The notes beneath the pieces were generated by a model. The model saw nothing but the letters and a program-made list of their open reading frames with translations, ran no database searches and was not told where the DNA came from. Shown piece by piece: positions 1 to 64,000 of a DNA stretch of 64,000 nucleotides. Position numbers and translations under genes: made by a program. How positions within the stretch are numbered: position 1 is the stretch's first letter; each line of letters starts with the position of its first letter. Location of the stretch: the NCBI RefSeq assembly GCF_900696045.1, contig NZ_LR216287.1, positions 1,488,001-1,552,000 on the forward strand, written 5' to 3'. Origin of the DNA: Candidatus Nitrosocosmicus franklandus (GTDB lineage Archaea > Thermoproteota > Nitrososphaeria > Nitrososphaerales > Nitrososphaeraceae).

Positions 1-2
1 TA

Positions 3-719
3 TTTGATGCGTTCTTAAATTTTTCATATTCCTTTTTGCCTGACAAAATTGGTGGTTTGATGGACGCTCCTTTACTCATACAACCCATCGTATTACCTCA
101 TGAGGTTCAACGACAGGCTCATAATGTCGATATAGTAGAAAAATACCCTCTTACCTTTTATCAAAAAACTTGGTTAGGAGTAAAAGCGTCTGATGTCTTA
201 GATTCAGTCGAAATATTAAAAAACCGAATTGGAACAAATAAACAATTTTATGATTATGGTTTTACTCACTTTACTAATACATTAATTTCTGATGTAAACC
301 GAAGTGCATACTCTACTTTAAATACTATGAACGAAAAATTAGAAATGCAAATAGCAACTGCGAATCTTATCAATTCTGTAGATACAAATGAAGTAATTTC
401 AATGGTTCTGACTACACATATAATTCCTGATATAATGGGTAACATGAGATCTTATTCGTCACAGTCATTTAGATGTAATAAATGTGGTGAAAAGTATAGG
501 AGAATCCCATTGTATGGGAAATGTTTGAATTGCAGCAATACTCTATTACAAACTGTTACTCGCGGTTCAGTTGAAAAATATGTAGCCTTAGCAGAGAATT
601 TGTGCAATAATTTTAAAGTAACAAATTATTTGAGAAGTAGGGTAGAATCATTGATCGTAGAATTAAATTTCATATTTCGATTAAAAGAAGAACAACCTAC
701 ATTGTTAGATTATCTATAG
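3..719 (+). CDS. polC: DNA polymerase D large subunit DP2, C-terminal part
   Basis: This is the C-terminal 238 residues of the large, catalytic subunit of the archaeal replicative polymerase PolD; the gene begins before the window. The reading frame is open from base 3 and continues into DKIGGLMDAPL, a stretch typical of DP2. A Cys4 zinc site (CNKC about 15 residues before CLNC) lies near the end, and the protein finishes with a short acidic tail ending LLDYL. In the PolD family this C-terminal region holds the zinc modules that contact the small subunit DP1, and DP1 is encoded convergently just downstream (759-2381). No intein or frameshift is visible in the part seen. The assignment is secure; the partial state is due only to the window edge. 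Confidence 0.93.
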   Translation, partial: FDAFLNFSYSFLPDKIGGLMDAPLLIQPIVLPHEVQRQAHNVDIVEKYPLTFYQKTWLGVKASDVLDSVEILKNRIGTNKQFYDYGFTHFTNTLISDVNRSAYSTLNTMNEKLEMQIATANLINSVDTNEVISMVLTTHIIPDIMGNMRSYSSQSFRCNKCGEKYRRIPLYGKCLNCSNTLLQTVTRGSVEKYVALAENLCNNFKVTNYLRSRVESLIVELNFIFRLKEEQPTLLDYL

Positions 720-758
720 CTTGTTATAATTCCTTTGGAATTTTAAATTCCTTCAAGA

Positions 759-2381
759 TTAAAAGTTTGCAAAATTTATTTGATAAGGTTTCAGGGTGGA
801 CAAATTAACTACTATCGCTATTCCAGGAGTAGGAGTAATCCCCATGGCACGTTGAAAAGGTGTTTGGGTTTGCCACGCTCCAGAATTTACTACTAGTGTA
901 CCCTTATAGCTGTCGACGTCAATTACATGAACATGACCAGAATGAAAAATATCAGGAACTTCTTCAATAACCATCATATCCTCAACCTCTGGAGCTATAG
1001 GTGTTCTTTGTCCGTAAATAGGTGAAAGATGCCTAGCTTTTAGTAAAATCTTCATTGCTTCAGCAGGTTTGGAATAGCTTAATCCAGGTATGGTAGCAAT
1101 GGTGTCATCTAGACTTTGACCATGGAACATTAGAGTCCTAACTCCTTCCATGTCAATCATACAGGGATTACCCAACATGGTAATATTGCTTAGGGAGTAG
1201 ATCTTATCTGCATATTTTTTAGGAATCGCCGGTTGAGGCAATGCACGTCTACCCAGATCATGATTTCCTGGGATCAAAAATACTTTCATATGCTTAGGTA
1301 TTCTTGATAGTAATTTTGTAGCGTGTTCCATCTGAGAAAAAGAATCTTTTTCGAGCAACTCCTTATCTTGATGTGGAAAAATACCTATTCCATCTATCAA
1401 GTCTCCGCATATACAAATGTACTTTATTTTTGAAACAATATCTTTATGCTCTCCCGTAGAATTTAACCAGTTTAGGAACATTTGAAATTCATTTTCCATA
1501 AAAAATTTACTGCCTATGTGCAAGTCAGATATCAAAACCGCATATATCTCAGAATGAGCTCGATTTGATATTCGATCTGGCACATCCAGTGAGTACAAAT
1601 TCTTCATCACATAGTTCTTTTTTTTCGTATTATTTTCAAGTTCAATCATGATCATTTGATCCAAAGTCAATAATGAAATTTGTTTCTTCAAATCATCGTT
1701 ATATGCCGCTATTTCTAGTAATCCTGTTTGATCATCGATAATGATGTTATAACTACTCTTTTTTAGTTTCTTTTCCATAACTAGTCCCGCAACAAACAGA
1801 GATCCTTCATTTTTCTCTTTAGATTGTAAATTCGAATTTGAGTTATTCCGCGATTGATTAAACGATTGTTTTATTGTTCCTATTCTTTTTATCCTTTTTC
1901 CATCTGGTCTATTAGATAAGATCTTTAAAGATTTGTCAAATCTGCTTCTAAACAAAGAAATATATCCCTGAACTCCTTCACCACTATTGATACTATAATT
2001 CGAATCATAAACTACATTGTTATTATAATGATTCTTAAAGTCTGATGAATCGTGAGTAATAATTTCTAATGCAGTCTTTTCAGATGCTTTCTCAATGTTA
2101 TAATGCCTATCACTATTACTATGGTTCACGAGGGTGGAATACCTGTTAACTTCGTCATTTTCGGTCAATGTAATGTGTTTAAGTCCCAATGCTCTTCTGA
2201 TATCTTCTGAGGAAATAATTTTGGGTTCCTTTCTTTCCTTCTTTGTTGAGAGTATTTCTTCGACTATTTGAATCATTTCTCCTTCCATATTTTCAATTAA
2301 CACTAGCGCATCAGGGTGTATCTGAAAACCTCTGCTAATTATGAATGAAATTATTTTCGAGAGATTGAGGTCGATAGTCAA
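759..2381 (-). CDS. polB: DNA polymerase D small subunit DP1 (3'-5' exonuclease)
   Basis: This 540-residue protein is the small, proofreading subunit of PolD. The C-terminal half carries the calcineurin-like phosphoesterase motifs in order: SDLHIGS, CGDLIDG, PGNHD, MFHGQSLDD and HSGHVHV, which bind the two catalytic metals. The region before this fits the OB fold of the family, and the N-terminal 200 residues are polar and low in complexity, as in other DP1 proteins, with a short N-terminal helical domain. It ends only 39 bases from the end of the DP2 gene, so both subunits of the enzyme lie tail to tail rather than in one operon. The start ATG at 2381 leaves a 66-bp gap to the divergent membrane-protein gene at 2448, which must hold both promoters. 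Confidence 0.94.
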   Translation of the reverse strand: MTIDLNLSKIISFIISRGFQIHPDALVLIENMEGEMIQIVEEILSTKKERKEPKIISSEDIRRALGLKHITLTENDEVNRYSTLVNHSNSDRHYNIEKASEKTALEIITHDSSDFKNHYNNNVVYDSNYSINSGEGVQGYISLFRSRFDKSLKILSNRPDGKRIKRIGTIKQSFNQSRNNSNSNLQSKEKNEGSLFVAGLVMEKKLKKSSYNIIIDDQTGLLEIAAYNDDLKKQISLLTLDQMIMIELENNTKKKNYVMKNLYSLDVPDRISNRAHSEIYAVLISDLHIGSKFFMENEFQMFLNWLNSTGEHKDIVSKIKYICICGDLIDGIGIFPHQDKELLEKDSFSQMEHATKLLSRIPKHMKVFLIPGNHDLGRRALPQPAIPKKYADKIYSLSNITMLGNPCMIDMEGVRTLMFHGQSLDDTIATIPGLSYSKPAEAMKILLKARHLSPIYGQRTPIAPEVEDMMVIEEVPDIFHSGHVHVIDVDSYKGTLVVNSGAWQTQTPFQRAMGITPTPGIAIVVNLSTLKPYQINFANF

Positions 2382-2447
2382 TAGTCAAATTAACTAGTCC
2401 AAAATACATTTTAAGTCTTTTTATATAGATTTGAGATAAGATACCTA

Positions 2448-2993
2448 GTGATGCTGATCTCAATTAAAAAGAGACTTTTACTTTTCTTTGTTGCTGCAAT
2501 CTTCTTCTTATGTATTTTCTATGCGGGATACTCCTTCAAAATGGACGAATCATTTTCCAAGGAGTTGTCGAAAAATTTTATTAATCAAATTAGAGATATT
2601 GATGAACTTGGTATTTTCTTTAATAATCTAAAAATCGCGTTGGTGATGTTTATTCCTATAATAGGTATTATCATGGGAACTATTTCTGGTTTTTCAACCG
2701 GATTAGTATTTAATTCAATAATAAATTTATCTGATACTGTTTCTTATACTAATCCCTTGATAATCTTTCTGACACCTTTTGGAATTTTAGAACTTTTATC
2801 CTATGGATTAGCTATATCTAGAGGAGGAATACTGTTCTTCGAACTCATTAAAAGAAAGTTTACAAAAAAGTCTCTTATATATCTATTAATTGAAGTAGTA
2901 CTAGTTGGTATAATGCTTTTTACTGGTGCAATAATAGAATGGATGATGATTGAAAATATTCCAAGATATAATTTTACTCTATATTCTACTTAG
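2448..2993 (+). CDS. SpoIIM-like (DUF95) integral membrane protein
   Basis: A 181-residue protein with an N-terminal hydrophobic segment (about residues 9-28), a polar loop, then three or four further membrane segments (about 58-82, 100-125 and 145-167). The central pattern, NNLKIALVMFIPIIG followed by a Gly-rich GFSTG turn and LTPFGILEL, resembles the SpoIIM/DUF95 family, whose bacterial members belong to a membrane complex for engulfment and whose archaeal members have no known role. The resemblance is by eye only. It is transcribed divergently from the PolD small subunit and is followed by a ferredoxin gene 88 bases away; no functional link is evident. Confidence 0.55.
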   Translation: MMLISIKKRLLLFFVAAIFFLCIFYAGYSFKMDESFSKELSKNFINQIRDIDELGIFFNNLKIALVMFIPIIGIIMGTISGFSTGLVFNSIINLSDTVSYTNPLIIFLTPFGILELLSYGLAISRGGILFFELIKRKFTKKSLIYLLIEVVLVGIMLFTGAIIEWMMIENIPRYNFTLYST

Positions 2994-3081
2994 ATAAAGT
3001 TAAAATATTTTATATCATTGTTATAAAATGCCATAGTGTTTAAATAGTTTTGATGAAGATTTACGATCAGTGAATTATTAG

Positions 3082-3375
3082 ATGCCAGTAGCAATACTTC
3101 CAGATGTTAGTGAACAGCATTGTATTGGATGTGCTTTATGTGTAGAAATTTGTACAGCTCTTGGTCCAGATGTATTAAGAGTGAAACCCGTAGAAGGTTG
3201 GAAAAGAGGCAAAGCATTTGTCTTTTATCCAGAGAGATGTATTTCTGATGGTGCTTGTATTGGTGTTTGTCCAACCAAAGCAATATTCTGGATGAGACCA
3301 ATGGAATATACACCAGGGCAACCAATCCCATTAAAGAAAAACGCTATATTTACGAAAGGCTGGGAAGAGGGCTAA
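3082..3375 (+). CDS. Ferredoxin with one regular and one Asp-containing cluster motif
   Basis: A 97-residue bacterial-type ferredoxin. The first motif, CIGCALCVEIC (about residues 12-22), is a normal CxxCxxCxxxC set for a [4Fe-4S] cluster. The second, CISDGACIGVCP (about residues 53-64), has Asp where the second Cys is expected, giving CxxDxxCxxxCP. In the ferredoxins of Pyrococcus (Asp-ligated [4Fe-4S]) and of Sulfolobus-type 7Fe proteins ([3Fe-4S]) the same substitution changes the cluster type or potential. It is probably a cytosolic electron carrier. The charged insertion between the motifs (VKPVEGWKRGKAF) is longer than in minimal ferredoxins. It stands alone, with a cobalamin biosynthesis gene 120 bases downstream. 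Confidence 0.85.
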   Translation: MPVAILPDVSEQHCIGCALCVEICTALGPDVLRVKPVEGWKRGKAFVFYPERCISDGACIGVCPTKAIFWMRPMEYTPGQPIPLKKNAIFTKGWEEG

Positions 3376-3495
3376 ATCTCTATCATTTTTATTTTTTCAC
3401 TAAAACTAGTAAGTTTTCATTTTATATAGATCTTTATTCTTATCTATCTCTGGGTTTATCACTTAAATATGTAACATAATTACTACTAGTTTTAC

Positions 3496-4218
3496 TTGAC
3501 AAAAAAATTATATGTTGTAGGCGTGGGGCCCGGATCTAAGGAATATCTTACCAATTATTCCATTGATATAATCAAAAAATCTCGTTTTGTTATAGGTTAT
3601 AAGTACACTCTACATACTATAAGACATCTTATAGATGAATCTTACCATCAAATTTTTGAAGTGACGATGAAGAATCAAGAAGAAGTTTATCTAAATGTAT
3701 TCAATAATTTAATGAATGAAAATGACATATGCACAGTCCCTTTTACAGGCGATGCAAATTTCTCTGAATCAGAGGTCGTTGACAGACTTTTAGACTTGTT
3801 TGGTGATGATAATGTTGAAATAATTCCTGGAATCAGTTCAATACAAATAGCATCAGCAAAATCTCGAGTTCCACTAGATAAAGCCAACATTATTACTTTT
3901 CATGTAACTGGCGATATAGAAGAGAGAAAAATAGATCTGATAAAATCAATTGTAGATAAGAGGAGTGTAATAGTGGTGCCAAGACCATGGCCAAATGACC
4001 CATCAAAAAATTTTATGCCTTCAGAAATCTCATCTTATATCAAAGAAAAGGGAATAGATACTTCAACAATAGATGTATGGGTATTTGAAAATCTAGCAAA
4101 CAATGAAAAAGAAACAGTATATAAAGGAAAATTAGATTCACTAATAAATAAAAACTTTAGTGACCTTTCAGTGATGGTCATAGATCAAAATAAAAGACAA
4201 AGTTACTTGGATTTCTAA
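3496..4218 (+). CDS. cbiE: Cobalt-precorrin-7 (C5)-methyltransferase CbiE
   Basis: A 240-residue SAM-dependent methyltransferase of the tetrapyrrole (CbiF/CobA/diphthine synthase) fold. The N-terminus has the family glycine-rich signature GVGPGSKEYLT, followed by FTGDANFSES and IIPGISSIQIASA, which shape the SAM and substrate pocket. Length and the motif around PRPWPNDP fit CbiE, which methylates C5 of the corrin ring in anaerobic-type B12 synthesis. The start is TTG at 3496; there is no in-frame ATG before the conserved N-terminus. Ammonia-oxidising archaea are known cobalamin producers. Other cob/cbi genes are not in this window, so the pathway must be scattered. CbiL or CobJ are alternatives, with CbiE preferred on length. 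Confidence 0.78.
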   Translation: MTKKLYVVGVGPGSKEYLTNYSIDIIKKSRFVIGYKYTLHTIRHLIDESYHQIFEVTMKNQEEVYLNVFNNLMNENDICTVPFTGDANFSESEVVDRLLDLFGDDNVEIIPGISSIQIASAKSRVPLDKANIITFHVTGDIEERKIDLIKSIVDKRSVIVVPRPWPNDPSKNFMPSEISSYIKEKGIDTSTIDVWVFENLANNEKETVYKGKLDSLINKNFSDLSVMVIDQNKRQSYLDF

Positions 4219-4286
4219 CTTTGATTTATATGCGCTTTTTTCTAATGTACATAAAATATATTACAATTAATTCTATATATAGTTGA

Positions 4287-4382
4287 ATGAGCAAGAGTGA
4301 ATTTAGATATTGTATTGAATGTGGTTCAAAAATGTCTAAAAACATCAAGTTATGTCCAGCTTGTGGGGAATCACAGACTTAG
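4287..4382 (+). CDS. 31-residue zinc-ribbon microprotein
   Basis: A very short open frame starting at ATG 4287 and ending TAG 4382. Half of its length is a compact zinc ribbon: YCIECG, a ten-residue spacer, then CPACG, giving two CxxC pairs. Such single-ribbon proteins are common in this lineage and usually have unknown roles, although many longer relatives carry the ribbon as an appendage. The surrounding sequence is AT-rich and otherwise non-coding between CbiE and the DUF192 gene. That four Cys fall in exact CxxC spacing in a 31-codon frame is the argument for reality; codon statistics are too small to help. Confidence 0.6.
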   Translation: MSKSEFRYCIECGSKMSKNIKLCPACGESQT

Positions 4383-4475
4383 CCAATTCTCGATTTTTTA
4401 ATTTTTGCTTTTGTACTATTAATATTTCATTTTATAGTCATTCTTAAAATACCTCTATTTTTTAATATTTAAGCG

Positions 4476-4967
4476 ATGGTAAAAAAAATAACTCTCCTTA
4501 TTCCAGTCATTATTTCAGCATTCATTATAGGAATATTAGGAATTTTATTTATTCCATCAGATATAGTAAATAAGGACTTTGATTTTTCGAAAGGAACAAT
4601 AAAAATAGATGATGAACTCTTGACAGTTGAAATCGCTGATACGGATTTTGATCGAAAAAGGTGGTTAACTTTTAGAGACGAAAAACTAAGTCCTGATTCT
4701 GGATTACTACTAATTTATGATAAACCTGACTTATATGCTATGTGGCTATTAAATATTAGATTTCCTATAGATTTGATGTGGTTTGATCAAGAGGGTGATC
4801 TTGTTTACCTTAAAAAAAATGCCCAACCTTGTGAGACTATTCTTGATTCATCAGAATGCACCTTTAAAAACACTAATCCTGCAAAGTTTATATTAGCAGG
4901 TGCGTCTGGATTTATTCAGTACCACAACATATCCGAACATTCAAAATTAGAAATAATTTCTGCTTGA
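4476..4967 (+). CDS. DUF192 family protein with N-terminal membrane anchor
   Basis: A 163-residue protein beginning with a hydrophobic segment (about residues 5-27) that is either an uncleaved anchor or a signal peptide. The rest matches the DUF192 fold: an RKRWLTFRDEKLSPDSGLL region, then MWLLNIRFPIDLMWFD, and a C-terminal KFILAGASGFIQYHNI strand. DUF192 proteins are small extracytoplasmic beta proteins of unknown biochemical function, widespread in archaea. Two Cys in the middle (QPCET and SECTF) might form a disulfide outside the cell. It is transcribed alone; 188 non-coding bases separate it from the convergent acetyl-CoA synthetase gene. Confidence 0.8.
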   Translation: MVKKITLLIPVIISAFIIGILGILFIPSDIVNKDFDFSKGTIKIDDELLTVEIADTDFDRKRWLTFRDEKLSPDSGLLLIYDKPDLYAMWLLNIRFPIDLMWFDQEGDLVYLKKNAQPCETILDSSECTFKNTNPAKFILAGASGFIQYHNISEHSKLEIISA

Positions 4968-5155
4968 TCCTAATCATAAATAATTTATTTATTACATGGG
5001 TTCGTATACTGAGTTTTGGATGGATGAAATATGTTCATACATGAAATTTTTGAAGTTATTATCTCTTTAATGTCATAATTTCTATAAATAATTATCTAGA
5101 GGGACACGCCTTAAAATAAGTCGAAAATTAAAAGAGTAAAGGTAAAATAGTACCG

Positions 5156-7087
5156 TCATATTTGTTTATTGATTGCATCTAATTCATGAGATATTTCTTC
5201 AATAGATGCCTCATCTTCAAGAGTTGAGATGTCACCAATAGTTTCTTTGTTCACAATAGATTTTAAAAGTCTCCTCATTATCTTACCACTTCGTGTTTTT
5301 GGTAACTTGTTTACAAAGTATATCTTTTCAGCAGATGCAATGGGTCCAATCGTACGCTTAATGTGTTCATTTACTTCTATGCTTAGATTTTGCGTTGGCT
5401 GGATTTCCTTTCTTAATACCAAGAATGCTATGATGGTTTCACCTTTGATTTTATCCCTTTTACTAGTAACCGCTGCTTCAGCTATTGATGGATGGGATAC
5501 AAATGCACTTTCTAACTCTATAGTTCCCAACCTATGACCAGCGACCTTTAAAATATCATCCGCTCTTCCTAATACCCATATATATTTATCATTATCTTGA
5601 TATGCAAAATCCCCTGTAAAGAAACTATTCTCTGCCTTTTGCCAATATGTTTCTTTATATCTTTCTTTGTTATTCCACAATGATATAAGCATTCCTGGCC
5701 ATGGTTTCTTAATTGTGAGGTATCCTTTTTTACCATCTTCTATCTTTATACCTCTATCATCGACTATTTCAATCTCAATTCCTGGTAATGAAAACGATCC
5801 AGACCCAGGTTTCATTTTTAAGTTTTCAATCCCTGGACACATGCTTATCATGATTCCGCCGGTTTCAGTTTGCCACCATGTATCTATTATTGGACAATTT
5901 TTTTTCCCGATTACATCAAAATACCATTTCCAGACTTCAGGGTTTATTGGTTCTCCTACGGTACCTAGCAGTCTTAGACTAGATAAGTCGTAAGAATTAG
6001 GTATTTCATTTCCATATCTCATATACGATCTCAGTGCTGTTGGAGTGGTGTACAAGATGGTTGTACCGTGTTTTTCGACTATTTTCCAATATCGATCTGG
6101 GTCGGGAAAATCCGGAGCACCTTCATAAATAATTTCGGTCACTCCATGCATCAAGGGAGCGTATACAATATAGCTATGTCCTGTTATCCACCCTATATCT
6201 GCTGTACAGAAGAAAATATCGGTTGCATTAAAATCAAATACCCATTTTGCCGAAATATATAAATGAGTTAAATATCCGCCACTTCCATGTACAACCCCTT
6301 TAGGTTTACCGGTAGTTCCTGAAGTATATAATATAAATAATGGATCATTACTTTCCATCCATTCCGGTGGACAAAAACTTGATTCTTTGTTTACCAGGTT
6401 TTCAAACCAGATATCATTTTCTCCCATAATTAAATCCTCATGGGTTCTTTTGACGACGATCACTTTTTCGATAGAGGGTGTATTTTTTACGGCCTCATCA
6501 ACTATTCTTTTCAATGGGACTATTTTTCCTCTTCTATATCCGCCGTCTGCTGTAATTATTATTTTAGATTTTGCATCGTTTACTCTGTCTATGATCGATT
6601 GAGAACTAAACCCAGAAAAAATGACCGAATGAATAGCTCCTATTCTTGCACAAGCTAACATTGATATCGGTAATTCGGGTATCATTGGAAGATATATTGT
6701 AATTCTATCTCCCTTTTTAATCCCCATTCTTTTGAATGAATTAGCTAATTGATTTACTCTACGAAACAATTGGTTGTATGTAATAGTAACTGACTCTCCA
6801 TCTTCACCTTCCCAGATAATAGCTGCTTGGTTTTTCTTCTTTGTAGTCAAATGTTTATCTAGACAATTATAGGCCGCATTTAATTTTCCTCCAACAAACC
6901 ATTTAGCAAAAGGATAATTCCAATCCAATACTTGCTGCCATTCTTTAAACCATACCAAGTTTTTCGCACAATCTGACCAGAATTGATTTGGATCTTGTCT
7001 AGCTTCATCCTTTATTTGTTTTATCTTAATTCCTTCCAGGGAGATGATTTGTTGATTTGTGTCATTGTTGACATGAGGATCATCCAT
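5156..7087 (-). CDS. acs: AMP-forming acetyl-CoA synthetase
   Basis: A full-length (643 residues from ATG 7087) ANL-superfamily enzyme that activates acetate, or a similar short acid, to its CoA thioester with ATP giving AMP and PPi. Visible motifs are the P-loop-like YTSGTTGKPKGVVHG, the acetate-pocket stretch WWQTETGGIM, the hinge region GRADDILKVAGHR and the catalytic lysine motif PKTRSGKIMRR near the C-terminus. The frame stays open upstream to a TTG at 7135, but the 16 extra residues are hydrophobic and unlike the family, so the ATG is preferred. In thaumarchaea related AMP-forming enzymes may also take 3-hydroxypropionate or propionate; substrate cannot be read from sequence alone. It faces a divergent small regulator at 7313. 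Confidence 0.9.
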   Translation of the reverse strand: MDDPHVNNDTNQQIISLEGIKIKQIKDEARQDPNQFWSDCAKNLVWFKEWQQVLDWNYPFAKWFVGGKLNAAYNCLDKHLTTKKKNQAAIIWEGEDGESVTITYNQLFRRVNQLANSFKRMGIKKGDRITIYLPMIPELPISMLACARIGAIHSVIFSGFSSQSIIDRVNDAKSKIIITADGGYRRGKIVPLKRIVDEAVKNTPSIEKVIVVKRTHEDLIMGENDIWFENLVNKESSFCPPEWMESNDPLFILYTSGTTGKPKGVVHGSGGYLTHLYISAKWVFDFNATDIFFCTADIGWITGHSYIVYAPLMHGVTEIIYEGAPDFPDPDRYWKIVEKHGTTILYTTPTALRSYMRYGNEIPNSYDLSSLRLLGTVGEPINPEVWKWYFDVIGKKNCPIIDTWWQTETGGIMISMCPGIENLKMKPGSGSFSLPGIEIEIVDDRGIKIEDGKKGYLTIKKPWPGMLISLWNNKERYKETYWQKAENSFFTGDFAYQDNDKYIWVLGRADDILKVAGHRLGTIELESAFVSHPSIAEAAVTSKRDKIKGETIIAFLVLRKEIQPTQNLSIEVNEHIKRTIGPIASAEKIYFVNKLPKTRSGKIMRRLLKSIVNKETIGDISTLEDEASIEEISHELDAINKQI

Positions 7088-7312
7088 CGGAAAATGATAA
7101 ATTACCTTAACATAAATTCTTTTTTTACAAGTCAATCTGCCATGATATCCGCATTAAATTCGTGCATGGAAAAGATAGTTTCCACGACGTTAAAATTATC
7201 ACCAAAGCATTGTAACTACCGCAGTTTTTTGCCATGGTAATAAACTTATGTACGAATGTTATGTAGGATTGTTGCAATAAATTAAAATAAATAGAAAGAA
7301 CGAAAATAAACT

Positions 7313-7570
7313 GTGAAATATAGAAGCCGAACTGAAATAGTGGCCATGATTCTCGATGCAGCCAATGGTGGTGCTACCAAAACAAAAATAATGTATAAAG
7401 CATTTTTGAGCTATGCACAATTACGAGAGTATTTATCTGTGTTAATTGAAAATAATCTAATCGAGTATGTTGAGGGTTCTCAGGCTTATAAAACGACAGA
7501 AAAAGGATTGAACTTTCTCAAGATGCACAATGAGATTGGGGAATTGTTGAGTTCAACAGCACAAAAGTAA
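7313..7570 (+). CDS. ArnR1-like winged-helix transcription regulator
   Basis: An 85-residue single-domain winged helix-turn-helix protein. The opening RSRTEIVAMILDAANGGATKTKIMYKAFLSY followed by LREYLSVLIENNLIEY and a wing KTTEKGLNFL is the signature of the small archaeal regulators grouped with ArnR1-like domains, which are abundant in thaumarchaeal genomes. It starts at GTG 7313. The 225 bases between it and the acetyl-CoA synthetase start are non-coding, so it is divergent from that gene and could control it, though nothing in the spacer proves this. No ligand-binding domain is present, so it probably senses through dimerisation or a partner. Confidence 0.8.
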   Translation: MKYRSRTEIVAMILDAANGGATKTKIMYKAFLSYAQLREYLSVLIENNLIEYVEGSQAYKTTEKGLNFLKMHNEIGELLSSTAQK

Positions 7571-7724
7571 GCAATACCTTATATTTTCTTAATTTTACTT
7601 AAATTATTATGTTTCGTATATCCCTTAAAAATATTGCAAATAAATGAAGAAGAACTATTATAGAAATCTGAAATTAAAATACTAGAGAATTATTGTATTC
7701 TCGCTCTTTTGAATCAAAATCACT

Positions 7725-8588
7725 TCAATTATTGGTAGCCATTATGTGTGTAGTGTCTTGATTATTGATTGTATTTTCCATCGACGCTTCAACATAGCTA
7801 GCAACTTCATTACTTGATTCTTCTGTTCTTTCTGTATCTGTTCCTATCTCTCTCTGTTGTTCTTGTTGAATGTCATGATCATAATTTATGGTTTGTTCGG
7901 ATTCATGATCTGTCTTCTGGACATTATATTCTATTACTTCTTCCTTATCGTCGGTTTGAACAGTTAATTGATCATTATTATTGGTAGTGGCTGTATTGTC
8001 GACTGTTTGTTGAGTTAGCTTATTGATAATATTATTAATTTCGGTTTTTTCTAAATTTACATGTTCTATTAATTCATTAGTATGCATAGTTATTTGTTGA
8101 TAAATATCTTCAGTTATCTCGTTACTTTTATATTGTAACTTGGCATCAAAAAGAATCGAATTTATTCTCTTGGATTCCATGTCAATTTCTGATATTCTTT
8201 GATTCAATCTCTCTATGATTTCTTTTGTACTGTCTCCTAAATCATCCAGCCTTTTTTCATATTTTAAGTATATCAGTTCTGCATCGTCTTTCATACTATC
8301 GTTATCGGCTACAATTTCCTGTAATGCCTTAATCCTTTTCAACGTTAACGATTTCTCTCTTAATAGTTTTTGTGCATCCAGTCTCCATCGCGGGATGAAA
8401 ATAACATAATCCCCCTGAACCAATAGTTGTTCATATGGCAAATTCTTTACTCCACTAGAGCCACAATCCACACTGACCGATTCTATGGATCCTTCTATAT
8501 CTGTAATGATCCCTACTACTTTACCGATGTATGTTCCATACATATCTTTAACTTTCTTACTGACAAATTCGAGCTTTAATTCGCTCAT
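7725..8588 (-). CDS. cdvA: CdvA-like cell division protein (PRC barrel plus coiled coil)
   Basis: A 287-residue protein with three regions. Residues 1-80 form a PRC-barrel-like beta domain (KVKDMYGTYIGKVVGIITD, then VIFIPRWRLDAQKLLREK). Residues 85-195 are a long charged coiled coil. The last 90 residues are polar, Thr/Asn/Gln-rich and probably disordered. This order matches CdvA, the archaeal protein that binds membrane and DNA and recruits the ESCRT-III-like CdvB at midcell. The coupling of the barrel to IPRWR and a KRxKALQE helix is especially close to crenarchaeal CdvA. In thaumarchaea cdvA lies apart from cdvB and cdvC, and no such genes are seen here. The start ATG at 8588 leaves a 117-bp divergent promoter region shared with the ThyX-like gene. 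Confidence 0.78.
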   Translation of the reverse strand: MSELKLEFVSKKVKDMYGTYIGKVVGIITDIEGSIESVSVDCGSSGVKNLPYEQLLVQGDYVIFIPRWRLDAQKLLREKSLTLKRIKALQEIVADNDSMKDDAELIYLKYEKRLDDLGDSTKEIIERLNQRISEIDMESKRINSILFDAKLQYKSNEITEDIYQQITMHTNELIEHVNLEKTEINNIINKLTQQTVDNTATTNNNDQLTVQTDDKEEVIEYNVQKTDHESEQTINYDHDIQQEQQREIGTDTERTEESSNEVASYVEASMENTINNQDTTHIMATNN

Positions 8589-8705
8589 GTATTTTCATTA
8601 TTAGAGCAGTATAATGCTCACTGTGTGAAAAAAATTTTATAATATTGTAATATTTAGTCAACATTAATATTTCAAACATACATGAAAACGATTATGTAAT
8701 ATAAT

Positions 8706-10385
8706 ATGAATTACGAAAAATTTAATGACTTCGAAAAAAAACAATTAGAATCACATTTTTCTAACTCTGAAGATAATGTATTTGCAATAATTACCCCAAA
8801 TCAAGTTGATCGTGGTGCTTTGATGTCCAGATATTCTAGAACTGATAAAACGATGAGGAGGGTCTATATCGATGAATTCCTATCAAATCCAAATAGGGGT
8901 CTAGAATTTTACAATAGGGTTCTTTTAGACTATGGTGATGATTCTGTAGCCGAGCTTGGTACGGCTCAATGTGCATTAGAGTGGATTTCAAATATTTCCG
9001 CACAAAAAATAGAAGATCACAGAATAGGTCTGTCTTTTTTGGAAAAGTCGTCACGTTATGTAGCCTTTGATAAAAAAATTAACGGGTTATATAAATATTA
9101 TAGAGACAATCGAATTATGTCATCAATTTATGCTGATAGTTATGTGAAGTCTTGTGATCTGGCATTCGATATTTATGCCAAAAATATAAAATCTATGCAA
9201 CAGTATCTTAAAGAAAAAACTCCAATTGACAATTTGGTATTTTATGATTCTGAAAAAAATAATGATAGTCCCTTTTATAGTCTGAGAAATTCAACAGATA
9301 TAGATGTTGCAAATAAAATATACAATTCATCCATAAAGGCCAAAGCATTAGATATACTGAGAAACCTTCTCCCATCATCTACTCTTACGAATCTTGCAAT
9401 AGCTGGAAATGGAAGAGCTTTTGAATATCTTTTGTTTAAAATGAATTCTTCAGAATTGACCGAAATTAAGAGATTGGGTGATCAATTATACAATGAAATG
9501 AAAAAATATATTGAACCATTCATTAGACGATCTAGGAATGTACATAGTGTATCCAATGCAAATTATCTTAGTAAAACTAAAGAATCTATTTCAAAAATTC
9601 TAGACGAGATCTTTGATCATAATTCTTATAACATTACTGCAAATGATACTATTCAAGATATAGTAGACAATAACAAGAATACAGTTGTAAATGTTAGATT
9701 ACTACATTATCTACCTAATGTTGAGGCTGAAGTAAGATTGGCTTCCTTCATATTACATGAATATGGAGTAAATCTCACTATGGCCGAGTTGTTAGAATAT
9801 GTTGCAAATATTCCTATAGAAAAACGCCATGAAATCATTCGTGCTTATTTTAAGTTCAGAGAAAATAGACGACACAGACCGGGAAGAGCTTTCGAGATGA
9901 TCGATTATTCTTTTCAATTAACAACAAACTATGGTATGTTTAGGGATCTTCACCGACATAGGCTTTTAACCATGAGCAGGCAATTATTATCAACTAAATA
10001 TGGATTCGATATTCCTAAGGAAATAATTGAATTAGGTATAGAAAAAGACTATATAGATTGTATGTATGTTAGTGATGATACTTACAAATCGATAGCCAGT
10101 TCGATGCCCCATGAAGCACAATATGTCGTTAACTTTGCTTATAGATATCCATACTTTATAAAAATGAACCTTCGTGAGGCATGTCATATGATCGAGTTGC
10201 GTACGACTCCTCAGGGTCATCCCGATTATAGGAAAACATGTCAACAAATATACTCATTGATAAAATATGTCCATCCTATAATATCAGAGGGTATCAAATT
10301 TGTGGATATGAATAGATATGAGTTAGAAAGATTCAAATCGGAAAAGAATAGTGCATTAAAAAAATCTAAGCTGGATTCAAAATGA
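8706..10385 (+). CDS. ThyX-like tandem-domain protein
   Basis: A 559-residue protein made of two ThyX-like (FAD-dependent thymidylate synthase) halves. The first half has [19 protein letters not shown] and [19 protein letters not shown], matching the ThyX helix and the RHRx7S signature but with Asp replacing the first Arg and one extra residue in the spacer. The second half has [13 protein letters not shown], then [22 protein letters not shown], which keeps an RHR but not a Ser at the canonical distance. Single-domain ThyX is about 220-250 residues, so this is a duplication or fusion seen in a separate two-domain family. Because the flavin/dUMP signature is altered in both halves, thymidylate synthase activity is uncertain. 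Confidence 0.75.
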
Positions 10386-10449
10386 AGAATTATACTCTAA
10401 GATGATTAAAATCTACCATAAATTCATATTTAATAATGATTTTAGAGTA

Positions 10450-11478
10450 TCAAAACCATTTGTCAAGAGACTCGCTTTTTTTTATAACATTTTTTTCCAG
10501 TCTTCTTAGGTAATTAGCAACTCTTTCCATAGAGAAACTTTTCTCATCGCAAAGATATTTCAATATTTTTTCTTTCTCTAAATCCTTAAATTGGATATTT
10601 AGATCCTCAATATTAGCAACATTAGGATTCAAAAAAATCTCTCTAATTTCCTTATATGGAGTATTTGATAATTCATCTTTTATTTTTTCTATATCCTCGA
10701 GTTTCTTATATTTTTGAATTAGTTTTAAAGCATTTTTAGGACCAATGCCATTAAATCCATTAGGATTAAAATCGGTTCCAATAAGGATTCCAATATCTAC
10801 TAGTTGTTCATGGGTTATATTATTGATTTTTAAGACTTGATCATATTCTATGATTTCAGGGACAATATCTATATACGCGTTTTTATTTGGGATCTTCCGT
10901 TTCCCACTAATAGTCAAATTTCTTATTAATCTTTTTGCACCAAACAATATAGAGTCATAATCTTGACTTACACACGAGTAAGCCAGATCCTTCTTTGACA
11001 ACAATGCTGCAGTTGCTTCTCCTTCAGATATTGCATTTATATATGGAATTCCCAGTAAGGATAACAAGTATTTTGATTCCTCAATCATTTTGGAAGTTAA
11101 AATTGAAGTACCCTGACTAAATTTTTTTGCATCATCCATCCTTCCCTCCTCTATGGCCAGATTATATTTTTCAGAAGCTTCTTCCTTAGCCTTTTTCCTT
11201 CTATTGATTTCTTTGGCTTTCAATTCATGGGGTTCCCCGTCAAAAATATATACCATCTTAACTCCGTCACAAAGTAAATTTATGTTCCTATAAAAAAGTC
11301 CGCTAAGATGACTCGTAGGTTCTCCGTGAGTATCTGTAAGTAAATCTCCAGTTGGACCTCTGATCGTTGCCAAGAATTGATAAATTACATTAAATGCATC
11401 GACCGCGACTACCTTTCCAACCAAATCGGAAATTCTAATAGGATTAGAAATAACCAGTGGCTTCAAATTCAAACCCAT
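10450..11478 (-). CDS. fen: Flap endonuclease 1
   Basis: A 342-residue structure-specific nuclease that removes 5' flaps during Okazaki fragment maturation and repair. The N domain has the metal-binding VVAVDAFNVIYQFL and FDGEPHELK, and the I domain has GIPYINAISEGEATAALL and SCVSQDYDSILFG, supplying the acidic residues. A helix-hairpin-helix segment follows (IGILIGTDFNPNGFNGIGPKNAL). The last residues, ESLDKWF, form a PCNA-interacting peptide. It points toward the ThyX-like gene, ending 65 bases from that gene's end. Length and all motifs are normal for archaeal FEN-1. Confidence 0.95.
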   Translation of the reverse strand: MGLNLKPLVISNPIRISDLVGKVVAVDAFNVIYQFLATIRGPTGDLLTDTHGEPTSHLSGLFYRNINLLCDGVKMVYIFDGEPHELKAKEINRRKKAKEEASEKYNLAIEEGRMDDAKKFSQGTSILTSKMIEESKYLLSLLGIPYINAISEGEATAALLSKKDLAYSCVSQDYDSILFGAKRLIRNLTISGKRKIPNKNAYIDIVPEIIEYDQVLKINNITHEQLVDIGILIGTDFNPNGFNGIGPKNALKLIQKYKKLEDIEKIKDELSNTPYKEIREIFLNPNVANIEDLNIQFKDLEKEKILKYLCDEKSFSMERVANYLRRLEKNVIKKSESLDKWF

Positions 11479-11643
11479 TAATGATTCGTACTCATGTATG
11501 ATTTTTAAATTTTTGATGGATTGATAAATCAGATGATCCGTTGATATGCATTACAATAATCTTTTTGTCAATTCAATCACTAAGGACTTGTTATTATTAA
11601 GTTCGTTTATAGAATATTAAAGGAGCTTAGATGATTAAAAACA

Positions 11644-12402
11644 TCATAATTTGGCTGATATTCCTCCATCCAGAGCCATTACGGATCCTGTTATCCAATT
11701 TGAATCTTCAGAAACTAAAAATAAAATTGCATTAGAAACATCCTCAGGTTCTCCAATCCTCTTTAAAGGGAATGATCCCTCTAACATCCTTTTTGCATTT
11801 TCGTCTTGTAAATATGGTTCCATTATAGGGCTTCGAATAGTTGAAGGTGCTATACAATTGCATCTTATATTGTATTGCCCATATTCTACTGCTATGCTTT
11901 TCGTCAGCATTATGATCCCTGCTTTTGTAACCCCATATACTGAAAAAGGTACCTTAGGAATAGCCCTCATTCCTAACAATGATGATATATTTACTATGTT
12001 GCCTGATTTTTGTTCCATCATAATAGGAATTACTGCTTTGATGGGCTGAAATGTACCTTTAAGGTTGACATTGATCAGATTACTCCACTGATCTTCGGTC
12101 ATTAAATGGAATGGTGTGGGATCGTTAATTATAGCAGCACAATTAATTAGAATATCTATTTTATCAAATGCAGTTAAGGTTTGTTCAATAACACTCAATA
12201 CTTCAGATTCGTGAGAAACGTCTGCTGCTGCATATATTAGATTATCACTCCTGCCTATATCTTCGACAACTTTTTTTAATCTGTTTTTATCTCTCGAAAC
12301 TAAAACTACCTTGCTACCCTCTTCCAGCATCTTTTTAGCTGCTGATTTTCCAATGCCTCCAGATGCACCAGTAATTATAGCTACTCTTCCATCCAGTTTC
12401 AT
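11644..12402 (-). CDS. SDR-family NAD(P)-dependent oxidoreductase
   Basis: A 252-residue classical short-chain dehydrogenase. It has the Rossmann cofactor motif TGASGGIGKS at the N-terminus, NCAAI in beta-4, the catalytic Ser in NISSLLG, and the YGVTK pair of Tyr and Lys about 150 residues in. The C-terminal NWITGSVMALDGG is typical of FabG-like enzymes. The substrate cannot be inferred; FabG-like 3-oxoacyl reductase, acetoacetyl-CoA reductase or sugar-alcohol dehydrogenase are all possible. It is the last gene before a long, poorly coding zone and is preceded by about 460 bases without a secure gene. Confidence 0.85.
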   Translation of the reverse strand: MKLDGRVAIITGASGGIGKSAAKKMLEEGSKVVLVSRDKNRLKKVVEDIGRSDNLIYAAADVSHESEVLSVIEQTLTAFDKIDILINCAAIINDPTPFHLMTEDQWSNLINVNLKGTFQPIKAVIPIMMEQKSGNIVNISSLLGMRAIPKVPFSVYGVTKAGIIMLTKSIAVEYGQYNIRCNCIAPSTIRSPIMEPYLQDENAKRMLEGSFPLKRIGEPEDVSNAILFLVSEDSNWITGSVMALDGGISAKL

Positions 12403-12866
12403 GAGTAAAATAATGTCATATTTGATTAAAAGCTTTTCAATTGTCTAATGAAAAAATTTTATTAAGGAAATATTTATGGCATGTAAATTCAAAATGGCGG
12501 CCATTTTTCGAAATCATTCCGTTAGTATATTCTTGCGACAATAAAAAGACCAGGATTTAAAAAATTGTATTCAGAATATAAATAACAAACTAACCAAATT
12601 AGTGGTTCAGCCAGATGAGAACCAATCAATGATGTGTTGTAGTTATATATTCCTTATTCATCTTGTAAAGGTACATGTTTGGTTAGAAGAGAACTCGAAA
12701 AAATGCCAATACTTTTGAGACATTAAAAGGATATGGTTCATACAAATGGAAGGTTGGGAAATAATGATGATGCACAGAGAGAAATACGCGATATCTACTA
12801 CGCATCTCATCCTTCTAATTATTATCATGATCAATCTTGTACTTCTATCTTTTCTTTACACCTTGA
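12403..12866. other. 464-bp gap upstream of the SDR gene
   Basis: No secure gene is seen. A plus-strand frame opens at ATG 12733 with a polar sequence (about 45 residues that could be coding) but then runs antisense to the convincing small membrane protein at 12867-13040, so I leave it uncalled. The part nearest 12403 should hold the SDR promoter. Confidence 0.5.
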
Positions 12867-13040
12867 CTACCGGTTAGTAAGGTTGACTCTTCTTTCTCTA
12901 TTTAGTACGATCATGATGAGAATAGGAAATATCACTCCCACTGTTATTAAGATTTCAAGTGTAATAACTATAAAGAAACCAATAATAATTAACCAAACAT
13001 AACAAATTGTTGTAATGTAGTCAAAGGTACTCTTTAACAT
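12867..13040 (-). CDS. 57-residue small membrane protein
   Basis: An ATG-to-TAG frame on the minus strand that is too short for usual gene finders. It opens MLKSTFDYITTICYVWL, continues through about 35 mostly aliphatic residues that would form one long or two short membrane segments, and ends with a strongly basic tail, NRERRVNLTNR. The positive-inside rule would place that tail in the cytoplasm. The hydrophobic run with a charged boundary is far from what random AT-rich sequence gives. It has no neighbours in an operon. The function is unknown. Confidence 0.5.
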   Translation of the reverse strand: MLKSTFDYITTICYVWLIIIGFFIVITLEILITVGVIFPILIMIVLNRERRVNLTNR

Positions 13041-13272
13041 GCATTATGTGGATATCTTTACTTGATAATAAACTACAAGTTACCATATGTAAATCATATA
13101 TTCGCATTTGTAAATAATAACATACATGAAATACAGTTTATAAAAATATAGTTTATAATCTTGTTTACAGCATGGTGCATATGACTTGTCTAACAGCGAA
13201 GACGAATAAAAGATATCTCATCTTATAATTACCGTAATCATTTATTTTTTTGTATAGAATGATATGAACCAC

Positions 13273-13353
13273 CTAAATCATTCGTAAACACACAATTATT
13301 AGAATTAACATCAAATTTAGTCCAATAAATGCCCATAGTGCTAAACTCTCCAA
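13273..13353 (-). CDS. Possible 26-residue single-TM microprotein
   Basis: A TTG-started frame encoding ESLALWAFIGLNLMLILIIVC plus a short LRMI tail, i.e. one complete transmembrane helix with a basic end. The frame stays open well upstream without ATG, so it may equally be the C-terminal end of a decayed membrane protein. I see no ribosome-binding site. It is listed because the hydrophobic pattern is sharp, but it is weak. Confidence 0.25.
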   Translation of the reverse strand: MESLALWAFIGLNLMLILIIVCLRMI

Positions 13354-13581
13354 GGAATAAGAATAGATTTTTAAGCAAATATTTAATGGGCACAAATATT
13401 GATAGAGTTTAGATAAATGGATTAGTGATCCAAGGGTTTATTGTTTGCGTACGAGCCATCAATATTTCATCACATCTAAAAATCATTTTCATGGGAATAA
13501 TACAATAACATCTAAATATTTGTAGGATTCTGAGACTCAATTACAATAAAAAGTTCATCAAAACCACGGTATAGCTCCGTA

Positions 13582-13880
13582 CTATTTGTCGTCGCTCAAA
13601 ATGGAATCAATAATAATCACAATGTATAGTTCTTTAGCATCCAAGCATATTTTCTTCTCGAGTTCTGGAGTGTAGTTATAGCGATATGAGTTAAAAATTG
13701 GAGATGATAACGATCTGATTTTTAGGTCTAAAATACATTTCTATGAATCTTGTTATTAAGGTGCTTCAAGTGAGCAATATGTTCTCTGTACAACGGTATC
13801 ATGAATTCTCTTGAAATTCAATGTCTGGGAAAGCAAGTATTTTGATCAATGGCGGTTGATAAGTTTGAAAATCAATTTAT
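13582..13880 (-). pseudogene. Decayed gene of unknown function
   Basis: Three minus-strand pieces in different frames follow one another and all look protein-like. The first ends AFPDIEFQENS with a stop near 13810, the next reads MIPLYREHIAHLKHLNN, and the last contains TPELEKKICLDAKELYIVI and ends SILSDDK at 13582. The last frame is open for 53 codons but has no start before an upstream stop at 13741-13743. This is what a gene broken by two or more indels looks like. No family was recognised. The rest of 13041-14289 is AT-rich and shows nothing else I can support apart from the microprotein at 13273. Confidence 0.35.
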
Positions 13881-14289
13881 AAAATTTATTCCATTTATTA
13901 TAAAAATAGAATTATTAGCTATTTACAAATGAAATTGATTAGAAGATTATCGGTATTGGGAAAGTAAAAACGTCGAAGAGAATAGTTATTATGTTATATC
14001 TGTTAAGCGAATTAGTTACCTTGCATATCGCTATATGTCTATTTGAGTTGTACATCTTCTTTTGATACAGCATTGAGATAACGTACATTTTTCTTTTATC
14101 TGTTTTTTCGTGAATCAAAAAATCATGAATTCACCAATCTAGTAAATATTATTACTGTTTTTGTTTATATTCTAAATTCCTATAGATACATAGTATATTA
14201 CCACCTGTTAACATTTTATTAGCGAATAAAGTTGGAGGATTTAGCTTAGATTATTGGGTTTGTCTTACATAAATCAAAAACCGTCAGTG

Positions 14290-14481
14290 TCATGTCGCAA
14301 TAGTTTTTATTTGAATGATTACTTTAATCCATTTTAATTCTTCTTTGATGTTATCTTTGACAATCTCTTTACCTCTTAGGATCATCTTATAGTGGGTCAA
14401 CATTCTTCTATGTATACCAACGAGTGTAACTATGCCATAAATTAGAAGAAAGTCGAAAATAATTGTTGCCACTACGAACAT
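14290..14481 (-). CDS. 63-residue membrane protein beside an AbrB-like relic
   Basis: It starts at ATG 14481, only nine bases after the stop of the AbrB-like frame (14491). The N-terminal 22 residues (MFVVATIIFDFLLIYGIVTLV) form one membrane helix; the rest is a basic amphipathic tail (HRRMLTHYKMILRGKEIVKDNIKEEL). The tight spacing suggests it was cotranscribed with the upstream gene. It has no recognised family; single-helix proteins with basic tails can be membrane adaptors, but that is conjecture. If the upstream gene is dead, this one may also be losing function. Confidence 0.5.
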   Translation of the reverse strand: MFVVATIIFDFLLIYGIVTLVGIHRRMLTHYKMILRGKEIVKDNIKEELKWIKVIIQIKTIAT

Positions 14482-14490
14482 TACAAGTGT

Positions 14491-14930
14491 TTATCCAAAA
14501 GCCGAAAAGGTTAATCCTGGTTCTATTCCTATCTTTTTAGGAATCTCAAACCTAATTACCATACCTAGGGATGTAATTCTTATAAGTGTCACAATAGCCA
14601 TGATGTAACTAATATTAGAGAACGATATGAGATCCACAAAGATTACCTTTTGTATCCCGATCGACAATAGAATCAGAATTGACTACAGTAATAACACCTA
14701 TAACTTTCTTAAATTCAACATCAATCAATATGTAAACCATTTTGTGCTGATGACTGTGCTTACAAATTCTTGCCGAGATCATCCTATTGATCTCTTCTAT
14801 TTGGTTTAGTCCTGTCAATGTCACTAAATGACATCTTTATTTCGTTAATCAGTTTGTATACAACAGAACTTAATTTAACAGATTTTATACCTTCTACTTC
14901 TAGATGAATTTTGCTGAAAATTTTAAACAT
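14491..14930 (-). pseudogene. AbrB-like protein gene broken by two frameshifts
   Basis: Three overlapping minus-strand frames join into one plausible protein of about 145 residues. Frame one starts at ATG 14930 (MFKIFSKIHLEVEGIKSVKL, later MSFSDIDRTKPNRR) and stops near 14783. Frame two (14824-14615) reads INRMISARICKHSHQHKMVY and VEFKKVIGVITVVNSDSIV before stopping. Frame three, open from about 14680 to 14491, ends VTLIRITSLGMVIRFEIPKKIGIEPGLTF in its C-terminal part. That ending resembles the swapped-hairpin AbrB DNA-binding motif, in which an IPK-x-IGI-x-PG pattern is typical. Each frame picks up where the previous one loses coding character. Programmed frameshifting or sequencing error are alternatives. 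Confidence 0.4.
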
Positions 14931-15088
14931 TGGTAGGAAAAATGGTTTTCTACTCTTGTCATTTTGATTAATTTCTTAATTAAAATACTTTCGATCGAGT
15001 AGTTGCTTTATCAGAAGACTTGCTCATGATTAATTAAATACAATTTTTGATCGTTGAAATACTATAAGTTGTCAAATTCTAGCTAACA

Positions 15089-15946
15089 TCAACTGGTTTT
15101 AATAGATGCAATAGACTCGAGCAATAGCCTGGATGCTAGGAGTGAAGTTATGTTATTTACATCAAAATCAGGAGAGAGTTCTACTATGTCCATGCCAACA
15201 ATACCCAAGCTAACTGTTAATTTAATAAGCGATATTAAATCAATGCTAGAAATACCCCCTGCAGAAGGAACCGAAACTCCTGGTGCATACGCAGGGTCTA
15301 AACAATCTAGATCAATGGAAATGTATTTCTTGCCTTTATGATGTTTTGATTTTATTTTGTCCAAGATATTCGAAATTCCTTTTTCATTGATATCTAGAGG
15401 TGTTATAATTTCTAATCCAGACTTTTGTACATTTTCTAATTCTTCTGCTTCCGCAGATCTTGTTCCTATTAATACGCTTTCTTTAAAGTCTATCCACTCC
15501 GATGAATCACTTAAGACAGATCCATAATAATTAGTTGTAGAGGAAACAAAATCTGGATGTGCGTCAAAATATAACAGGCCAACTTTTCCAATCAAATTAC
15601 CGATAGCTTGTAATATAATAGTGGTGATCGAATGGTCTCCTCCTATAACTATTGGAATCTTATTATTCGAAACTAGATCAAATACTGTTCTGTATAACTC
15701 CTTCCTATCAACATTACCGTAATCAAAAATGTGTTTCTTATTCAAATTACCACGCATTGGACAAATTGGAATAATACTTCCTTCTCTTTCAAAAAAGTTT
15801 GATTCATTGGTTACCATTCTAAGAATATCTGGACCTTTACTCGTGCCTTTTCTTTTGGAATGAGATTTTGATTCATCAGGTACGCCTATAATTACAATTT
15901 CTGCCTCGGAAACCTCATTCACATTCGAGTAAGTAAAGATATCCAT
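15089..15946 (-). CDS. speB: Arginase/agmatinase-family ureohydrolase
   Basis: A 285-residue manganese hydrolase of the ureohydrolase fold. The metal ligands are in GGDHSIT, FDAHPDF and SIDLDCLDP, with the family PGVSVPSAGG loop after the last. In archaea the usual reaction is agmatine to putrescine and urea, feeding polyamine synthesis; in ammonia oxidisers the urea could also be an ammonia source. Substrate choice among agmatine, arginine, guanidinobutyrate and formiminoglutamate cannot be settled from these motifs. It is flanked by non-coding sequence and stands as a single-gene unit in the otherwise decayed 12-25 kb zone. Confidence 0.85.
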   Translation of the reverse strand: MDIFTYSNVNEVSEAEIVIIGVPDESKSHSKRKGTSKGPDILRMVTNESNFFEREGSIIPICPMRGNLNKKHIFDYGNVDRKELYRTVFDLVSNNKIPIVIGGDHSITTIILQAIGNLIGKVGLLYFDAHPDFVSSTTNYYGSVLSDSSEWIDFKESVLIGTRSAEAEELENVQKSGLEIITPLDINEKGISNILDKIKSKHHKGKKYISIDLDCLDPAYAPGVSVPSAGGISSIDLISLIKLTVSLGIVGMDIVELSPDFDVNNITSLLASRLLLESIASIKTS

Positions 15947-16046
15947 ATATCGTTATTCTGCTAGATTTTCATAATAATCTTGCTACTAAATGATATTTGT
16001 TTCATCCATATTTCTTCTCGTGAAGTAATGTAAATAATCTATAAGT

Positions 16047-16691
16047 TCAAGACTTGTCCTTTCTTAGCTTTTTAATTTTTACAAAGAAACTCTCCAAAAA
16101 AACTGCCCATCTAATCTTTAAGAATAATATGAAAAGAAAACTAAATAAAATTACTGATATTAGTATTGCAATAATTAATGTATTCATATTCAATGACACT
16201 TCAGAAAAGTTTCCAATTATGGGTTTGCCGATTATCAGTGTCCCCCATACTACTATAGTGTTTAAAAGTAATTTTGAGAAAAAAGTTATGAAAATGAACT
16301 TTATGCGACTGTATCTATACATTCCAAATGGAATAAAGATTATATTGTCAGGAATGGGAGTAATTCCAGCCAAAAATATCGCCACACCGCCATACTTTTT
16401 TAGAATCCTAAAGGTTTCTGGATACTCTTCTTCATTAAAGTTTCTCTTTAGGTTACCTATATTTGCTCCATAATAGCTTATCATATAAACTATAGATTTC
16501 GCGGTTACAGCCCCCAGTGCCCCAATCAAAATTATTGCATTGGGATCCAAATCTGTGACCAAAACGGCAGTCATGAGAACTGGGAAATATGGAATTGGAA
16601 CAATAATTAATATTGCAGAAACAAAGGTCAATAGAAAAATTGCAGAGTAATCCAATCCTTGAATTAGCTCTATTAAATCAAAGACTTGCAT
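16047..16691 (-). CDS. DedA/VTT-domain membrane protein
   Basis: A 214-residue polytopic protein with about five hydrophobic segments. Between them lie the DedA/VTT landmarks: an early re-entrant region (ILIIVPIPYFPVLM), a Gly-rich GALGAVTAKSIVYMISYYGA segment, and FLAGITPIPDNIIFIPFGMYRYS, in which the conserved Pro/Arg pattern sits. DedA proteins flip or support recycling of polyprenyl or phospho-lipids and affect proton-motive force; the archaeal substrate is unknown. The C-terminal tail is very basic (KIKKLRKDKS), consistent with a cytoplasmic end. It lies 100 bases from the ureohydrolase start, in the same direction but probably with its own promoter. Confidence 0.75.
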   Translation of the reverse strand: MQVFDLIELIQGLDYSAIFLLTFVSAILIIVPIPYFPVLMTAVLVTDLDPNAIILIGALGAVTAKSIVYMISYYGANIGNLKRNFNEEEYPETFRILKKYGGVAIFLAGITPIPDNIIFIPFGMYRYSRIKFIFITFFSKLLLNTIVVWGTLIIGKPIIGNFSEVSLNMNTLIIAILISVILFSFLFILFLKIRWAVFLESFFVKIKKLRKDKS

Positions 16692-17376
16692 TAGGATGTT
16701 TATCTTAGCATTTTATTGATTAATTATTGTTTTTCATTGTGAAGAATGTCTTTGTCAGTATATTGACCCATTTTATAATAACTTGAGAAAGAGGCATACT
16801 AAATTTCATCGTAATTCATACCATACAAATACATGATATATCAATCTCTTATTATTCACAATTGCATCATAGTAGTAAGTAAAATAGTTGACAACCGATT
16901 TTGAATATTGTTATTGCAATATTATAAGAAAAATCTGCGTACATAAACTTAGTAGATTCATAATTGTTTACCAAACTTAGATCTTTAAATTACCATTAGT
17001 TCAAAACACCTTTCTATTGTACTGTCTTATTCACGTTATGAAAATCAAGTTGTAACTCTAATGTAGAATTCTAATTAAGTAATTATTCGAAATATAATAT
17101 CTAATTTAATTATCTTAGTTAATTTATCGGATATTCCTATTGCTATTTTGATAATTGATTTAGAAACAGATGTTCATATCTTAGTCATGTTGTACGTTAT
17201 TACGTAAATCAATAACTCGTTAAGATGATCTTTGACTTAATAATGTGCTTTTTCATTGAATTTTTTTGCCAGAACTGTTATTTTTAACAATGACGAGATC
17301 GTTACTACATTTTTATTGAATTTAAATTCAAATAAGAGCCAATAAATTTATTTAATACCCTATAATAGATTGATTA
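16692..17376. other. 685-bp AT-rich gap
   Basis: I see no coding stretch, RNA gene or clear repeat here. It separates the DedA-like gene (minus) from the Lys-rich protein gene (plus), so each edge should hold a promoter. Confidence 0.5.
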
Positions 17377-17625
17377 TTGGACAAAAAACAAACACCAACA
17401 AAAGCAACACCTAAAAAGAGTACAACAAAAGCAACACCTAAAAAGAGTACAACAAAAGCAACAAAAGCAACACCTAAAAAGAGTACAACAAAAGCAACAA
17501 AAGCAACACCTAAAAAGAGTACAACAAAAGCAACAAAAGCAACACCTAAAAAGAGTGAAACTAGTGAGCCTGTAGTAAAAAGAACAATAACAAAGACAAA
17601 ATCAAAATCACCTACACGTAAGTAG
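17377..17625 (+). CDS. Lys/Thr-rich repeat protein, histone H1-tail-like
   Basis: An 82-residue, extremely basic protein starting at TTG 17377. After a short lead it is built from ATPKKSTTK modules: first a 27-bp (9-residue) spacing, then three 36-bp (12-residue) units with the extra KAT, followed by SEPVVKRTITKTKSKSPTRK. There are no acidic residues to speak of and no hydrophobic core. This composition is like histone H1 C-terminal tails and bacterial AlgP/HctB-type DNA-compacting proteins, so an electrostatic nucleic-acid role is likely. The near-identical DNA repeats mean its length should vary between strains. It is monocistronic. Confidence 0.6.
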   Translation: MDKKQTPTKATPKKSTTKATPKKSTTKATKATPKKSTTKATKATPKKSTTKATKATPKKSETSEPVVKRTITKTKSKSPTRK

Positions 17626-17790
17626 AAACAGCTTTTTTCTCAAAATTTTTATTTTACTATTCAACAATTTTTATAATCAAGGTAGTGATCAAGTTTTAAT
17701 AGGAAGCTTTTAGCAAAAAAACCTTCACAACACAGAATTAATTATTCGAGTAACCTTTATAAGCAATTTTAGAAACCAATAGGGAACAAA

Positions 17791-18093
17791 GTGGGGATCA
17801 GTATAATATACACTTCAGATGATAAAAAGTTCAAGCCATTCAACCTATATTTTGAACCCTCTATGTCCGCTAATATTGTTGGTCATCGATCTAGTGTAAA
17901 ATTAGTTAATAAGGATTTAGGAATAGAGATTTATCTGGAGAATAATGATAATGAAAAATCTGTTAATCAAAAAATACAAGATGATCTCGAATTATCATAC
18001 AAAAAGATTGTATCTGAATATGACGATAGTAAACAAATATTTCGAACATTAAAGAAAATCAAGGGCAATTTGGAGAAATTGAATAATACATGA
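17791..18093 (+). CDS. Uncharacterised 100-residue protein
   Basis: GTG-started frame with a mixed, globular composition: a beta-rich first half (GISIIYTSDDKKFKPFNLYF, VKLVNKDLGIEIYLENN) and an amphipathic helical second half (KIQDDLELSYKKIVSEYDDS). I do not recognise a family. No membrane segment, Cys motif or signal is present. It sits 165 bases after the Lys-rich protein on the same strand; an operon is possible but the AT-rich spacer is long. Codon use looks like that of neighbouring real genes. Confidence 0.6.
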   Translation: MGISIIYTSDDKKFKPFNLYFEPSMSANIVGHRSSVKLVNKDLGIEIYLENNDNEKSVNQKIQDDLELSYKKIVSEYDDSKQIFRTLKKIKGNLEKLNNT

Positions 18094-18412
18094 TCTCGGA
18101 TTTTTTATGATGATATATAAATGCTGTATCCCAATTGAACTCATAAAATTTTGTACTTCATATTCTTAATTCCTTATGGCAAATTTGTTCTCTTCTTCAT
18201 ATTAAGTATAGTATTTATTGACTATCAAGTACAGCAAATACGCTGTGTAATACATACACACAGTACATAAATTATCTGAATGGATAATAAAAATCAGAAA
18301 ATGAAACTTCCTGTCATTAATTATTCATTGTTAAGGGAGAATGGAGGTTAGGATCGTTTTGGTAAAAATACTTGAGGGTAAATATTGATCCAAGTGAAGA
18401 TGAATTCTTTGT

Positions 18413-18690
18413 TTATATTATATTTTTATCCGAGTTTATCATAACATCAAGATTTACACTTCCATCGTTGGTACTATTTAATATTGGAGAATCTGTCGAT
18501 TTGCCAAATACCTTATTACTATCTTCAAAAATATTCATTATACTGGCAGATCCGCTATTAGATTCGGCAGTACCTAATATCCAAACAATGCTATTTGTTT
18601 GTTAATATAATAAATACTTTGGTTGTCCGATAATTGAATATCTGAAAGGTTAGTATTATTATCTATTGTGGACTGCTGTATGTATGCTAT
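18413..18690 (-). pseudogene. Relic of a secreted-type protein
   Basis: The minus strand holds two protein-like pieces in different frames. One, near 18690-18610, reads IDNNTNLSDIQLSDNQSIYY. The next begins near 18600 (SIVWILGTAESNSGS) and continues through KVFGKSTDSPILNSTNDGS to the stop at 18413. The second has no proper start before an upstream stop; its first ATG is at 18538. Asn/Ser/Asp-rich composition is typical of secreted archaeal proteins. A plus-strand frame over the same bases (18372-18605) looks less protein-like. No family was recognised. The remainder of 18094-18981 shows nothing else. Confidence 0.3.
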
Positions 18691-18981
18691 AATGACTGTA
18701 TATTACTTGACCCAATAAAACAAACGTAGCTTTTTTGCATAATGTGTGAAGATATGTGAGCTTCTTAATTTTTGCCCTCAATTCCTATAACAAATTCATT
18801 CAAATATACTTCACATGGTTTATAATACATTTAGGAAAATTAAAACAACAAGTCCTATATTAATAAGTTTGATAAGAAAATTACAGAAAATTTTTATAAA
18901 AATTTTAACCAGAATTAAATTTGCAAAGTATATTCAAAAATTATTATATTATATATTATTGCAAAAGAAAACAGGAATAAA

Positions 18982-19908
18982 ATGTTAAAGTCAATCGACA
19001 CGAAATTAACTTCAGTATTAGTTGTTGCAGTATTTGCTGCATTAATGACTTTTGGTCCAGCAACATCAAGTTATCAAAGTGCATTTGCACACTATGGGAC
19101 AGATGTTGATCAGTGTAAAGATGATGAGGATTATTATGAGGATAATGAGGAAGCATGTGATAAGAACCTAAGAGTTCATTATGGAGAAGATTATGATGGT
19201 GAATTTGGTTCAAAATCAATTGACGACGATGACGACGATGACGACGGTAATAGCTCAAACCAAGGAATAGGTCAATCCCAATCTTCCCGTCAAAATTCAC
19301 AATGTGTTTCAGGCGGTGATACCAATGACTCTTGCAACAACATAAGCCTACAGAACCAAGAGAATTCTGGTAACAACGCAGCAGCTCAAAACGGCGGAGA
19401 TGACGACGATGACGACGGTAATAGCTCAAACCAAGGAATAGGTCAATCCCAATCTTCCCGTCAAAATTCACAATGTGTTTCAGGCGGTGATACCAATGAC
19501 TCTTGCAACAACATAAGCCTACAGAACCAAGAGAATTCTGGTAACAACGCAGCAGCTCAAAACGGCGGAGATGACGACGATGACGACGGTAATAGCTCAA
19601 ACCAAGGAATAGGTCAATCCCAATCTTCCCGTCAAAATTCACAATGTGTAGCAGGTGGTAGTTTGGGTAACTCTTGCAACAACATAAGCCTACAGAACCA
19701 AGAGAATTCTGGTAACAACGCAGCAGCTCAAAACGGCGGAGATGACGACGATGACGACGGTAATAGCTCAAACCAAGGAATAGGTCAATCCCAATCTTCC
19801 CGTCAAAATTCACAATGTGTATCCGGTGAAGATGCAATCGTATCTTGTGATAATGTTAGTTTCCAAAATCAAGTAAATAGTGGAAACAATGCATTGGCAC
19901 AAGATTAA
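18982..19908 (+). CDS. Secreted protein with four 57-residue Asp/Asn/Gln-rich repeats
   Basis: A 308-residue protein with a signal peptide (about residues 1-36, ending SYQSAFA) and then an acidic linker. From about residue 85 it consists of four tandem repeats of 57 residues. Each has a DDDDDDDG run, GNSSNQGIGQSQSSRQNSQC, a variable loop, a second Cys, and NISLQNQENSGNNAAAQNGG. Cys pairs inside each repeat could form disulfides after export. The regularly spaced Gln/Asn with small residues recalls curlin-type amyloid repeats, and the Asp runs suggest calcium binding; both are inferences. There is no C-terminal membrane anchor, so it is secreted or bound to the S-layer. The last repeat ends the protein. 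Confidence 0.75.
   Translation: MLKSIDTKLTSVLVVAVFAALMTFGPATSSYQSAFAHYGTDVDQCKDDEDYYEDNEEACDKNLRVHYGEDYDGEFGSKSIDDDDDDDDGNSSNQGIGQSQSSRQNSQCVSGGDTNDSCNNISLQNQENSGNNAAAQNGGDDDDDDGNSSNQGIGQSQSSRQNSQCVSGGDTNDSCNNISLQNQENSGNNAAAQNGGDDDDDDGNSSNQGIGQSQSSRQNSQCVAGGSLGNSCNNISLQNQENSGNNAAAQNGGDDDDDDGNSSNQGIGQSQSSRQNSQCVSGEDAIVSCDNVSFQNQVNSGNNALAQD
19222..19905 (+). repeat. Four tandem copies of a 171-bp unit
   Basis: The unit recurs at exact 171-bp spacing: the GGTAATAGCTCAAAC landmark ends at 19260, 19431, 19602 and 19773. Copies one and two are identical as far as I can compare by eye, including synonymous sites. Copies three and four differ mainly in the loop between the two Cys codons, and copy four diverges again at its end. 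Such identity points to recent duplication or gene conversion. Confidence 0.9.
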
Positions 19909-20986
19909 AATCATTTTTTTGATCATTTGATAGAACAAATTAGAAAAGCGTTAAAATTAAACTGAATGCTTTTCAAATTACCAAAAGTTATTCTATAACT
20001 TCTAAAAATATTTTTGGTACAAGTAGTCTTCAATTAAGTCGTCTCTCTTTTTAGACTTAATGACAGAGAAGATAAATTGATTGAAAGATCTTTTCTCAAT
20101 AACGTCAGTTCATAAGTAAAGTTATTTGAAAATAATGTAAATATATATAGATAGTATCTTTCAAGAGAATTAGTTTGTTTTTTGACCTAAAACTTAATCT
20201 TTGATACTGATGCATTTACTATTCATGAAGGATTTTTATATCATTTAAGTCACAGTACTTTAAAGTTGCTTCATAAATTTAACAATCTCCTTTATTCAAG
20301 TAGCGATTTAAGATCTAATTTTGAAATCTTTAATTATCAAATTATTTATATCATATTACTTCTAAGAATATTGTTCAACAGGTCTGTCTGTCCCAAAGTT
20401 TAGATCTTAAGGAAAAGAATTTCGTGATTATTGGCAGAAAATACTTCAATATTCGAGTATTTTCTGAATTATCTGCTTTTTGTATCTTGACTGTTGATAA
20501 CCTTCTACAAAGTTAAAGCCAGCACTATGTGATTATGAAGTAGATACTACCTAACCGAATATGGTACATCATCTTTGAATAAATTAGACGGTGTTTCCTT
20601 TTGAGTGAACCGATGGGTACATCTACCACCCTCAACAAAAATCTGCATATTTTCAGAAAATAAAATTACCGTTGGAATTATATGAATTTTTTTTGAGGAT
20701 CATTCAACGATTTAGATGTTACATTATCTTTATAAACACAATTACTAAAATTTCATTTTACTTTATCACTCTAGTGTGCCTTAGGAGTGATTTTTAGCCT
20801 TTGTCTGGTTGAGTATAAACATAGTCAACCAAACCAGAATCGTCATGTGATAAAGATATTGTAAATCTAGATTTGATATGTAGTAACAGGCAATAATTCA
20901 TTATTATCGCCGATTTAATCGAGACTCTAGAAGAATATGATTTACTGATAGTTTTAGAGAATAAAACTCTTATTTTTAGACTTATA
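19909..20986. other. 1.08-kb decayed or non-coding stretch
   Basis: No intact gene. On the minus strand a frame open from about 20700 to TAG 20547 reads ENMQIFVEGGRCTHRFTQKE and SNLFKDDVPYSVR, which looks like a fragment of a lost gene but has no family I recognise. A separate minus-strand frame at 20794-21012 is Ser/Ile-rich and ambiguous. An inverted repeat lies at 20435-20466. Confidence 0.4.
20435..20466. repeat. Perfect 11-bp inverted repeat (stem-loop)
   Basis: Arms CAGAAAATACT and AGTATTTTCTG flank a 10-base loop. It lies far from any intact gene. It could be a hairpin in a transcript, a protein-binding palindrome, or a scar of a lost element; nothing nearby decides. Confidence 0.5.
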
Positions 20987-21112
20987 CTATAGTACTTGCT
21001 TGGATGCCGCAATTATGTCAAATAGATATTTTATTATTGGAAGATCGTACTTTGTAGTTGATGTTGCTAATTCTTCACTATAATTATTGCAAGCAAACTC
21101 CATTTCTGTCAA
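20987..21112 (-). CDS. Short ORF or gene fragment of unknown function
   Basis: A minus-strand frame (TTG 21112, or ATG 21103) encodes about 40 residues with good protein character: MEFACNNYSEELATSTTKYD, then LPIIKYLFDIIAASKQVL. It could be a small helical protein, or the C-terminal end of a broken gene whose upstream part is gone. A stop precedes the TTG. The overlapping plus-strand frame 21087-21245 is also open but less convincing. No family recognised. Confidence 0.3.
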   Translation of the reverse strand: MTEMEFACNNYSEELATSTTKYDLPIIKYLFDIIAASKQVL

Positions 21113-21447
21113 AATAACAAAAGAGTATTCTTTGTTTCAAATATATGAAGATGCTGAAAAGGATGAATTAGAATTATGTTGTAGAGAAGAAAATATATCT
21201 TTGTCAAAGAATATGATCTTACTAAATTGCAATGTGACTGCCTAATGCATTGTTTAATGGGTATGAGTTCAATAAAATTTCTCGAAGATGTATGACGAAT
21301 TAATATTTTCCTGAGCGAAGATAACAATCACATACATTTACATAGAATAATTGAATTTTGAAATGCAATTCGATTATCTAGCTATAACTGTATTACTTAA
21401 GGTTAAACATTCAATGAATTAACAGGATCCAGAAGATTTGACCTTGA

Positions 21448-22076
21448 TCATAGTTCGCAAAAGTTTTTTGAAACAAAGTCTGCAATCTTAAGAGGCTTGG
21501 GAATAAAATTGCCTGATCTAGTTAGAGCTTTGACTAATTGTATGGATGTAGATAAACTTTCTCTATGACCAGTGCTTATGTATATTGTTTTCCTTGAATG
21601 CTTCTCTCTTTTTATGGCAAATCCAAGCATGTTTCCATCATATCTTACAAAATCATCCGCGCCCACAGTACCATACAGTAAATTTTTTGCAACTCCGATC
21701 GTTGGATTATTTGTAATTACTCCAACATACGAAGCCAATCCACATCTTCTGGGATGAAGTACTCCATGGCCATCGACTAATAAAAGTTGAAAAGAATTCT
21801 TCAATAGTTTCAAGGTCTCCAAAACAGGATCCAATTCTCTTAATACTAATAATCCGGGTAAGTATGGATGTTTTATCTCGTTTTTAGTTATAACAATTTC
21901 GATTACTTTTAGATCTATCTTTCTTACTACAACAGCAGAAGCACTTGCAATTCGTCCATTGTAAGATACATCAACGCCACAAACATAATCAATTCCTTTT
22001 TCAAAATCATCTCTTGTAATAACCTTTTTTCAAGTAGTTTTTGATTTCTTATTGTATTTGCAATATGATTATTCAT
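21448..22076 (-). pseudogene. nfi: Endonuclease V gene with a one-base deletion
   Basis: Endonuclease V cleaves beside deoxyinosine. The frame that ends at 21448 contains every core motif: CGVDVSYNG (catalytic Asp), HPYLPGLLVLRE (catalytic Glu) and LLVDGHGVLHPRRCGLAS (catalytic Asp), then IGVAKN and GHRESL. This frame has no usable start: upstream it runs into VITRDDFEKG and then loses register. The missing N-terminus (MNNHIANTIRNQKLLEK) is in another frame starting at ATG 22076. The break falls in a run of six A (six T on the plus strand near 22025-22030). One more A would give a single 209-residue protein, the normal size. This is a real or assembly-caused frameshift. Confidence 0.8.
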
Positions 22077-22233
22077 ATCTATGCGAGAAAAATTATGACA
22101 AAAATTGAAGTTATTAAATATTTTTTAACTAGGTCTAATTACCTTAAAAAAGTCTCATTATAGATTAGATATAAAAATTACTAAAGATTCAAACTGAAAA
22201 GATACGATAACATGTCATATCATATTAGTTGGA

Positions 22234-22510
22234 TTAGATATTCAAGTCGGAATCATTTAGATCCTTTGCCTTAAGACCTGCCCTTATGGCTATTGAAAAT
22301 ATTTTTATGACTTCTTTCGCGTGGCGTCTGAAAAGGTAAGGAAGCAACAACCAAATTTTTTCACTTTCTTCATCAATAAGTCCAGAATGAGTATCTCTCA
22401 CTCGTTTAGAGAATACCAATTGGATGTATCTTTATACTCGATTCTAAATTATATCATTGCTCTTTCATATCACTTTCATTTGAGCCGACTGATGAAAGAG
22501 GTAGAATCAT
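22234..22510 (-). pseudogene. C-terminal relic of a flavin disulfide oxidoreductase
   Basis: Two minus-strand frames carry the dimerisation domain of the dihydrolipoamide dehydrogenase/mercuric reductase family. The first, near 22501-22460, reads PLSSVGSNESDMKEQ, matching the family pattern PxLASVGLTE-x-x-A. After a stop, a second frame (22419-22234) reads HAKEVIKIFSIAIRAGLKAKDL, the usual HAxEVINxxAxAIxxGLxxxDL helix. The FAD- and NAD-binding domains are absent upstream, and the final YPT-x-x-(S/A)-D motif is missing or scrambled past the stop. At least two frameshifts are needed. It is a decayed fragment rather than a gene. Confidence 0.6.
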
Positions 22511-23101
22511 AAAAATTGCACTAGAAAGTCCATTATAATGGGACTTGGTGATATTTCGATAAGAAGTTGTTTAATATAATAGTATCATAATAGTTTGTTA
22601 CCGGATTCAAGAGTGATCAACAACTTACTTCATATACAACTGGGTTAGAAACACTTTGCATGCAGACATTCTTTAACCTTTAACTCTCCTACAGATTATG
22701 TTCTATACCTTCTGTCTCTAGATCGAGTTCTCTTACTTTCGAAATTCTTCTTTATGGACTACCATTTAGATACTTGTTGTTGATAACGGTCTATATATCT
22801 GAGAATTTGAACCTGTAGAATCTTAATTAGTTAAATGTCTTTGGATAGTAATTTGTTTACTTTCTCGACATTCTTTTCTAAAAGAACACAGATATTTATG
22901 TTCCTGCTATTCTGTGTTAACCGATCAACAAGATCTACGATGTCTAAGTATGTTTACCACCATGCAAAATTGTGATTTTTTTGCTCCGAGCATTCATTAC
23001 AATATGCTTAAATTCAAATGATCATATTTACCATAATGAATATTATATTATTAGGCAATTGATGATCTTTTTATAAACTGATCACTTGTTCTAATATTCT
23101 A
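22511..23101. other. 590-bp gap with no recognisable gene
   Basis: Sits upstream of the oxidoreductase relic, where its FAD- and NAD-binding domains would be expected. I could not find residual GxGxxG-like motifs in either strand. AT-rich and featureless to me. Confidence 0.4.
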
Positions 23102-23488
23102 TTAGTTTGGAATTTCCAAATTACTTAGTCGTGCTCCAGATGCAGTTAAGAAACATTCTTCTTTCATTATATCGTTATTTAAATTAGTATTCTTATCTTC
23201 TACTTTCATATATTCTACTTTGACTGTACTCTCATCAATAAGCCTGATTCTTATAATGATAGGAATAATTTCATTATTAGTAGCACTGACTTTTCTCTCC
23301 TGCGGAAAAGATTCAAAAGTTTTTCAATTTATCCCTTCTTTTTACATGAACTTTCTAAGTCACTCTTTCTTTATTTGTTTCTTGTTCGAATCAATCGTTT
23401 TTACAGCTTCATTTGATATCATCGTGGCACCTACCATTACTCTCCCTATTACATTAAATCGTACAACGTTATACTGTGCAAGTCTCCA
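23102..23488 (-). pseudogene. Decayed gene with three in-frame stops
   Basis: A single minus-strand frame is coding-like over about 128 codons but contains three stops in its middle. It begins WRLAQYNVVRFNVIGRVMVG, goes on through MISNEAVKTIDSNKKQIKKE, then stop, LRKFM, stop, KEGIN, stop. It resumes KTFESFPQERKVSATNNEII, then LIDESTVKVEYMKVEDK and ends FLTASGARLSNLEIPN at 23102. Because the frame is kept across the stops, decay is by point mutation. No family recognised. A plus-strand frame (23220-23504) runs over the same bases but is its hydrophobic shadow. Confidence 0.5.
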
Positions 23489-23764
23489 TCACAATATCAA
23501 ATAACCAAATTAGTATAAAGAATTCAGTTTAGTAAATTCAGCATATGAAAATATTTTTGTGCATTTTTTGACATCTTGCTGGTCCTTACATATTTAGGCA
23601 TTGAGCAAAAGAGGATAATCAATTTGAATATCTGATCCATAATTACTCTGCAAACATGGATATATAGAATCTAAATTAGTTTGTCAAAAATACAAACATT
23701 AGAATTCCGAAATATTAGCTTTCATATATTATATTTTTAAACTGTTATATGTTTATAACAATAA

Positions 23765-24184
23765 ATGAAATCCAAAACCGAGTATCTTTTGCTTAATACA
23801 ACATCACGGTTTCAGTTAGTTAACATTACGCCGCAAATTGAAAAAATACTACAAGCGAGCGAAATCAAAGAGGGACTATGCCTGGTAAATTCTATGCATA
23901 TTTCTTCTAGCGTATTCATAAATGATGACGAAATGGGGTTGCATAGAGATTTTTACAAGTGGTTAGAAAAATTGGCTCCGCATGAACCACTTGAACAATA
24001 TAGTCATAACGATACCGGAGAAGAGAATGCCGATGCCCATTTAAAGCGACAAATCATGGGAAGAGAAGTCGTAATAGCAGTTACAAATGGTAAACTAGAC
24101 TTCGGTCCATGGGAACAAATATTTTATGGAGAATTTGACGGAATGAGAAACAAGAGAGTGTTAGTTAAAATAATAGGTGAATAG
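23765..24184 (+). CDS. YjbQ/UPF0047 family protein
   Basis: A 139-residue single-domain protein of the YjbQ family. Recognisable parts are the [17 protein letters not shown] strand, [19 protein letters not shown], and the [13 protein letters not shown] motif with the conserved Trp/Gln. His residues in the two middle motifs form the family's putative active site. Members have been reported to have weak thiamine-phosphate synthase activity in vivo; the true role is unresolved. Length is typical and the gene looks intact, in contrast to the relics around it. It starts at ATG 23765 just after an AT-rich leader. Confidence 0.88.
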
Positions 24185-24844
24185 TATATGCATAGACTAG
24201 GTTTGAGTGAACTAGTCAAGATATAATAATCATTTCATTTTTATTTTCATTGTAAATATAAATCAAAAGTCAAATTAATTAGCTAGTCGTTATTATCTGA
24301 TTAAAATTCATTACAAAAAGGTGATTTTGATATTAGATCTAATTTATGCTTCAATTCGCTTTGATTTAGTGAATAGTTTAGACTTTATCGCGTATATCAA
24401 TAGCTTGAAGTTTGAGGTGATCTTGTAGAATTTCATGTACTTGTATATAGAAAGTTCTACTTTTTTATCTTTTTCATTTCTGAACAATATTTATAATTAA
24501 GATTCGTATTAGGTTTAAAATTCAAATATTTCCTAACAAGATATGTGATGCTAGATTTGTATATTAAGTAAGGAGCAAGACTAATTACTATATGCTAAAC
24601 TTGAGGAGTTATGACAACTATAAAGGTCTATGTTTATTACAACAGATCATTGTTGTTTGTACATAAATTTTTTGATTTTGTAGTGCAATTTTTTATGCCT
24701 TTTATGTTTGTCTGCGTGCCTGCCTTGCCATGTTAAGGGTAGGGTCATTAAACAATAGTACATAATGATATCACATAAACATAAAGAATTATGTAAGCTA
24801 TTACCACTTTTTATATTATTGATCTAGGATGAGCATTTATTATA
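24185..24844. other. 660-bp gap preceding the integrated element
   Basis: No gene seen on either strand. This is the sequence that would have lain directly downstream of the tRNA-Ser 3' end before the element at 24845 was inserted. Confidence 0.5.
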
Positions 24845-24865
24845 GCGCCGGGAGTGGGACTCGAA
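24845..24865 (-). repeat. Left attachment-site copy (attL)
   Basis: Identical to 39620-39640 over 21 bases. It corresponds to the 3' strand of the acceptor stem and half of the T arm of the tRNA-Ser, plus one base. The tRNA body is not present here: the following bases only loosely resemble it. Confidence 0.85.
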
Positions 24866-25258
24866 TCTACGTCTTTCAGATGTGGGTTCCATTGTGTTTG
24901 CTACTAGCCGAAAAGTAAAATGGAGGAAATGGCATTTGTTCATATTTCAGGTAGTCATGGGTTTATGCATTACAAGTTATTAAGTTAATAATAGATAAAC
25001 CAAGTATAATTAATCTCCAGAAAAATATGTGCTATAAAGAATGTAGTGGTTCACTTTTTTTGTGAATTTCGAGAAATTATAGTGGTAAACATATAGTGTT
25101 GTAAAGATACGAAATAATGACCTGGTTTATAATCTATAATAAAAAGCCTAATTTAGCTTGATTTATAATGATTTTGCCTTAAAAAGACTGAAGTAATAAT
25201 AGTATGTAAAACAATTTATTATCATATTAATAGGTATGATAGAATAGATTAGATCAAA
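24866..25258. other. 393-bp left end of the element, no gene seen
   Basis: Non-coding, AT-rich sequence between attL and the first element gene. Likely holds integrase arm-binding sites and a promoter for the gene at 25259, but no repeat stood out to me. Confidence 0.4.
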
Positions 25259-25825
25259 ATGAATAAAGAAACTTTGGATTTTCTTGTTTTTCTGAATAAT
25301 AATAAATTAGTAGATCTGCGTTGTATTCACTACGATAGCGATATTGGCTTTTATAATAGAAAGAAATTACAAAAATTGGTCTTTCTAGCTCAATCACGAT
25401 TCAATCTTCCGTCAAACTATGCCTATGATATCTATAAACATGGTCCATATTCGCCTCGTTTTTCTGCCGACTATTATCAAATGAATTTAGATATTGTTAA
25501 TCAAAAAACGTATTCCCTACCGTCTAGCTTTGATGAGAATAGATATACAGCTTTATTTATTGATAAGGATATTAACTGGTTGGAGGTATCTACAACCGCA
25601 ATTGATCTGTTCGATAAGAATAAAGATATACATATAAAAGACTTGGTCAATTCTATTTGTAATCTTAAGCCACAATTTAGTATACCTTATATTACTAAAG
25701 TTGTTAATGATCTATTGCGTGAAAAATTGATTACATCTATAAGAGAAGAACTAGAATCAATTAGAAAGAAAATACCTGACTTACTTAAAGCTTTAGCAAA
25801 AGAAGATCCTGCATTAATTAAATAA
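25259..25825 (+). CDS. YwgA/Panacea-like protein
   Basis: A 188-residue soluble protein. Its centre, KKLQKLVFLAQ followed by YDIYKHGPYSPRFSADYYQM, matches the pattern KLQKLxY(L/F)...F...YGPYS shared by YwgA-like and Panacea (DUF4065) domains. Panacea is a promiscuous antitoxin domain that pairs with many toxins. The C-terminal half is helical and charged. It converges with the Fic-like gene, whose end is only 11 bases away. Toxin-antitoxin partners are normally co-directional, so a functional pair here would be unusual; still, the two are adjacent and both alien. Confidence in the general fold is moderate. Confidence 0.55.
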   Translation: MNKETLDFLVFLNNNKLVDLRCIHYDSDIGFYNRKKLQKLVFLAQSRFNLPSNYAYDIYKHGPYSPRFSADYYQMNLDIVNQKTYSLPSSFDENRYTALFIDKDINWLEVSTTAIDLFDKNKDIHIKDLVNSICNLKPQFSIPYITKVVNDLLREKLITSIREELESIRKKIPDLLKALAKEDPALIK

Positions 25826-25836
25826 TCATATCTTGT

Positions 25837-26259
25837 TTACTCTTTAATTACTAACTCTTGTTTAAGATATTCCTCTACTTCGGAATAAACTGTAGTATCC
25901 GTCCTTGATTTCAACATAGTCGCCATTAACAAATCATATAATTTTCGTTTTTGCTCAGTTTGAACCAAAGGAATATCAAATCCATTTCTATTTAGAAACA
26001 TTAATGTTACAATTATAGCTGTTCTCTTGTTACCTTCATAAAATGGTTGATTAAAAGTAATTCCCGCCAAGATTCTAGTTGCTTTCTTAATTATGCGTGT
26101 CTTTTTATCTAATTCTTTTTCATACCTCGTGTTAACCTTGTCAAATATGCTGCAAAGAATATTTAGATCAACCTCAAAAGAAGAACCATCCTCTTCAACA
26201 ATTTTCTTGTTGAATTGAATAATTTCGTCAATCTCATCTGAGCTAAAGTATTCTGACAA
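25837..26259 (-). CDS. Fic/Doc-like protein lacking the catalytic His
   Basis: A 140-residue Fic-fold protein of Doc size. The Fic core reads FNQPFYEGNKRTAIIVTLMFLN; the canonical motif is HPFxxGNxR, so the anion-hole Gly-Asn-Lys-Arg is kept but the catalytic His is Gln. A helix pattern for the fold continues to NRNGFDIP. Fic enzymes transfer AMP or phosphate to proteins; the His acts as general base, so this protein should be inactive or use a different chemistry. The Gln could be a natural detoxifying mutation or a family trait. It converges with the YwgA/Panacea-like gene. Confidence 0.75.
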   Translation of the reverse strand: MSEYFSSDEIDEIIQFNKKIVEEDGSSFEVDLNILCSIFDKVNTRYEKELDKKTRIIKKATRILAGITFNQPFYEGNKRTAIIVTLMFLNRNGFDIPLVQTEQKRKLYDLLMATMLKSRTDTTVYSEVEEYLKQELVIKE

Positions 26260-26672
26260 TTATACTTACTTCTAAAATTTTTGTATAATAAGGTATCACT
26301 GATCAATGCATTAATTAATTAATAAAATACTCAATTGATATGGAGGTATGAAAGTTTATTTTGTTACTTTGTTTTAGTTTACTCTCGTGCTTCAATTTTC
26401 GCTTTATTTTTTATTGGTATTAATAATAGGCTCCTCGTCACTTCAGATAAATTCTTTAAATGATTCAAATAGGGTATTTGAACTCAATTTCCATATGATT
26501 GCAAAATAATATAAAAAATTGTAAAGAAATTATTGACTGATATATTGGGAATTAGCATAAAGATATGAGATTTGAACCCGTTTTTCTTGCATTCAGGGGT
26601 TTGTGTTTTGATTTGACCTATACAAATTGACCTTGTCCTCCAACAGATTACAATGATTTTGGAAAATTCATT
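26260..26672. other. 413-bp gap between Fic-like gene and OLD relic
   Basis: No gene seen. Near 26566-26640 the minus strand has a stretch GGGTTCAAATCTC that looks like a tRNA T arm, but no acceptor or anticodon stem could be folded by eye, so it is at most a relic. Confidence 0.4.
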
Positions 26673-27600
26673 TTACGACTTTATGATGTGTTCGAAGAAT
26701 CCTATAATTTCTTTTACATCATTATCATCGCCTTTAAACCAGGTATCAAATTTCAATTGACAAAATTTGATAATATTGTCTAATTTCCCATTATTATCTT
26801 CCATAAAACCAACATAATTTTCTAACGTGCCTTTTCTCTGAATGAATATATTTTCTTTATATTTTTTCGGTATTTTTGATATAATACCGTTCCATTGTTT
26901 ACTATCTATAGAATCTCTAAAAAATTGAAAGAATTGTTTAGAGATTTTGATTTGGTTTTTTTTACTTGACTTAGCAATTTTTTTTGATATCTCGTATGCG
27001 TTGATCTTGTTATGAAGCCTAACTCAGGATTCAAAACGTTATCCAAATCACCAATGTAGAAGCAAGGAATATTATATTTTGTCAAAAACGTCTTCCAATT
27101 CTTGAAATGGTCTTTTCCCCAGATGTCTATGAACTCCAAGTCATCTTTCTTGTTATTAATTTTCTTGTAATATTCATAAAAATACCTGTAAAAATATTCA
27201 TCCGAATCCCCTTCTACCAAAACTACTTTTGATGCAAAGAAAATTTTTACCGAATTACTATATGTAAGAATGTCCATCAGTATATTTTCATTACTGGTAA
27301 TAGTGGGTGAATTTGATTTTGTCCATTTACCATTTTCCTTATAAAATCTGTGAATTTTGTGTATAGTTTTTGAGTTTACAAACAGGAGTGAATGAGTAAC
27401 GATTATGAATTGAAGTTCCAGATCTCTAGCTGCTTTTTCCATTAATTCAATGAATTTAATCTGAATCTGAGGATGTAAGTGGATTTCTGGCTCGTCTACA
27501 ATGATAATTCCATTCCTTATTAGTTTGGTAACTATACCAACTGGAAAATTGTGGAAACAATTAGTTAAAATCGGACAGTAAGATCGAATAGTAAAAAATA
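26673..27600 (-). pseudogene. OLD-family ATPase/TOPRIM nuclease, truncated and frameshifted
   Basis: Minus-strand remains of an OLD-type nuclease. Upstream of the first ATG (27442) the same frame continues with NGIIIVDEPEIHLHPQ, a Walker B/signature of SMC-like ATPases, but no Walker A or start can be found; the frame dissolves near 27600. It continues ELQFIIVTHSLLFVN, then the TOPRIM part VLVEGDSDEYFY and IGDLDNV. After DLDNVLNPELGF the register shifts by one base near 27010, and the C-terminus (INAYEISKKIAKSSKKNQIK, then FFQFFRDSID) runs on to TAA 26673. OLD nucleases act in phage defence, for example Gabija GajA and retron or P2 OLD proteins. This copy is dead. Confidence 0.7.
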
Positions 27601-27640
27601 TAATAAAAGTATTTTAGTATATCGAAGTATTTTCAAACAA

Positions 27641-28051
27641 ATGCAATTTAGAGCATTCTTCATAATTTTAATTATTAGTATGGCAGCATTGATCTTTTTA
27701 ACGTTTAACAATGCGCTAACAGTTAACGCACAAGGTGGACTCGATAAAATGATTGAAGACTTGAAAGCAGATGGCGAGGCACTTAAAGCTGAAATCAAAA
27801 ACACTAATTTATACAAAACTGGTCTTGTGGAAGGTTTGATAAACAAGGTTTATTACTACAAAGGACAAATTTCTGTTATGGGTGGTGGAACATGGGCCTA
27901 TCTTCACGACGTTCAGGATACACTCTTAGCTAAAATCAAGGCAACAGGAGAAGCTGGATTTACTACATCAGAGTTGGCATCAATTGACTATTTCGCAACT
28001 ACAGCTGCTCAAGACAAAATCGATCACCCTAGCACCAATGTGTTTGGTTGA
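27641..28051 (+). CDS. Secreted 136-residue protein of unknown function
   Basis: A clear signal peptide (hydrophobic residues 6-22, cleavage likely after TVNA, before QGG) followed by about 105 mature residues. The mature part is helical (DKMIEDLKADGEALKAEIKN), then YYKGQISVMGGGTWAYLHD, and a final TSELASIDYFATTAAQDK. No Cys. I do not recognise a family. It begins 41 bases from where the OLD gene loses its reading frame, so its arrival may have destroyed the OLD N-terminus. It is the only obviously exported protein of the element. Confidence 0.6.
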   Translation: MQFRAFFIILIISMAALIFLTFNNALTVNAQGGLDKMIEDLKADGEALKAEIKNTNLYKTGLVEGLINKVYYYKGQISVMGGGTWAYLHDVQDTLLAKIKATGEAGFTTSELASIDYFATTAAQDKIDHPSTNVFG

Positions 28052-28298
28052 TCAGGCCTCAATTTTTTTAGTTTTTTATTTGGGAATAAATTTGAAGAGA
28101 TGTCAATTGGCCCGGTGGGTTTAGTAATAGATACATTACGAGTCCAATTCAAATTTTTTCCAATAACAATAGAATGTGAATTATTCAACTTCTGCCTTTT
28201 GATAAATTTAAAGTATTATTTACGATACATCTGGATTTTTCAACCAAATGTCTTGTTTGTATATATAAAAAACAAAATTGTCCCATACAAATGTTGAA

Positions 28299-30599
28299 TT
28301 AACTTCGGACTCTGACTCTATTTCTTAGCTTAATCGCATTATATAGCTTCAAATTATTTACTTGTTCAATAGCAACTATGATTGAGTAATCTTGTTCATA
28401 ACTGACATTTTCTATCCACCCTAAGTCTCTAGATACTACTGAAAGTAAAAGTGGCTTGTTGGATGATATTTCATGAGGTTTGATAATGCGTATCCCTTTT
28501 TGATGAACACCCTTCTTGCGAATATTAATTCCTGGTTTTAACATAATTTCATTTTTTTTGATATCAATTTTTTGAATCTCATCGTCTGGATATTCTTTAT
28601 CTATATCTGCAGATAGAGAACTATTGAGATCATCCATATCTAAATTATGATACAAGTGAAATTCCATTGCTACACCCAAATAATTAATTCTATTCTTTCT
28701 TATGGGAGGATCATAGGTCAAAGTAATTGACAAAAGTGTCTCATACTCGTCAAACACATCTTGAGGAAGATTAATTTCATAAATATGATAAGAATTAATT
28801 TGCAACTTGCTTTCTTTGATCAGTAACACCCTATAGTTGTCAGAGTAAAGGGCCTTAGATATATCGGGCTTTCCGTATCCATATACATTTAATAATTTCA
28901 TCAAGTTCGTTTCTGTGTCGTCTTCGCTAATTTCTGACAAGAATCCAGGCCTTTGAATTGGAATTCTGGAAGAAGACAACAATAAACATTTCAACATATT
29001 TGAAGAATAGAAGGGGTATTGATTTCGAAGTAACGCAAGATAATGAGAAATTCTTGGAGCACTAAAACTAGTTCCTTTACCTAATTTAAAAGGTCTACCC
29101 TCAATTACACCAACGGACTCAGCATTAGCGATAATAACGTCTGATTCATTTCCAAAACCACCACCACTATATTCAACCAATTCAGGTTTAATCATCCCTT
29201 TGAATCCGGGGCCGACTCGAGTAATTGGTGAAGGCACATCTATTGAATCAATACGAGTGAGCCGGCTAACTATACCTCCAACTGTCAAAGATAATGCAGA
29301 TGAAGCGGGATTAAGTAACCTGTTTTCTTCAAGCGCCAGTAAATGATCGGGATAATTACTATCTGGCAACTGAGTGTTATTGCCTATAGAAATTACAAAA
29401 ATAATATTGTATTTTTTTGCTAACTCATCCAAGAGAACTGCGAGATTAAAATTTTTAACTACATCATTTTTAAGTATATGATGCGGAATAGCTATAGAAA
29501 CATTAAATATTTTGCAGTTTGGATCCTTTTGAATCGTTTTTTCAACCAATTCCTTTAGTCTATTCTCTAATAGCTTATTGTATTCATTTCCTCTATTCTT
29601 ATTTTGTTTAAATATGATTTTTAATGAATATAACCAAATCTTTTGCTCAAAACGTGAATCACGAATACATTTTTCAACGTCACCGTATAGGCAAATACTG
29701 GCCACAGAAGTTCCGTGTCCAGAATGATCTCCGATTTCTTCATCATCGTCGAATTTGATATAATCTTTTATCGCATCTTCCAAAATTGGGTGCTTTAAAA
29801 TCCCACTATCCAAAATTGCTATAGAAGAACAATTTTCATTAGGTGGACCTATAATCTGCTCCTTTTCTATAGGTTGCATTAATAACGATTCAACTTCAAG
29901 AGTAGGAGGTCGGTCCACTAGAGCAATCTCATTCAATGCCAATATTTCATTTAATACTCGTTTACTGATTCGGACTCTTAAAATACAAAAATTTATAGTT
30001 ATTAGGTTATCTAAAATCAAACAATTATTCTCTTTTAACCAATTTTCAAAACCTGAAAGGAATTGATCCAATTCGGAATCTTCCATCCGCCACACTTCGA
30101 CATCTAGAAACTCAAATCCCATTTCAGGAAGCTGATCTATATTAAGAGATCGCCCAATCTTCTCGTCGACTGGTATAGGAACAATTTCATCTATGGCAAG
30201 GAAATACTTGTATCTATCGTCATCATGATGTTTTTGCAATTTCATTTTGAATTCTTTAAATTCTGAATCATTTGAAAAAGCTATCCAATATCCTGGATTC
30301 GCGGTCGAAGAATTAAGGACTTGAATTCCGGCCCTTTCTAAGTCCTGCCTAAAATTTGATTCATAGACATACTGATTTGTTTTTATTTTAAAAATTAGCC
30401 TTGGATCGAGATAATTTCCAAATTTGATCTTATTTTTCTCGTGAGTTTTCTTTAACAGCTGTAGTTCATTTAGTCTATCTTTTTGAAATTTTGAATTATC
30501 TCGGTCAAACCGCTCATATTTAGTTCTGGGCCTTTGCTTTCTTCTGGGAGTAGGAAGACTTGGTTCTGGTAGAGGAAGATGATCTAGATCGACCATCAA
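28299..30599 (-). CDS. ietS: Subtilase (S8 protease) of an IetAS-type pair
   Basis: A 766-residue intracellular subtilisin-like protease; no signal peptide. The triad is visible: Asp in SSIAILDSGILKHP, His in DHSGHGTSVAS, Ser in GKGTSFSAPRIS, with an oxyanion-hole Asn in ISIGNN. About 250 residues of charged N-terminal region and 200 residues of C-terminal beta domain flank the protease, far more than in secreted subtilases. Its start overlaps the stop of the AAA ATPase gene by four bases (ATGA), so they are translationally coupled. An AAA ATPase plus a large subtilase is the IetAS arrangement, described on Agrobacterium plasmid pTiC58 as a toxin-antitoxin-like stability system and later as anti-phage. 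Confidence 0.8.
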   Translation of the reverse strand: MMVDLDHLPLPEPSLPTPRRKQRPRTKYERFDRDNSKFQKDRLNELQLLKKTHEKNKIKFGNYLDPRLIFKIKTNQYVYESNFRQDLERAGIQVLNSSTANPGYWIAFSNDSEFKEFKMKLQKHHDDDRYKYFLAIDEIVPIPVDEKIGRSLNIDQLPEMGFEFLDVEVWRMEDSELDQFLSGFENWLKENNCLILDNLITINFCILRVRISKRVLNEILALNEIALVDRPPTLEVESLLMQPIEKEQIIGPPNENCSSIAILDSGILKHPILEDAIKDYIKFDDDEEIGDHSGHGTSVASICLYGDVEKCIRDSRFEQKIWLYSLKIIFKQNKNRGNEYNKLLENRLKELVEKTIQKDPNCKIFNVSIAIPHHILKNDVVKNFNLAVLLDELAKKYNIIFVISIGNNTQLPDSNYPDHLLALEENRLLNPASSALSLTVGGIVSRLTRIDSIDVPSPITRVGPGFKGMIKPELVEYSGGGFGNESDVIIANAESVGVIEGRPFKLGKGTSFSAPRISHYLALLRNQYPFYSSNMLKCLLLSSSRIPIQRPGFLSEISEDDTETNLMKLLNVYGYGKPDISKALYSDNYRVLLIKESKLQINSYHIYEINLPQDVFDEYETLLSITLTYDPPIRKNRINYLGVAMEFHLYHNLDMDDLNSSLSADIDKEYPDDEIQKIDIKKNEIMLKPGINIRKKGVHQKGIRIIKPHEISSNKPLLLSVVSRDLGWIENVSYEQDYSIIVAIEQVNNLKLYNAIKLRNRVRVRS

Positions 30600-31501
30600 A
30601 GATCACTCTTGTTGACAATTGATTTTCTAATCGTTTGGTCTTTTATAGCCCATTCAATATCTGCATTTGTTACAACGTTCCTGTGACTTAAGATGGTGCG
30701 TTTCAGAGCTGATTGGCAGATTTGAACTATATCAAATGCAGAGAAACCTTTGGTTGAACTTACATAACTCAAGTAATCATAATCGTCATCTCTTTTCACC
30801 ACTGCCAAATATTTATGAAATAGAAGGGCTCTGGATTCCGCATTAGGCAATCCAAAATATATGATCTCGTCGAATCTTCTCCAAACCGCATTGTCTAATA
30901 ATTTGTGATGATTTGTAGCCGCAATAAGCAAACTTCTTCCTTCATATTCATCCATCATTTGAATCAAATTATTAACTACACGTTTTATTTCACCATGTTC
31001 ATACTTGTCATCTCTATTTTTGGCTACAATGTCAAATTCATCAAATAAAACTACATAGTTTTCCTTTTCTATGAAATCGAAAATCCTTCTAATGTTTTTG
31101 GCAGTTTCACCAAGAAAAGATGAAAGAACAGAATCAAAGCGAACGTATACAAACGGATAACCTAATACAGAGCTAAGTATTCTGGAACTCAGTGTTTTTC
31201 CTGTTCCCGGTGGTCCACACAAAAGAATTTTTTGTTTAGGTTTTAATCCATAAGTTGATAACAAATCGACGCTTTTGTTTTCTACTAAAATATTTCTTAA
31301 TTTCTCTTTTACATAATCAGAAGCAACTAGATCATTAAAATTAAAGTAATTTTGTTCAACATGAACCAAAGGAAGTCCCTTTTCGGTGTCATATGGAATA
31401 TCTCTTTTTGGATAGAATTCAAGATTCTTTTGAAAATTAGTCTCTTTTTTTGACCCATTTTCTCTTATCTTCTTAATGATCTTAGCTGGCAATCTCAACA
31501 A
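30596..31501 (-). CDS. ietA: AAA ATPase of an IetAS-type pair
   Basis: A 301-residue AAA protein: N-terminal linker of about 90 residues, Walker A LLCGPPGTGKTLSS, Walker B YVVLFDEFDIVA, sensor-1 in LLIAATNH, arginine finger in WRRFDEII, and a C-terminal lid. There is one AAA domain and no protease or zinc domain, so it fits the CDC48/FtsH-like group that IetA belongs to. It is the first gene of the pair and overlaps the subtilase start. In the pTiC58 system the ATPase is the neutralising partner; in an anti-phage role it could sense infection and release the protease. The 5' region 31502-31565 would hold the promoter. Confidence 0.82.
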   Translation of the reverse strand: MLRLPAKIIKKIRENGSKKETNFQKNLEFYPKRDIPYDTEKGLPLVHVEQNYFNFNDLVASDYVKEKLRNILVENKSVDLLSTYGLKPKQKILLCGPPGTGKTLSSRILSSVLGYPFVYVRFDSVLSSFLGETAKNIRRIFDFIEKENYVVLFDEFDIVAKNRDDKYEHGEIKRVVNNLIQMMDEYEGRSLLIAATNHHKLLDNAVWRRFDEIIYFGLPNAESRALLFHKYLAVVKRDDDYDYLSYVSSTKGFSAFDIVQICQSALKRTILSHRNVVTNADIEWAIKDQTIRKSIVNKSDL

Positions 31502-31565
31502 TAATTACAGAAACAACTTAATAACAATTCTTTTCATAATTATAGTAGATCTTTCTTACTAATTC

Positions 31566-31814
31566 TTGAGCTATCCTGTAATTAAGATTCTGATTCCTGT
31601 AATTTCCATGATTATCCTGAAAAGTATTTATCTCTTACTTATTTCTTATGTTTATCATATTACAATAGAAACTCTAGAAACATTATACAGAATCACACCT
31701 ATGGTTAGTATAAAATTTTCTATTTCGGATCAGAAAGTGACGGTGTTAACAAGAATCTTTTATGAAATTGGTGGATCTTTGCCATATTCTGTTAGTTTCA
31801 TCTTACTTATTTAA
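31566..31814 (+). CDS. Possible small membrane protein
   Basis: A TTG-started 82-residue frame with two hydrophobic segments (about residues 4-30 and near the C-terminus). The middle, IKFSISDQKVTVLTRIFYEI, looks protein-like. There is no ATG or ribosome-binding site, and its last four bases overlap the convergent zinc-ribbon gene. The opposite strand is not better. I keep it at low confidence. Confidence 0.25.
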   Translation: MSYPVIKILIPVISMIILKSIYLLLISYVYHITIETLETLYRITPMVSIKFSISDQKVTVLTRIFYEIGGSLPYSVSFILLI

Positions 31815-31984
31815 AGGCCACACTCATTACAATATACTGCACCAAGAAAATTATTCGAATTATTACAATGAGGACATTTTAACGGAAACCGTGTTCCACA
31901 TTTACTACAGAATTTGGCTCCTGTAGGATTATCTTTTTTACAGATGAGACAAATATTACTCGTATCATCTTTATTGCTCTTCAT
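31811..31984 (-). CDS. 57-residue double zinc-ribbon protein
   Basis: Starts at ATG 31984 and ends TAA 31811; too short for common gene finders. Two zinc ribbons fill it: CLIC with FCSKCG (about residues 12-30), and CPHC with YCNECG (about 38-56). That is eight Cys in four CxxC pairs in 57 codons, which cannot be chance. Such proteins may act as nucleic-acid or protein adaptors. It lies between the IetAS-type pair and a gene of unknown function in the element; it might belong to either neighbour or be independent. Confidence 0.75.
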   Translation of the reverse strand: MKSNKDDTSNICLICKKDNPTGAKFCSKCGTRFPLKCPHCNNSNNFLGAVYCNECGL

Positions 31985-32268
31985 CCCTATCTCTCCGAAA
32001 TATTAAAAATTATTCAAATTGCTGTAGATATAAGTATTAAATCCTGATTTCTGAACGTGTTGATGGAAATATCAAATTTAAATAAATCAAATATTGCAAG
32101 TGACGTTTTTAATAAAGTGCAAATGACGAAGGAATGATACGACAAAATGACGAAGAAAAAAGAGCAGAATGATTATTTTATAAATAGAATTGGGAGGTAA
32201 TCAAAGTCATTTAACAAATTAATCATTTTTGATGCATTTTGATAGTGTATTTTTTACTCTGTCAATCA

Positions 32269-32712
32269 TTATCTCATTGATCTAGCTTCTGTAATCAGTC
32301 GTTTGGATCTGCCCAATAATAAATTAATCTGAGAATCTGAATCGGTGAAATGATGAGTATGAGGAATTACTACTCTGTCATACTTTGTGAGATTAAATCC
32401 CAATTTGAATCCCTTTCTAATAAGGGATACCTTTTCTTTCAGCATTATCATGCTGACTATTCCTTTGCTTGTTTTTGAAAGATCATGAAGGATTACTTTC
32501 TCAGATCGACTATTGTTATATTCTTCAAGGATTGATTTTTCATAATTATGAAATATAGCTCTTTTATAATAGTAATATGTTCTCCTAGATATGTTCTTAC
32601 CAAAGGATTGATTAATATAACTCAAAGATTCATTTTCGGTCAAGTGGTTCATCTCGCAATTCATAACAAGCATAGTCAGTATCAATTTTTTCTTCTCACT
32701 AAATTGAGGCAC
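32269..32712 (-). CDS. Uncharacterised element protein, probable HTH
   Basis: A 147-residue basic protein. The N-terminal part has short helices (KKKLILTMLVMNCEMNHL, then LSYINQSFGKNISRRTYYYY) that look like a winged or homeodomain-like DNA-binding region: the segment ISRRTYYYYKRAI resembles a recognition helix followed by a basic tail. The C-terminal half has no recognisable motif. It is divergent from the SIR2 gene across a 324-bp spacer and could regulate it, which is an inference. No other family was recognised. Confidence 0.55.
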   Translation of the reverse strand: MPQFSEKKKLILTMLVMNCEMNHLTENESLSYINQSFGKNISRRTYYYYKRAIFHNYEKSILEEYNNSRSEKVILHDLSKTSKGIVSMIMLKEKVSLIRKGFKLGFNLTKYDRVVIPHTHHFTDSDSQINLLLGRSKRLITEARSMR

Positions 32713-33036
32713 TATATTATTAAAAAAGAGAACAAGATATTAATTTTGACTGTTTATTTCATCAAATAGTTCTATATTTTTGTTTTTCAAGGTATCTAGT
32801 TTCATTGGGGGTATCTTCTTGTTAATAGCAGTATTTAGTGATAACTTTATCAAATAATTCGGACTAAAATAAGTCTTCTTAACGTATTGCATTTGCATAA
32901 CCAATATTTTTTTGATATGTTATAAGAATCAGTTTAAGTCATCTTATTAATTTTAGTTAAAAATCGAGAGCGAATCAAACCTTTCGCTGGAAAAAAGAAA
33001 AACGTTAATCTACTAAAGTAGAATTAGACCACTGTA
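32713..33036. other. 324-bp divergent spacer upstream of the SIR2 gene
   Basis: Non-coding. Must hold the promoters for the genes at 32712 (minus) and 33037 (plus). No clear operator repeats were seen. Confidence 0.4.
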
Positions 33037-34236
33037 TTGAACGAGAATTTTAAATTCACATTTTTATTGGGGGCCGGCGCTTCCGTGCCGGCTAACCTTC
33101 CCACTATGGATTCAATGACATCTAGATATTATTCGGATTATGTTGATAGTTTTAGTCCTGAAGAAAAGCTCGTGGTTAATACTCTAAAAGGAATAGTTGA
33201 ATCTTATTATTCAAGCAGACATGATATTGAATCCTTTATGTCTTTGATAAAATCTTTGGAAGACCCCGATTTAAAACGACTTATAACTCATCAATATGCT
33301 GAATTGAATAAATTAGACCATTCAGTTATAGATCAAGTTTATAAAAAGACACAACAATATATCAGAACTTCGCTAGAAAAAATCGAGTGGAGAGACATTG
33401 GTTACCTTCTTCCAATGCTAGGCTTTTTAGAAGAACAACCTTTAGAAATCTTTACCTTGAATTACGATGGTATTATCGACTTATTTTGTGAGAAGAATCA
33501 TTTAAGGTATTCGGATGGTTTCGATCCATTCTGGAATCCAAAGGTATTTGAGGAAAATCTACAAGTAAGGATCTATAGGTTGCATGGTTCTTTATATTGG
33601 TTCAAAACTTTATCTGAGAACATAATACGTATTCCAGTAATTGGATTGGACCTGGAACATGTAAAGTATATATCATTAGAAAATATGTCTGAAATGTTGA
33701 TCTATCCCACCATGGAAAAGGAAAAATATTCGGAGATTTATACTTGGCTCAACAATCGATTTATTTCAAAATTAAATGAAACGAATTTGTTAATAATAAT
33801 TGGTTATAGTTTTAGAGATCAGGATATCACAACCATGATAAAGGAAGCACTCATGAGGACAAAGTTATGGATCATAATTGTTTCACCCAACGCAAATGAA
33901 TTAAAAGGTAGCCTTTGCTTAAGTGATTTAGAAATTTCATCGAGAGTAATCGCAATAGGCTATGGTATCGACTCTTTGCTAAGAAGTGGATTATTTTATC
34001 AATTTTATAATAAACTAAAAAATAATATTCAATTGGAAGAAAAAACATGGGGGAAACAACATCAAATTGAAGATCCGCTCTCAGAGTGGACTGGAATCAT
34101 ACAGGCATACTATGATTTAGAATGCAACGAACGGATCGATTATGTTTTAAAAAATCTTGAAAACTACTTTCCTAAAAAACGGGTTGAAATGATCAAAAAA
34201 CAGAGCACTAATAGACGTAATCTTTGGAGGAAATAG
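33037..34236 (+). CDS. SIR2-like (SIR2_2) domain protein
   Basis: A 399-residue protein starting at TTG 33037. The SIR2-like NAD-binding fold is shown by FLLGAGASVPANLPTM at the very N-terminus, IFTLNYDGIIDLF, YRLHGSLYWF (His in the catalytic position) and IIIGYSFRDQDI. It lacks the four zinc Cys of deacetylase sirtuins, as do defence SIR2 domains, which degrade NAD+ on phage infection (ThsA, SIR2-pAgo, DSR, SIR2-HerA). The last 110 residues are helical and unassigned; they may be a sensor. No HerA, pAgo or TIR partner is next to it, so it looks standalone. The codons at its start (GGGGGCCGGCGCTTCC) are unusually GC-rich for this genome. Confidence 0.82.
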   Translation: MNENFKFTFLLGAGASVPANLPTMDSMTSRYYSDYVDSFSPEEKLVVNTLKGIVESYYSSRHDIESFMSLIKSLEDPDLKRLITHQYAELNKLDHSVIDQVYKKTQQYIRTSLEKIEWRDIGYLLPMLGFLEEQPLEIFTLNYDGIIDLFCEKNHLRYSDGFDPFWNPKVFEENLQVRIYRLHGSLYWFKTLSENIIRIPVIGLDLEHVKYISLENMSEMLIYPTMEKEKYSEIYTWLNNRFISKLNETNLLIIIGYSFRDQDITTMIKEALMRTKLWIIIVSPNANELKGSLCLSDLEISSRVIAIGYGIDSLLRSGLFYQFYNKLKNNIQLEEKTWGKQHQIEDPLSEWTGIIQAYYDLECNERIDYVLKNLENYFPKKRVEMIKKQSTNRRNLWRK

Positions 34237-34365
34237 TAGATTTACTTAAAAATTGTCATAGTTGGCAAGGTTGTCACGGTATTTTATATCGAAAAATATT
34301 TTAATTTTTTTAATCTTGTTCTGATTTTTCTCAAAAAATAATTTCAGATGAAACAACCCTGCCAA

Positions 34366-36696
34366 CTATGACAACCCTGACAAACCATTCATGCTGAAAG
34401 TTATTTGTTGTTGCTTTCCTATGTCTAACTGATATTCGGGTGTTAGTCTTAGTCCAAACCAGCAAGTTTTTCTTTTTTCATCTTGCTTGCTTTTTTTCCC
34501 TTCGCTTATGTTAGGTCGTAATCGTTTTAGATCCTTTCCGAACGCCTCAATAGATTTAAAGGCTAATTTGTATTTATTACAGAATCTAATATACGCTTGA
34601 TGCAATTCAGACTTGCTTATCCATTCATCAGCAGCGGAATCTTCCGCTACAGCCTCTTCAAGAAATACCTTGACGGGGTCATTTGCTCTTTCTGATTTCT
34701 TTCTTTTTTGTTCTACAGTTTTTTCATTGAGAAAGATTCCATTATTTTTTAAGATTCTCCTTAGTGCCGTCATCGATACATTAAATATTCCCGACAATTC
34801 CTCTTCTGAGCTCAACCTTTGAAGAAGATAGGGATCGTCTCTCCTACCTTCAAAAGTAAAGGGAAAGCTGATTAATACTTCTCGGCGATAATATGCAGCA
34901 GTTTGATCAATTGATTCTCGAATTATATTAGCATTAAAAAATAACTTCGCATGCAAATACGTATCGTAGGCGTTTTGATTTTTTCTTTCTATTCGTATTG
35001 GCTGCTTTTTTCCTCCTGTAAGCTTCTTTAGAATTGTTGTATCCTTTATAACAGCATATGTTAGCTCAGTATCTATATTTACATCCTTAAATTCTAAATC
35101 GGCAAGGGAGAACCTATTCTCTAACAAAGCAGAAATAGAAACATTACTAATGTTCTTATCGTCATGCAATTTGGTAAGCAATCCAGTAAAGACGCTTTTA
35201 CCGTTTGAACCGTATCCAAACAACTTGAAGAAGTATTCAAACGGAGTATCCCTGTAAAATGTATAAGCCATGGCTTCTACAGCAGTTCTTATTTCTCCTG
35301 AATATAACACATCCTTTAGAAATTTTCCAAACAGCTTGGGTTTCATGCTTGGATTAAACACGATCGGTTTCTGATTCACTGAAAGATAATTAGGAGTGTG
35401 CGGATTCAATTTATCTTTAGAAATATCATATAGACCATTCTGAAGGTTTATGATATTAATATCTGCATCAAGTTCCTCTCTCCTATGATATGTCTTTCGG
35501 ATAATGTGGCCCTTTATCTCGGATAAGTGCTTGTTAGCAAGATCATACCCAAAAATATTTTCGGCCTCTTTTTCAATTATTATTTCTCCACCTGGAACAT
35601 ACACTCCTTTTTGATAATATAGGATCTCTTTTGTCTCTTCCAGAGTCAGGAAATGATAATTTTGAAAAATGTGTTCTGTTGCCTCTTCTATTAGATCGAT
35701 TTTGGATTGTTGTTTACTCTTATTAAAGACGAAATCCTTATGAGATCTTACAAATTCTATACAACTATTCCAAATAGTATCCAGTTCATCTTGTGATAAC
35801 GGCTCCGGTTTACAGAACTTTAGGTTTATCTCTTCAAGAAAAGCTTTTAATTTGACTGCGTTATTTGTGCCATCTTTTTTTTCATGATAATGACGAAATA
35901 ATAATGAATTGGCAACTGAGATTAGTTGATCGTGTCGTTCGCCTTCATGTATAACAATTTCTATATTGTTCCTTATTTTGAGATTTTTGATTATATTTCT
36001 GAGCTCGACCCTCAATCCATTCTTTTTTTCTACATATTCTATTCCATGTCGTTTACAGATGTTGTTAATGTGTTGAATCATTTCTATGGCCTGTATATTG
36101 TTCAATACACAAGGTTCTGTAGTTCCAATTATTTGGTATCTTTGTCCATTTTTATGAAATGATGGAGAACAAAACATTATTCCATGTTCTGCTTTGCTTT
36201 TTACTTCAATTCCTATCTTAGAATCAGGCCCTTTGCCAGGGAAGGGAATGGGTGATAACATATAAATATGAGCTCTATTCAAATCATCCTCGTGTTGTTC
36301 AACAATTGTTTTTTCTGCTAGCTCTTTGAGAGTTATATTTTTTCCATTAAGACTGCAAAATTCCTCTATGGCTTCTTTTTTATCCAGGTCAATCGCCACA
36401 AGATATAGATGAGAGTTATTATTGTCCTTTTTAGTTATATCTAGATATAACTTTCCAGGAAAAATGGCCATTCCCTTCTCAAATAAACCTTCGTTTTTCC
36501 ATTCTTCAAAGACATCATTAGGAATACGGTTATGCTGGTATTCTTTGTATGAACCTAATATTGGATACCTATTTTTAGTATCATATGGAATGACATTGCA
36601 TTTTTGTTTATGATACCAATAATCCGCCCAATCGTTGGGATTCGGTAACCATCTCTCCGTTTTATGCGTCAAGGCGCAAACCTCATACAATCGCAA
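34366..36696 (-). CDS. Prim-pol/SF3 helicase replication protein
   Basis: A 776-residue replication protein of mobile elements. The N-terminal 300 residues look like an archaeo-eukaryotic primase: YLVAIDLDKKEAIEEF gives the acidic pair and CSPSFHKNGQ the S-x-H motif. The middle and C-terminal parts are a superfamily-3 helicase: Walker A in FGYGSNGKSVFTG, a Walker B-like DVNIDTELTYA, and the sensor LFFNANIIRES. A D5-like winged-helix tail follows (SKSELHQAYIRFCNKY). It starts at TTG 36696 inside the end of the small zinc gene at 36669-36791, so it is translationally coupled. Such proteins initiate plasmid or virus replication; its presence argues the element can be extrachromosomal. Confidence 0.85.
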   Translation of the reverse strand: MRLYEVCALTHKTERWLPNPNDWADYWYHKQKCNVIPYDTKNRYPILGSYKEYQHNRIPNDVFEEWKNEGLFEKGMAIFPGKLYLDITKKDNNNSHLYLVAIDLDKKEAIEEFCSLNGKNITLKELAEKTIVEQHEDDLNRAHIYMLSPIPFPGKGPDSKIGIEVKSKAEHGIMFCSPSFHKNGQRYQIIGTTEPCVLNNIQAIEMIQHINNICKRHGIEYVEKKNGLRVELRNIIKNLKIRNNIEIVIHEGERHDQLISVANSLLFRHYHEKKDGTNNAVKLKAFLEEINLKFCKPEPLSQDELDTIWNSCIEFVRSHKDFVFNKSKQQSKIDLIEEATEHIFQNYHFLTLEETKEILYYQKGVYVPGGEIIIEKEAENIFGYDLANKHLSEIKGHIIRKTYHRREELDADINIINLQNGLYDISKDKLNPHTPNYLSVNQKPIVFNPSMKPKLFGKFLKDVLYSGEIRTAVEAMAYTFYRDTPFEYFFKLFGYGSNGKSVFTGLLTKLHDDKNISNVSISALLENRFSLADLEFKDVNIDTELTYAVIKDTTILKKLTGGKKQPIRIERKNQNAYDTYLHAKLFFNANIIRESIDQTAAYYRREVLISFPFTFEGRRDDPYLLQRLSSEEELSGIFNVSMTALRRILKNNGIFLNEKTVEQKRKKSERANDPVKVFLEEAVAEDSAADEWISKSELHQAYIRFCNKYKLAFKSIEAFGKDLKRLRPNISEGKKSKQDEKRKTCWFGLRLTPEYQLDIGKQQQITFSMNGLSGLS

Positions 36697-36791
36697 TTAT
36701 GCTCATAACATTTGTCGTTATGCGAGGTTTTTTCATGACCACAATAGCAAATGTCTGGAAGAACGGAATCCTCCCTGAAGCCATCATTCAA
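36669..36791 (-). CDS. 40-residue Cys/His-rich microprotein
   Basis: A TTG-started frame overlapping the helicase start by 28 bases. Its second half is dense in metal ligands: ICYCGHEKTSHNDKCYEH, then NCDC. That is five Cys and three His in 25 residues. The location inside an overlapping chain of tiny genes (36990-37154, 36800-37009, this, then the helicase) supports it being translated. Function unknown; a zinc-binding adaptor for the replication protein is a guess. Confidence 0.6.
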   Translation of the reverse strand: MNDGFREDSVLPDICYCGHEKTSHNDKCYEHNCDCMRFAP

Positions 36792-36799
36792 GTGTCCTT

Positions 36800-37009
36800 T
36801 TAGGCCTCCGTGGATTTGTGTTCGAATATTCTAATACATTCTGGACATAAATCTAATTCAATTTTCCCAAATTTGCCAATGCTTTGTGTTATTTTGTATA
36901 TGGAAGGTCTTGAACACCCAAAACCGTTACAAATCATTGAAGTTTTAATTTTGCTATGTTTACTGGTAACTGATAACTTGTTAATCAATTTAAATCCTCC
37001 CTGATGCAT
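36800..37009 (-). CDS. 69-residue zinc-finger protein of the replication operon
   Basis: ATG 37009 to TAA 36800. The Cys pattern is ICNGFGC then LDLCPECIRIFE about 23 residues later, i.e. a C-x4-C ... C-x2-C zinc site, in a basic protein (KLINKLSVTSKHSKIKTSM). It overlaps the upstream gene by 20 bases and is eight bases from the next. The chain implies one transcript from the 37155-37210 promoter region. It probably binds DNA, as expected for copy-number control of the replication gene; no family name is known to me. Confidence 0.6.
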   Translation of the reverse strand: MHQGGFKLINKLSVTSKHSKIKTSMICNGFGCSRPSIYKITQSIGKFGKIELDLCPECIRIFEHKSTEA

Positions 37010-37154
37010 TCAATATTTCAGACTTAAGACCTTTTTTATTATCCTCTATTAGTTCATTAATTATATCATCATAAGTTTGTTCTTTTCTACCTATGTTTCT
37101 TAGGATGTTCCTTGTTTTTACATCAATAATGATTGTTGTTCTTTGTATTTCCAT
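36990..37154 (-). CDS. 54-residue antitoxin-like (RHH-type) protein
   Basis: ATG 37154 to TAA 36990. The sequence MEIQRTTIIIDVKTRNILRN followed by IGRKEQTYDDIINELIEDN has the look of small archaeal antitoxin or ribbon-helix-helix proteins: a beta strand with alternating polar residues, then two helices with the GRKEQTYDDII motif. These act as DNA-binding autorepressors. No toxin gene is next to it, so it is more likely a copy-control repressor of the replication operon. It faces the winged-helix gene at 37211 across a 56-bp spacer with triplicated TATACCGAT. Confidence 0.6.
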   Translation of the reverse strand: MEIQRTTIIIDVKTRNILRNIGRKEQTYDDIINELIEDNKKGLKSEILNASGRI

Positions 37155-37193
37155 ATATCTACTATAAACAAGTATTTATTTTAGATAATGGTA

Positions 37194-37222
37194 TATACCG
37201 ATATACCGATATGTATACCGAT
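37194..37222 (+). promoter_or_regulatory. Three direct copies of TATACCGAT, putative operator
   Basis: Copies lie at 37194-37202, 37202-37210 and 37214-37222. They sit in the divergent spacer of two regulators and run into the first codons of the plus-strand gene (ATG 37211). Repeats that cover a transcription start and start codon are typical autoregulatory operators. Spacing is 8 and 12 bases. Confidence 0.55.
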
Positions 37223-38128
37223 AGTGATTTGATATTAGTTGATCCAGAACATAGACGAAGTAGAATTATTGACTTTATCCTTCATAATCAGGGATGTAGC
37301 AAAAGTAAAGTTGTAGCTCATGCTACAGAAAATGGATATGCTTCTAAGGTATCGGTTTACGAAGTGTTGAACGATCTTAAGAGAGAAAAAATTCTCTCAA
37401 TACGTAGAGAAAAACCAAATTCAAAGTCCCATCAATTGTTTATTGACCGGAAAAATCATGTCATTATCCTTACAAAACAATTACAGGAAATCGATCGTTT
37501 GTTGAAAGCTCTTTTAGAAAAGACTTTTTCAATCTATAACAAACCCGTGAAAGAGTGGCCTAAAATTTATGATCGTGAAAGCAGTTCGAGTCAGTTATCT
37601 GAGATTGTTAATTCGTTACAATATATAATTAGTTTTATTGATCACGCATTTAAATACCTTTATAGCTTGGAATGGCCTAGATTTGACTCAGTTTATCGTA
37701 ATCAAATGTATACTTTATTTTTCACAGAATTAGGGAGATGGCATAATTTGGTTAATAACAATATTTCAAGATTGATTCAGAATTATAAAAATCAAATTGA
37801 TGACTGGATCTATCCTCCACAGCGATATGAATATCGTCATCCTAAGTCTATTTCAGCTGACGAACTGTATCTATCTATGCTTCAACCATTATTCAGGATT
37901 CACCGATTAGAAGTTATATTCGAAAGACATGGTATGTTAAATGAATATACAAGATTAATTGATTATCTTTTTAATATGAATATATCTCAAATTGATTCCG
38001 TATATCCAGAACTACATGACTTATTTTTTGAATTTCTAACAAAAAACACTTCCTATCTACCCAAATATAGGGAGCGATTCAAAAGAGAATATAAAGAATA
38101 TCTCGTCAAAAATGGATTAGATGATTAG
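37211..38128 (+). CDS. Winged-helix protein of the element with long helical C-terminus
   Basis: A protein of about 305 residues from ATG 37211. An upstream TTG at 37133 is in frame, but the 26 extra residues (hydrophobic, Tyr-rich) cross the operator region and are not believable. Residues 10-85 form a winged helix: RRSRIIDFILHNQGCSKSKV, SVYEVLNDLKREKILSIRRE, then a wing. The rest is helical with Tyr/Phe-rich segments and no recognised fold. Its divergence from the antitoxin-like gene and the operator repeats suggest it controls the replication operon. It converges with the integrase gene, ten bases apart at the ends. Confidence 0.65.
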   Translation: MYTDSDLILVDPEHRRSRIIDFILHNQGCSKSKVVAHATENGYASKVSVYEVLNDLKREKILSIRREKPNSKSHQLFIDRKNHVIILTKQLQEIDRLLKALLEKTFSIYNKPVKEWPKIYDRESSSSQLSEIVNSLQYIISFIDHAFKYLYSLEWPRFDSVYRNQMYTLFFTELGRWHNLVNNNISRLIQNYKNQIDDWIYPPQRYEYRHPKSISADELYLSMLQPLFRIHRLEVIFERHGMLNEYTRLIDYLFNMNISQIDSVYPELHDLFFEFLTKNTSYLPKYRERFKREYKEYLVKNGLDD

Positions 38129-38138
38129 CATTAATGCA

Positions 38139-39614
38139 TTACTTTATAATCTTAATGTTTTCTAACACCTCTGGTTTTATGTTTACTAGCAAGGGATTCT
38201 GTTGAATTAATATAAATAAACTATTAACTCCTTCTTTCAAAGCTTTCATATCTTTTTCAAGTATGTCAATTTTTTGCTTATCTTCATTTCTTACCTCTGA
38301 ATATAGATCATAGGATAAAATCATCTTGCATTTCATGCATATCTTTGAATCCTGTCTATTGGATTCATTACAATTCGAACATTGCTTTGGTTTCAGGCAA
38401 TTAAAGAGGTCATCATCTTGGTCAGAATTGATGATGCCATTTTTTTGTAATAACACTTTCGATGATTGATTGCTTAGATGAACATAAACTTGAGTCATTT
38501 TACTTCCCATGGACCAACCTGCATGATCCTTGAGTGCAGAATCAGGTAAAATTAAACTCTTCTCAGTTAGCGCACTATGTCGGTATACATATAGGTTCCA
38601 AGGTTTTAGTAACATATTTCTTATTATTGCTTTATCATAATCGGGGATGATGTTATCGTCTAACAACTTTTTGAAATATTTTTTCTTATAATAGTCATAA
38701 TGACTCGAAAGCCCTTCTAACGTTAGTTTAGAGCCATAGTTATTTCCTTGGGATATGAAAACAAATGAGTCTGGATTTTTACCGTTAGGATGCTCTTCCA
38801 TCCACTCTTTTAGATAAGGAATTGAATCGATTAATGGGACAGTTCTTGGTCCTGTCTTTCCTTGAGTAATTCTTACTTCTGCATATTGAATTCCTTTGTT
38901 TGTTAAATTGAATTTTATGTCTTTGAATCTTAGATTCAGTATCTCTTGCGGTCGTGCAGACATGTCTCTTGCCAGCGCATGGTAACATCTATCTCTTTTG
39001 GAAGGACAATATTTTAGAAAAATCGCATGTTCTCTTGCTTCCCATATATCAGAAGGTTTGTATGAGGTTTTTTCCTTACGAGGTAGCTTCCTTATTCCTT
39101 GCATGCATACGGGTGTTGGTCTTTTTCTATGGTCTTCGTCTGAATTATATAACCATTTGAAGAATTTCAGTAATATTATCTGTCTTCCATTGTATGTGCC
39201 AATCCATTTATTGGATGGATCTTTGTCAGAAGATTTTCTTAAACTATTTAGATATTCTAGAATATCTTGTTTAGTTAATTCAGTAAACGATTTGTTATCA
39301 TTATGATAATTTGATAGCCATACAAGAGTTTTAATCTTACCTTCTTTTGTTGAATCTTTTATATTTATCTCAGTTTGTTCAGCGATTATATAGTCTACGA
39401 TTATTTTTGCATTAATCGGGTTACGTTTCAAAAGGTCTTTAAGTATTTTGTTAAAATAAGGCCTTGAAAGCGTTTTTGTTATCGAATCTATCTTTCTTTC
39501 TATATCTGCGGATAATTCTCTGGAACCCTCACTTAATTGACTGATGTTACTGTAAAGATTCAACCAGTAAAAATTTGCTCTTTTGATATATAACGATATA
39601 GGTGGAACCCACAT
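38139..39614 (-). CDS. Tyrosine recombinase (integrase)
   Basis: A 491-residue site-specific recombinase. An N-terminal SAM-like core-binding domain (about 60-200) is followed by a catalytic domain: Arg I in ARDMSARPQEIL, Lys in TQGKTGPR, Arg II in YVYRHSALTEKS (a Tyr replaces the usual first His), His III in LKDHAGWSM and the nucleophile Tyr in TQVYVHLS. After that come a zinc ribbon (CSNCNES ... ICMKCK) and a coiled coil. The start ATG at 39614 is five bases from the attachment repeat and six from the tRNA-Ser end, the classic position. Integration leaves the gene intact. It would excise and integrate the element at the tRNA. Confidence 0.9.
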   Translation of the reverse strand: MWVPPISLYIKRANFYWLNLYSNISQLSEGSRELSADIERKIDSITKTLSRPYFNKILKDLLKRNPINAKIIVDYIIAEQTEINIKDSTKEGKIKTLVWLSNYHNDNKSFTELTKQDILEYLNSLRKSSDKDPSNKWIGTYNGRQIILLKFFKWLYNSDEDHRKRPTPVCMQGIRKLPRKEKTSYKPSDIWEAREHAIFLKYCPSKRDRCYHALARDMSARPQEILNLRFKDIKFNLTNKGIQYAEVRITQGKTGPRTVPLIDSIPYLKEWMEEHPNGKNPDSFVFISQGNNYGSKLTLEGLSSHYDYYKKKYFKKLLDDNIIPDYDKAIIRNMLLKPWNLYVYRHSALTEKSLILPDSALKDHAGWSMGSKMTQVYVHLSNQSSKVLLQKNGIINSDQDDDLFNCLKPKQCSNCNESNRQDSKICMKCKMILSYDLYSEVRNEDKQKIDILEKDMKALKEGVNSLFILIQQNPLLVNIKPEVLENIKIIK

Positions 39615-39619
39615 TTGAG

Positions 39620-39640
39620 GCGCCGGGAGTGGGACTCGAA
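39620..39640 (-). repeat. Right attachment-site copy (attR), within tRNA-Ser
   Basis: Identical to 24845-24865 in the same orientation. It covers the last 20 bases of the tRNA-Ser gene plus one, so integration regenerates a full 3' end for the tRNA. Confidence 0.85.
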
Positions 39641-39757
39641 CCCACGAGTCCGGAAGGACATCAGCTATCTATCCTTTTTTCCTCTTTATTAGATCTCGAG
39701 GCTGACCCCTTTTAGGGTTGGATTTTTTGATTACTTACCTAGCTTGGGTACCCCGGC
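39621..39757 (-). tRNA. tRNA-Ser(CGA) with two introns
   Basis: Read on the minus strand, the gene starts GCCGGGGTACCCAAGC and ends with a T arm GTGGGTTCGAGTCCCAC and acceptor TCCCGGC-G; the two acceptor strands pair. The anticodon stem TCAGC pairs with GCTGA, and the loop begins CTCGAGA with anticodon CGA. Between loop and 3' stem lies a canonical intron of about 28 bases after position 37. A long variable arm (GTCC/GGAC) is typical of tRNA-Ser. The D arm is interrupted by about 23 bases (AAGTAATC ... ACCCT), which reads as a second intron. Removing both gives about 86 bases. It is the integration target of the element to its left. No CCA is encoded. Confidence 0.82.
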
Positions 39758-39870
39758 TTATTTCCTTGAATTTATTTTATATGTGTTAAATTTTAAACTT
39801 GTGTTATGACGCATATTTATGACCTATCTTCTACTACAAATATTTAATACCCTGTCTTGTTAACTATGCT

Positions 39871-40302
39871 ATGATTTCATTAAAGACTCAAAATCCTACA
39901 CTAGATACAATTAAAGAATTATCACTTGCCGATTTAGCAATAATGTCTTTTATTTCACAGCAATTGAGAAAAAGACTTTCGGGTTATTTTAAGATAGATG
40001 CATTTACAGCTCCTGATCCATTCTCAAAGGATGACGAGTTCAGTTATTTACTAGTTGTGGATAAATCAAATACTAATAGAATAATAGCATTTATTGCCCT
40101 AAAAGACCCATCGGATCTTGAAATATGGGATTTGCTTTTCGGAAAAGACATGTTGAGAATGGATGTTTCAAAAGAAGAAGCCATGTCCTTAAAACAAGAA
40201 TTGATGCCTAAAAATACTAATAATTTTTTTCCAATTCGTAAGGAAAGCTCCATAATTGGATATATTGCTTTTACTTTTGAAATATGCGGACTAAAGGATT
40301 AA
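39871..40302 (+). CDS. Uncharacterised 143-residue protein
   Basis: A globular, mixed alpha/beta protein (SYLLVVDKSNTNRIIAFIAL, then SDLEIWDLLFGKDMLRMD) with no Cys motif or signal. It begins at ATG 39871, just outside the integrated element. The pattern resembles general conserved proteins of this lineage, but I do not recognise a family. It is monocistronic and converges with the flavoprotein gene downstream. Confidence 0.6.
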   Translation: MISLKTQNPTLDTIKELSLADLAIMSFISQQLRKRLSGYFKIDAFTAPDPFSKDDEFSYLLVVDKSNTNRIIAFIALKDPSDLEIWDLLFGKDMLRMDVSKEEAMSLKQELMPKNTNNFFPIRKESSIIGYIAFTFEICGLKD

Positions 40303-40368
40303 TGTTCTACTATTAATAGTAACATATTTTTCTATTTATGGTGCTAATCAATAATTTTTTAAATATAT

Positions 40369-41142
40369 CTACATACTTATTGAGGCAGGAAATTCTAAAT
40401 CCCCTTTTTCTAAGATTTTGATTTTCATATCCTTCAAGATTTCTCTTGCCTTGGTCAAACCTTCTCTGTCTATAATCTTTTTTACGATTTCTTTTCTAAA
40501 AGAATTGGTCCATTCCTGTCCTATTTTATACTTACCATCGATCGTCTCAACATCAATTTTTATCACTGTAAGATAGATTATGGATTTTGAATTTTGGGTT
40601 AGTTCGGTGTATCTGCCTTCGGGTTGATACTTTTGCATCATTTTATTCATTGCTAGTGCCTTCTCTTTATTGTCCGAAACGATGGAAGCCTTTCCCTTTA
40701 TTACTATGCTTGTATATAGGGTATCTGCTAACGATGCCTCTGTAGGATGAAAATAATATGATGGTAAAAAACAAATTTCCTTATCAACCTCAAAACCTAC
40801 TTTACTGTTACGTAACAAGTTCTCGATCTTCTCTCCTTTGTGGTGAGAATGCATGTAAATTACATGCTTGTATATTTGTCTGTCTGCATTTTTTGTAGTA
40901 TCTGCATTTTTATTTACTCTTTGTTGGTATCTCAAGTTTCCATTTGATAAATCGATGTATTTGCCGTTCTGTTCAGCAGTATTAGTATTAGCCATCATCA
41001 TCATCAAATGAACAAAATTCATTGGGATAACTTGTGGATATCCATTCTTGTCGATTGTTGCAAGTCTTCCTACATGTATCTCGTTTAGAAAACCAATAAT
41101 ATTGTTGATGTTTTTTATTCTAAATCTCGAAGTTAATTGCAT
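40369..41142 (-). CDS. Pyridoxamine 5'-phosphate oxidase-like flavoprotein
   Basis: A 257-residue protein of the split-barrel FMN-binding fold. It starts with an FLNEIHVGRLATIDKNGYPQVIPM strand pair typical of PPOX and NimA/DinB-type proteins; the central VIYMHSHHKGEKIENLLRN matches the IYFHSAxxGxKxxxI motif; SLADTLYTSIVIKGKASIV completes the barrel. A 60-residue insertion (Met- and Asn-rich) sits after the first strands. These proteins bind FMN or F420 and reduce diverse small molecules; the substrate is not predictable. The gene overlaps no neighbour and is 20 bases from a small membrane protein gene on the same strand. Confidence 0.75.
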   Translation of the reverse strand: MQLTSRFRIKNINNIIGFLNEIHVGRLATIDKNGYPQVIPMNFVHLMMMMANTNTAEQNGKYIDLSNGNLRYQQRVNKNADTTKNADRQIYKHVIYMHSHHKGEKIENLLRNSKVGFEVDKEICFLPSYYFHPTEASLADTLYTSIVIKGKASIVSDNKEKALAMNKMMQKYQPEGRYTELTQNSKSIIYLTVIKIDVETIDGKYKIGQEWTNSFRKEIVKKIIDREGLTKAREILKDMKIKILEKGDLEFPASISM

Positions 41143-41162
41143 TTTCTTTTCTCTTGGTAGTT

Positions 41163-41510
41163 TTATTTGTGATGGCTTTTGCTTTCTCTCTCCTTCCTTT
41201 CCATTTCCTCTCCGTATTTTTCTTTCATTGTATCATCAATTATGGCCGGCGAAACCTTTTCTTTTCGTACTAGGATAATCAACATGATTCCAAATAATCC
41301 CAATATTAAAGATAAGCCCAGTGCTCCTCCATAAGGTATCAACAAATAATAGCCAATTGAAAAACCAAAACATATTATCGCTTGTAAAGCATAGGTGACC
41401 GTCTTCCTTAGATCCATCTTTTTTGAAATAAAACCTATTGCAAAAAACGCTATACTTGGATAAATGATCAAAAGTATATACTGATCCAAGTCAATGCCGT
41501 TATGAGACAT
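41163..41510 (-). CDS. 115-residue membrane protein
   Basis: Three or four hydrophobic segments (about 9-27, 36-55 and 60-80) followed by a charged cytoplasmic-type tail ending in KERESKSHHK. No recognised family. It lies 55 bases after the uS9 gene, in the position where rpoN often follows rps9 in archaeal ribosomal clusters, but it is not RpoN (no Cys motifs). It may be the last gene of the ribosomal operon or have its own promoter. Confidence 0.6.
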   Translation of the reverse strand: MSHNGIDLDQYILLIIYPSIAFFAIGFISKKMDLRKTVTYALQAIICFGFSIGYYLLIPYGGALGLSLILGLFGIMLIILVRKEKVSPAIIDDTMKEKYGEEMERKERESKSHHK

Positions 41511-41565
41511 ATTAAATCTTGAATATTCTATTAATTAAGAAATCAAAAAATGTAAAGAAAAATTG

Positions 41566-42009
41566 CTAACGATATGATTTCTGCTTTCTTCTTCTTGCCC
41601 CTGGGCCACCATATTTCTTTGATTCTGTTTGTCTTGGATCGCCTACTAATAGGTGTCTATCGAATTCTGTAATTTTTTTCTTTATTTCTTCTCTAATATT
41701 CTTAGTAAAAGGATGATCTCTAGGATCTTTTGCACCCTTTGTCTCCCCTGTTAATGCACGTGAAATTGCTACTGCACTTGCAAATGCTTGGCCCATAAAA
41801 CCACCACCATTAACATGAACGTTAACATCTACTCGATTTCTAAGTTCGCCAATTAAGCCTGTAGGTGTTAAAATAAGTTCTTTTGCTACTTCTGGTTGAA
41901 TTACTTCTGCAGGAATATTGTTAATTCTAATTTTTCCATTTCCTTTTACAATAGTGGCTACTGCCCTACATGTTTTTCTTTGCCCAGGATAAAGATCTAT
42001 CTTATTCAT
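41566..42009 (-). CDS. rps9: Ribosomal protein uS9
   Basis: A 147-residue small-subunit protein with the uS9 hallmark C-terminus GGPGARRRKQKSYR and an upstream core GGFMGQAFASAVAISRAL. The C-terminal tail reaches into the P site. It follows uL13 with its ATG overlapping the uL13 stop region by one base, as part of the Rpo3-eL18-uL13-uS9 operon. Normal length for archaeal uS9. Confidence 0.96.
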   Translation of the reverse strand: MNKIDLYPGQRKTCRAVATIVKGNGKIRINNIPAEVIQPEVAKELILTPTGLIGELRNRVDVNVHVNGGGFMGQAFASAVAISRALTGETKGAKDPRDHPFTKNIREEIKKKITEFDRHLLVGDPRQTESKKYGGPGARRRKQKSYR

Positions 42010-42545
42010 TACTGAACCACTCCCTTCCAGCCAATTTGCTTTGCTACATCACTCATAGATGTATAAAACGATTCAGGTCTGGTAATTTTTGCATCATCAA
42101 ATGTTTGCATTGCTGAATTTTTTAACTCATCAGGTACGCCTATATATACCCTTAACTTTTTAAAAGCTTGAATACCGCTAGATTTTCTTTTGGGAACCAT
42201 TCCTCTAATCATTTTTGTAACGATTGTATCAGGTCTTCTAGGATGAAATGGGCCATGAATAGGATTAACAATTGATCCTATTTCCAATCTCTTCTTATAA
42301 TCTTCAATAATTTCGTATCTATTTCCAGATAACATCACTTTTTCTGCATTGACTACCGATACCCTATTGCCTTGAAGCAATAATTTTGAAACTTTTGAAC
42401 ATAATCTTCCTGAAATACAATTAGCTGCATCTACCACAATAAGTTTATTTTGTTTTTGTTCTTCTTTTTGCAGTGGCTGTTGTTTCAATTTTTTTCCTGA
42501 TGATTTCTCATCCTTTTTCTTGTCGATCTTTGGTTCCTTAACCAA
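42009..42545 (-). CDS. rpl13: Ribosomal protein uL13 with Lys/Gln-rich N-terminal extension
   Basis: A 178-residue large-subunit protein. The uL13 core starts at about residue 33 (KLIVVDAANCISGRLCS) and continues with VVNAEKVMLSG, FHPRRPDTIVTKMIRGMVP and the C-terminal helix. The first 32 residues are extra, highly charged and low complexity (KKDEKSSGKKLKQQPLQKEE), longer than in most archaeal relatives. The start ATG at 42545 overlaps the eL18 gene by eight bases. A shorter start would be possible only with a non-ATG codon near residue 30. Confidence 0.95.
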   Translation of the reverse strand: MVKEPKIDKKKDEKSSGKKLKQQPLQKEEQKQNKLIVVDAANCISGRLCSKVSKLLLQGNRVSVVNAEKVMLSGNRYEIIEDYKKRLEIGSIVNPIHGPFHPRRPDTIVTKMIRGMVPKRKSSGIQAFKKLRVYIGVPDELKNSAMQTFDDAKITRPESFYTSMSDVAKQIGWKGVVQ

Positions 42546-42888
42546 TTATTCTTACACCTTTTCCATCAGGATATTTATTTATCAAGGAATGCAATGAAAT
42601 AATTTCGGCTCCTGCCGTACTTAATTTATTTACGGCAGTATCTGAGAACGAATAGGCGTACACTGTCAATTTATGCCCCAAAGTTCCATTGCCTAAAACT
42701 TTGCCTGGAACTACTATTATATCTCCATTATTGGTAATCTTATCCAATCTTTTAATATTGATTAATCTTCTGTTTGATCGGGATTTTGAGAATTCCTTCT
42801 CTAGTGCCTTCCAAATCTGAGCTTTATTTTTTTTAAAAGCTTTACGGAGTATCCATATTGTATTATCTATTAAAGTATCGTTTAACAT
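42538..42888 (-). CDS. rpl18e: Ribosomal protein eL18
   Basis: A 116-residue archaeal/eukaryal-type large-subunit protein. Typical features are IWRALEKEFSKSRSNRRLINIKRL in the N-terminal half and VVPGKVLGNGTLGHKLTVYA in the core. It is second in the Rpo3 operon, 47 bases after the polymerase subunit and overlapping uL13 by eight bases. Confidence 0.93.
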   Translation of the reverse strand: MLNDTLIDNTIWILRKAFKKNKAQIWKALEKEFSKSRSNRRLINIKRLDKITNNGDIIVVPGKVLGNGTLGHKLTVYAYSFSDTAVNKLSTAGAEIISLHSLINKYPDGKGVRIIG

Positions 42889-42935
42889 TACTTACTATTC
42901 CAATTAAAAGAGTGTAAAGTACCAAATAAATTTAC

Positions 42936-43592
42936 CTAGAGGTTTGTAGGTACTTGAATAGAGTTAATGGTCTCGCCAAATTCCTTTATGCTTTTATTAA
43001 GCTTCTCTACCGCAGCTATGACTATTTCTTCTGCTGTCAAAGCGCCATTAGACTCTATAGTTAAAAAGATTTCATTTTCACTTTCCCCGTACTTTACAAC
43101 TGAAATTGTAGCAGGCTGCCATTTTGCATGATCCCTACCAAACCCTAATCTTGCATAAGCTTCAAACTTTAACTTTTGACCTGGGGCTAATACTATAATT
43201 GGGATATCCTGACTAACAGGCTTTACGAATTCGTCCTCCGATATTAGCTCTGAGGTGGTGATTGTTTTGGTTTTCTCATTAGCTTCGGCATCAAGCTGCA
43301 ACAAAACTCTACAATGTACACATCCAAGAGTACTTTTACAACTACATTCATCAGGTAAAGAAAATTTTTTCAAATCGGTCCTAAGGGGAATCAGACCAAG
43401 CCTATGCGCAATAGCCTCATCATGCATTACTGATGAGTTTTCTAAAATTACAACATCATCGATAGCAAACGTAGGTACTTCACTTATAGATAATCGTCTT
43501 ATAGCGTTTACATACTGACGTGGTACATTATTAAATTTAATGGTTATTCTTTCATCTTGTTTTTCAATAACCTTTAAATCTATAGAGATCAA
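42936..43592 (-). CDS. rpoD: RNA polymerase subunit D (Rpo3)
   Basis: A 218-residue assembly subunit of archaeal RNA polymerase, homologous to bacterial alpha and eukaryal Rpb3. Motifs: YVNAIRRLSISEVPTFAIDDV near the N-terminus and MHDEAIAHRLGLIPL, plus the C-terminal dimerisation helix. In the middle lies a four-Cys cluster, DECSCKSTLGCVHCRVLL (about residues 82-99). Several archaeal Rpo3 proteins bind [4Fe-4S] or zinc in this domain. It heads the operon rpo3-eL18-uL13-uS9. Confidence 0.94.
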   Translation of the reverse strand: MISIDLKVIEKQDERITIKFNNVPRQYVNAIRRLSISEVPTFAIDDVVILENSSVMHDEAIAHRLGLIPLRTDLKKFSLPDECSCKSTLGCVHCRVLLQLDAEANEKTKTITTSELISEDEFVKPVSQDIPIIVLAPGQKLKFEAYARLGFGRDHAKWQPATISVVKYGESENEIFLTIESNGALTAEEIVIAAVEKLNKSIKEFGETINSIQVPTNL

Positions 43593-44224
43593 ATCAGATA
43601 ACTTTAATCCTACGTATATTAAAAATGTAATGAATAATTCAATTTCGATGTATAGGGATGTAGTACAAACAAGTTATTATTAATGTAGAAATAACGATTA
43701 ATTATTTTGAACCTGCAGAGGGGTATACATAAATCAAACATTCTGTTATAGTTGATGTATTATACATGTCATTTTGTATGTCATTTTGTATAACCTTTCT
43801 TTGTCTTTCGCTCTTATATGATGTCATATAAAAAGTGTCAATACCTAACACTTTTGTCCATACAGTTTTTTGTCAACATTTGCATGCAAAATTTTGTCTT
43901 TATCCGTGAATACATGTGATATGTAAGATTTTATATCAGAGACTACGATTACTTGGGCCGTGTTATAACTATGACCAAGGATCTCGAGCGCATTAATATA
44001 TATTGATAAAATTATGTCAACTTACTTTCATATAAAGCTGCAGCAGTATGTTTTCAAATCCAAAGTCTAAATAGTTTCTAATAAATATTAAGTACAAAAT
44101 ATCTTTTATAACTCCTAGATTTTATAGTTAATCTACTATATATCGGAATTTTTAACATCAAATTTTGCTACATCAAATTATTAATATTTATTATATTAAT
44201 ATATCACGGATATTTTTTATATAT
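43593..44224. other. 632-bp gap between the Rpo3 and SBDS operons
   Basis: Two divergent operons start here, so it must contain strong promoters for both. A short tandem repeat (CATGTCATTTTGTATGTCATTTTGTAT, about 43766-43794, written in part) is visible. I see no gene or RNA with confidence. Confidence 0.5.
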
Positions 44225-44911
44225 ATGGCTGATTCCAAGATTACAATTGTAAAATTAATTATTGGTGGTGACCGATTTGAAATTTTGGTTAAACCGGATC
44301 CTGCATTAGATTATAAAATGGGAAAAAGGACTGATCTGTCATCTGTTTTAGTTTCTGATGAAATATATTCCGATGCAAATAAAGGATCTAGAGTAGGTAT
44401 TGATAAATTAAATAAACATTTTAAGACCAAAGATCCCAATGAAATTCTAAAACAGATCCTCCTTAAAGGAGAACTAAACCTTACGACTGATCAGAGGCGT
44501 AAAATGGTGGATGATAAGCGAAAACAGATTATTCAATATATTAATAAAAACTTTATAGATCCAAAGACAAAACTGCCTCATCCAATTCAACGAATAGAAA
44601 ATGCTTTAGAAGATGTGAGAGTTACTATTGATCCATTTAAAAAAGCAGAAGATCAAGTAAAATCTGTAGTCGATTCTCTAAGAAAAATTTTGCCTCTCAA
44701 ATCTGAAATGTTGCGCCTGTCTATCCTAATACCTAGTTCTTATTCATCAGCAACCTATAGTTTTGTTAAAGGTTCAGGCGCATTGACCTCTGAAGAATGG
44801 TTATCAGACGGATCACTAAAAGTAGAATTAGAAATAAATGCTGGTATGAAAGGAAATTTTTTGGAGCGTATAGGCTCATTAACCAGAGGAACCGCACAAG
44901 TTAAGGAATAA
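44225..44911 (+). CDS. SBDS/Sdo1 ribosome maturation protein
   Basis: A 228-residue protein from ATG 44225 (an in-frame TTG at 44165 adds 20 hydrophobic residues and is rejected). The order is the FYSH domain (VKLIIGGDRFEILVKPDPAL), the helical middle (LTTDQRRKMVDDKRKQIIQYI) and the ferredoxin-like C-domain (SEMLRLSILIPSSYSSATYSFV). In eukaryotes SBDS releases eIF6 from nascent 60S subunits; the archaeal protein is expected to do the same. It heads the exosome gene cluster, an arrangement widely kept in archaea and linking ribosome maturation to RNA processing. Confidence 0.93.
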   Translation: MADSKITIVKLIIGGDRFEILVKPDPALDYKMGKRTDLSSVLVSDEIYSDANKGSRVGIDKLNKHFKTKDPNEILKQILLKGELNLTTDQRRKMVDDKRKQIIQYINKNFIDPKTKLPHPIQRIENALEDVRVTIDPFKKAEDQVKSVVDSLRKILPLKSEMLRLSILIPSSYSSATYSFVKGSGALTSEEWLSDGSLKVELEINAGMKGNFLERIGSLTRGTAQVKE

Positions 44912-45018
44912 CTACTTACAGAATATATTATAGAACAAATTCTACAGTACTAGAAAAAGAAATATGAAAACATTTCATTCTACATGTTTTTTGTTATTGG
45001 AGGTAGATAATTCTTAGG

Positions 45019-46095
45019 ATGCAAGAAATAAAGAGAAGGTATGTTATACCTGGAGATAAGATTATCGAGGGTAATTATAAACCTTTGATGAATGTCATTA
45101 AAAGTGGTAATTATTTAGTATCAACAAGAGTTGGAATTGCTGAAGCTGGCAAAGATGGTGTAAAAGTTATTCCTTTATCAGGCGTATACATTCCAAGAGT
45201 AAATGATCTTGTGATAGGTAAGGTAATAGATAGATCTTCTCTGTCGTGGGATATTGATATTAATTCATGCTTTTTTGCACATTTACCTGCTCAGGACGTA
45301 TTCGGTCGAGATTTTTCACCAGCTAGAGATGATATGGGACGACAACTAAGCATTGGTGACTTAATTATTGCAAGGATTGTGTCATTCGATAGGACCAGAG
45401 ACCCTATGCTTACTGTTCAAGATAAAGACTTGGGTAAAATTCCATATGGCGAATTCATAAAAATTTCTCCTACTCGTGTTCCGCGCTTGATAGGGAAACG
45501 AGGTTCCATGATTCAAACAATTGAGCAAGCTACACAAACTCGAGTTATAATAGGCCAAAATGGTATAGTAGTTGTCACAGGCAGGGATCATGAAGGTTTA
45601 AGTTTAGCCGCAAAGGCCATAAGATTAGTAGAAGAAGAATCACATACCACTAATCTTACTCAAAGAGTCAAAGCTTTGCTAAATGTTCAAGATCCAACAG
45701 ATCCAGAACAACCTGAGTCAATTGATACATCTATGGAAAGAGAACCTCAACCTACACAACAGCAAGAACAACAGCAAGAACAACAGCAAGAACAACAGCA
45801 AGAACAACAGCAAGAACAACAGCAAGAACAACAGCAAGAACAACAGCAAGAACAACAGCAAGAACAACAGCAAGAACAACAGCAAGAACAACAGCAAGAA
45901 CAACAGCAAGAACAACAGCAAGAACAACAGCAAGAACAACAGCAAGAACAACAGCAAGAACAACAGCAAGAACAACAGCAAGAACAACAGCAAGAACAAC
46001 AATCAAACACCGAGCTGCATTCATCACAACAGCGACAAGAACGATCACAACAAAATCCTGTCAAGTCGAGCTCAAAGGAAAAACAGAAAAATTGA
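45019..46095 (+). CDS. rrp4: Exosome cap protein Rrp4 with QQQE-repeat tail
   Basis: A 358-residue RNA-binding subunit of the archaeal exosome. The N-terminal domain (RRYVIPGDKIIEGNYKPLM), S1 domain (about 60-140, with VYIPRVNDLVIGKVIDRS) and KH domain (about 150-205, RVPRLIGKRGSMIQTIEQAT) are normal and end near residue 225. Then comes a tail of about 130 residues not found in ordinary Rrp4: 20 exact repeats of Gln-Gln-Gln-Glu and a polar end. A ribosome-binding site GGAGGT lies 14 bases before the ATG, an unusually long distance. It sits between SBDS and Rrp41, the canonical order. Confidence 0.92.
   Translation: MQEIKRRYVIPGDKIIEGNYKPLMNVIKSGNYLVSTRVGIAEAGKDGVKVIPLSGVYIPRVNDLVIGKVIDRSSLSWDIDINSCFFAHLPAQDVFGRDFSPARDDMGRQLSIGDLIIARIVSFDRTRDPMLTVQDKDLGKIPYGEFIKISPTRVPRLIGKRGSMIQTIEQATQTRVIIGQNGIVVVTGRDHEGLSLAAKAIRLVEEESHTTNLTQRVKALLNVQDPTDPEQPESIDTSMEREPQPTQQQEQQQEQQQEQQQEQQQEQQQEQQQEQQQEQQQEQQQEQQQEQQQEQQQEQQQEQQQEQQQEQQQEQQQEQQQEQQQEQQSNTELHSSQQRQERSQQNPVKSSSKEKQKN
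45757..45996 (+). repeat. 20 exact copies of a 12-bp unit (CAACAGCAAGAA)
   Basis: A perfect 240-bp microsatellite-like tandem array inside the Rrp4 gene. Each unit encodes Gln-Gln-Gln-Glu; the unit length is a multiple of three, so expansion or contraction keeps the frame. After it the sequence becomes CAACAATCA and leaves the pattern. Confidence 0.97.
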
Positions 46096-46170
46096 CAATT
46101 CTCAAAAATCATCTAACAGCAATAGCAATAACGATCACAAAGAAAAAAAACAAGAATGATCAATTAGGAT

Positions 46171-46917
46171 GTGTATAATTTGAAAGAATTGACATTATTG
46201 GATGAAAATGGAAAAAGATCTGATGGTAGGGGAATAGATGATCTCCGCTCAATCAAAATTACCGTCGGTGTAGTAAAGAATGCAGACGGCTCTGCTTTTA
46301 TAGAATTTGGAAAGAACAAAATAATTGTAGCCGTATATGGACCACGAGAAGTCCATCCGAAGCATATGGCACTTCCAGATAGATGTGTTCTTAGGTGCCG
46401 ATATCACATGTCTCCATTTTCTACAGATACAAGAAAAAATCCTGCACCATCTAGAAGAGAAGTAGAGATATCAAAAGTCATGCGGGAATCTTTAGAACCC
46501 TCATTAATATTAAGTGACTATCCTCGAGCAGTTATTGATGTATTTGTTGAAGTATTGCAAGCTGATGGTGGTTCTAGGTGCGCTGGTATTAATGCAGCGT
46601 CAGTGGCATTAGCAGATGCTGGAATCAATATGCGGGACTTGGTCTCCGCCTGCGCTGCAGGAAGAATAAAAGATAAAATCGTGTTGGACGTTAATGACTT
46701 GGAAGATAAAGAAGGGGATGCTGATATGCCTGTTGCGTATTTGCCAAATCTGGATCAAGTTACATTACTTCAAGTTGATGGAAAACTAACTACTGCTCAG
46801 TTTAGTGAATGTTTGAATAAGGCAATTGATGGGTGTAAATTAGTATACGAAATACAAAAAGATGCCCTGATGAAAAAATATTTTGGAAATGAATTGGAGA
46901 TAAAAGAAGAGGTATGA
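46171..46917 (+). CDS. rrp41: Exosome catalytic subunit Rrp41
   Basis: A 248-residue RNase PH-fold 3'-5' exoribonuclease, the active subunit of the archaeal exosome ring. Evidence: KRSDGRGIDDLRSIKITVGV at the start, IIVAVYGPREVHPKH, FSTDTRKNPAPSRREVEIS, and the catalytic acidic DVNDLEDKEGDADMPVAYLP segment. The start is GTG 46171, preceded by AGGA. It overlaps Rrp42 by four bases (ATGA), so the two ring subunits are coupled. Confidence 0.96.
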   Translation: MYNLKELTLLDENGKRSDGRGIDDLRSIKITVGVVKNADGSAFIEFGKNKIIVAVYGPREVHPKHMALPDRCVLRCRYHMSPFSTDTRKNPAPSRREVEISKVMRESLEPSLILSDYPRAVIDVFVEVLQADGGSRCAGINAASVALADAGINMRDLVSACAAGRIKDKIVLDVNDLEDKEGDADMPVAYLPNLDQVTLLQVDGKLTTAQFSECLNKAIDGCKLVYEIQKDALMKKYFGNELEIKEEV

Positions 46918-47735
46918 GTTCGTCTAAACGTTCTACAATAATAGTCGAGCAACTACGAAAACAGCAAATGTTAGAAGCCTTGACTAGAGGAAAAAGATTA
47001 GATGGTCGGGATTATCAGTCGTATAGGAATCTCGAAATTGAGCTTGGAATAATAGATAAGGCATCTGGTTCTGCAAAGGTAAGGCTTGGGAACACCGAAG
47101 TTATTGCAGGTGTCAAAGTAGAAACAGGTGAACCATTTGAAGGATTAGAAGACAAAGGAGCATTAATTATGTCTGCAGAAGTTTTGCCTACAGCTTCTCC
47201 ATACGTTGAACCTGGACCCCCAGATGAAGATGCGATCGAATTGTCTAGAGTTGTAGATCGTGGAATTCGTGAATCCGAAATGCTAGATTTAGATAAACTA
47301 GTTTTGATTCCTGGAAAAATAGTTTATACTGTTTTTGTTGATTGCAGCATAATAAATAGTGATGGTAACTTACTAGATGCTACATCTTATGCTGTTGTGG
47401 CAGCTCTATCGACAAGCAAATTTCCAGTTTTTGAAGTTCAAGACGATAAGGTCATAGACACGGGGAAAACTATGCCCCCTCCCATAACTACCATCCCTAT
47501 TTCAATCACTGCGGTCAAGATCGGCGAATCGGTGTTATTAGACCCCACTACGGAAGAAGAAGCATGTATGGATTCACGTATAACCATAACTACCCAATCA
47601 GATGGAAGCATAGTTGCGGTACAAAAGGGATATACTGGTCCACTTACGGTTGATCAAATTATTAGCTTCTCTGAAATAGCAAGAATTAAAGGGGAGGAAA
47701 TACGTTCTAAAATAAAGGAGTTGAACTACGATTAA
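46914..47735 (+). CDS. rrp42: Exosome ring subunit Rrp42
   Basis: A 273-residue RNase PH-fold subunit that is structural and RNA-binding, lacking the catalytic Asp set. Evidence: GKRLDGRDYQSYRNLEIELGI, VIAGVKVETGEPF, VEPGPPDEDAIELSRVVDRG and DSRITITTQSDGSI. It forms the hexameric ring with Rrp41. The TAA overlaps the start region of the eL43 frame. Confidence 0.95.
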   Translation: MSSSKRSTIIVEQLRKQQMLEALTRGKRLDGRDYQSYRNLEIELGIIDKASGSAKVRLGNTEVIAGVKVETGEPFEGLEDKGALIMSAEVLPTASPYVEPGPPDEDAIELSRVVDRGIRESEMLDLDKLVLIPGKIVYTVFVDCSIINSDGNLLDATSYAVVAALSTSKFPVFEVQDDKVIDTGKTMPPPITTIPISITAVKIGESVLLDPTTEEEACMDSRITITTQSDGSIVAVQKGYTGPLTVDQIISFSEIARIKGEEIRSKIKELNYD

Positions 47736-47964
47736 AAGAAGGAAGGGCTCAACAGCACTAAAAGGCTTGGGTGTAAAATTTGGTGCTACTGTACGAAAAA
47801 GATATGGAAAGGTCTATAGAACTTTAAAACAAAAAAGAAGATGTCCTAGCTGTACTTCACTAAAATTCAGAAGAATATCTATTGGGATTTGGCAGTGCGG
47901 CAAATGCGAATACAAGGTAGCAGCAGGGGCATATGATATAAATCTTGGAAAGCTACAACTCTAA
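47731..47964 (+). CDS. rpl37ae: Ribosomal protein eL43 with probable non-ATG start
   Basis: The zinc protein eL43: VRKRYGKVYRTLKQ, then CPSCTSLKFRRISIGIWQC and GKCEYKVAAGAYD give the Cys pairs of the ribbon. The basic N-terminus KRRKGSTALKGLGVKFGATV is typical of the family, but the frame has no ATG, GTG or TTG upstream of it: the only standard codon is TTG 47767, which would remove 12 conserved residues. ATT at 47731, overlapping the Rrp42 stop as GATTAA, would give a normal 77-residue protein. I give the ATT start; TTG is the conservative alternative. Confidence 0.85.
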   Translation: MKRRKGSTALKGLGVKFGATVRKRYGKVYRTLKQKRRCPSCTSLKFRRISIGIWQCGKCEYKVAAGAYDINLGKLQL

Positions 47965-48235
47965 AATCCATATTTATTTTAATACAGAACTCAATTCAGA
48001 TTTCTTTGCAGATTATGCTAACATTTTGAATAGGCAATTAAACTCGATCTTCATCGCTCTCAAAGGCGATATTCAATCTACCCCTGATTTTGATACTCAT
48101 GTTACCATTTCCACTGAAAATAACTATATTATATTGTATGTTTCAAGTAACAATCTATCCAAGTTTCGTGCGACTATAATAACGATTCTGAGATTGATAG
48201 ACTTGTCCTATTCTGTAATTCGTATCGAACAATAA
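47945..48235 (+). CDS. pcc1: KEOPS complex subunit Pcc1
   Basis: A 96-residue protein of the small dimeric KEOPS subunit, which supports t6A tRNA modification. The fold pattern is visible as IHIYFNTELNSDFFADYANIL, then DTHVTISTENNYIILYVSSN and LSKFRATIITILRLIDLSYS. It begins at TTG 47945 inside the end of eL43, overlapping by 20 bases, and is followed by prefoldin beta, the standard archaeal order. Confidence 0.85.
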   Translation: MESYNSKIHIYFNTELNSDFFADYANILNRQLNSIFIALKGDIQSTPDFDTHVTISTENNYIILYVSSNNLSKFRATIITILRLIDLSYSVIRIEQ

Positions 48236-48289
48236 TATCTTATCATAATAATTTTTATCTTAGTATATGTTTAGTTAATCTGTATTATA

Positions 48290-48688
48290 ATGAGTGAACA
48301 AGAACTTCCTCCATGGCTAAGAGAGCAACTTGCAAGACTGCAACAATTACAACAAAACCTTCAAGCAATAATGATGCAGAAACAACAGGTCGAACTTGAG
48401 GTATCTGAAACCGAAAGAGCCTTGGAAGAATTAAAGAAAACTACGGCTGACGATACTGTATATAAATTAGCAGGTCCACTAATGGTCAAGTCAAACAGAG
48501 ATAATTTAATAAAGGAATTAGAAGAGAAGAAAGAATTGTCAAGCACTAGGACCGTAGTTTTAGGAAAACAAGAATCTAGAGTCAAAGAAAATCTTAAAGA
48601 AGTTGAAAACAAGATTAATCAAATGGTACACATGGCCCAGTCTGGTTCTTCTCCACCGCCCGCTAATAAATTTAGCCCATCATCATAA
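48290..48688 (+). CDS. pfdB: Prefoldin beta subunit
   Basis: A 132-residue chaperone subunit consisting of two coiled-coil helices joined by a beta turn: LARLQQLQQNLQAIMMQKQQ, the VYKLAGPLMVKS turn, and a second helix ESRVKENLKEVENKINQM. It forms the hexameric prefoldin with the alpha subunit. The Pro/Ser-rich C-terminal tail is short. It is the last clear member of the exosome cluster. Confidence 0.93.
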   Translation: MSEQELPPWLREQLARLQQLQQNLQAIMMQKQQVELEVSETERALEELKKTTADDTVYKLAGPLMVKSNRDNLIKELEEKKELSSTRTVVLGKQESRVKENLKEVENKINQMVHMAQSGSSPPPANKFSPSS

Positions 48689-48745
48689 ATACTATAATTT
48701 TTGCTTATCAATATTAATTAGGACTGTTTGTTTTTTATTGTACTA

Positions 48746-49528
48746 TTGGCTATTAGAATTGTAGTAGATGAGAGAGAGAAAAATAGTAGAGTTCCTGATC
48801 TGCTAAAACTAATGGGAGTTTATGTTGATTATAAACAATTAACAATTGGAGATTATATTGTTTCATCAGAAACTGTAATTGAAAGAAAAACTGTCTACGA
48901 TTTACTAAATTCCGTTTATGACGGTCGCTTATTTATACAGTGTTCTGATATAATAAAACACTATTCTAAGCCCATAATTGTTATCGAGGGAAATTTAACA
49001 GATCTTGATACCCGAGAGGATATTTCATCCGATTCTAGGTTAATAGTAGATAAACTGCGTATAGCTTACGAAACCTTGATAAAGCTAGCACTTGATTTTC
49101 GATTACCGATTTTATATACTAGTTCGGTCTACTATACTGCCGAACTACTCGTCTTATTGGCCTCAAACCAATTTAAAAGCAAGAATGCCGGTCCACTTTT
49201 AAAAAAGATTAAGAAAACCAATCCATTTGTTACTCAGCAGTTATATGTTCTTGCTTCTTTACCTGGAATAGGTTCTAAGGTTGCAGTCAGATTGTTAGAA
49301 AAATTTCATTCTCCTAGAAATGTTTTAAATGCTTCAATAGCAGAACTTGCCAGAGTACCTGGAATTGGTAATATGAGGGCAGAAAAAATTAGAAAAATTT
49401 TGGATACATGTGTTTCTCCTACAATGAATACCTATACTCAAAAGAAACTAATAATGGAAAATACTGATGATGAGGATACTACTACTACTTTTTCATCCTC
49501 ATCCTCATCCAATGATAATTCTATATAA
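48746..49528 (+). CDS. xpf: XPF/ERCC4-type endonuclease
   Basis: A structure-specific nuclease of about 260 residues without a helicase domain, the short form known from crenarchaea. The nuclease core shows VVDEREKNS, GDYIVSSETVIERKTVYDL with the catalytic ERK-x3-D, and a tandem HhH C-terminus (ASLPGIGSKVAVRLLEKF and ARVPGIGNMRAEKIRKIL). The acidic Ser/Thr-rich end may carry a PCNA contact. Several starts are possible: TTG 48746 gives MAIRIVVDERE; the frame also opens at TTG 48728. Confidence 0.9.
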   Translation: MAIRIVVDEREKNSRVPDLLKLMGVYVDYKQLTIGDYIVSSETVIERKTVYDLLNSVYDGRLFIQCSDIIKHYSKPIIVIEGNLTDLDTREDISSDSRLIVDKLRIAYETLIKLALDFRLPILYTSSVYYTAELLVLLASNQFKSKNAGPLLKKIKKTNPFVTQQLYVLASLPGIGSKVAVRLLEKFHSPRNVLNASIAELARVPGIGNMRAEKIRKILDTCVSPTMNTYTQKKLIMENTDDEDTTTTFSSSSSSNDNSI

Positions 49529-49549
49529 GTCATCAAAAATTCTCATTTA

Positions 49550-50623
49550 CTAACTTAGCCGTGATTTTTCAAATACCGAGATTATTTTATCGTTCATCTC
49601 TGTACTTCCTATAGTGATTCTCATAGCCCCTTTGTAATTTCCTAGATTTCCAAAGTTTTTGATCAATATCTTTTCATCATACATTAAATTCCTTATTTTG
49701 TCAAAATGATTAAACGTTTGAAGGAAAAAGAAGTTGGAATGTGATTCAAATATCTTAATCTGATTTATTTTGTTCAATTTTTCAAATATTTTTGATCTTT
49801 CTGTTTTAATCAATTCGATACTTCGTTTTACTATATGTATATTTTCAAGTGCTTCTATTGCTAACTGCATTGAGAAACTACTAAGAGGATATGGTAGTTG
49901 TATATATTGATTGAATGTATCTGCAATCTCTTCGCTGGTCAAAATATATCCTATCCTAGCGCCAGCCAAACCAAAAGCCTTGGAAAATGTTCTCGTAATT
50001 ATAACATTATTATACTTTGTTACTATATTTGATAAATTATACTCAGCAAATTCAACATAGGCCTCATCTATTAATATTAGCTTATCTTTCAGAGATTCGA
50101 TTATATGTAATATTTTGTCATACTTAAATTGATTTCCTGTAGGATTATTGGGAGATGCTATGTAAATTATATCGTATTCTCTTGCTTTTTTTATGAAAAA
50201 TTCAACATCAAAAGAATTATCTATATGAGACAAATCCATTTGTTTGGTTGGTATTTTATATAGATTACATCTATCAGTAAAATATGAGAAAGTGGGATTT
50301 AAAGTGATGACACTTTTTCCTTTACCAATTATTGAGAGTAGTAAATCTATTATTTGATCAGAACCACTCCCAATTCCTATGTTTTTTGTACTTAAATTGG
50401 TATATTCTGCCAATTTTTTATACAGCTTATCAAATTGTTCTAATGGGTATTCTCTAAAATCACTTTCACGAAGAGATTTCATTGCTATTGCTCTAATGAA
50501 TCTTTTTTCTAACACTATATTTTCATTGGAATCTAATTTGTAATAGTCATGGACTTTATCTGGCCTTTTATAGGGTTTGTGAGACCTGATGTAGGAAAGT
50601 TCTTTTTCTAACCATTCTGCCAT
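49550..50623 (-). CDS. hisC: Histidinol-phosphate aminotransferase HisC
   Basis: A 357-residue PLP fold-type I aminotransferase. Evidence: IGIGSGSDQIIDLLLSIIGK, ASPNNPTGNQF, LIDEAYVEF and the PLP lysine in RTFSKAFGLAGARIGY. Sits last in hisG-hisD-hisC on the minus strand, two bases after HisD. Performs step 7 or 8 of histidine biosynthesis, transferring an amino group from glutamate to imidazole acetol phosphate. It converges with the XPF gene. Confidence 0.94.
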   Translation of the reverse strand: MAEWLEKELSYIRSHKPYKRPDKVHDYYKLDSNENIVLEKRFIRAIAMKSLRESDFREYPLEQFDKLYKKLAEYTNLSTKNIGIGSGSDQIIDLLLSIIGKGKSVITLNPTFSYFTDRCNLYKIPTKQMDLSHIDNSFDVEFFIKKAREYDIIYIASPNNPTGNQFKYDKILHIIESLKDKLILIDEAYVEFAEYNLSNIVTKYNNVIITRTFSKAFGLAGARIGYILTSEEIADTFNQYIQLPYPLSSFSMQLAIEALENIHIVKRSIELIKTERSKIFEKLNKINQIKIFESHSNFFFLQTFNHFDKIRNLMYDEKILIKNFGNLGNYKGAMRITIGSTEMNDKIISVFEKSRLS

Positions 50624-50625
50624 CG

Positions 50626-51921
50626 TTATTTTACCAGCCTTCCCTTTACTGCTTCATAGTGATTAACTAGTCCTTCGGTTGAAGTAATTTCTTTCATAAT
50701 TGGAGAAATTTTCTTAAGCGCGTCCTTATTCATTTCTATCATGTTTACCAATTTAATGAAATCTAAAACGGATAATGCCGATCTGGATTTTGCAAATCTG
50801 TACGTTGGTAAAACATGGTTAGAACCAAGACAATAGTCGCTTACAGAAGAGGGTGTATACTTACCTAGCAGTATTAAGCCAGCATTACGAATCTCTTTAA
50901 TCAGATTCTTGTCATGTTTTGAGAATATTTCCAAATGCTCGGGTGCAAACTCATTAATGAATTCTGTTACTTGTTTATCGCTTTGACATAGCGCGATGAA
51001 TCCATTTTTATTGATGCTTTTTTCTACAAATTCTTTTCTTGATATATTGGTTTGTCTAATTATTGTGTCTAGTTCTTTAGAAATCTTGGTAGCCATAGTT
51101 TTTGACTTAGTTATCACTCCACAAAGTGTATCTTCACTATGTTCTGCTTGTGAAATTAGATCCAGTGCAATATGGCGAGCATTTGCTTTTTCATCAGTAT
51201 ATATCAATAATTCCGTTGGACCTGCTATCATATCTATAGAGACATCTTTCGATACTATTGACTTTGCAACCGAAACATAGACTCCACCTGGCCCTACAAT
51301 CTTATCGACTTTTCTTATTGTCTTCGTACCATAGGCTAACGCAGCTATTCCATATGCACCCCCGATTTTATAAAATTCATCAACACCGCAAATATCTCCT
51401 GCCACTAGTGTCAATGGATCTACCTTTCCATTCTTCATTGGAGGTGTGATGGCAACTATTTCCTTCACACCCGCAACTTTGGCAGGTACTGTGCACATAA
51501 CAATAGTACTTGGATATCTTGCTTTTCCTCCTGGAATATAACACCCAACTCTAAAAATGGCCAAAACCGTTTTTTTTATCTTAATTCCATCTGAATCAAT
51601 TTTTATATTCTTAAGACTGTTGATAACAGCTTGTTCACTTTTTTCTAATTTCGATTTCATGTATTTTATAATTCTTATCTGATTATCTGAAACATTTTTG
51701 TATGCCTCCTTAATTTCTTCTTTGCTAACAACAAATGAATTCACTTTAACGTTCTCATATTTTTCAATGCACTTTAATATTCCCTCGTCTCCTTCAGTTT
51801 TTATTTCATCTATGATTTTTAGAACGTTTTTTGTTGGAATGGATAGATCCATATTCCATGATTTTTCTCTTAATTCGTTAGCTTGTTCTTGTGGTTCTTT
51901 AATGTCTATAATTTTAATCAA
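50626..51921 (-). CDS. hisD: Histidinol dehydrogenase HisD
   Basis: A 431-residue enzyme that oxidises histidinol to histidine with NAD in two steps using zinc. Evidence: GCYIPGGKARYPSTIVMCTV, VGPGGVYVSVAK, the Ser/Gln/His cluster in SQAEHSEDT, and FAPEHLEIF with GKYTPSSVSDYCLGSNHVLP. Length is normal. Overlaps HisG by eight bases. Confidence 0.95.
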   Translation of the reverse strand: MIKIIDIKEPQEQANELREKSWNMDLSIPTKNVLKIIDEIKTEGDEGILKCIEKYENVKVNSFVVSKEEIKEAYKNVSDNQIRIIKYMKSKLEKSEQAVINSLKNIKIDSDGIKIKKTVLAIFRVGCYIPGGKARYPSTIVMCTVPAKVAGVKEIVAITPPMKNGKVDPLTLVAGDICGVDEFYKIGGAYGIAALAYGTKTIRKVDKIVGPGGVYVSVAKSIVSKDVSIDMIAGPTELLIYTDEKANARHIALDLISQAEHSEDTLCGVITKSKTMATKISKELDTIIRQTNISRKEFVEKSINKNGFIALCQSDKQVTEFINEFAPEHLEIFSKHDKNLIKEIRNAGLILLGKYTPSSVSDYCLGSNHVLPTYRFAKSRSALSVLDFIKLVNMIEMNKDALKKISPIMKEITSTEGLVNHYEAVKGRLVK

Positions 51922-52909
51922 TTTTTACTTCATCTTTATCATCAATAATGACTTTATCCATCGATAATATCTGACTTGGTTCTAAAATGACTAGACCTTG
52001 AGCAATTTTTCTAATAGTTGGTACAAGTCTGATAAATTCGTTCTTGTCTATTATAGTATTTACCCCAAACCATCCTTCGGTACTTAAGTTACTTACTGTT
52101 GGTCCTTTTAAGGAAGGAAGGATATTTAGTAAACTGTCAAGGTTAGATTTTTCCACGTTAACAAAAATATGCAGTTTCTTTCTGGCTTCAACAACACCCC
52201 GCAGTAAAACGATCATATCGATTATCTTCTCCCTTTTTACAGGATCTTTCAGTGCTTCTTTGTTGGCAATAAGTACAGCCGTGGATTCCATTACTTGATC
52301 TATTATTTTTAAATTGTTTTGAATTAGAGTCGTTCCTGTTTCTGTGATATCAAAAACTGCGTCAACATCTTCCGGAGGTTTTGCTTCAGTTGCTCCAAAT
52401 GACAAAAATATTTCAACCAATTTGTTGTTGCCTGTTCTAGACCATGGAGTTACTATTGTTGGTTCCAAGTCTTTAAAGTACTTTTTATAACTTTCTTTTG
52501 ATTTTATATATTGAGATGCTGATTTTAAATATTCGGTTGAAAATCTCAATGTCTTTTTATTTTGAGCAAAGTCGGATATCAATTCGTCTAGACTATTAAA
52601 CTTAAAGAATTCTGGAATGGCTATCACCTGTTTTACTTTACCATATTCCAAGTCTAATAATACTTTGACATCAGCATTGGTTTCTTTTATCCAATCTTTA
52701 CCTGTTATTCCAACATCGTGAAACCCCTCCTGTACATAAGTGGGGATCTCTTGTGGTCTTAGAATCTTGACTTCTATCTCAGGATCTGCAATTCTTACTC
52801 TGTATATTCTGCCCCTGCCGCTAACTTTACACTGCCATGCTCTTTCTATTATCTGAAAAGTGGCCTCTTCTATACTGCCTTTGGGCACCACAAATTTAAT
52901 AATACCCAT
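51914..52909 (-). CDS. hisG: ATP phosphoribosyltransferase HisG (long form)
   Basis: The first enzyme of histidine synthesis. The length of 331 residues and the C-terminal ACT-like domain (about 225-310, with SLLNILPSLKGPTVSNL) mark the long form that is feedback-inhibited by histidine and does not need HisZ. Core motifs are RVRIADPEIEVKILRPQEI, DVGITGKDW and FDITETGTTLI. It is first in hisGDC, and its 52.9-kb start is 89 bases from the HMG-CoA reductase end. Confidence 0.93.
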   Translation of the reverse strand: MGIIKFVVPKGSIEEATFQIIERAWQCKVSGRGRIYRVRIADPEIEVKILRPQEIPTYVQEGFHDVGITGKDWIKETNADVKVLLDLEYGKVKQVIAIPEFFKFNSLDELISDFAQNKKTLRFSTEYLKSASQYIKSKESYKKYFKDLEPTIVTPWSRTGNNKLVEIFLSFGATEAKPPEDVDAVFDITETGTTLIQNNLKIIDQVMESTAVLIANKEALKDPVKREKIIDMIVLLRGVVEARKKLHIFVNVEKSNLDSLLNILPSLKGPTVSNLSTEGWFGVNTIIDKNEFIRLVPTIRKIAQGLVILEPSQILSMDKVIIDDKDEVKID

Positions 52910-52998
52910 ATTTGATACCTATATCGACTATACTAATTGTCGTGTAGTTTATTTGTTTTTTTATATCTAGTAGAGTAGTAAAATTTAACTTTTAACAA

Positions 52999-54279
52999 TC
53001 AAACTCCTTTCTTGTTTAATGTTTCAAGAATTTCCTTGGCTCGTGATACTGAGACATTTTTCTCTTCAACCATTTTCTTAGAAACCAATTCAATCATATT
53101 ATCTGTGGCACCTGCCATAATGGCAATGTTTTTTGAATGTAGTTTCATATGCCCTTTCTGTATACCTTCGTCTGCTAATGCTCGTATTGCTGAGAAATTT
53201 TGTGCTAATCCTGATGCAGCCATTATAGTAGCTAATTCTTTTGAACTTGATACATTCAATAATTTTAAGCATGACTTAACAATTGGATGTGTGTTAGTAA
53301 TTCCTCCAACCGTTCCAACTGCCATTGGGATTTCTATTTCTCCAACTAGGTCACCATTGGAATTTTGATACCATTTTGTTAATGATTTATAGTGTCCATC
53401 CCTACAGGCATATGCATGACAACCAGCTTCAATTGCTCTAAAATCCTGACCAGTAGCTATGGCTACACTATCAATTCCATTCATTATTCCTTTGTTATGT
53501 GTAACTGCTCTGTATACATCGGTATACGCCATGGCATAAGCAAACAAAATTCTTCTAAGGACGTCTTCGCCACCAATCAGATCCCTCGGAAATATTGCTT
53601 TACATCTTACCAACCGTTCTGTAGCATAATTAGACAAAATTTTTAATATCGTCTCACCACCTGTTAGTAACTCTATCTCTGGAGCTATACCCTCACACAT
53701 TGTATTTACTACATTTGCTCCCATCGCGTCTTTGACGTCTACTAAAATCTCGACTATTATCATTATTCCTAGGCTGTTTATACTTTTATCCTCTATATGT
53801 CTAATCTTGATATCTATACATTCTGCAAATTTACTCTTTGTATTTGCTAGTGAAGTTATTTTGTTTTTATTGTCTTGTAATACTTTGATAATGTCATCAA
53901 TTTCTGATTTGTTGATTGAATTATTGGAGTCTGGTATTAATTGAATCTGACCTATCATGATCGAATCATCTACATCAGCAACAAAACCTCCACCTCTACC
54001 AGCAATTTTTGCAGCATTACTCGCTGCTGCAATAACAGAAGGTTCTTCAATTGCCATAGGAATTAGATACTCTTTATTGTTGATAACAAAATTGGTTGCT
54101 ATTCCAATGGGTAGTGGAAAAACCCCAATAGCATTTTCTACCATCCCATTAATAGTGTTAAAATTTAATCCTCCTGTATTTCTAAAAAGATCAATTTCTT
54201 TCTCACTCAAATTTGTTTTGATCTTGAGATATTGTAGTCTTTCATCCTGACTCATGTCTCTGAATTTTTTTTGTTCCAA
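52999..54279 (-). CDS. hmgA: HMG-CoA reductase, class II
   Basis: A 426-residue enzyme that makes mevalonate, the precursor of archaeal isoprenoid lipids. Motifs: EEPSVIAAASNAAKIAGRGGGF, DAMGANVVNTMCEG, the catalytic Asp in ATGQDFRAIEAGCHAYA, and the catalytic His in KGHMKLHSKNIA. EEPSVxAAASNAA marks the class II (bacterial) type, whereas many other archaea use class I. Start ATG 54279. It lies three bases after the sugar dehydrogenase gene on the same strand, which may share its transcript. Confidence 0.93.
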   Translation of the reverse strand: MEQKKFRDMSQDERLQYLKIKTNLSEKEIDLFRNTGGLNFNTINGMVENAIGVFPLPIGIATNFVINNKEYLIPMAIEEPSVIAAASNAAKIAGRGGGFVADVDDSIMIGQIQLIPDSNNSINKSEIDDIIKVLQDNKNKITSLANTKSKFAECIDIKIRHIEDKSINSLGIMIIVEILVDVKDAMGANVVNTMCEGIAPEIELLTGGETILKILSNYATERLVRCKAIFPRDLIGGEDVLRRILFAYAMAYTDVYRAVTHNKGIMNGIDSVAIATGQDFRAIEAGCHAYACRDGHYKSLTKWYQNSNGDLVGEIEIPMAVGTVGGITNTHPIVKSCLKLLNVSSSKELATIMAASGLAQNFSAIRALADEGIQKGHMKLHSKNIAIMAGATDNMIELVSKKMVEEKNVSVSRAKEILETLNKKGV

Positions 54280-54282
54280 ATC

Positions 54283-55422
54283 TTACCCATTCCTGATAAT
54301 CTTTAGTATTTTATCGGATCCAGAGTCATCAAAAAATCCTCTATTGTTCGTTATAATGTATAACGATCCGTTCTTATCTTCGGTTATATCCTTAATCTTA
54401 CCATATCCAGTTAATATTGGTGTTTGATCTTTGGTTATGGGATCAATACTTCTTAAATGTTCACCCTTTATAGTAGCTACAAGCAATTTTCCATAATAGT
54501 TTAATTCCGATGAATTACTGATTATAATTCCGGAGGGATAAACAGATGGAGTAAAGCAAAATTCTGCATTAATGAATAAACTTTCTTCTAGATTGCCGCA
54601 CACTTCTATTGGCCAACCATAGTTCTCTCCTGATTTAATTATATTTATTTCGTCATTTCCAGTACTGCCCGCTTCTGTCGCATACATTGTATTATTATTA
54701 AAGTCCCAAGCGATGCCTACAACATTTCTGTGTCCGTATGAATAAATTGGAGAGTTATCAAAGGGGTTATCATTTGGAATAGTTCCATTAGAATTTAAAC
54801 GGAGAATTTTTCCTGCAAGACTAGATAAATTCTGAGATAATTCCGATTCTGTTGTATCTCCTACACTTATGTATAATTTTCCATCCGGACCAAATTTAAT
54901 CGCCCCGCCATTATGAAGTTTTGATGCTGGGATGTTTTCTATTATTGTCTGTAAGTCAATTAGTGAATTATTTTTTTCCTGTGCTCTAATTACTTTATTG
55001 AATATTTTGTTATTATTACTACTATTACTACTACTGTTACTGGTATCATTACTGCTTGCATAGGTATGATAAAGGTATAAAAAGTGGTTGTTGATAAACA
55101 GTGGGTCTGTTGTCAATCCCAAAAGTCCTGCACCCTCTTCAAAGTAAGTATCTGGTAGTTGAATCGTATTTAGCAAGCTTCCATTGCTATTAAAGATCAA
55201 AATTTTTCCAGTTTGTTCCGTTAATACGATTCTCTCATCAGGTAAAACTACAATGTTTGTGGGATATTCTAAACCCTCAGCGATGACTTTTACGGCTGAT
55301 TCTCTATCTTCCATGTTAGGTGAAGGCAATAAAATTGTAGTCTCTGAAGGAGTATTTGCTATTGTGTAAATACTTATCATCACTACGATAATCCCAATTA
55401 TAATAGCCGTATATTTTTTCAT
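54283..55422 (-). CDS. PQQ-type glucose/sorbosone dehydrogenase
   Basis: A 379-residue beta-propeller protein with an N-terminal membrane anchor or signal (about residues 5-23). Evidence: LEYPTNIVVLPDERIVLTEQ, GLLGLTTDPLF, KLHNGGAIKFGPDGKLYISVGD, YSYGHRNVVGIAWD and GENYGWPIEVCG, all typical of the soluble aldose dehydrogenase fold; the conserved His in the LHNGG and YGHRN motifs is present. A Ser/Asn-rich loop (positions about 130-145) is low complexity. Probably extracytoplasmic, oxidising sugars with PQQ or another cofactor; many archaeal members have unknown substrates. Confidence 0.85.
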   Translation of the reverse strand: MKKYTAIIIGIIVVMISIYTIANTPSETTILLPSPNMEDRESAVKVIAEGLEYPTNIVVLPDERIVLTEQTGKILIFNSNGSLLNTIQLPDTYFEEGAGLLGLTTDPLFINNHFLYLYHTYASSNDTSNSSSNSSNNNKIFNKVIRAQEKNNSLIDLQTIIENIPASKLHNGGAIKFGPDGKLYISVGDTTESELSQNLSSLAGKILRLNSNGTIPNDNPFDNSPIYSYGHRNVVGIAWDFNNNTMYATEAGSTGNDEINIIKSGENYGWPIEVCGNLEESLFINAEFCFTPSVYPSGIIISNSSELNYYGKLLVATIKGEHLRSIDPITKDQTPILTGYGKIKDITEDKNGSLYIITNNRGFFDDSGSDKILKIIRNG

Positions 55423-55629
55423 CTTATATTGTATATTACATGCTGTGTAAGAACCGCATTATAAAATATTGTTTTATTTTTGCCATGTTTTTGTTTGTTT
55501 GCGTTTTTATGGAGCTATAAACAATTAGTCAAGTAGAGTCTAGATAACACCTTTGTTATCTTCACAAAATTTCATTTTAACTTAGCTGTCATATACTCTA
55601 TTGCCTATTTATTTTAGGATAAAAATGAG

Positions 55630-55767
55630 CGCAGATGAGGAGATTTGAACTCCTGCTCGCCGTATGGCGAATCGGCTTACTCGTTATCAACCTTGATTAA
55701 CTCAAGGCCGACGCATTATTATGGTCCTAAAAAATATTATTTAGGATGACCACTCTGCCACATCTGC
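55630..55767 (-). tRNA. tRNA-Ser(UGA) with two introns
   Basis: Read on the minus strand the gene is GCAGATG ... CATCTGC-G, with paired acceptor strands. T arm AGGAG-TTCAAAT-CTCCT, long variable arm TCGCC/GGCGA, and anticodon stem TCGGC/GCCGA are all present. The anticodon loop starts C-T-T-G-A-G, giving UGA, then a canonical intron of about 23 bases. The D arm (GCA...TGC) is broken by about 25 bases that contain the inverted repeat TCCTAAA/TTTAGGA, a second intron at the D loop. The mature form would be about 90 bases, normal for a class II tRNA. Confidence 0.83.
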
Positions 55768-56024
55768 ACCAAAATTACTTAATGTTTCCCTCTATTATAT
55801 TTTAACCATTAATGCAACTATTATGATAATAGCATATCAACCAATTATTCATTTAAAGAAATTCTATATTTGTGTATGTAACGTATGTTTTTACTTCCAA
55901 CAATAGATCCACATAAGAATCTAAAAGTAAAATATATTTGTAAATCTATTTTTAGATTTTTATAAGAAATGCCTCGAGAGTATGTCTTACTGATTTTTAT
56001 ATCTGTAATTATAGTAATTCAATA

Positions 56025-57149
56025 ATGATTCCTATTAACAAGCCATGGTTGGATGACGATACCAAGCAAGAAGTATTAAACGTACTTGCTGAAAATTCTT
56101 TGACGTCTCCTGCCAAAAATGGTGGAAAACGTGTTCAAGATTTTGAAAGTCTATTAAAATCATATCTTAGTGTAAAACATGTAATTGCAGTCAACTCGGG
56201 AACATCTGCAATCCATGCTTCTCTATTGTCTCTGGGGATTGGACCGGGAGATGAAGTAATACTGCCATCTTTTACTTTTGTAGCAACTGCAAATTCCGTT
56301 GTCGCTACAGGAGCAAAACCAGTATTTGCTGACATAAACATAGATGATTATACTATTGATGTAGATGATGTTGAAAAAAAAATCACAGACAAGACCAAGG
56401 CGATCATACCTGTACATTTGTATGGTCATACATCAAATCTAAATAAACTAAATGCCATTGCAAAAGCTAATTCAATAAACATCGTAGAAGATGCGTGTCA
56501 ATCACTTGGATCTTTATATAATGAAAAACAAACCGGAACAATAGGGAATCTAGGCTGTTTTAGTTTTTATGCAAGTAAAGTTCTCACTACCGGAGAAGGT
56601 GGCGCAATTGTTACTGATGATGACGATATATACGAAGAACTATTAATGATTCGAAATCATGGTATGGTTAATGGGTACGATACTCGTGTATTTGGTTTGA
56701 ATCTACGACTGCCTGAACTCTGTGCTGCAATAGGTATATCTCAGATGCGAAAATTAAACCAAATGTTGGAAATAAGAAAAACTAATGCAGAATTGCTATC
56801 TGAAGGATTAAGAGGATTCGAGCACAAGGGGATACTCAAACTTCCAAAGGAACCAGAGAATGGTAAATTCAATTGGTATCTTTTTACAGTAGGATTTAAA
56901 GAAAACTCTCATAGAGAATTAATCAAAAATAGTCTACTCAAAGCAGGCATAGGTGCTACTGTCTACTACGATCCACCTGTGCATAAAACCCCTTACTATG
57001 ATAATAAAAACAAGTCTAGTGACTCCAGTGCCGATTTACTGCCTAATACAACTTGGGCTTGGACTCATGTGTTATCATTACCTGTTCATCCATTAATGAC
57101 CACAAATGATTTAAACACTATAGTAAAAACATTCGAAAATACTTTATGA
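56025..57149 (+). CDS. DegT/DnrJ/EryC1 family sugar aminotransferase
   Basis: A 374-residue PLP enzyme that aminates a nucleotide-linked ketosugar, probably for surface glycans. Evidence: INKPWLDDDTKQEVLNVL, AVNSGTSAIHASLLSLGIGP, GDEVILPSFTFVATANSV, PVHLYGHTSNLNKL, IVEDACQSLGSLY and the PLP lysine in FSFYASKVLTTGEGG. Length is normal. It is alone between a tRNA gene and a membrane protein gene, outside any visible glycan cluster. Confidence 0.9.
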   Translation: MIPINKPWLDDDTKQEVLNVLAENSLTSPAKNGGKRVQDFESLLKSYLSVKHVIAVNSGTSAIHASLLSLGIGPGDEVILPSFTFVATANSVVATGAKPVFADINIDDYTIDVDDVEKKITDKTKAIIPVHLYGHTSNLNKLNAIAKANSINIVEDACQSLGSLYNEKQTGTIGNLGCFSFYASKVLTTGEGGAIVTDDDDIYEELLMIRNHGMVNGYDTRVFGLNLRLPELCAAIGISQMRKLNQMLEIRKTNAELLSEGLRGFEHKGILKLPKEPENGKFNWYLFTVGFKENSHRELIKNSLLKAGIGATVYYDPPVHKTPYYDNKNKSSDSSADLLPNTTWAWTHVLSLPVHPLMTTNDLNTIVKTFENTL

Positions 57150-57232
57150 AATATTTATTTTATTTTCCTTCAATCCTTAATACTTAAAGGATATATCATT
57201 TTTATATGAGAATCTGATCGGTTTAAATATAC

Positions 57233-57772
57233 ATGAAATTGAGTACAGAAAGAGACGAGCTTCTTTCCAGACGGTTCTATCTGTATATATTTTACATTTG
57301 TGCATTTTTGATGGCTGTGATTACTATTTATTCTTTGTATGTTAGTATTAATGAATATTTGATTACTGGCAAAGTCATAATAGGTGAGGTACTAGTTAAT
57401 ACCGAATTTCCAGTTAAAGGGCTTGCAAAGCTAGTAACATATCTAATGATTGTTTCTGTTGTAGCTTGGTATTGCGTTACTAAACTTGGAACAGATAAAG
57501 TAAAGAATGTTCCAAAGAGTGTGAGATCTATTTTGCAGTTAATTGTACTAGCAATATTAATAATATCGATTTACGAGTTCTTTTACAATTTTATAGTTTG
57601 GAATGCATTGATTACTGCAGATTTAGTCAAGGGCGAACTAAGATTAGATGATTTGTTTATGCCTTATCCAAATCCTGATACTCCATGGAATTTGGTATTT
57701 GCTACAAAGATGTCTCTGGCTGCTTTAATTATTTCAGCCCATGGATTTTTTATAATTTCAAAAAGAACATGA
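57233..57772 (+). CDS. Four-TM membrane protein of unknown function
   Basis: A 179-residue protein with four hydrophobic segments (about 17-40, 65-85, 100-122 and 157-175), a short basic N-terminus and a conserved-looking loop (LRLDDLFMPYPNPDTPWN). No family recognised. It begins at ATG 57233, about 80 bases after the aminotransferase gene on the same strand. Confidence 0.7.
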   Translation: MKLSTERDELLSRRFYLYIFYICAFLMAVITIYSLYVSINEYLITGKVIIGEVLVNTEFPVKGLAKLVTYLMIVSVVAWYCVTKLGTDKVKNVPKSVRSILQLIVLAILIISIYEFFYNFIVWNALITADLVKGELRLDDLFMPYPNPDTPWNLVFATKMSLAALIISAHGFFIISKRT

Positions 57773-58053
57773 AATCTAAAAGAGCAATATTACTAATCCT
57801 GTCACACCAATTTGCTCTCAAGCTTTTATATGTGATCTCTCTCTTTCACTTTCTATTTTTCTTTCTCTGACTCTATCTGTCTAATATCTTGCTACTCGTT
57901 TTTCACTTATCTACTTATTATCATAGAAATTTTCTTATGTACACCTCAGTCTTTGCTATTGTATCCTCTAGAAAATTTGCCATTATTTGAGCAAATGTTC
58001 TTAATGTAATATTCGTAAATAAGATTTTATTACAGAAAACTAGAAATTTTAAC

Positions 58054-58209
58054 ATGGGCAATACCGATAAAAAAAGTATTCAACTGACTGAAAGGGAGTG
58101 GCAAATAGTGCTCGACTCGTTGAGTAATACTATTTTTAACGAAGAAATAACTGAAGAAGCAAGAAAGAATGCTAAGGAATTATTCGTCAAAATTAACAAG
58201 AATGTATAG
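58054..58209 (+). CDS. 51-residue small soluble protein
   Basis: ATG 58054 to TAG 58209. The sequence MGNTDKKSIQLTEREWQIVL followed by SLSNTIFNEEITEEARKNAK reads as two amphipathic helices with balanced charge. Its codon pattern is like that of neighbouring genes. Function unknown; small helical proteins of this kind are frequent in thaumarchaeal genomes. Confidence 0.55.
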   Translation: MGNTDKKSIQLTEREWQIVLDSLSNTIFNEEITEEARKNAKELFVKINKNV

Positions 58210-58411
58210 AATTAAAAGTTATTTGGTTATTGTTTATAAAATCAATTTTTTCGCAGTTTGACTAATAACTAGTTGAAAATCAGACACCGATATCAAACTT
58301 GCTGAGATAGAGTACCGTTTTACCAATTTAAAAATAGAATTACACAACCAACTTTAATATATTGACGATTATTCTAGATCACATTTTCTAAGGAAATGGT
58401 ATTCTTATTAT

Positions 58412-59350
58412 CTATCGTGAAAGTGTGTTTCTTATTTGTTTCACAAGCTCTAGTATGGTGTCAATGTCGCTTGCCTCTGGATTCAAGTCTATATATTTAT
58501 ACAGGTTTTCCAAAGCCTTATGATATTCTTTCTTTCTATACAAGATTATTCCTCTATCTCTTATACCCTCGGGATTTAAATTATCCAATGAAAGAATCAT
58601 TTCATTTATCTTCATAATCTTGTCCAGATCGTCTACCTCAGAATATCCATTTTTCAAATTGTTCAAAATTCTAGTTAGTATTTGTGTAGGCTTGGCTATA
58701 TCAAGCAGGTTTTTGGATACAGATATATCTAATCCAGGATACGCATTTTTCAAAAGGTCTTGTAATATATAATCGTCTATTATTCTACCTCGATTGAATG
58801 GGTCAATTACTATAAAGTCATTTGCATTTTCATCTAGAATATATTTAATCAAGAAATGAGATGGAAAATTCACAGGATATAGTTTGAAATTAAGATAACT
58901 TATAATATGGATATACAACAATGAAAGCGTTATTGGAATTCCTGTTCTCTTTTCTAATACTATATTTAGATAGTTATTAACCGGATTGTAATAGTCATTT
59001 ATATTTGGTTTGAATCCCTTCTCTTCAAAGAAAAAATCATTAAATTTTTCTATAATCTGAGTCGGTCTCATACTTTTAGAGTATTTTATCTTTGAACTTA
59101 GCTCTTTTCCTATTTCATCGATCTTGATCAAATATTCTGATATATTCAGGTTAGGATAATCGATAATCCTTGCAATATGAAACAAGTATTCATTTATCTT
59201 TTTTATATCATCATTTTTGTCATCTACTTTCTTTACTATAGTTTCATTCCAATCCTGCAAGTAATCTTTATCGTTAGTGTCATTGTCAATATCACTCTTC
59301 CTCTCTCTGTCTTTGTATTTGTCTCTTTCCTTTATCCCTTCAAAACCCAA
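58412..59350 (-). CDS. SirB1/transglutaminase-like protein with TPR tail
   Basis: A 312-residue protein. After a charged 40-residue N-terminus come FNDFFFEEKGFKPNINDYYNP, then NYLNIVLEKRTGIPITLSLLY, VNFPSHFLIKYIL and FIVIDPFNRGRI, which are diagnostic of the SirB1/UPF0162 family. The C-terminal 90 residues look like tetratricopeptide helices (RDRGIILYRKKEYHKALENL). SirB1 proteins are linked to regulation in bacteria, but their biochemistry is unclear. The N-terminus is rich in Asp and Lys. It is 52 bases from the M20 peptidase gene and probably cotranscribed. Confidence 0.8.
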   Translation of the reverse strand: MGFEGIKERDKYKDRERKSDIDNDTNDKDYLQDWNETIVKKVDDKNDDIKKINEYLFHIARIIDYPNLNISEYLIKIDEIGKELSSKIKYSKSMRPTQIIEKFNDFFFEEKGFKPNINDYYNPVNNYLNIVLEKRTGIPITLSLLYIHIISYLNFKLYPVNFPSHFLIKYILDENANDFIVIDPFNRGRIIDDYILQDLLKNAYPGLDISVSKNLLDIAKPTQILTRILNNLKNGYSEVDDLDKIMKINEMILSLDNLNPEGIRDRGIILYRKKEYHKALENLYKYIDLNPEASDIDTILELVKQIRNTLSR

Positions 59351-59402
59351 TAATTGCTAAAGCGATTTTCATGCTTATAAGTAAAATCAATCAAAAAGTA
59401 AA

Positions 59403-60785
59403 CTACAAGGAAGATATTGAAATGTTGTCAATGATTTTTATCATACATCTAGTTGTCTTTTCAAGAAGATCTATTCTAGCATATTCATTAGGAGAATGTA
59501 TTCTTGAGAATATATAAGTCCCGCCAATTGAAATACATGGTGCTTTTAGCAAATCTATGAAGTCGAACATGGGTCCAGTTCCTGCAGATGAAATAGATAT
59601 TATCGAATCCCCAAAAATTTCATTTGCAGAATTTTGAATCACTTTTACATATCGATTGTTTAATTCTGTTCTACCAGCTGCCTCTCCATGAATCTTTGTA
59701 ATTTTGATATCTTCAAAGCCGTTTTCCTTAAGGTGATTCTCTAGCCTTTTAAACTGTACAGCTGGATCCATGTTTGGAACCAATCGAAAATCAATCTTTG
59801 CCATTGCTTTGGAAGGTGTTATTGTTTTTGCGCCTGGTCCAGAGTAACCAGAGTATAATCCAGAAATATTACATGTTGGTTCACAAATTAAAGCCTTCTT
59901 GACTCCCTTTCCTTTTAGGTTATTGATGAATTTGCTAATACCATATTCCTTTTTAAAACCGTCTTCATCGAAGGGTTCGCTATTTACAACTTTGTTTTCC
60001 TCATTAGATAACTTTTTGACTTCTTTATACCAATCCTTTATCAATATTCTCCCCTTTTCGTTAACCATCGTTGATAATGCTTTTACGATTCTCCAAGCTG
60101 GATTTTCTATTAACACTGCCAAACTTGAATGAACATCCCTTGACGCACCTTGGGCAGTTAATTCCACATATAATAAACCTTTCATTCCGAGACTTATAAT
60201 GGGTTTTAGTTTCTGATCAATGTATCCAAATTCCCAAATTACAATATCAGCTTCAAATTTCTCTTTGTATTTTTTGAGATAGTTGGATATGTTATTGCTT
60301 CCGATTTCTTCTTCCCCTTCCACTAGAAATTTGATATTAATTGGTACGTCACCTCTGTTTTTTAGGAAATATTCTATTGCTTTTAATCTGGTTACTAATT
60401 CGCCTTTATCATCTGAAGCACCTCTTCCATAGATCAAATTGCCATCAATCTTTCCTTCAAATGGTCCAAAATCCCACAGATCAATAGGTTCTTCTGGTTG
60501 AACGTCATAATGATTATAAAATAACAAAGTTTTACCATTAGGATTTGATTTAGATTTGACCTCACCATATACTACAGGAGGTATAATTGTAGAGTTTTTC
60601 TGCTCCCTTTCAAGATATAATAACTCTGCCTTTATTCCTATTCTTTTCATCATTTCAACAATTTCCTTGGCACATTCTTCCAAATTTTGCTTTCTTGCAG
60701 AAACACTTGGTATTTTTATTAGCTTTTGCAGATCTGTTATTAATCCGTGAGTATCAATATCTATAGTCAAATTATTTGAGGACAT
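59403..60785 (-). CDS. M20-family metallopeptidase
   Basis: A 460-residue two-zinc dipeptidase/deacylase. Metal-site motifs: FYNHYDVQPEEP, YGRGASDDKGELV, EGEEEIGS and a C-terminal His in YIFSRIHSPNEY. A dimerisation lid lies in the middle (VHSSLAVLIENPAWRIV). It fits the CNDP/PepV-like group cutting dipeptides or N-acyl amino acids; the exact substrate is unknown. It starts at ATG 60785, divergent from the ADP-forming acyl-CoA synthetase across 66 bases. Confidence 0.88.
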   Translation of the reverse strand: MSSNNLTIDIDTHGLITDLQKLIKIPSVSARKQNLEECAKEIVEMMKRIGIKAELLYLEREQKNSTIIPPVVYGEVKSKSNPNGKTLLFYNHYDVQPEEPIDLWDFGPFEGKIDGNLIYGRGASDDKGELVTRLKAIEYFLKNRGDVPINIKFLVEGEEEIGSNNISNYLKKYKEKFEADIVIWEFGYIDQKLKPIISLGMKGLLYVELTAQGASRDVHSSLAVLIENPAWRIVKALSTMVNEKGRILIKDWYKEVKKLSNEENKVVNSEPFDEDGFKKEYGISKFINNLKGKGVKKALICEPTCNISGLYSGYSGPGAKTITPSKAMAKIDFRLVPNMDPAVQFKRLENHLKENGFEDIKITKIHGEAAGRTELNNRYVKVIQNSANEIFGDSIISISSAGTGPMFDFIDLLKAPCISIGGTYIFSRIHSPNEYARIDLLEKTTRCMIKIIDNISISSL

Positions 60786-60851
60786 TCAGTACGATGATGT
60801 TAAATATATCTTTAGTATAAAAACCAAATTTTTTAATATATTTATATCCAT

Positions 60852-62999
60852 ATGCTATTAAATTTTTCATTGAGCAATGGAAATGAAAATCTAAAAAACA
60901 TTTTTCTTTCGCCATCTTCTATAGCTGTAATAGGCGCTTCTGAAAAACCTGGAGTCGGCAAGGCAATATTTTCAAACATTTTAAACGGATACTCAGGAAA
61001 AATATATCCGATCACTCCGTCCAGTTCTTCTGTTTTTAATATTAAAGCTTACAAAAGTGTACTGGATGTTGATGACAACATTGATCTTGCAGTAGTAGCA
61101 ACTCCAAACCGGACTGTTCCTGCGCTTATGGAAGAAATTGGTAAGAAGAATATTAAATCTTGTATTATTGTTTCTGCGGGCTTTAAAGAGGTTGATGAAA
61201 ATGGAGCTAATCTAGAACACCAAGTTCAAGATATTGGAAAAAAATATGGCATAAGGATTATAGGTCCAAATTGTCTTGGAATCATGAGTTTAACAGATAC
61301 AAACCTTATGAATCTAACATTTTTAAAAATTACACCTAAACCCGGCGAAATTGCTCTTGTCTCACAAAGTGGGGCTATTTGTGCAGCTACAGTAGAGGAC
61401 GCTATAGCACAGGGAATAGGTTTTTCCAAAGTAATCAGCATGGGTAACAAGGTTGATATGAATGAGACTGATATTCTTGAATTATTAGAAGATGATCCAT
61501 ATACTAAGGTAATTGTGATGTATCTTGAGGACATCCATGATGGACGTAAATTTATGGTTACCTCAAAGAGAATTACTTTGGAAAAGAAAAAACCAATAAT
61601 AGTTCTGAAATCTGGAAGAACACCGGAAGGAGCAAAAGCAGCGATGTCTCATACGGGCGCATTGATGGGTGCAGATGAAATCTATGACGCAGTATTTAAG
61701 CAAGCTGGTGTTATTCGGGTTGATACAATGCAAGAATTATTTGAATTGGCAACTGCCTTCTCAAAGCAGCCTCTACCAAAGGATAACAAAGGTGTTGTGA
61801 TAGTTTCTAATGCAGGCGGTCCAGCTATAATCTCAACTGATTCCTGTTCTAAATATAATATACAAATGGCAGACATTTCTGCTTCAAGAGAAAATATTTC
61901 AAAGGTTATTCCACCACATGGGTCAGCTCGAAATCCAGTTGACATAGTAGGTGATGCAGATTTTAATAGATTTGAAAAAGTGCTTGTTGAAGTGTTATCC
62001 AATCCTAATGTTGGTTCTGTAGTAACAATGTGCACTCCATCTGCAACTTTAGATTATAATGAGTTGGCAAGAACGATAATACGCACTTCAAAGGGTACTG
62101 GAAAAACAATGCTAGCTGCCCTAATGGGATTGGCAGAAGGAGTTGAAAATAAGAGTATACTGTCTGAAGGAAATGTACCCCACTTTATGTATGCTGAACC
62201 AGCCATAAGAACACTAGACTCTATGTACAAATTTGGTAAATGGTTAGACAGAAAGGAGGAGTCTATACCTTCCTTTTCCGTTGATAAAGAAAAAGTCAAG
62301 AATGTATTATTAAACGTATACAGCCAAGGAAGAACAAATCTCTTAGAAGATGAAGGTTATTCAGTACTTCAAGCATATGGATTTCCAGTACCCAAAAGTA
62401 CTTTGGTAAATAGTGAAGATGAAGCTGTCAAGGCCGCAACAGAAATAGGCTTTCCTGTAGTAATGAAGATTTCATCCAAAGATATTATTCATAAATCAGA
62501 GTCAGGCGGTGTAAAAGTTGGGTTAAAGAATTCAGATGACGTCAGAAATGCATATACTACTATTTTATCTAATGTGAAAAATTACAATCCCAATGCACAA
62601 ATCGAAGGTGTATTAGTCCAAGAAATGGTTGTAAACTCCAAAGAATTGATTCTTGGTGCAAAACAAGATAAGTTATTTGGCCCATTACTAATGTTTGGAT
62701 TAGGTGGAATATATGTTGAAATTTTAAAGGACGTGAATTTCCGTCTTGCTCCCATTTCTGAATCTGAAGCTCGCGAAATGATCGAATCCATCAAAACAAT
62801 TTCTTTACTAAAAGGAGTCAGGGGTGAAAAATCCTCAGATATCTCCTCTGTTGTTGACTGCCTACTTAGACTGTCTCAGTTAATTGTGGATTTTCCAGAA
62901 ATTGAAGAATTCGATATAAATCCATTATTGGTATTAGAAGAAGGACGCGGCTCAAGAGTAGTAGATGTAAGAATTGGATTAGCAAAAAAAGACAAATAA
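60852..62999 (+). CDS. ADP-forming acyl-CoA synthetase (fused alpha-beta)
   Basis: A 715-residue NDP-forming acyl-CoA synthetase with all subunits in one chain. The order is CoA-binding Rossmann (SIAVIGASEKPGVGKAIF), ligase domains (GPNCLGIMSL, ALVSQSGAICAA), the catalytic His in AAMSHTGALMG and a C-terminal ATP-grasp (GFPVVMKISSKDIIHKSESG, then EFDINPLLV). In ammonia-oxidising archaea such enzymes make 3-hydroxypropionyl-CoA or 4-hydroxybutyryl-CoA with ATP to ADP, the energy-saving variation of the carbon fixation cycle. Substrate cannot be fixed here; acetate or another acid is also possible. Confidence 0.85.
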   Translation: MLLNFSLSNGNENLKNIFLSPSSIAVIGASEKPGVGKAIFSNILNGYSGKIYPITPSSSSVFNIKAYKSVLDVDDNIDLAVVATPNRTVPALMEEIGKKNIKSCIIVSAGFKEVDENGANLEHQVQDIGKKYGIRIIGPNCLGIMSLTDTNLMNLTFLKITPKPGEIALVSQSGAICAATVEDAIAQGIGFSKVISMGNKVDMNETDILELLEDDPYTKVIVMYLEDIHDGRKFMVTSKRITLEKKKPIIVLKSGRTPEGAKAAMSHTGALMGADEIYDAVFKQAGVIRVDTMQELFELATAFSKQPLPKDNKGVVIVSNAGGPAIISTDSCSKYNIQMADISASRENISKVIPPHGSARNPVDIVGDADFNRFEKVLVEVLSNPNVGSVVTMCTPSATLDYNELARTIIRTSKGTGKTMLAALMGLAEGVENKSILSEGNVPHFMYAEPAIRTLDSMYKFGKWLDRKEESIPSFSVDKEKVKNVLLNVYSQGRTNLLEDEGYSVLQAYGFPVPKSTLVNSEDEAVKAATEIGFPVVMKISSKDIIHKSESGGVKVGLKNSDDVRNAYTTILSNVKNYNPNAQIEGVLVQEMVVNSKELILGAKQDKLFGPLLMFGLGGIYVEILKDVNFRLAPISESEAREMIESIKTISLLKGVRGEKSSDISSVVDCLLRLSQLIVDFPEIEEFDINPLLVLEEGRGSRVVDVRIGLAKKDK

Positions 63000-63010
63000 G
63001 ATAATAGTCA

Positions 63011-63991
63011 TCACAATTTTTTCCCACACTCTTCACAAAAGACCGATTCTGATTCATTACTATAATTACAATTTTTGCATATTTTTTCTTGTGGTTTTGA
63101 TTCTGATAGCGTATCCTTAGTAGTAGAACCGTTACTATAATTGCTTGATATGTTACTGATACTAGGATCTGATGATAAGGATGATAAAATAATTATATCT
63201 CCAATTCTGGAGATTCTGTTCCATGAGAACTCGTTAATTGAATTTTCTGGACCTTTCACTTTAAAACTAAATTCGGCTCTTCCGTCCAAAGTTTTTCTTA
63301 AACCTATCTCGTCTACTTTGCCAATAAAATGCGCGTTATGATCATATGTTAACATACCAATTATTTTTTCAATTTGAACATAGTCATCAGGTTTGGAAGC
63401 TGCGTCTTTCTTATTGCCTGTGACAGAACTAGAGGAAGAAACGGCAGTGTCAACAGATGAAGCATTAGCGATAACTGCAGGGGTTTCTTCTTCCTTATCT
63501 TTATCTGAATTTTCTGATTTTGTAAAATCGTTTTCTACTGGTGTTGTTTTTGAGACCGAGCTTACTGTTTCTGTTCCTGCTTTTTCTGCGATTTCCTTTG
63601 TTGTATCATTGTCAGCTGGTTGGAAACTCTTATTATTGCCTTCTTTCTGTTCATCTTTTACACTATTAGATTCGTTAAATTTTCTATACTGGGCTATTAC
63701 ATAATCACATGTTTTGCATTTGTATTCTCCTTTTTCAACTAGTATTATGTTTTCACCTAAATCCTCATTTGGGTTTTCAAACTCAACCTTTGGTCCTCCT
63801 TGATACTCTTTTTCACATTTATTACAATAGTATTTCTTGAATCTGTTGTCTTCTAACCTGCCTATACCTGCTAAAAAGAGCTCGGGACCGCCCAAATTTG
63901 CCTTCTTTTGTTCATCGTCGTTTATCTTTGCAATTGCGTATCCCCCAGATCCTCTTAATTTTTTTTCCACAAGTGATTTATCTTTGCTCAT
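63011..63991 (-). CDS. Zinc-ribbon protein with PRC-like domain
   Basis: A 326-residue protein of three parts. The N-terminus has KKYYCNKCEKEY and YKCKTCDYVIAQY, i.e. a two-part zinc site in a sequence rich in Gly and Asn. A long low-complexity middle (Ser/Thr/Val/Glu-rich, about 120-205) is probably disordered. Then a beta domain IIGMLTYDHNAHFIGKVDEI, resembling a PRC barrel, and a closing zinc ribbon CKNCNYSNESESVFCEECG. It may be a scaffold or RNA-associated protein particular to this lineage; no family name is known to me. It converges with the acyl-CoA synthetase gene. Its ATG is near the window edge but appears to be the true start. Confidence 0.65.
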   Translation of the reverse strand: MSKDKSLVEKKLRGSGGYAIAKINDDEQKKANLGGPELFLAGIGRLEDNRFKKYYCNKCEKEYQGGPKVEFENPNEDLGENIILVEKGEYKCKTCDYVIAQYRKFNESNSVKDEQKEGNNKSFQPADNDTTKEIAEKAGTETVSSVSKTTPVENDFTKSENSDKDKEEETPAVIANASSVDTAVSSSSSVTGNKKDAASKPDDYVQIEKIIGMLTYDHNAHFIGKVDEIGLRKTLDGRAEFSFKVKGPENSINEFSWNRISRIGDIIILSSLSSDPSISNISSNYSNGSTTKDTLSESKPQEKICKNCNYSNESESVFCEECGKKL

Positions 63992-64000
63992 GATTGCAAG

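Follow-up and report, generated by a model that had tools for sequence, protein, structure and literature searches.

Introduction

Thaumarchaeal genomes are known to carry integrated elements of the kind described here. In the main text of their survey of 20 thaumarchaeal genomes, Krupovic et al. (2019; PMC6563490) list 74 integrated elements, of which 68 have a defined site; for 39 of those 68, the site lies in a tRNA gene. According to the same text, insertions into tRNA genes are at the 3' end in all but one case and affect intron-containing and intronless tRNA genes alike, the median att site is 17 bp, and the median size of the described elements is 17 kb. The majority are classified there as cryptic integrated elements (CIE), some of which encode primpol-S3H. 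A preliminary description of the locus studied here held that few such elements had been described, which the numbers in that main text contradict. Archaeal tyrosine integrases of the pNOB8 type (type II) carry the signature R...YXXR...Y (PMC8371274). For soil ammonia oxidisers, PMC11897584 describes genetic tools as still missing.

Here, we describe one more element of this known type. It lies in a window of 64,000 nucleotides (positions 1,488,001-1,552,000 of one 2,836,447-bp contig of Candidatus Nitrosocosmicus franklandus), and all coordinates below are those of the window unless another location is given. We consider it very probable that the locus is a 14.8-kb integrative plasmid of the CIE class, carrying defence-type cargo at a tRNA-Ser hot spot.

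Results

The element is bracketed by a perfect 21-bp direct repeat, GCGCCGGGAGTGGGACTCGAA, with plus-strand copies at 24845-24865 (attL core) and 39620-39640 (attR core) that are spaced 14,775 bp apart; the preliminary description had this repeat around 14.8 kb correct to the base. The repeat can be extended to 27 bp at 93% identity. By our own arithmetic, a given 21-mer is expected by chance about 1e-6 times in 2.84 Mb when both strands are counted. The attR core lies inside a tRNA-Ser gene, and the attL core is identical to the 3' end of that gene.

The target is a tRNA-Ser(CGA) gene with D-loop and anticodon-loop introns (39620-39757, minus strand), and its 3' end points toward the element. 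Neither ARAGORN nor Rfam called any tRNA in the window, because this gene contains two insertions. When the D-loop insertion and the anticodon-loop insertion of approximately 28 nt were removed in silico, ARAGORN's most frequent call was tRNA-Ser(cga), and its other calls arose with wrong splice points. In an alignment with orthologues from other genera of the family, the exons are kept and the D-loop and anticodon-loop insertions vary. Since the spliced forms are called as tRNA-Ser(cga) and the exons are kept in orthologues, we take this tRNA-Ser to be real. One of its two introns apparently lies within the D loop.

Joining the two ends of the element yields an attP in which the core sits between TGGAACCCACATTTGA (right arm, 39603-39618, plus strand) and TCAGATGTGGGTTCCA (left arm, 24876-24891, plus strand). 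These 16-bp arms are inverted repeats of one another that match at 15 of 16 positions, and none of 300 shuffles was as good. The tRNA-Ser target lacks the arms, which therefore belong to the element. The same layout is found in a second element of the same genome at tRNA-Ser(GCU) (approximately 261.6-280.6 kb; arms TTATCTTGGGGATT) and in an element of the sister species G006 (arms TAAAACAGGGAATC); arm offsets are nearly equal in all three elements, and the arm sequences differ. At the outermost repeats of G005, G007, and G008, the arms are mismatched, as expected of stacked elements. The matched arms in the window therefore argue that the 14.8 kb is a single unit. Within the tRNA, the att core extends from the 3' end through the T-loop, and identity between the two copies ends at the border of T-loop and T-stem, which suggests a crossover in or before the T-loop.

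A motif at the left arm, CGAATCTACGTCTTTCAGATGTGGG (24862-24886), recurs with one to three mismatches in four other Nitrosocosmicus genomes (L061, L062, and L063). Three copies are near the tRNA-Ser(CGA) of G008 and one is 14.5 kb from the tRNA in G009; these recurrences may mark the left ends of sister elements or the scars that such elements left.

The gene next to attR encodes a tyrosine integrase (38139-39614, minus strand; 491 aa, start uncertain), and its open reading frame begins 5 bp from the att core. The protein matches Pfam PF00589 (E=2.6e-8) and a PHROG integrase profile (E=9.6e-28) and has R221, K253, YVYR at 342-345, H364, and Y377. It shares with pNOB8-type integrases both the R...YXXR...Y signature and a gene that is left whole after integration, whereas its att site of 21 bp is shorter than the 40 to 50 bp used by pNOB8 integrases of Sulfolobales (PMC8371274). 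Of 70 family genomes, 56 encode a homologue of the integrase. Among the 16 closest loci (integrase identity of at least 49%, with 200 bp or more of sequence upstream, query included), 15 adjoin the 3' end of a tRNA-Ser gene or an att copy of one; this holds for one of six more distant integrases with enough sequence. At least three isoacceptor genes seem to serve as targets.

Three further genes make up the conserved backbone. A winged helix-turn-helix (wHTH) protein (37133-38128, plus strand) is the convergent partner of the integrase gene, and this tail-to-tail pair recurs in G008, G005, G059, and G024 and in the other elements of the same genome. A 69-aa Cys-rich, zinc-finger-like protein (36800-37009, minus strand) is kept between the integrase and PrimPol genes in sister elements. 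The PrimPol-SF3 replication protein (34366-36696, minus strand) matches Pfam Prim-Pol, D5_N, and DUF5906 and a PHROG DNA primase profile (E=3e-65) and contains the DxD and Walker A motifs. The order integrase, zinc finger, PrimPol is repeated in G008 (2445278-2450303), integrase and PrimPol occur together in G004, G065, and G009, and the backbone of integrase, wHTH, zinc finger, and PrimPol-SF3 is recurrent in Nitrososphaeraceae. An integrase at the tRNA side and a prim-pol/SF3 helicase had been proposed beforehand, and the profile matches given here agree. The convergent SIR2 (see below) and PrimPol genes are separated by a long hairpin (34253-34374; 22-bp inverted repeat; RNA fold z=-6.8), which may function as a terminator or as an origin structure.

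The PrimPol-SF3 and integrase profiles are common to phages, and by profile the PrimPol is kin to phage primases; nevertheless, our scan of IMG/VR contigs recovered no relative of the PrimPol, and none of the phage records reaches 80% coverage of it. Searches with Pfam and PHROGs detected no capsid, portal, terminase, or packaging gene in the element and no conjugation or transfer gene of the VirB4/VirD4 type. A provirus of the Caudoviricetes or DJR type was rejected for lack of capsid, terminase, and portal genes, and an integrative-conjugative element for lack of VirB4/VirD4-type genes. A site-specific integrase inside att repeats, with neither viral hallmark nor conjugation genes, places the element among the CIE. 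It resembles CIE with primpol-S3H such as NitKor_MY1-E1 and NitAQ6f-E4, as described in the main text of PMC6563490, in its tyrosine integrase, insertion at a tRNA 3' end, fused primpol-S3H, and lack of virion and conjugation genes. Its size is near the 17-kb median given there, while its att of 21 bp exceeds the median of 17 bp. IetAS and SIR2 set it apart from these two elements, a comparison made with their published description only, and the main text of PMC6563490 contains no mention that we found of inverted attP arms or of IetAS/SIR2 cargo.

The most complete cargo module is ietAS. IetS, a subtilase (28299-30599, minus strand; PADLOC IetS E=2.9e-91), has an intact active site (Asp264, His295, Ser511), and the adjacent AAA ATPase IetA (30596-31501, minus strand; PADLOC IetA E=4e-87) has Walker A and B motifs and an Arg finger. 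The two genes overlap by 4 bp. The module thus has the overlapping ATPase and subtilase genes and all the catalytic motifs of described ietAS systems; it differs from them in its archaeal host and in an IetS that is 26 to 43% identical to the nearest sequences found. IetS is essentially absent from the 69 other family genomes (sole match, 68 residues, E=1e-4) and is scarce across the phylum (5 of 397 other sampled genomes), where the best match is 43% identical and belongs to another family. Beyond the phylum, it is patchy in bacteria and present in one Methanoperedens MAG; relatives are frequent on plasmids (318 records). A single-sequence search of genome contigs with IetS was empty, and a query built from an alignment found relatives. 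Lateral acquisition of ietAS is the natural reading of this distribution.

The second intact cargo gene encodes a solo SIR2-domain protein (33037-34236, plus strand; Pfam SIR2_2 E=2.1e-11; PADLOC SIR2 E=4e-23) with the motifs GAGAS, NYD, and LHGS. The nearest solved chains are 8w9l and 8j4u, which we take to be Nezha-type SIR2. The protein has the SIR2 domain and conserved NAD-site motifs in common with these anti-phage SIR2-like proteins, but no HerA, Argonaute, or other partner gene lies beside it; the HerA partner of Nezha (SIR2-HerA) was not found among the element genes with Pfam or PADLOC.

Two further genes with defence-type matches do not appear to be canonical. A decayed OLD/GajA-type gene (26640-27560, minus strand) retains the part from Walker B to TOPRIM in a broken frame, with the TOPRIM open reading frame at 26906-27442. 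It matches OLD-like_TOPRIM (E=3.2e-17) and PADLOC Old (E=4e-17, profile positions 317-488 of 578 only) and contains 19 stops in the frame tried. A canonical Gabija/OLD system was rejected, as this gene is a truncated, frame-broken pseudogene. A protein of the Fic/Doc fold (25837-26259, minus strand; Pfam Fic E=2.4e-9) reads QPFYEGNKR in place of HPFx(D/E)GNKR, so that Gln replaces the catalytic His by which a Fic/Doc toxin is recognized in HPFx(D/E)GN(K/G)R. The position is occupied by Gln or Arg in four Fic homologues from two other family genomes. Together, these His-less proteins seem to represent a subfamily whose Fic chemistry is altered or absent. Of the several defence genes claimed in the preliminary description, only IetAS and SIR2 thus appear intact and canonical, and the Fic protein and the OLD pseudogene fall short.

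The remaining cargo genes are divergent or small. A 188-aa protein (25259-25825, plus strand) has weak SocA/Panacea-like and DarG-C-like matches: Pfam SocA_Panacea is detected in 4 of 13 members of its family (best E=0.0017), and DarG 7yk3 matches weakly by both sequence and fold. Its AlphaFold model has a pLDDT of 90, and Foldseek returns only the weak DarG match (E=1.2). An 87% identical homologue is present in G017. A working PanAT pair of Fic and Panacea is considered unlikely because the genes are convergent, not an operon, and the catalytic His is missing. The cargo also includes a 136-aa putative secreted protein with a signal-like N terminus (27641-28051, plus strand) and no Pfam or PADLOC match, a double zinc-ribbon open reading frame of approximately 57 aa read directly from the sequence (31811-31984, minus strand), and a 147-aa protein (32269-32712, minus strand) of a family found on other Nitrososphaeraceae elements (homologues at L126 and, near related integrases, at L128 and L134).

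We compared the integration site with that of relatives. The right flank (the tRNA and a gene for a 143-aa protein) is conserved in the genus; in the left flank, the UPF0047 gene (23765-24184) and the sequence as far as approximately 24496 are conserved in G007, G010, and G018. The approximately 350 bp left of attL (24496-24844) do not align to relatives. An empty allele, in which 24844 would join 39641 with one copy of the repeat, had been predicted and was not found among 15 genus genomes; relatives that share the flanks hold other DNA. G007, G010, and G018 were rejected as empty sites because of other DNA or an integrase remnant at the tRNA, or because of a contig break. In G007, the flanks are collinear around approximately 19.6 kb of different DNA. 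At 10 of 24 other loci, an integrase or remnant is found at tRNA-Ser(CGA), in every case on the 3' side. From these comparisons, tRNA-Ser(CGA) is a hot spot with variable content.

In the sister species G007 (locus L055, G007:C1:69540-84968), the insert contains an integrase remnant beside the tRNA, an aquaporin, an ArsC-like low-molecular-weight phosphatase, a methyltransferase, and an MFS protein; we read it as an arsenic-type island. A further sister species, G018, has the same island at tRNA-Ser(CGA) (L065, G018:C28).

The second element of the same genome (L072 and L073; approximately 261605-280616) is approximately 19 kb long, has its own matched att arms, and encodes an integrase that is 57 to 58% identical to that in the window and a PriX-type gene instead of PrimPol-SF3. 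Repeated att copies at the tRNA-Ser of G008 (L062, G008:C1:659430-670008, and G008:C1:626053) suggest a stacked array of approximately 10.6 kb and approximately 33 kb. Elements elsewhere with a related integrase or PrimPol carry AAA-15/OLD-type, TIR, type I methyltransferase, and Schlafen-AlbA genes, and defence-type cargo therefore recurs.

Discussion

The bounding att copies, paired arms, intact integrase, PrimPol-SF3, cargo, and repeated use of the same tRNA by sister elements are all documented at the level of sequence, on which footing the following integration mechanism is well supported. The integrase would bind the inverted arms that flank the 21-bp core of the circular form, and the core would have recombined with the 3' end of tRNA-Ser(CGA), with the crossover most likely within the T-loop (ACTCGAA), at the end of the identity block. 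The tRNA gene would be restored by the copy of its 3' end that the element brings with it. Once excised, the circle would be replicated by PrimPol-SF3, and the wHTH protein probably regulates the integrase gene or replication. The left two thirds would be exchangeable cargo, in which the IetA ATPase and IetS protease and the SIR2 NADase-type effector probably protect the host, and thereby the element, from viruses or rival plasmids. We infer present-day mobility of the element and a defence function of its cargo.

The ends, integrase, inverted arms, and sister elements at the same tRNA concur with the earlier claim of a plasmid-like element at tRNA-Ser; counted against an integrative plasmid are the lack of an empty site in the genus, the unalignable left margin, and the lack of transfer genes. 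The unalignable margin is also what one would cite for an old genomic island that was once integrated and is now immobile, either domesticated or decaying, as are the OLD pseudogene and the integrase remnants common at tRNA-Ser(CGA) in relatives. We regard such an island as possible but doubtful, given an intact integrase, PrimPol, IetAS, and SIR2, att cores that have stayed identical, and arms that agree at 15 of 16 positions. The one decayed cargo gene may mean that the element is ageing in place. The earlier alternative of a virus-like element found no virion gene to support it. Defence genes are frequent in virus satellites at tRNA sites, and this frequency, together with the phage-like PrimPol-SF3 and integrase profiles, is what speaks for a defective provirus, or for a satellite packaged by a helper virus, rather than a plasmid. 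Without any capsid, portal, terminase, or packaging gene detected by Pfam or PHROGs, and with neither an IMG/VR relative of the PrimPol by the scan used nor a phage record covering 80% of it, we consider either of these very improbable.

A further question is what the conflict genes do for an integrative plasmid. The first description of ietAS reportedly concerned the maintenance of an Agrobacterium plasmid, and IetS relatives are common on plasmids, as might be cited for genes that serve maintenance of the element (addiction) and not host defence. Anti-phage reports exist for ietAS, which PADLOC also models as a defence system, and the SIR2 gene has no antitoxin partner; we therefore find a role in addiction instead of defence unlikely. 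The two roles are compatible.

Integrative plasmids of this kind may form a wider family. We suggest, with considerable reserve, that one tRNA-Ser-specific integrase lineage defines a Nitrososphaeraceae family of PrimPol plasmids that shuttle swappable defence modules, and that the integrases co-evolve with their own arms around a near-invariant core, so that sisters can stack and replace one another at one tRNA.

For soil ammonia oxidisers, the known mobile DNA gains an element whose boundaries are well defined, whose integrase is intact, and whose cargo includes IetAS and SIR2. The layout of attP predicts an integration module that is compact and could perhaps serve as an integration vector. 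In the comparison of relatives, defence-type and arsenic-type cargo alternate at one tRNA gene.
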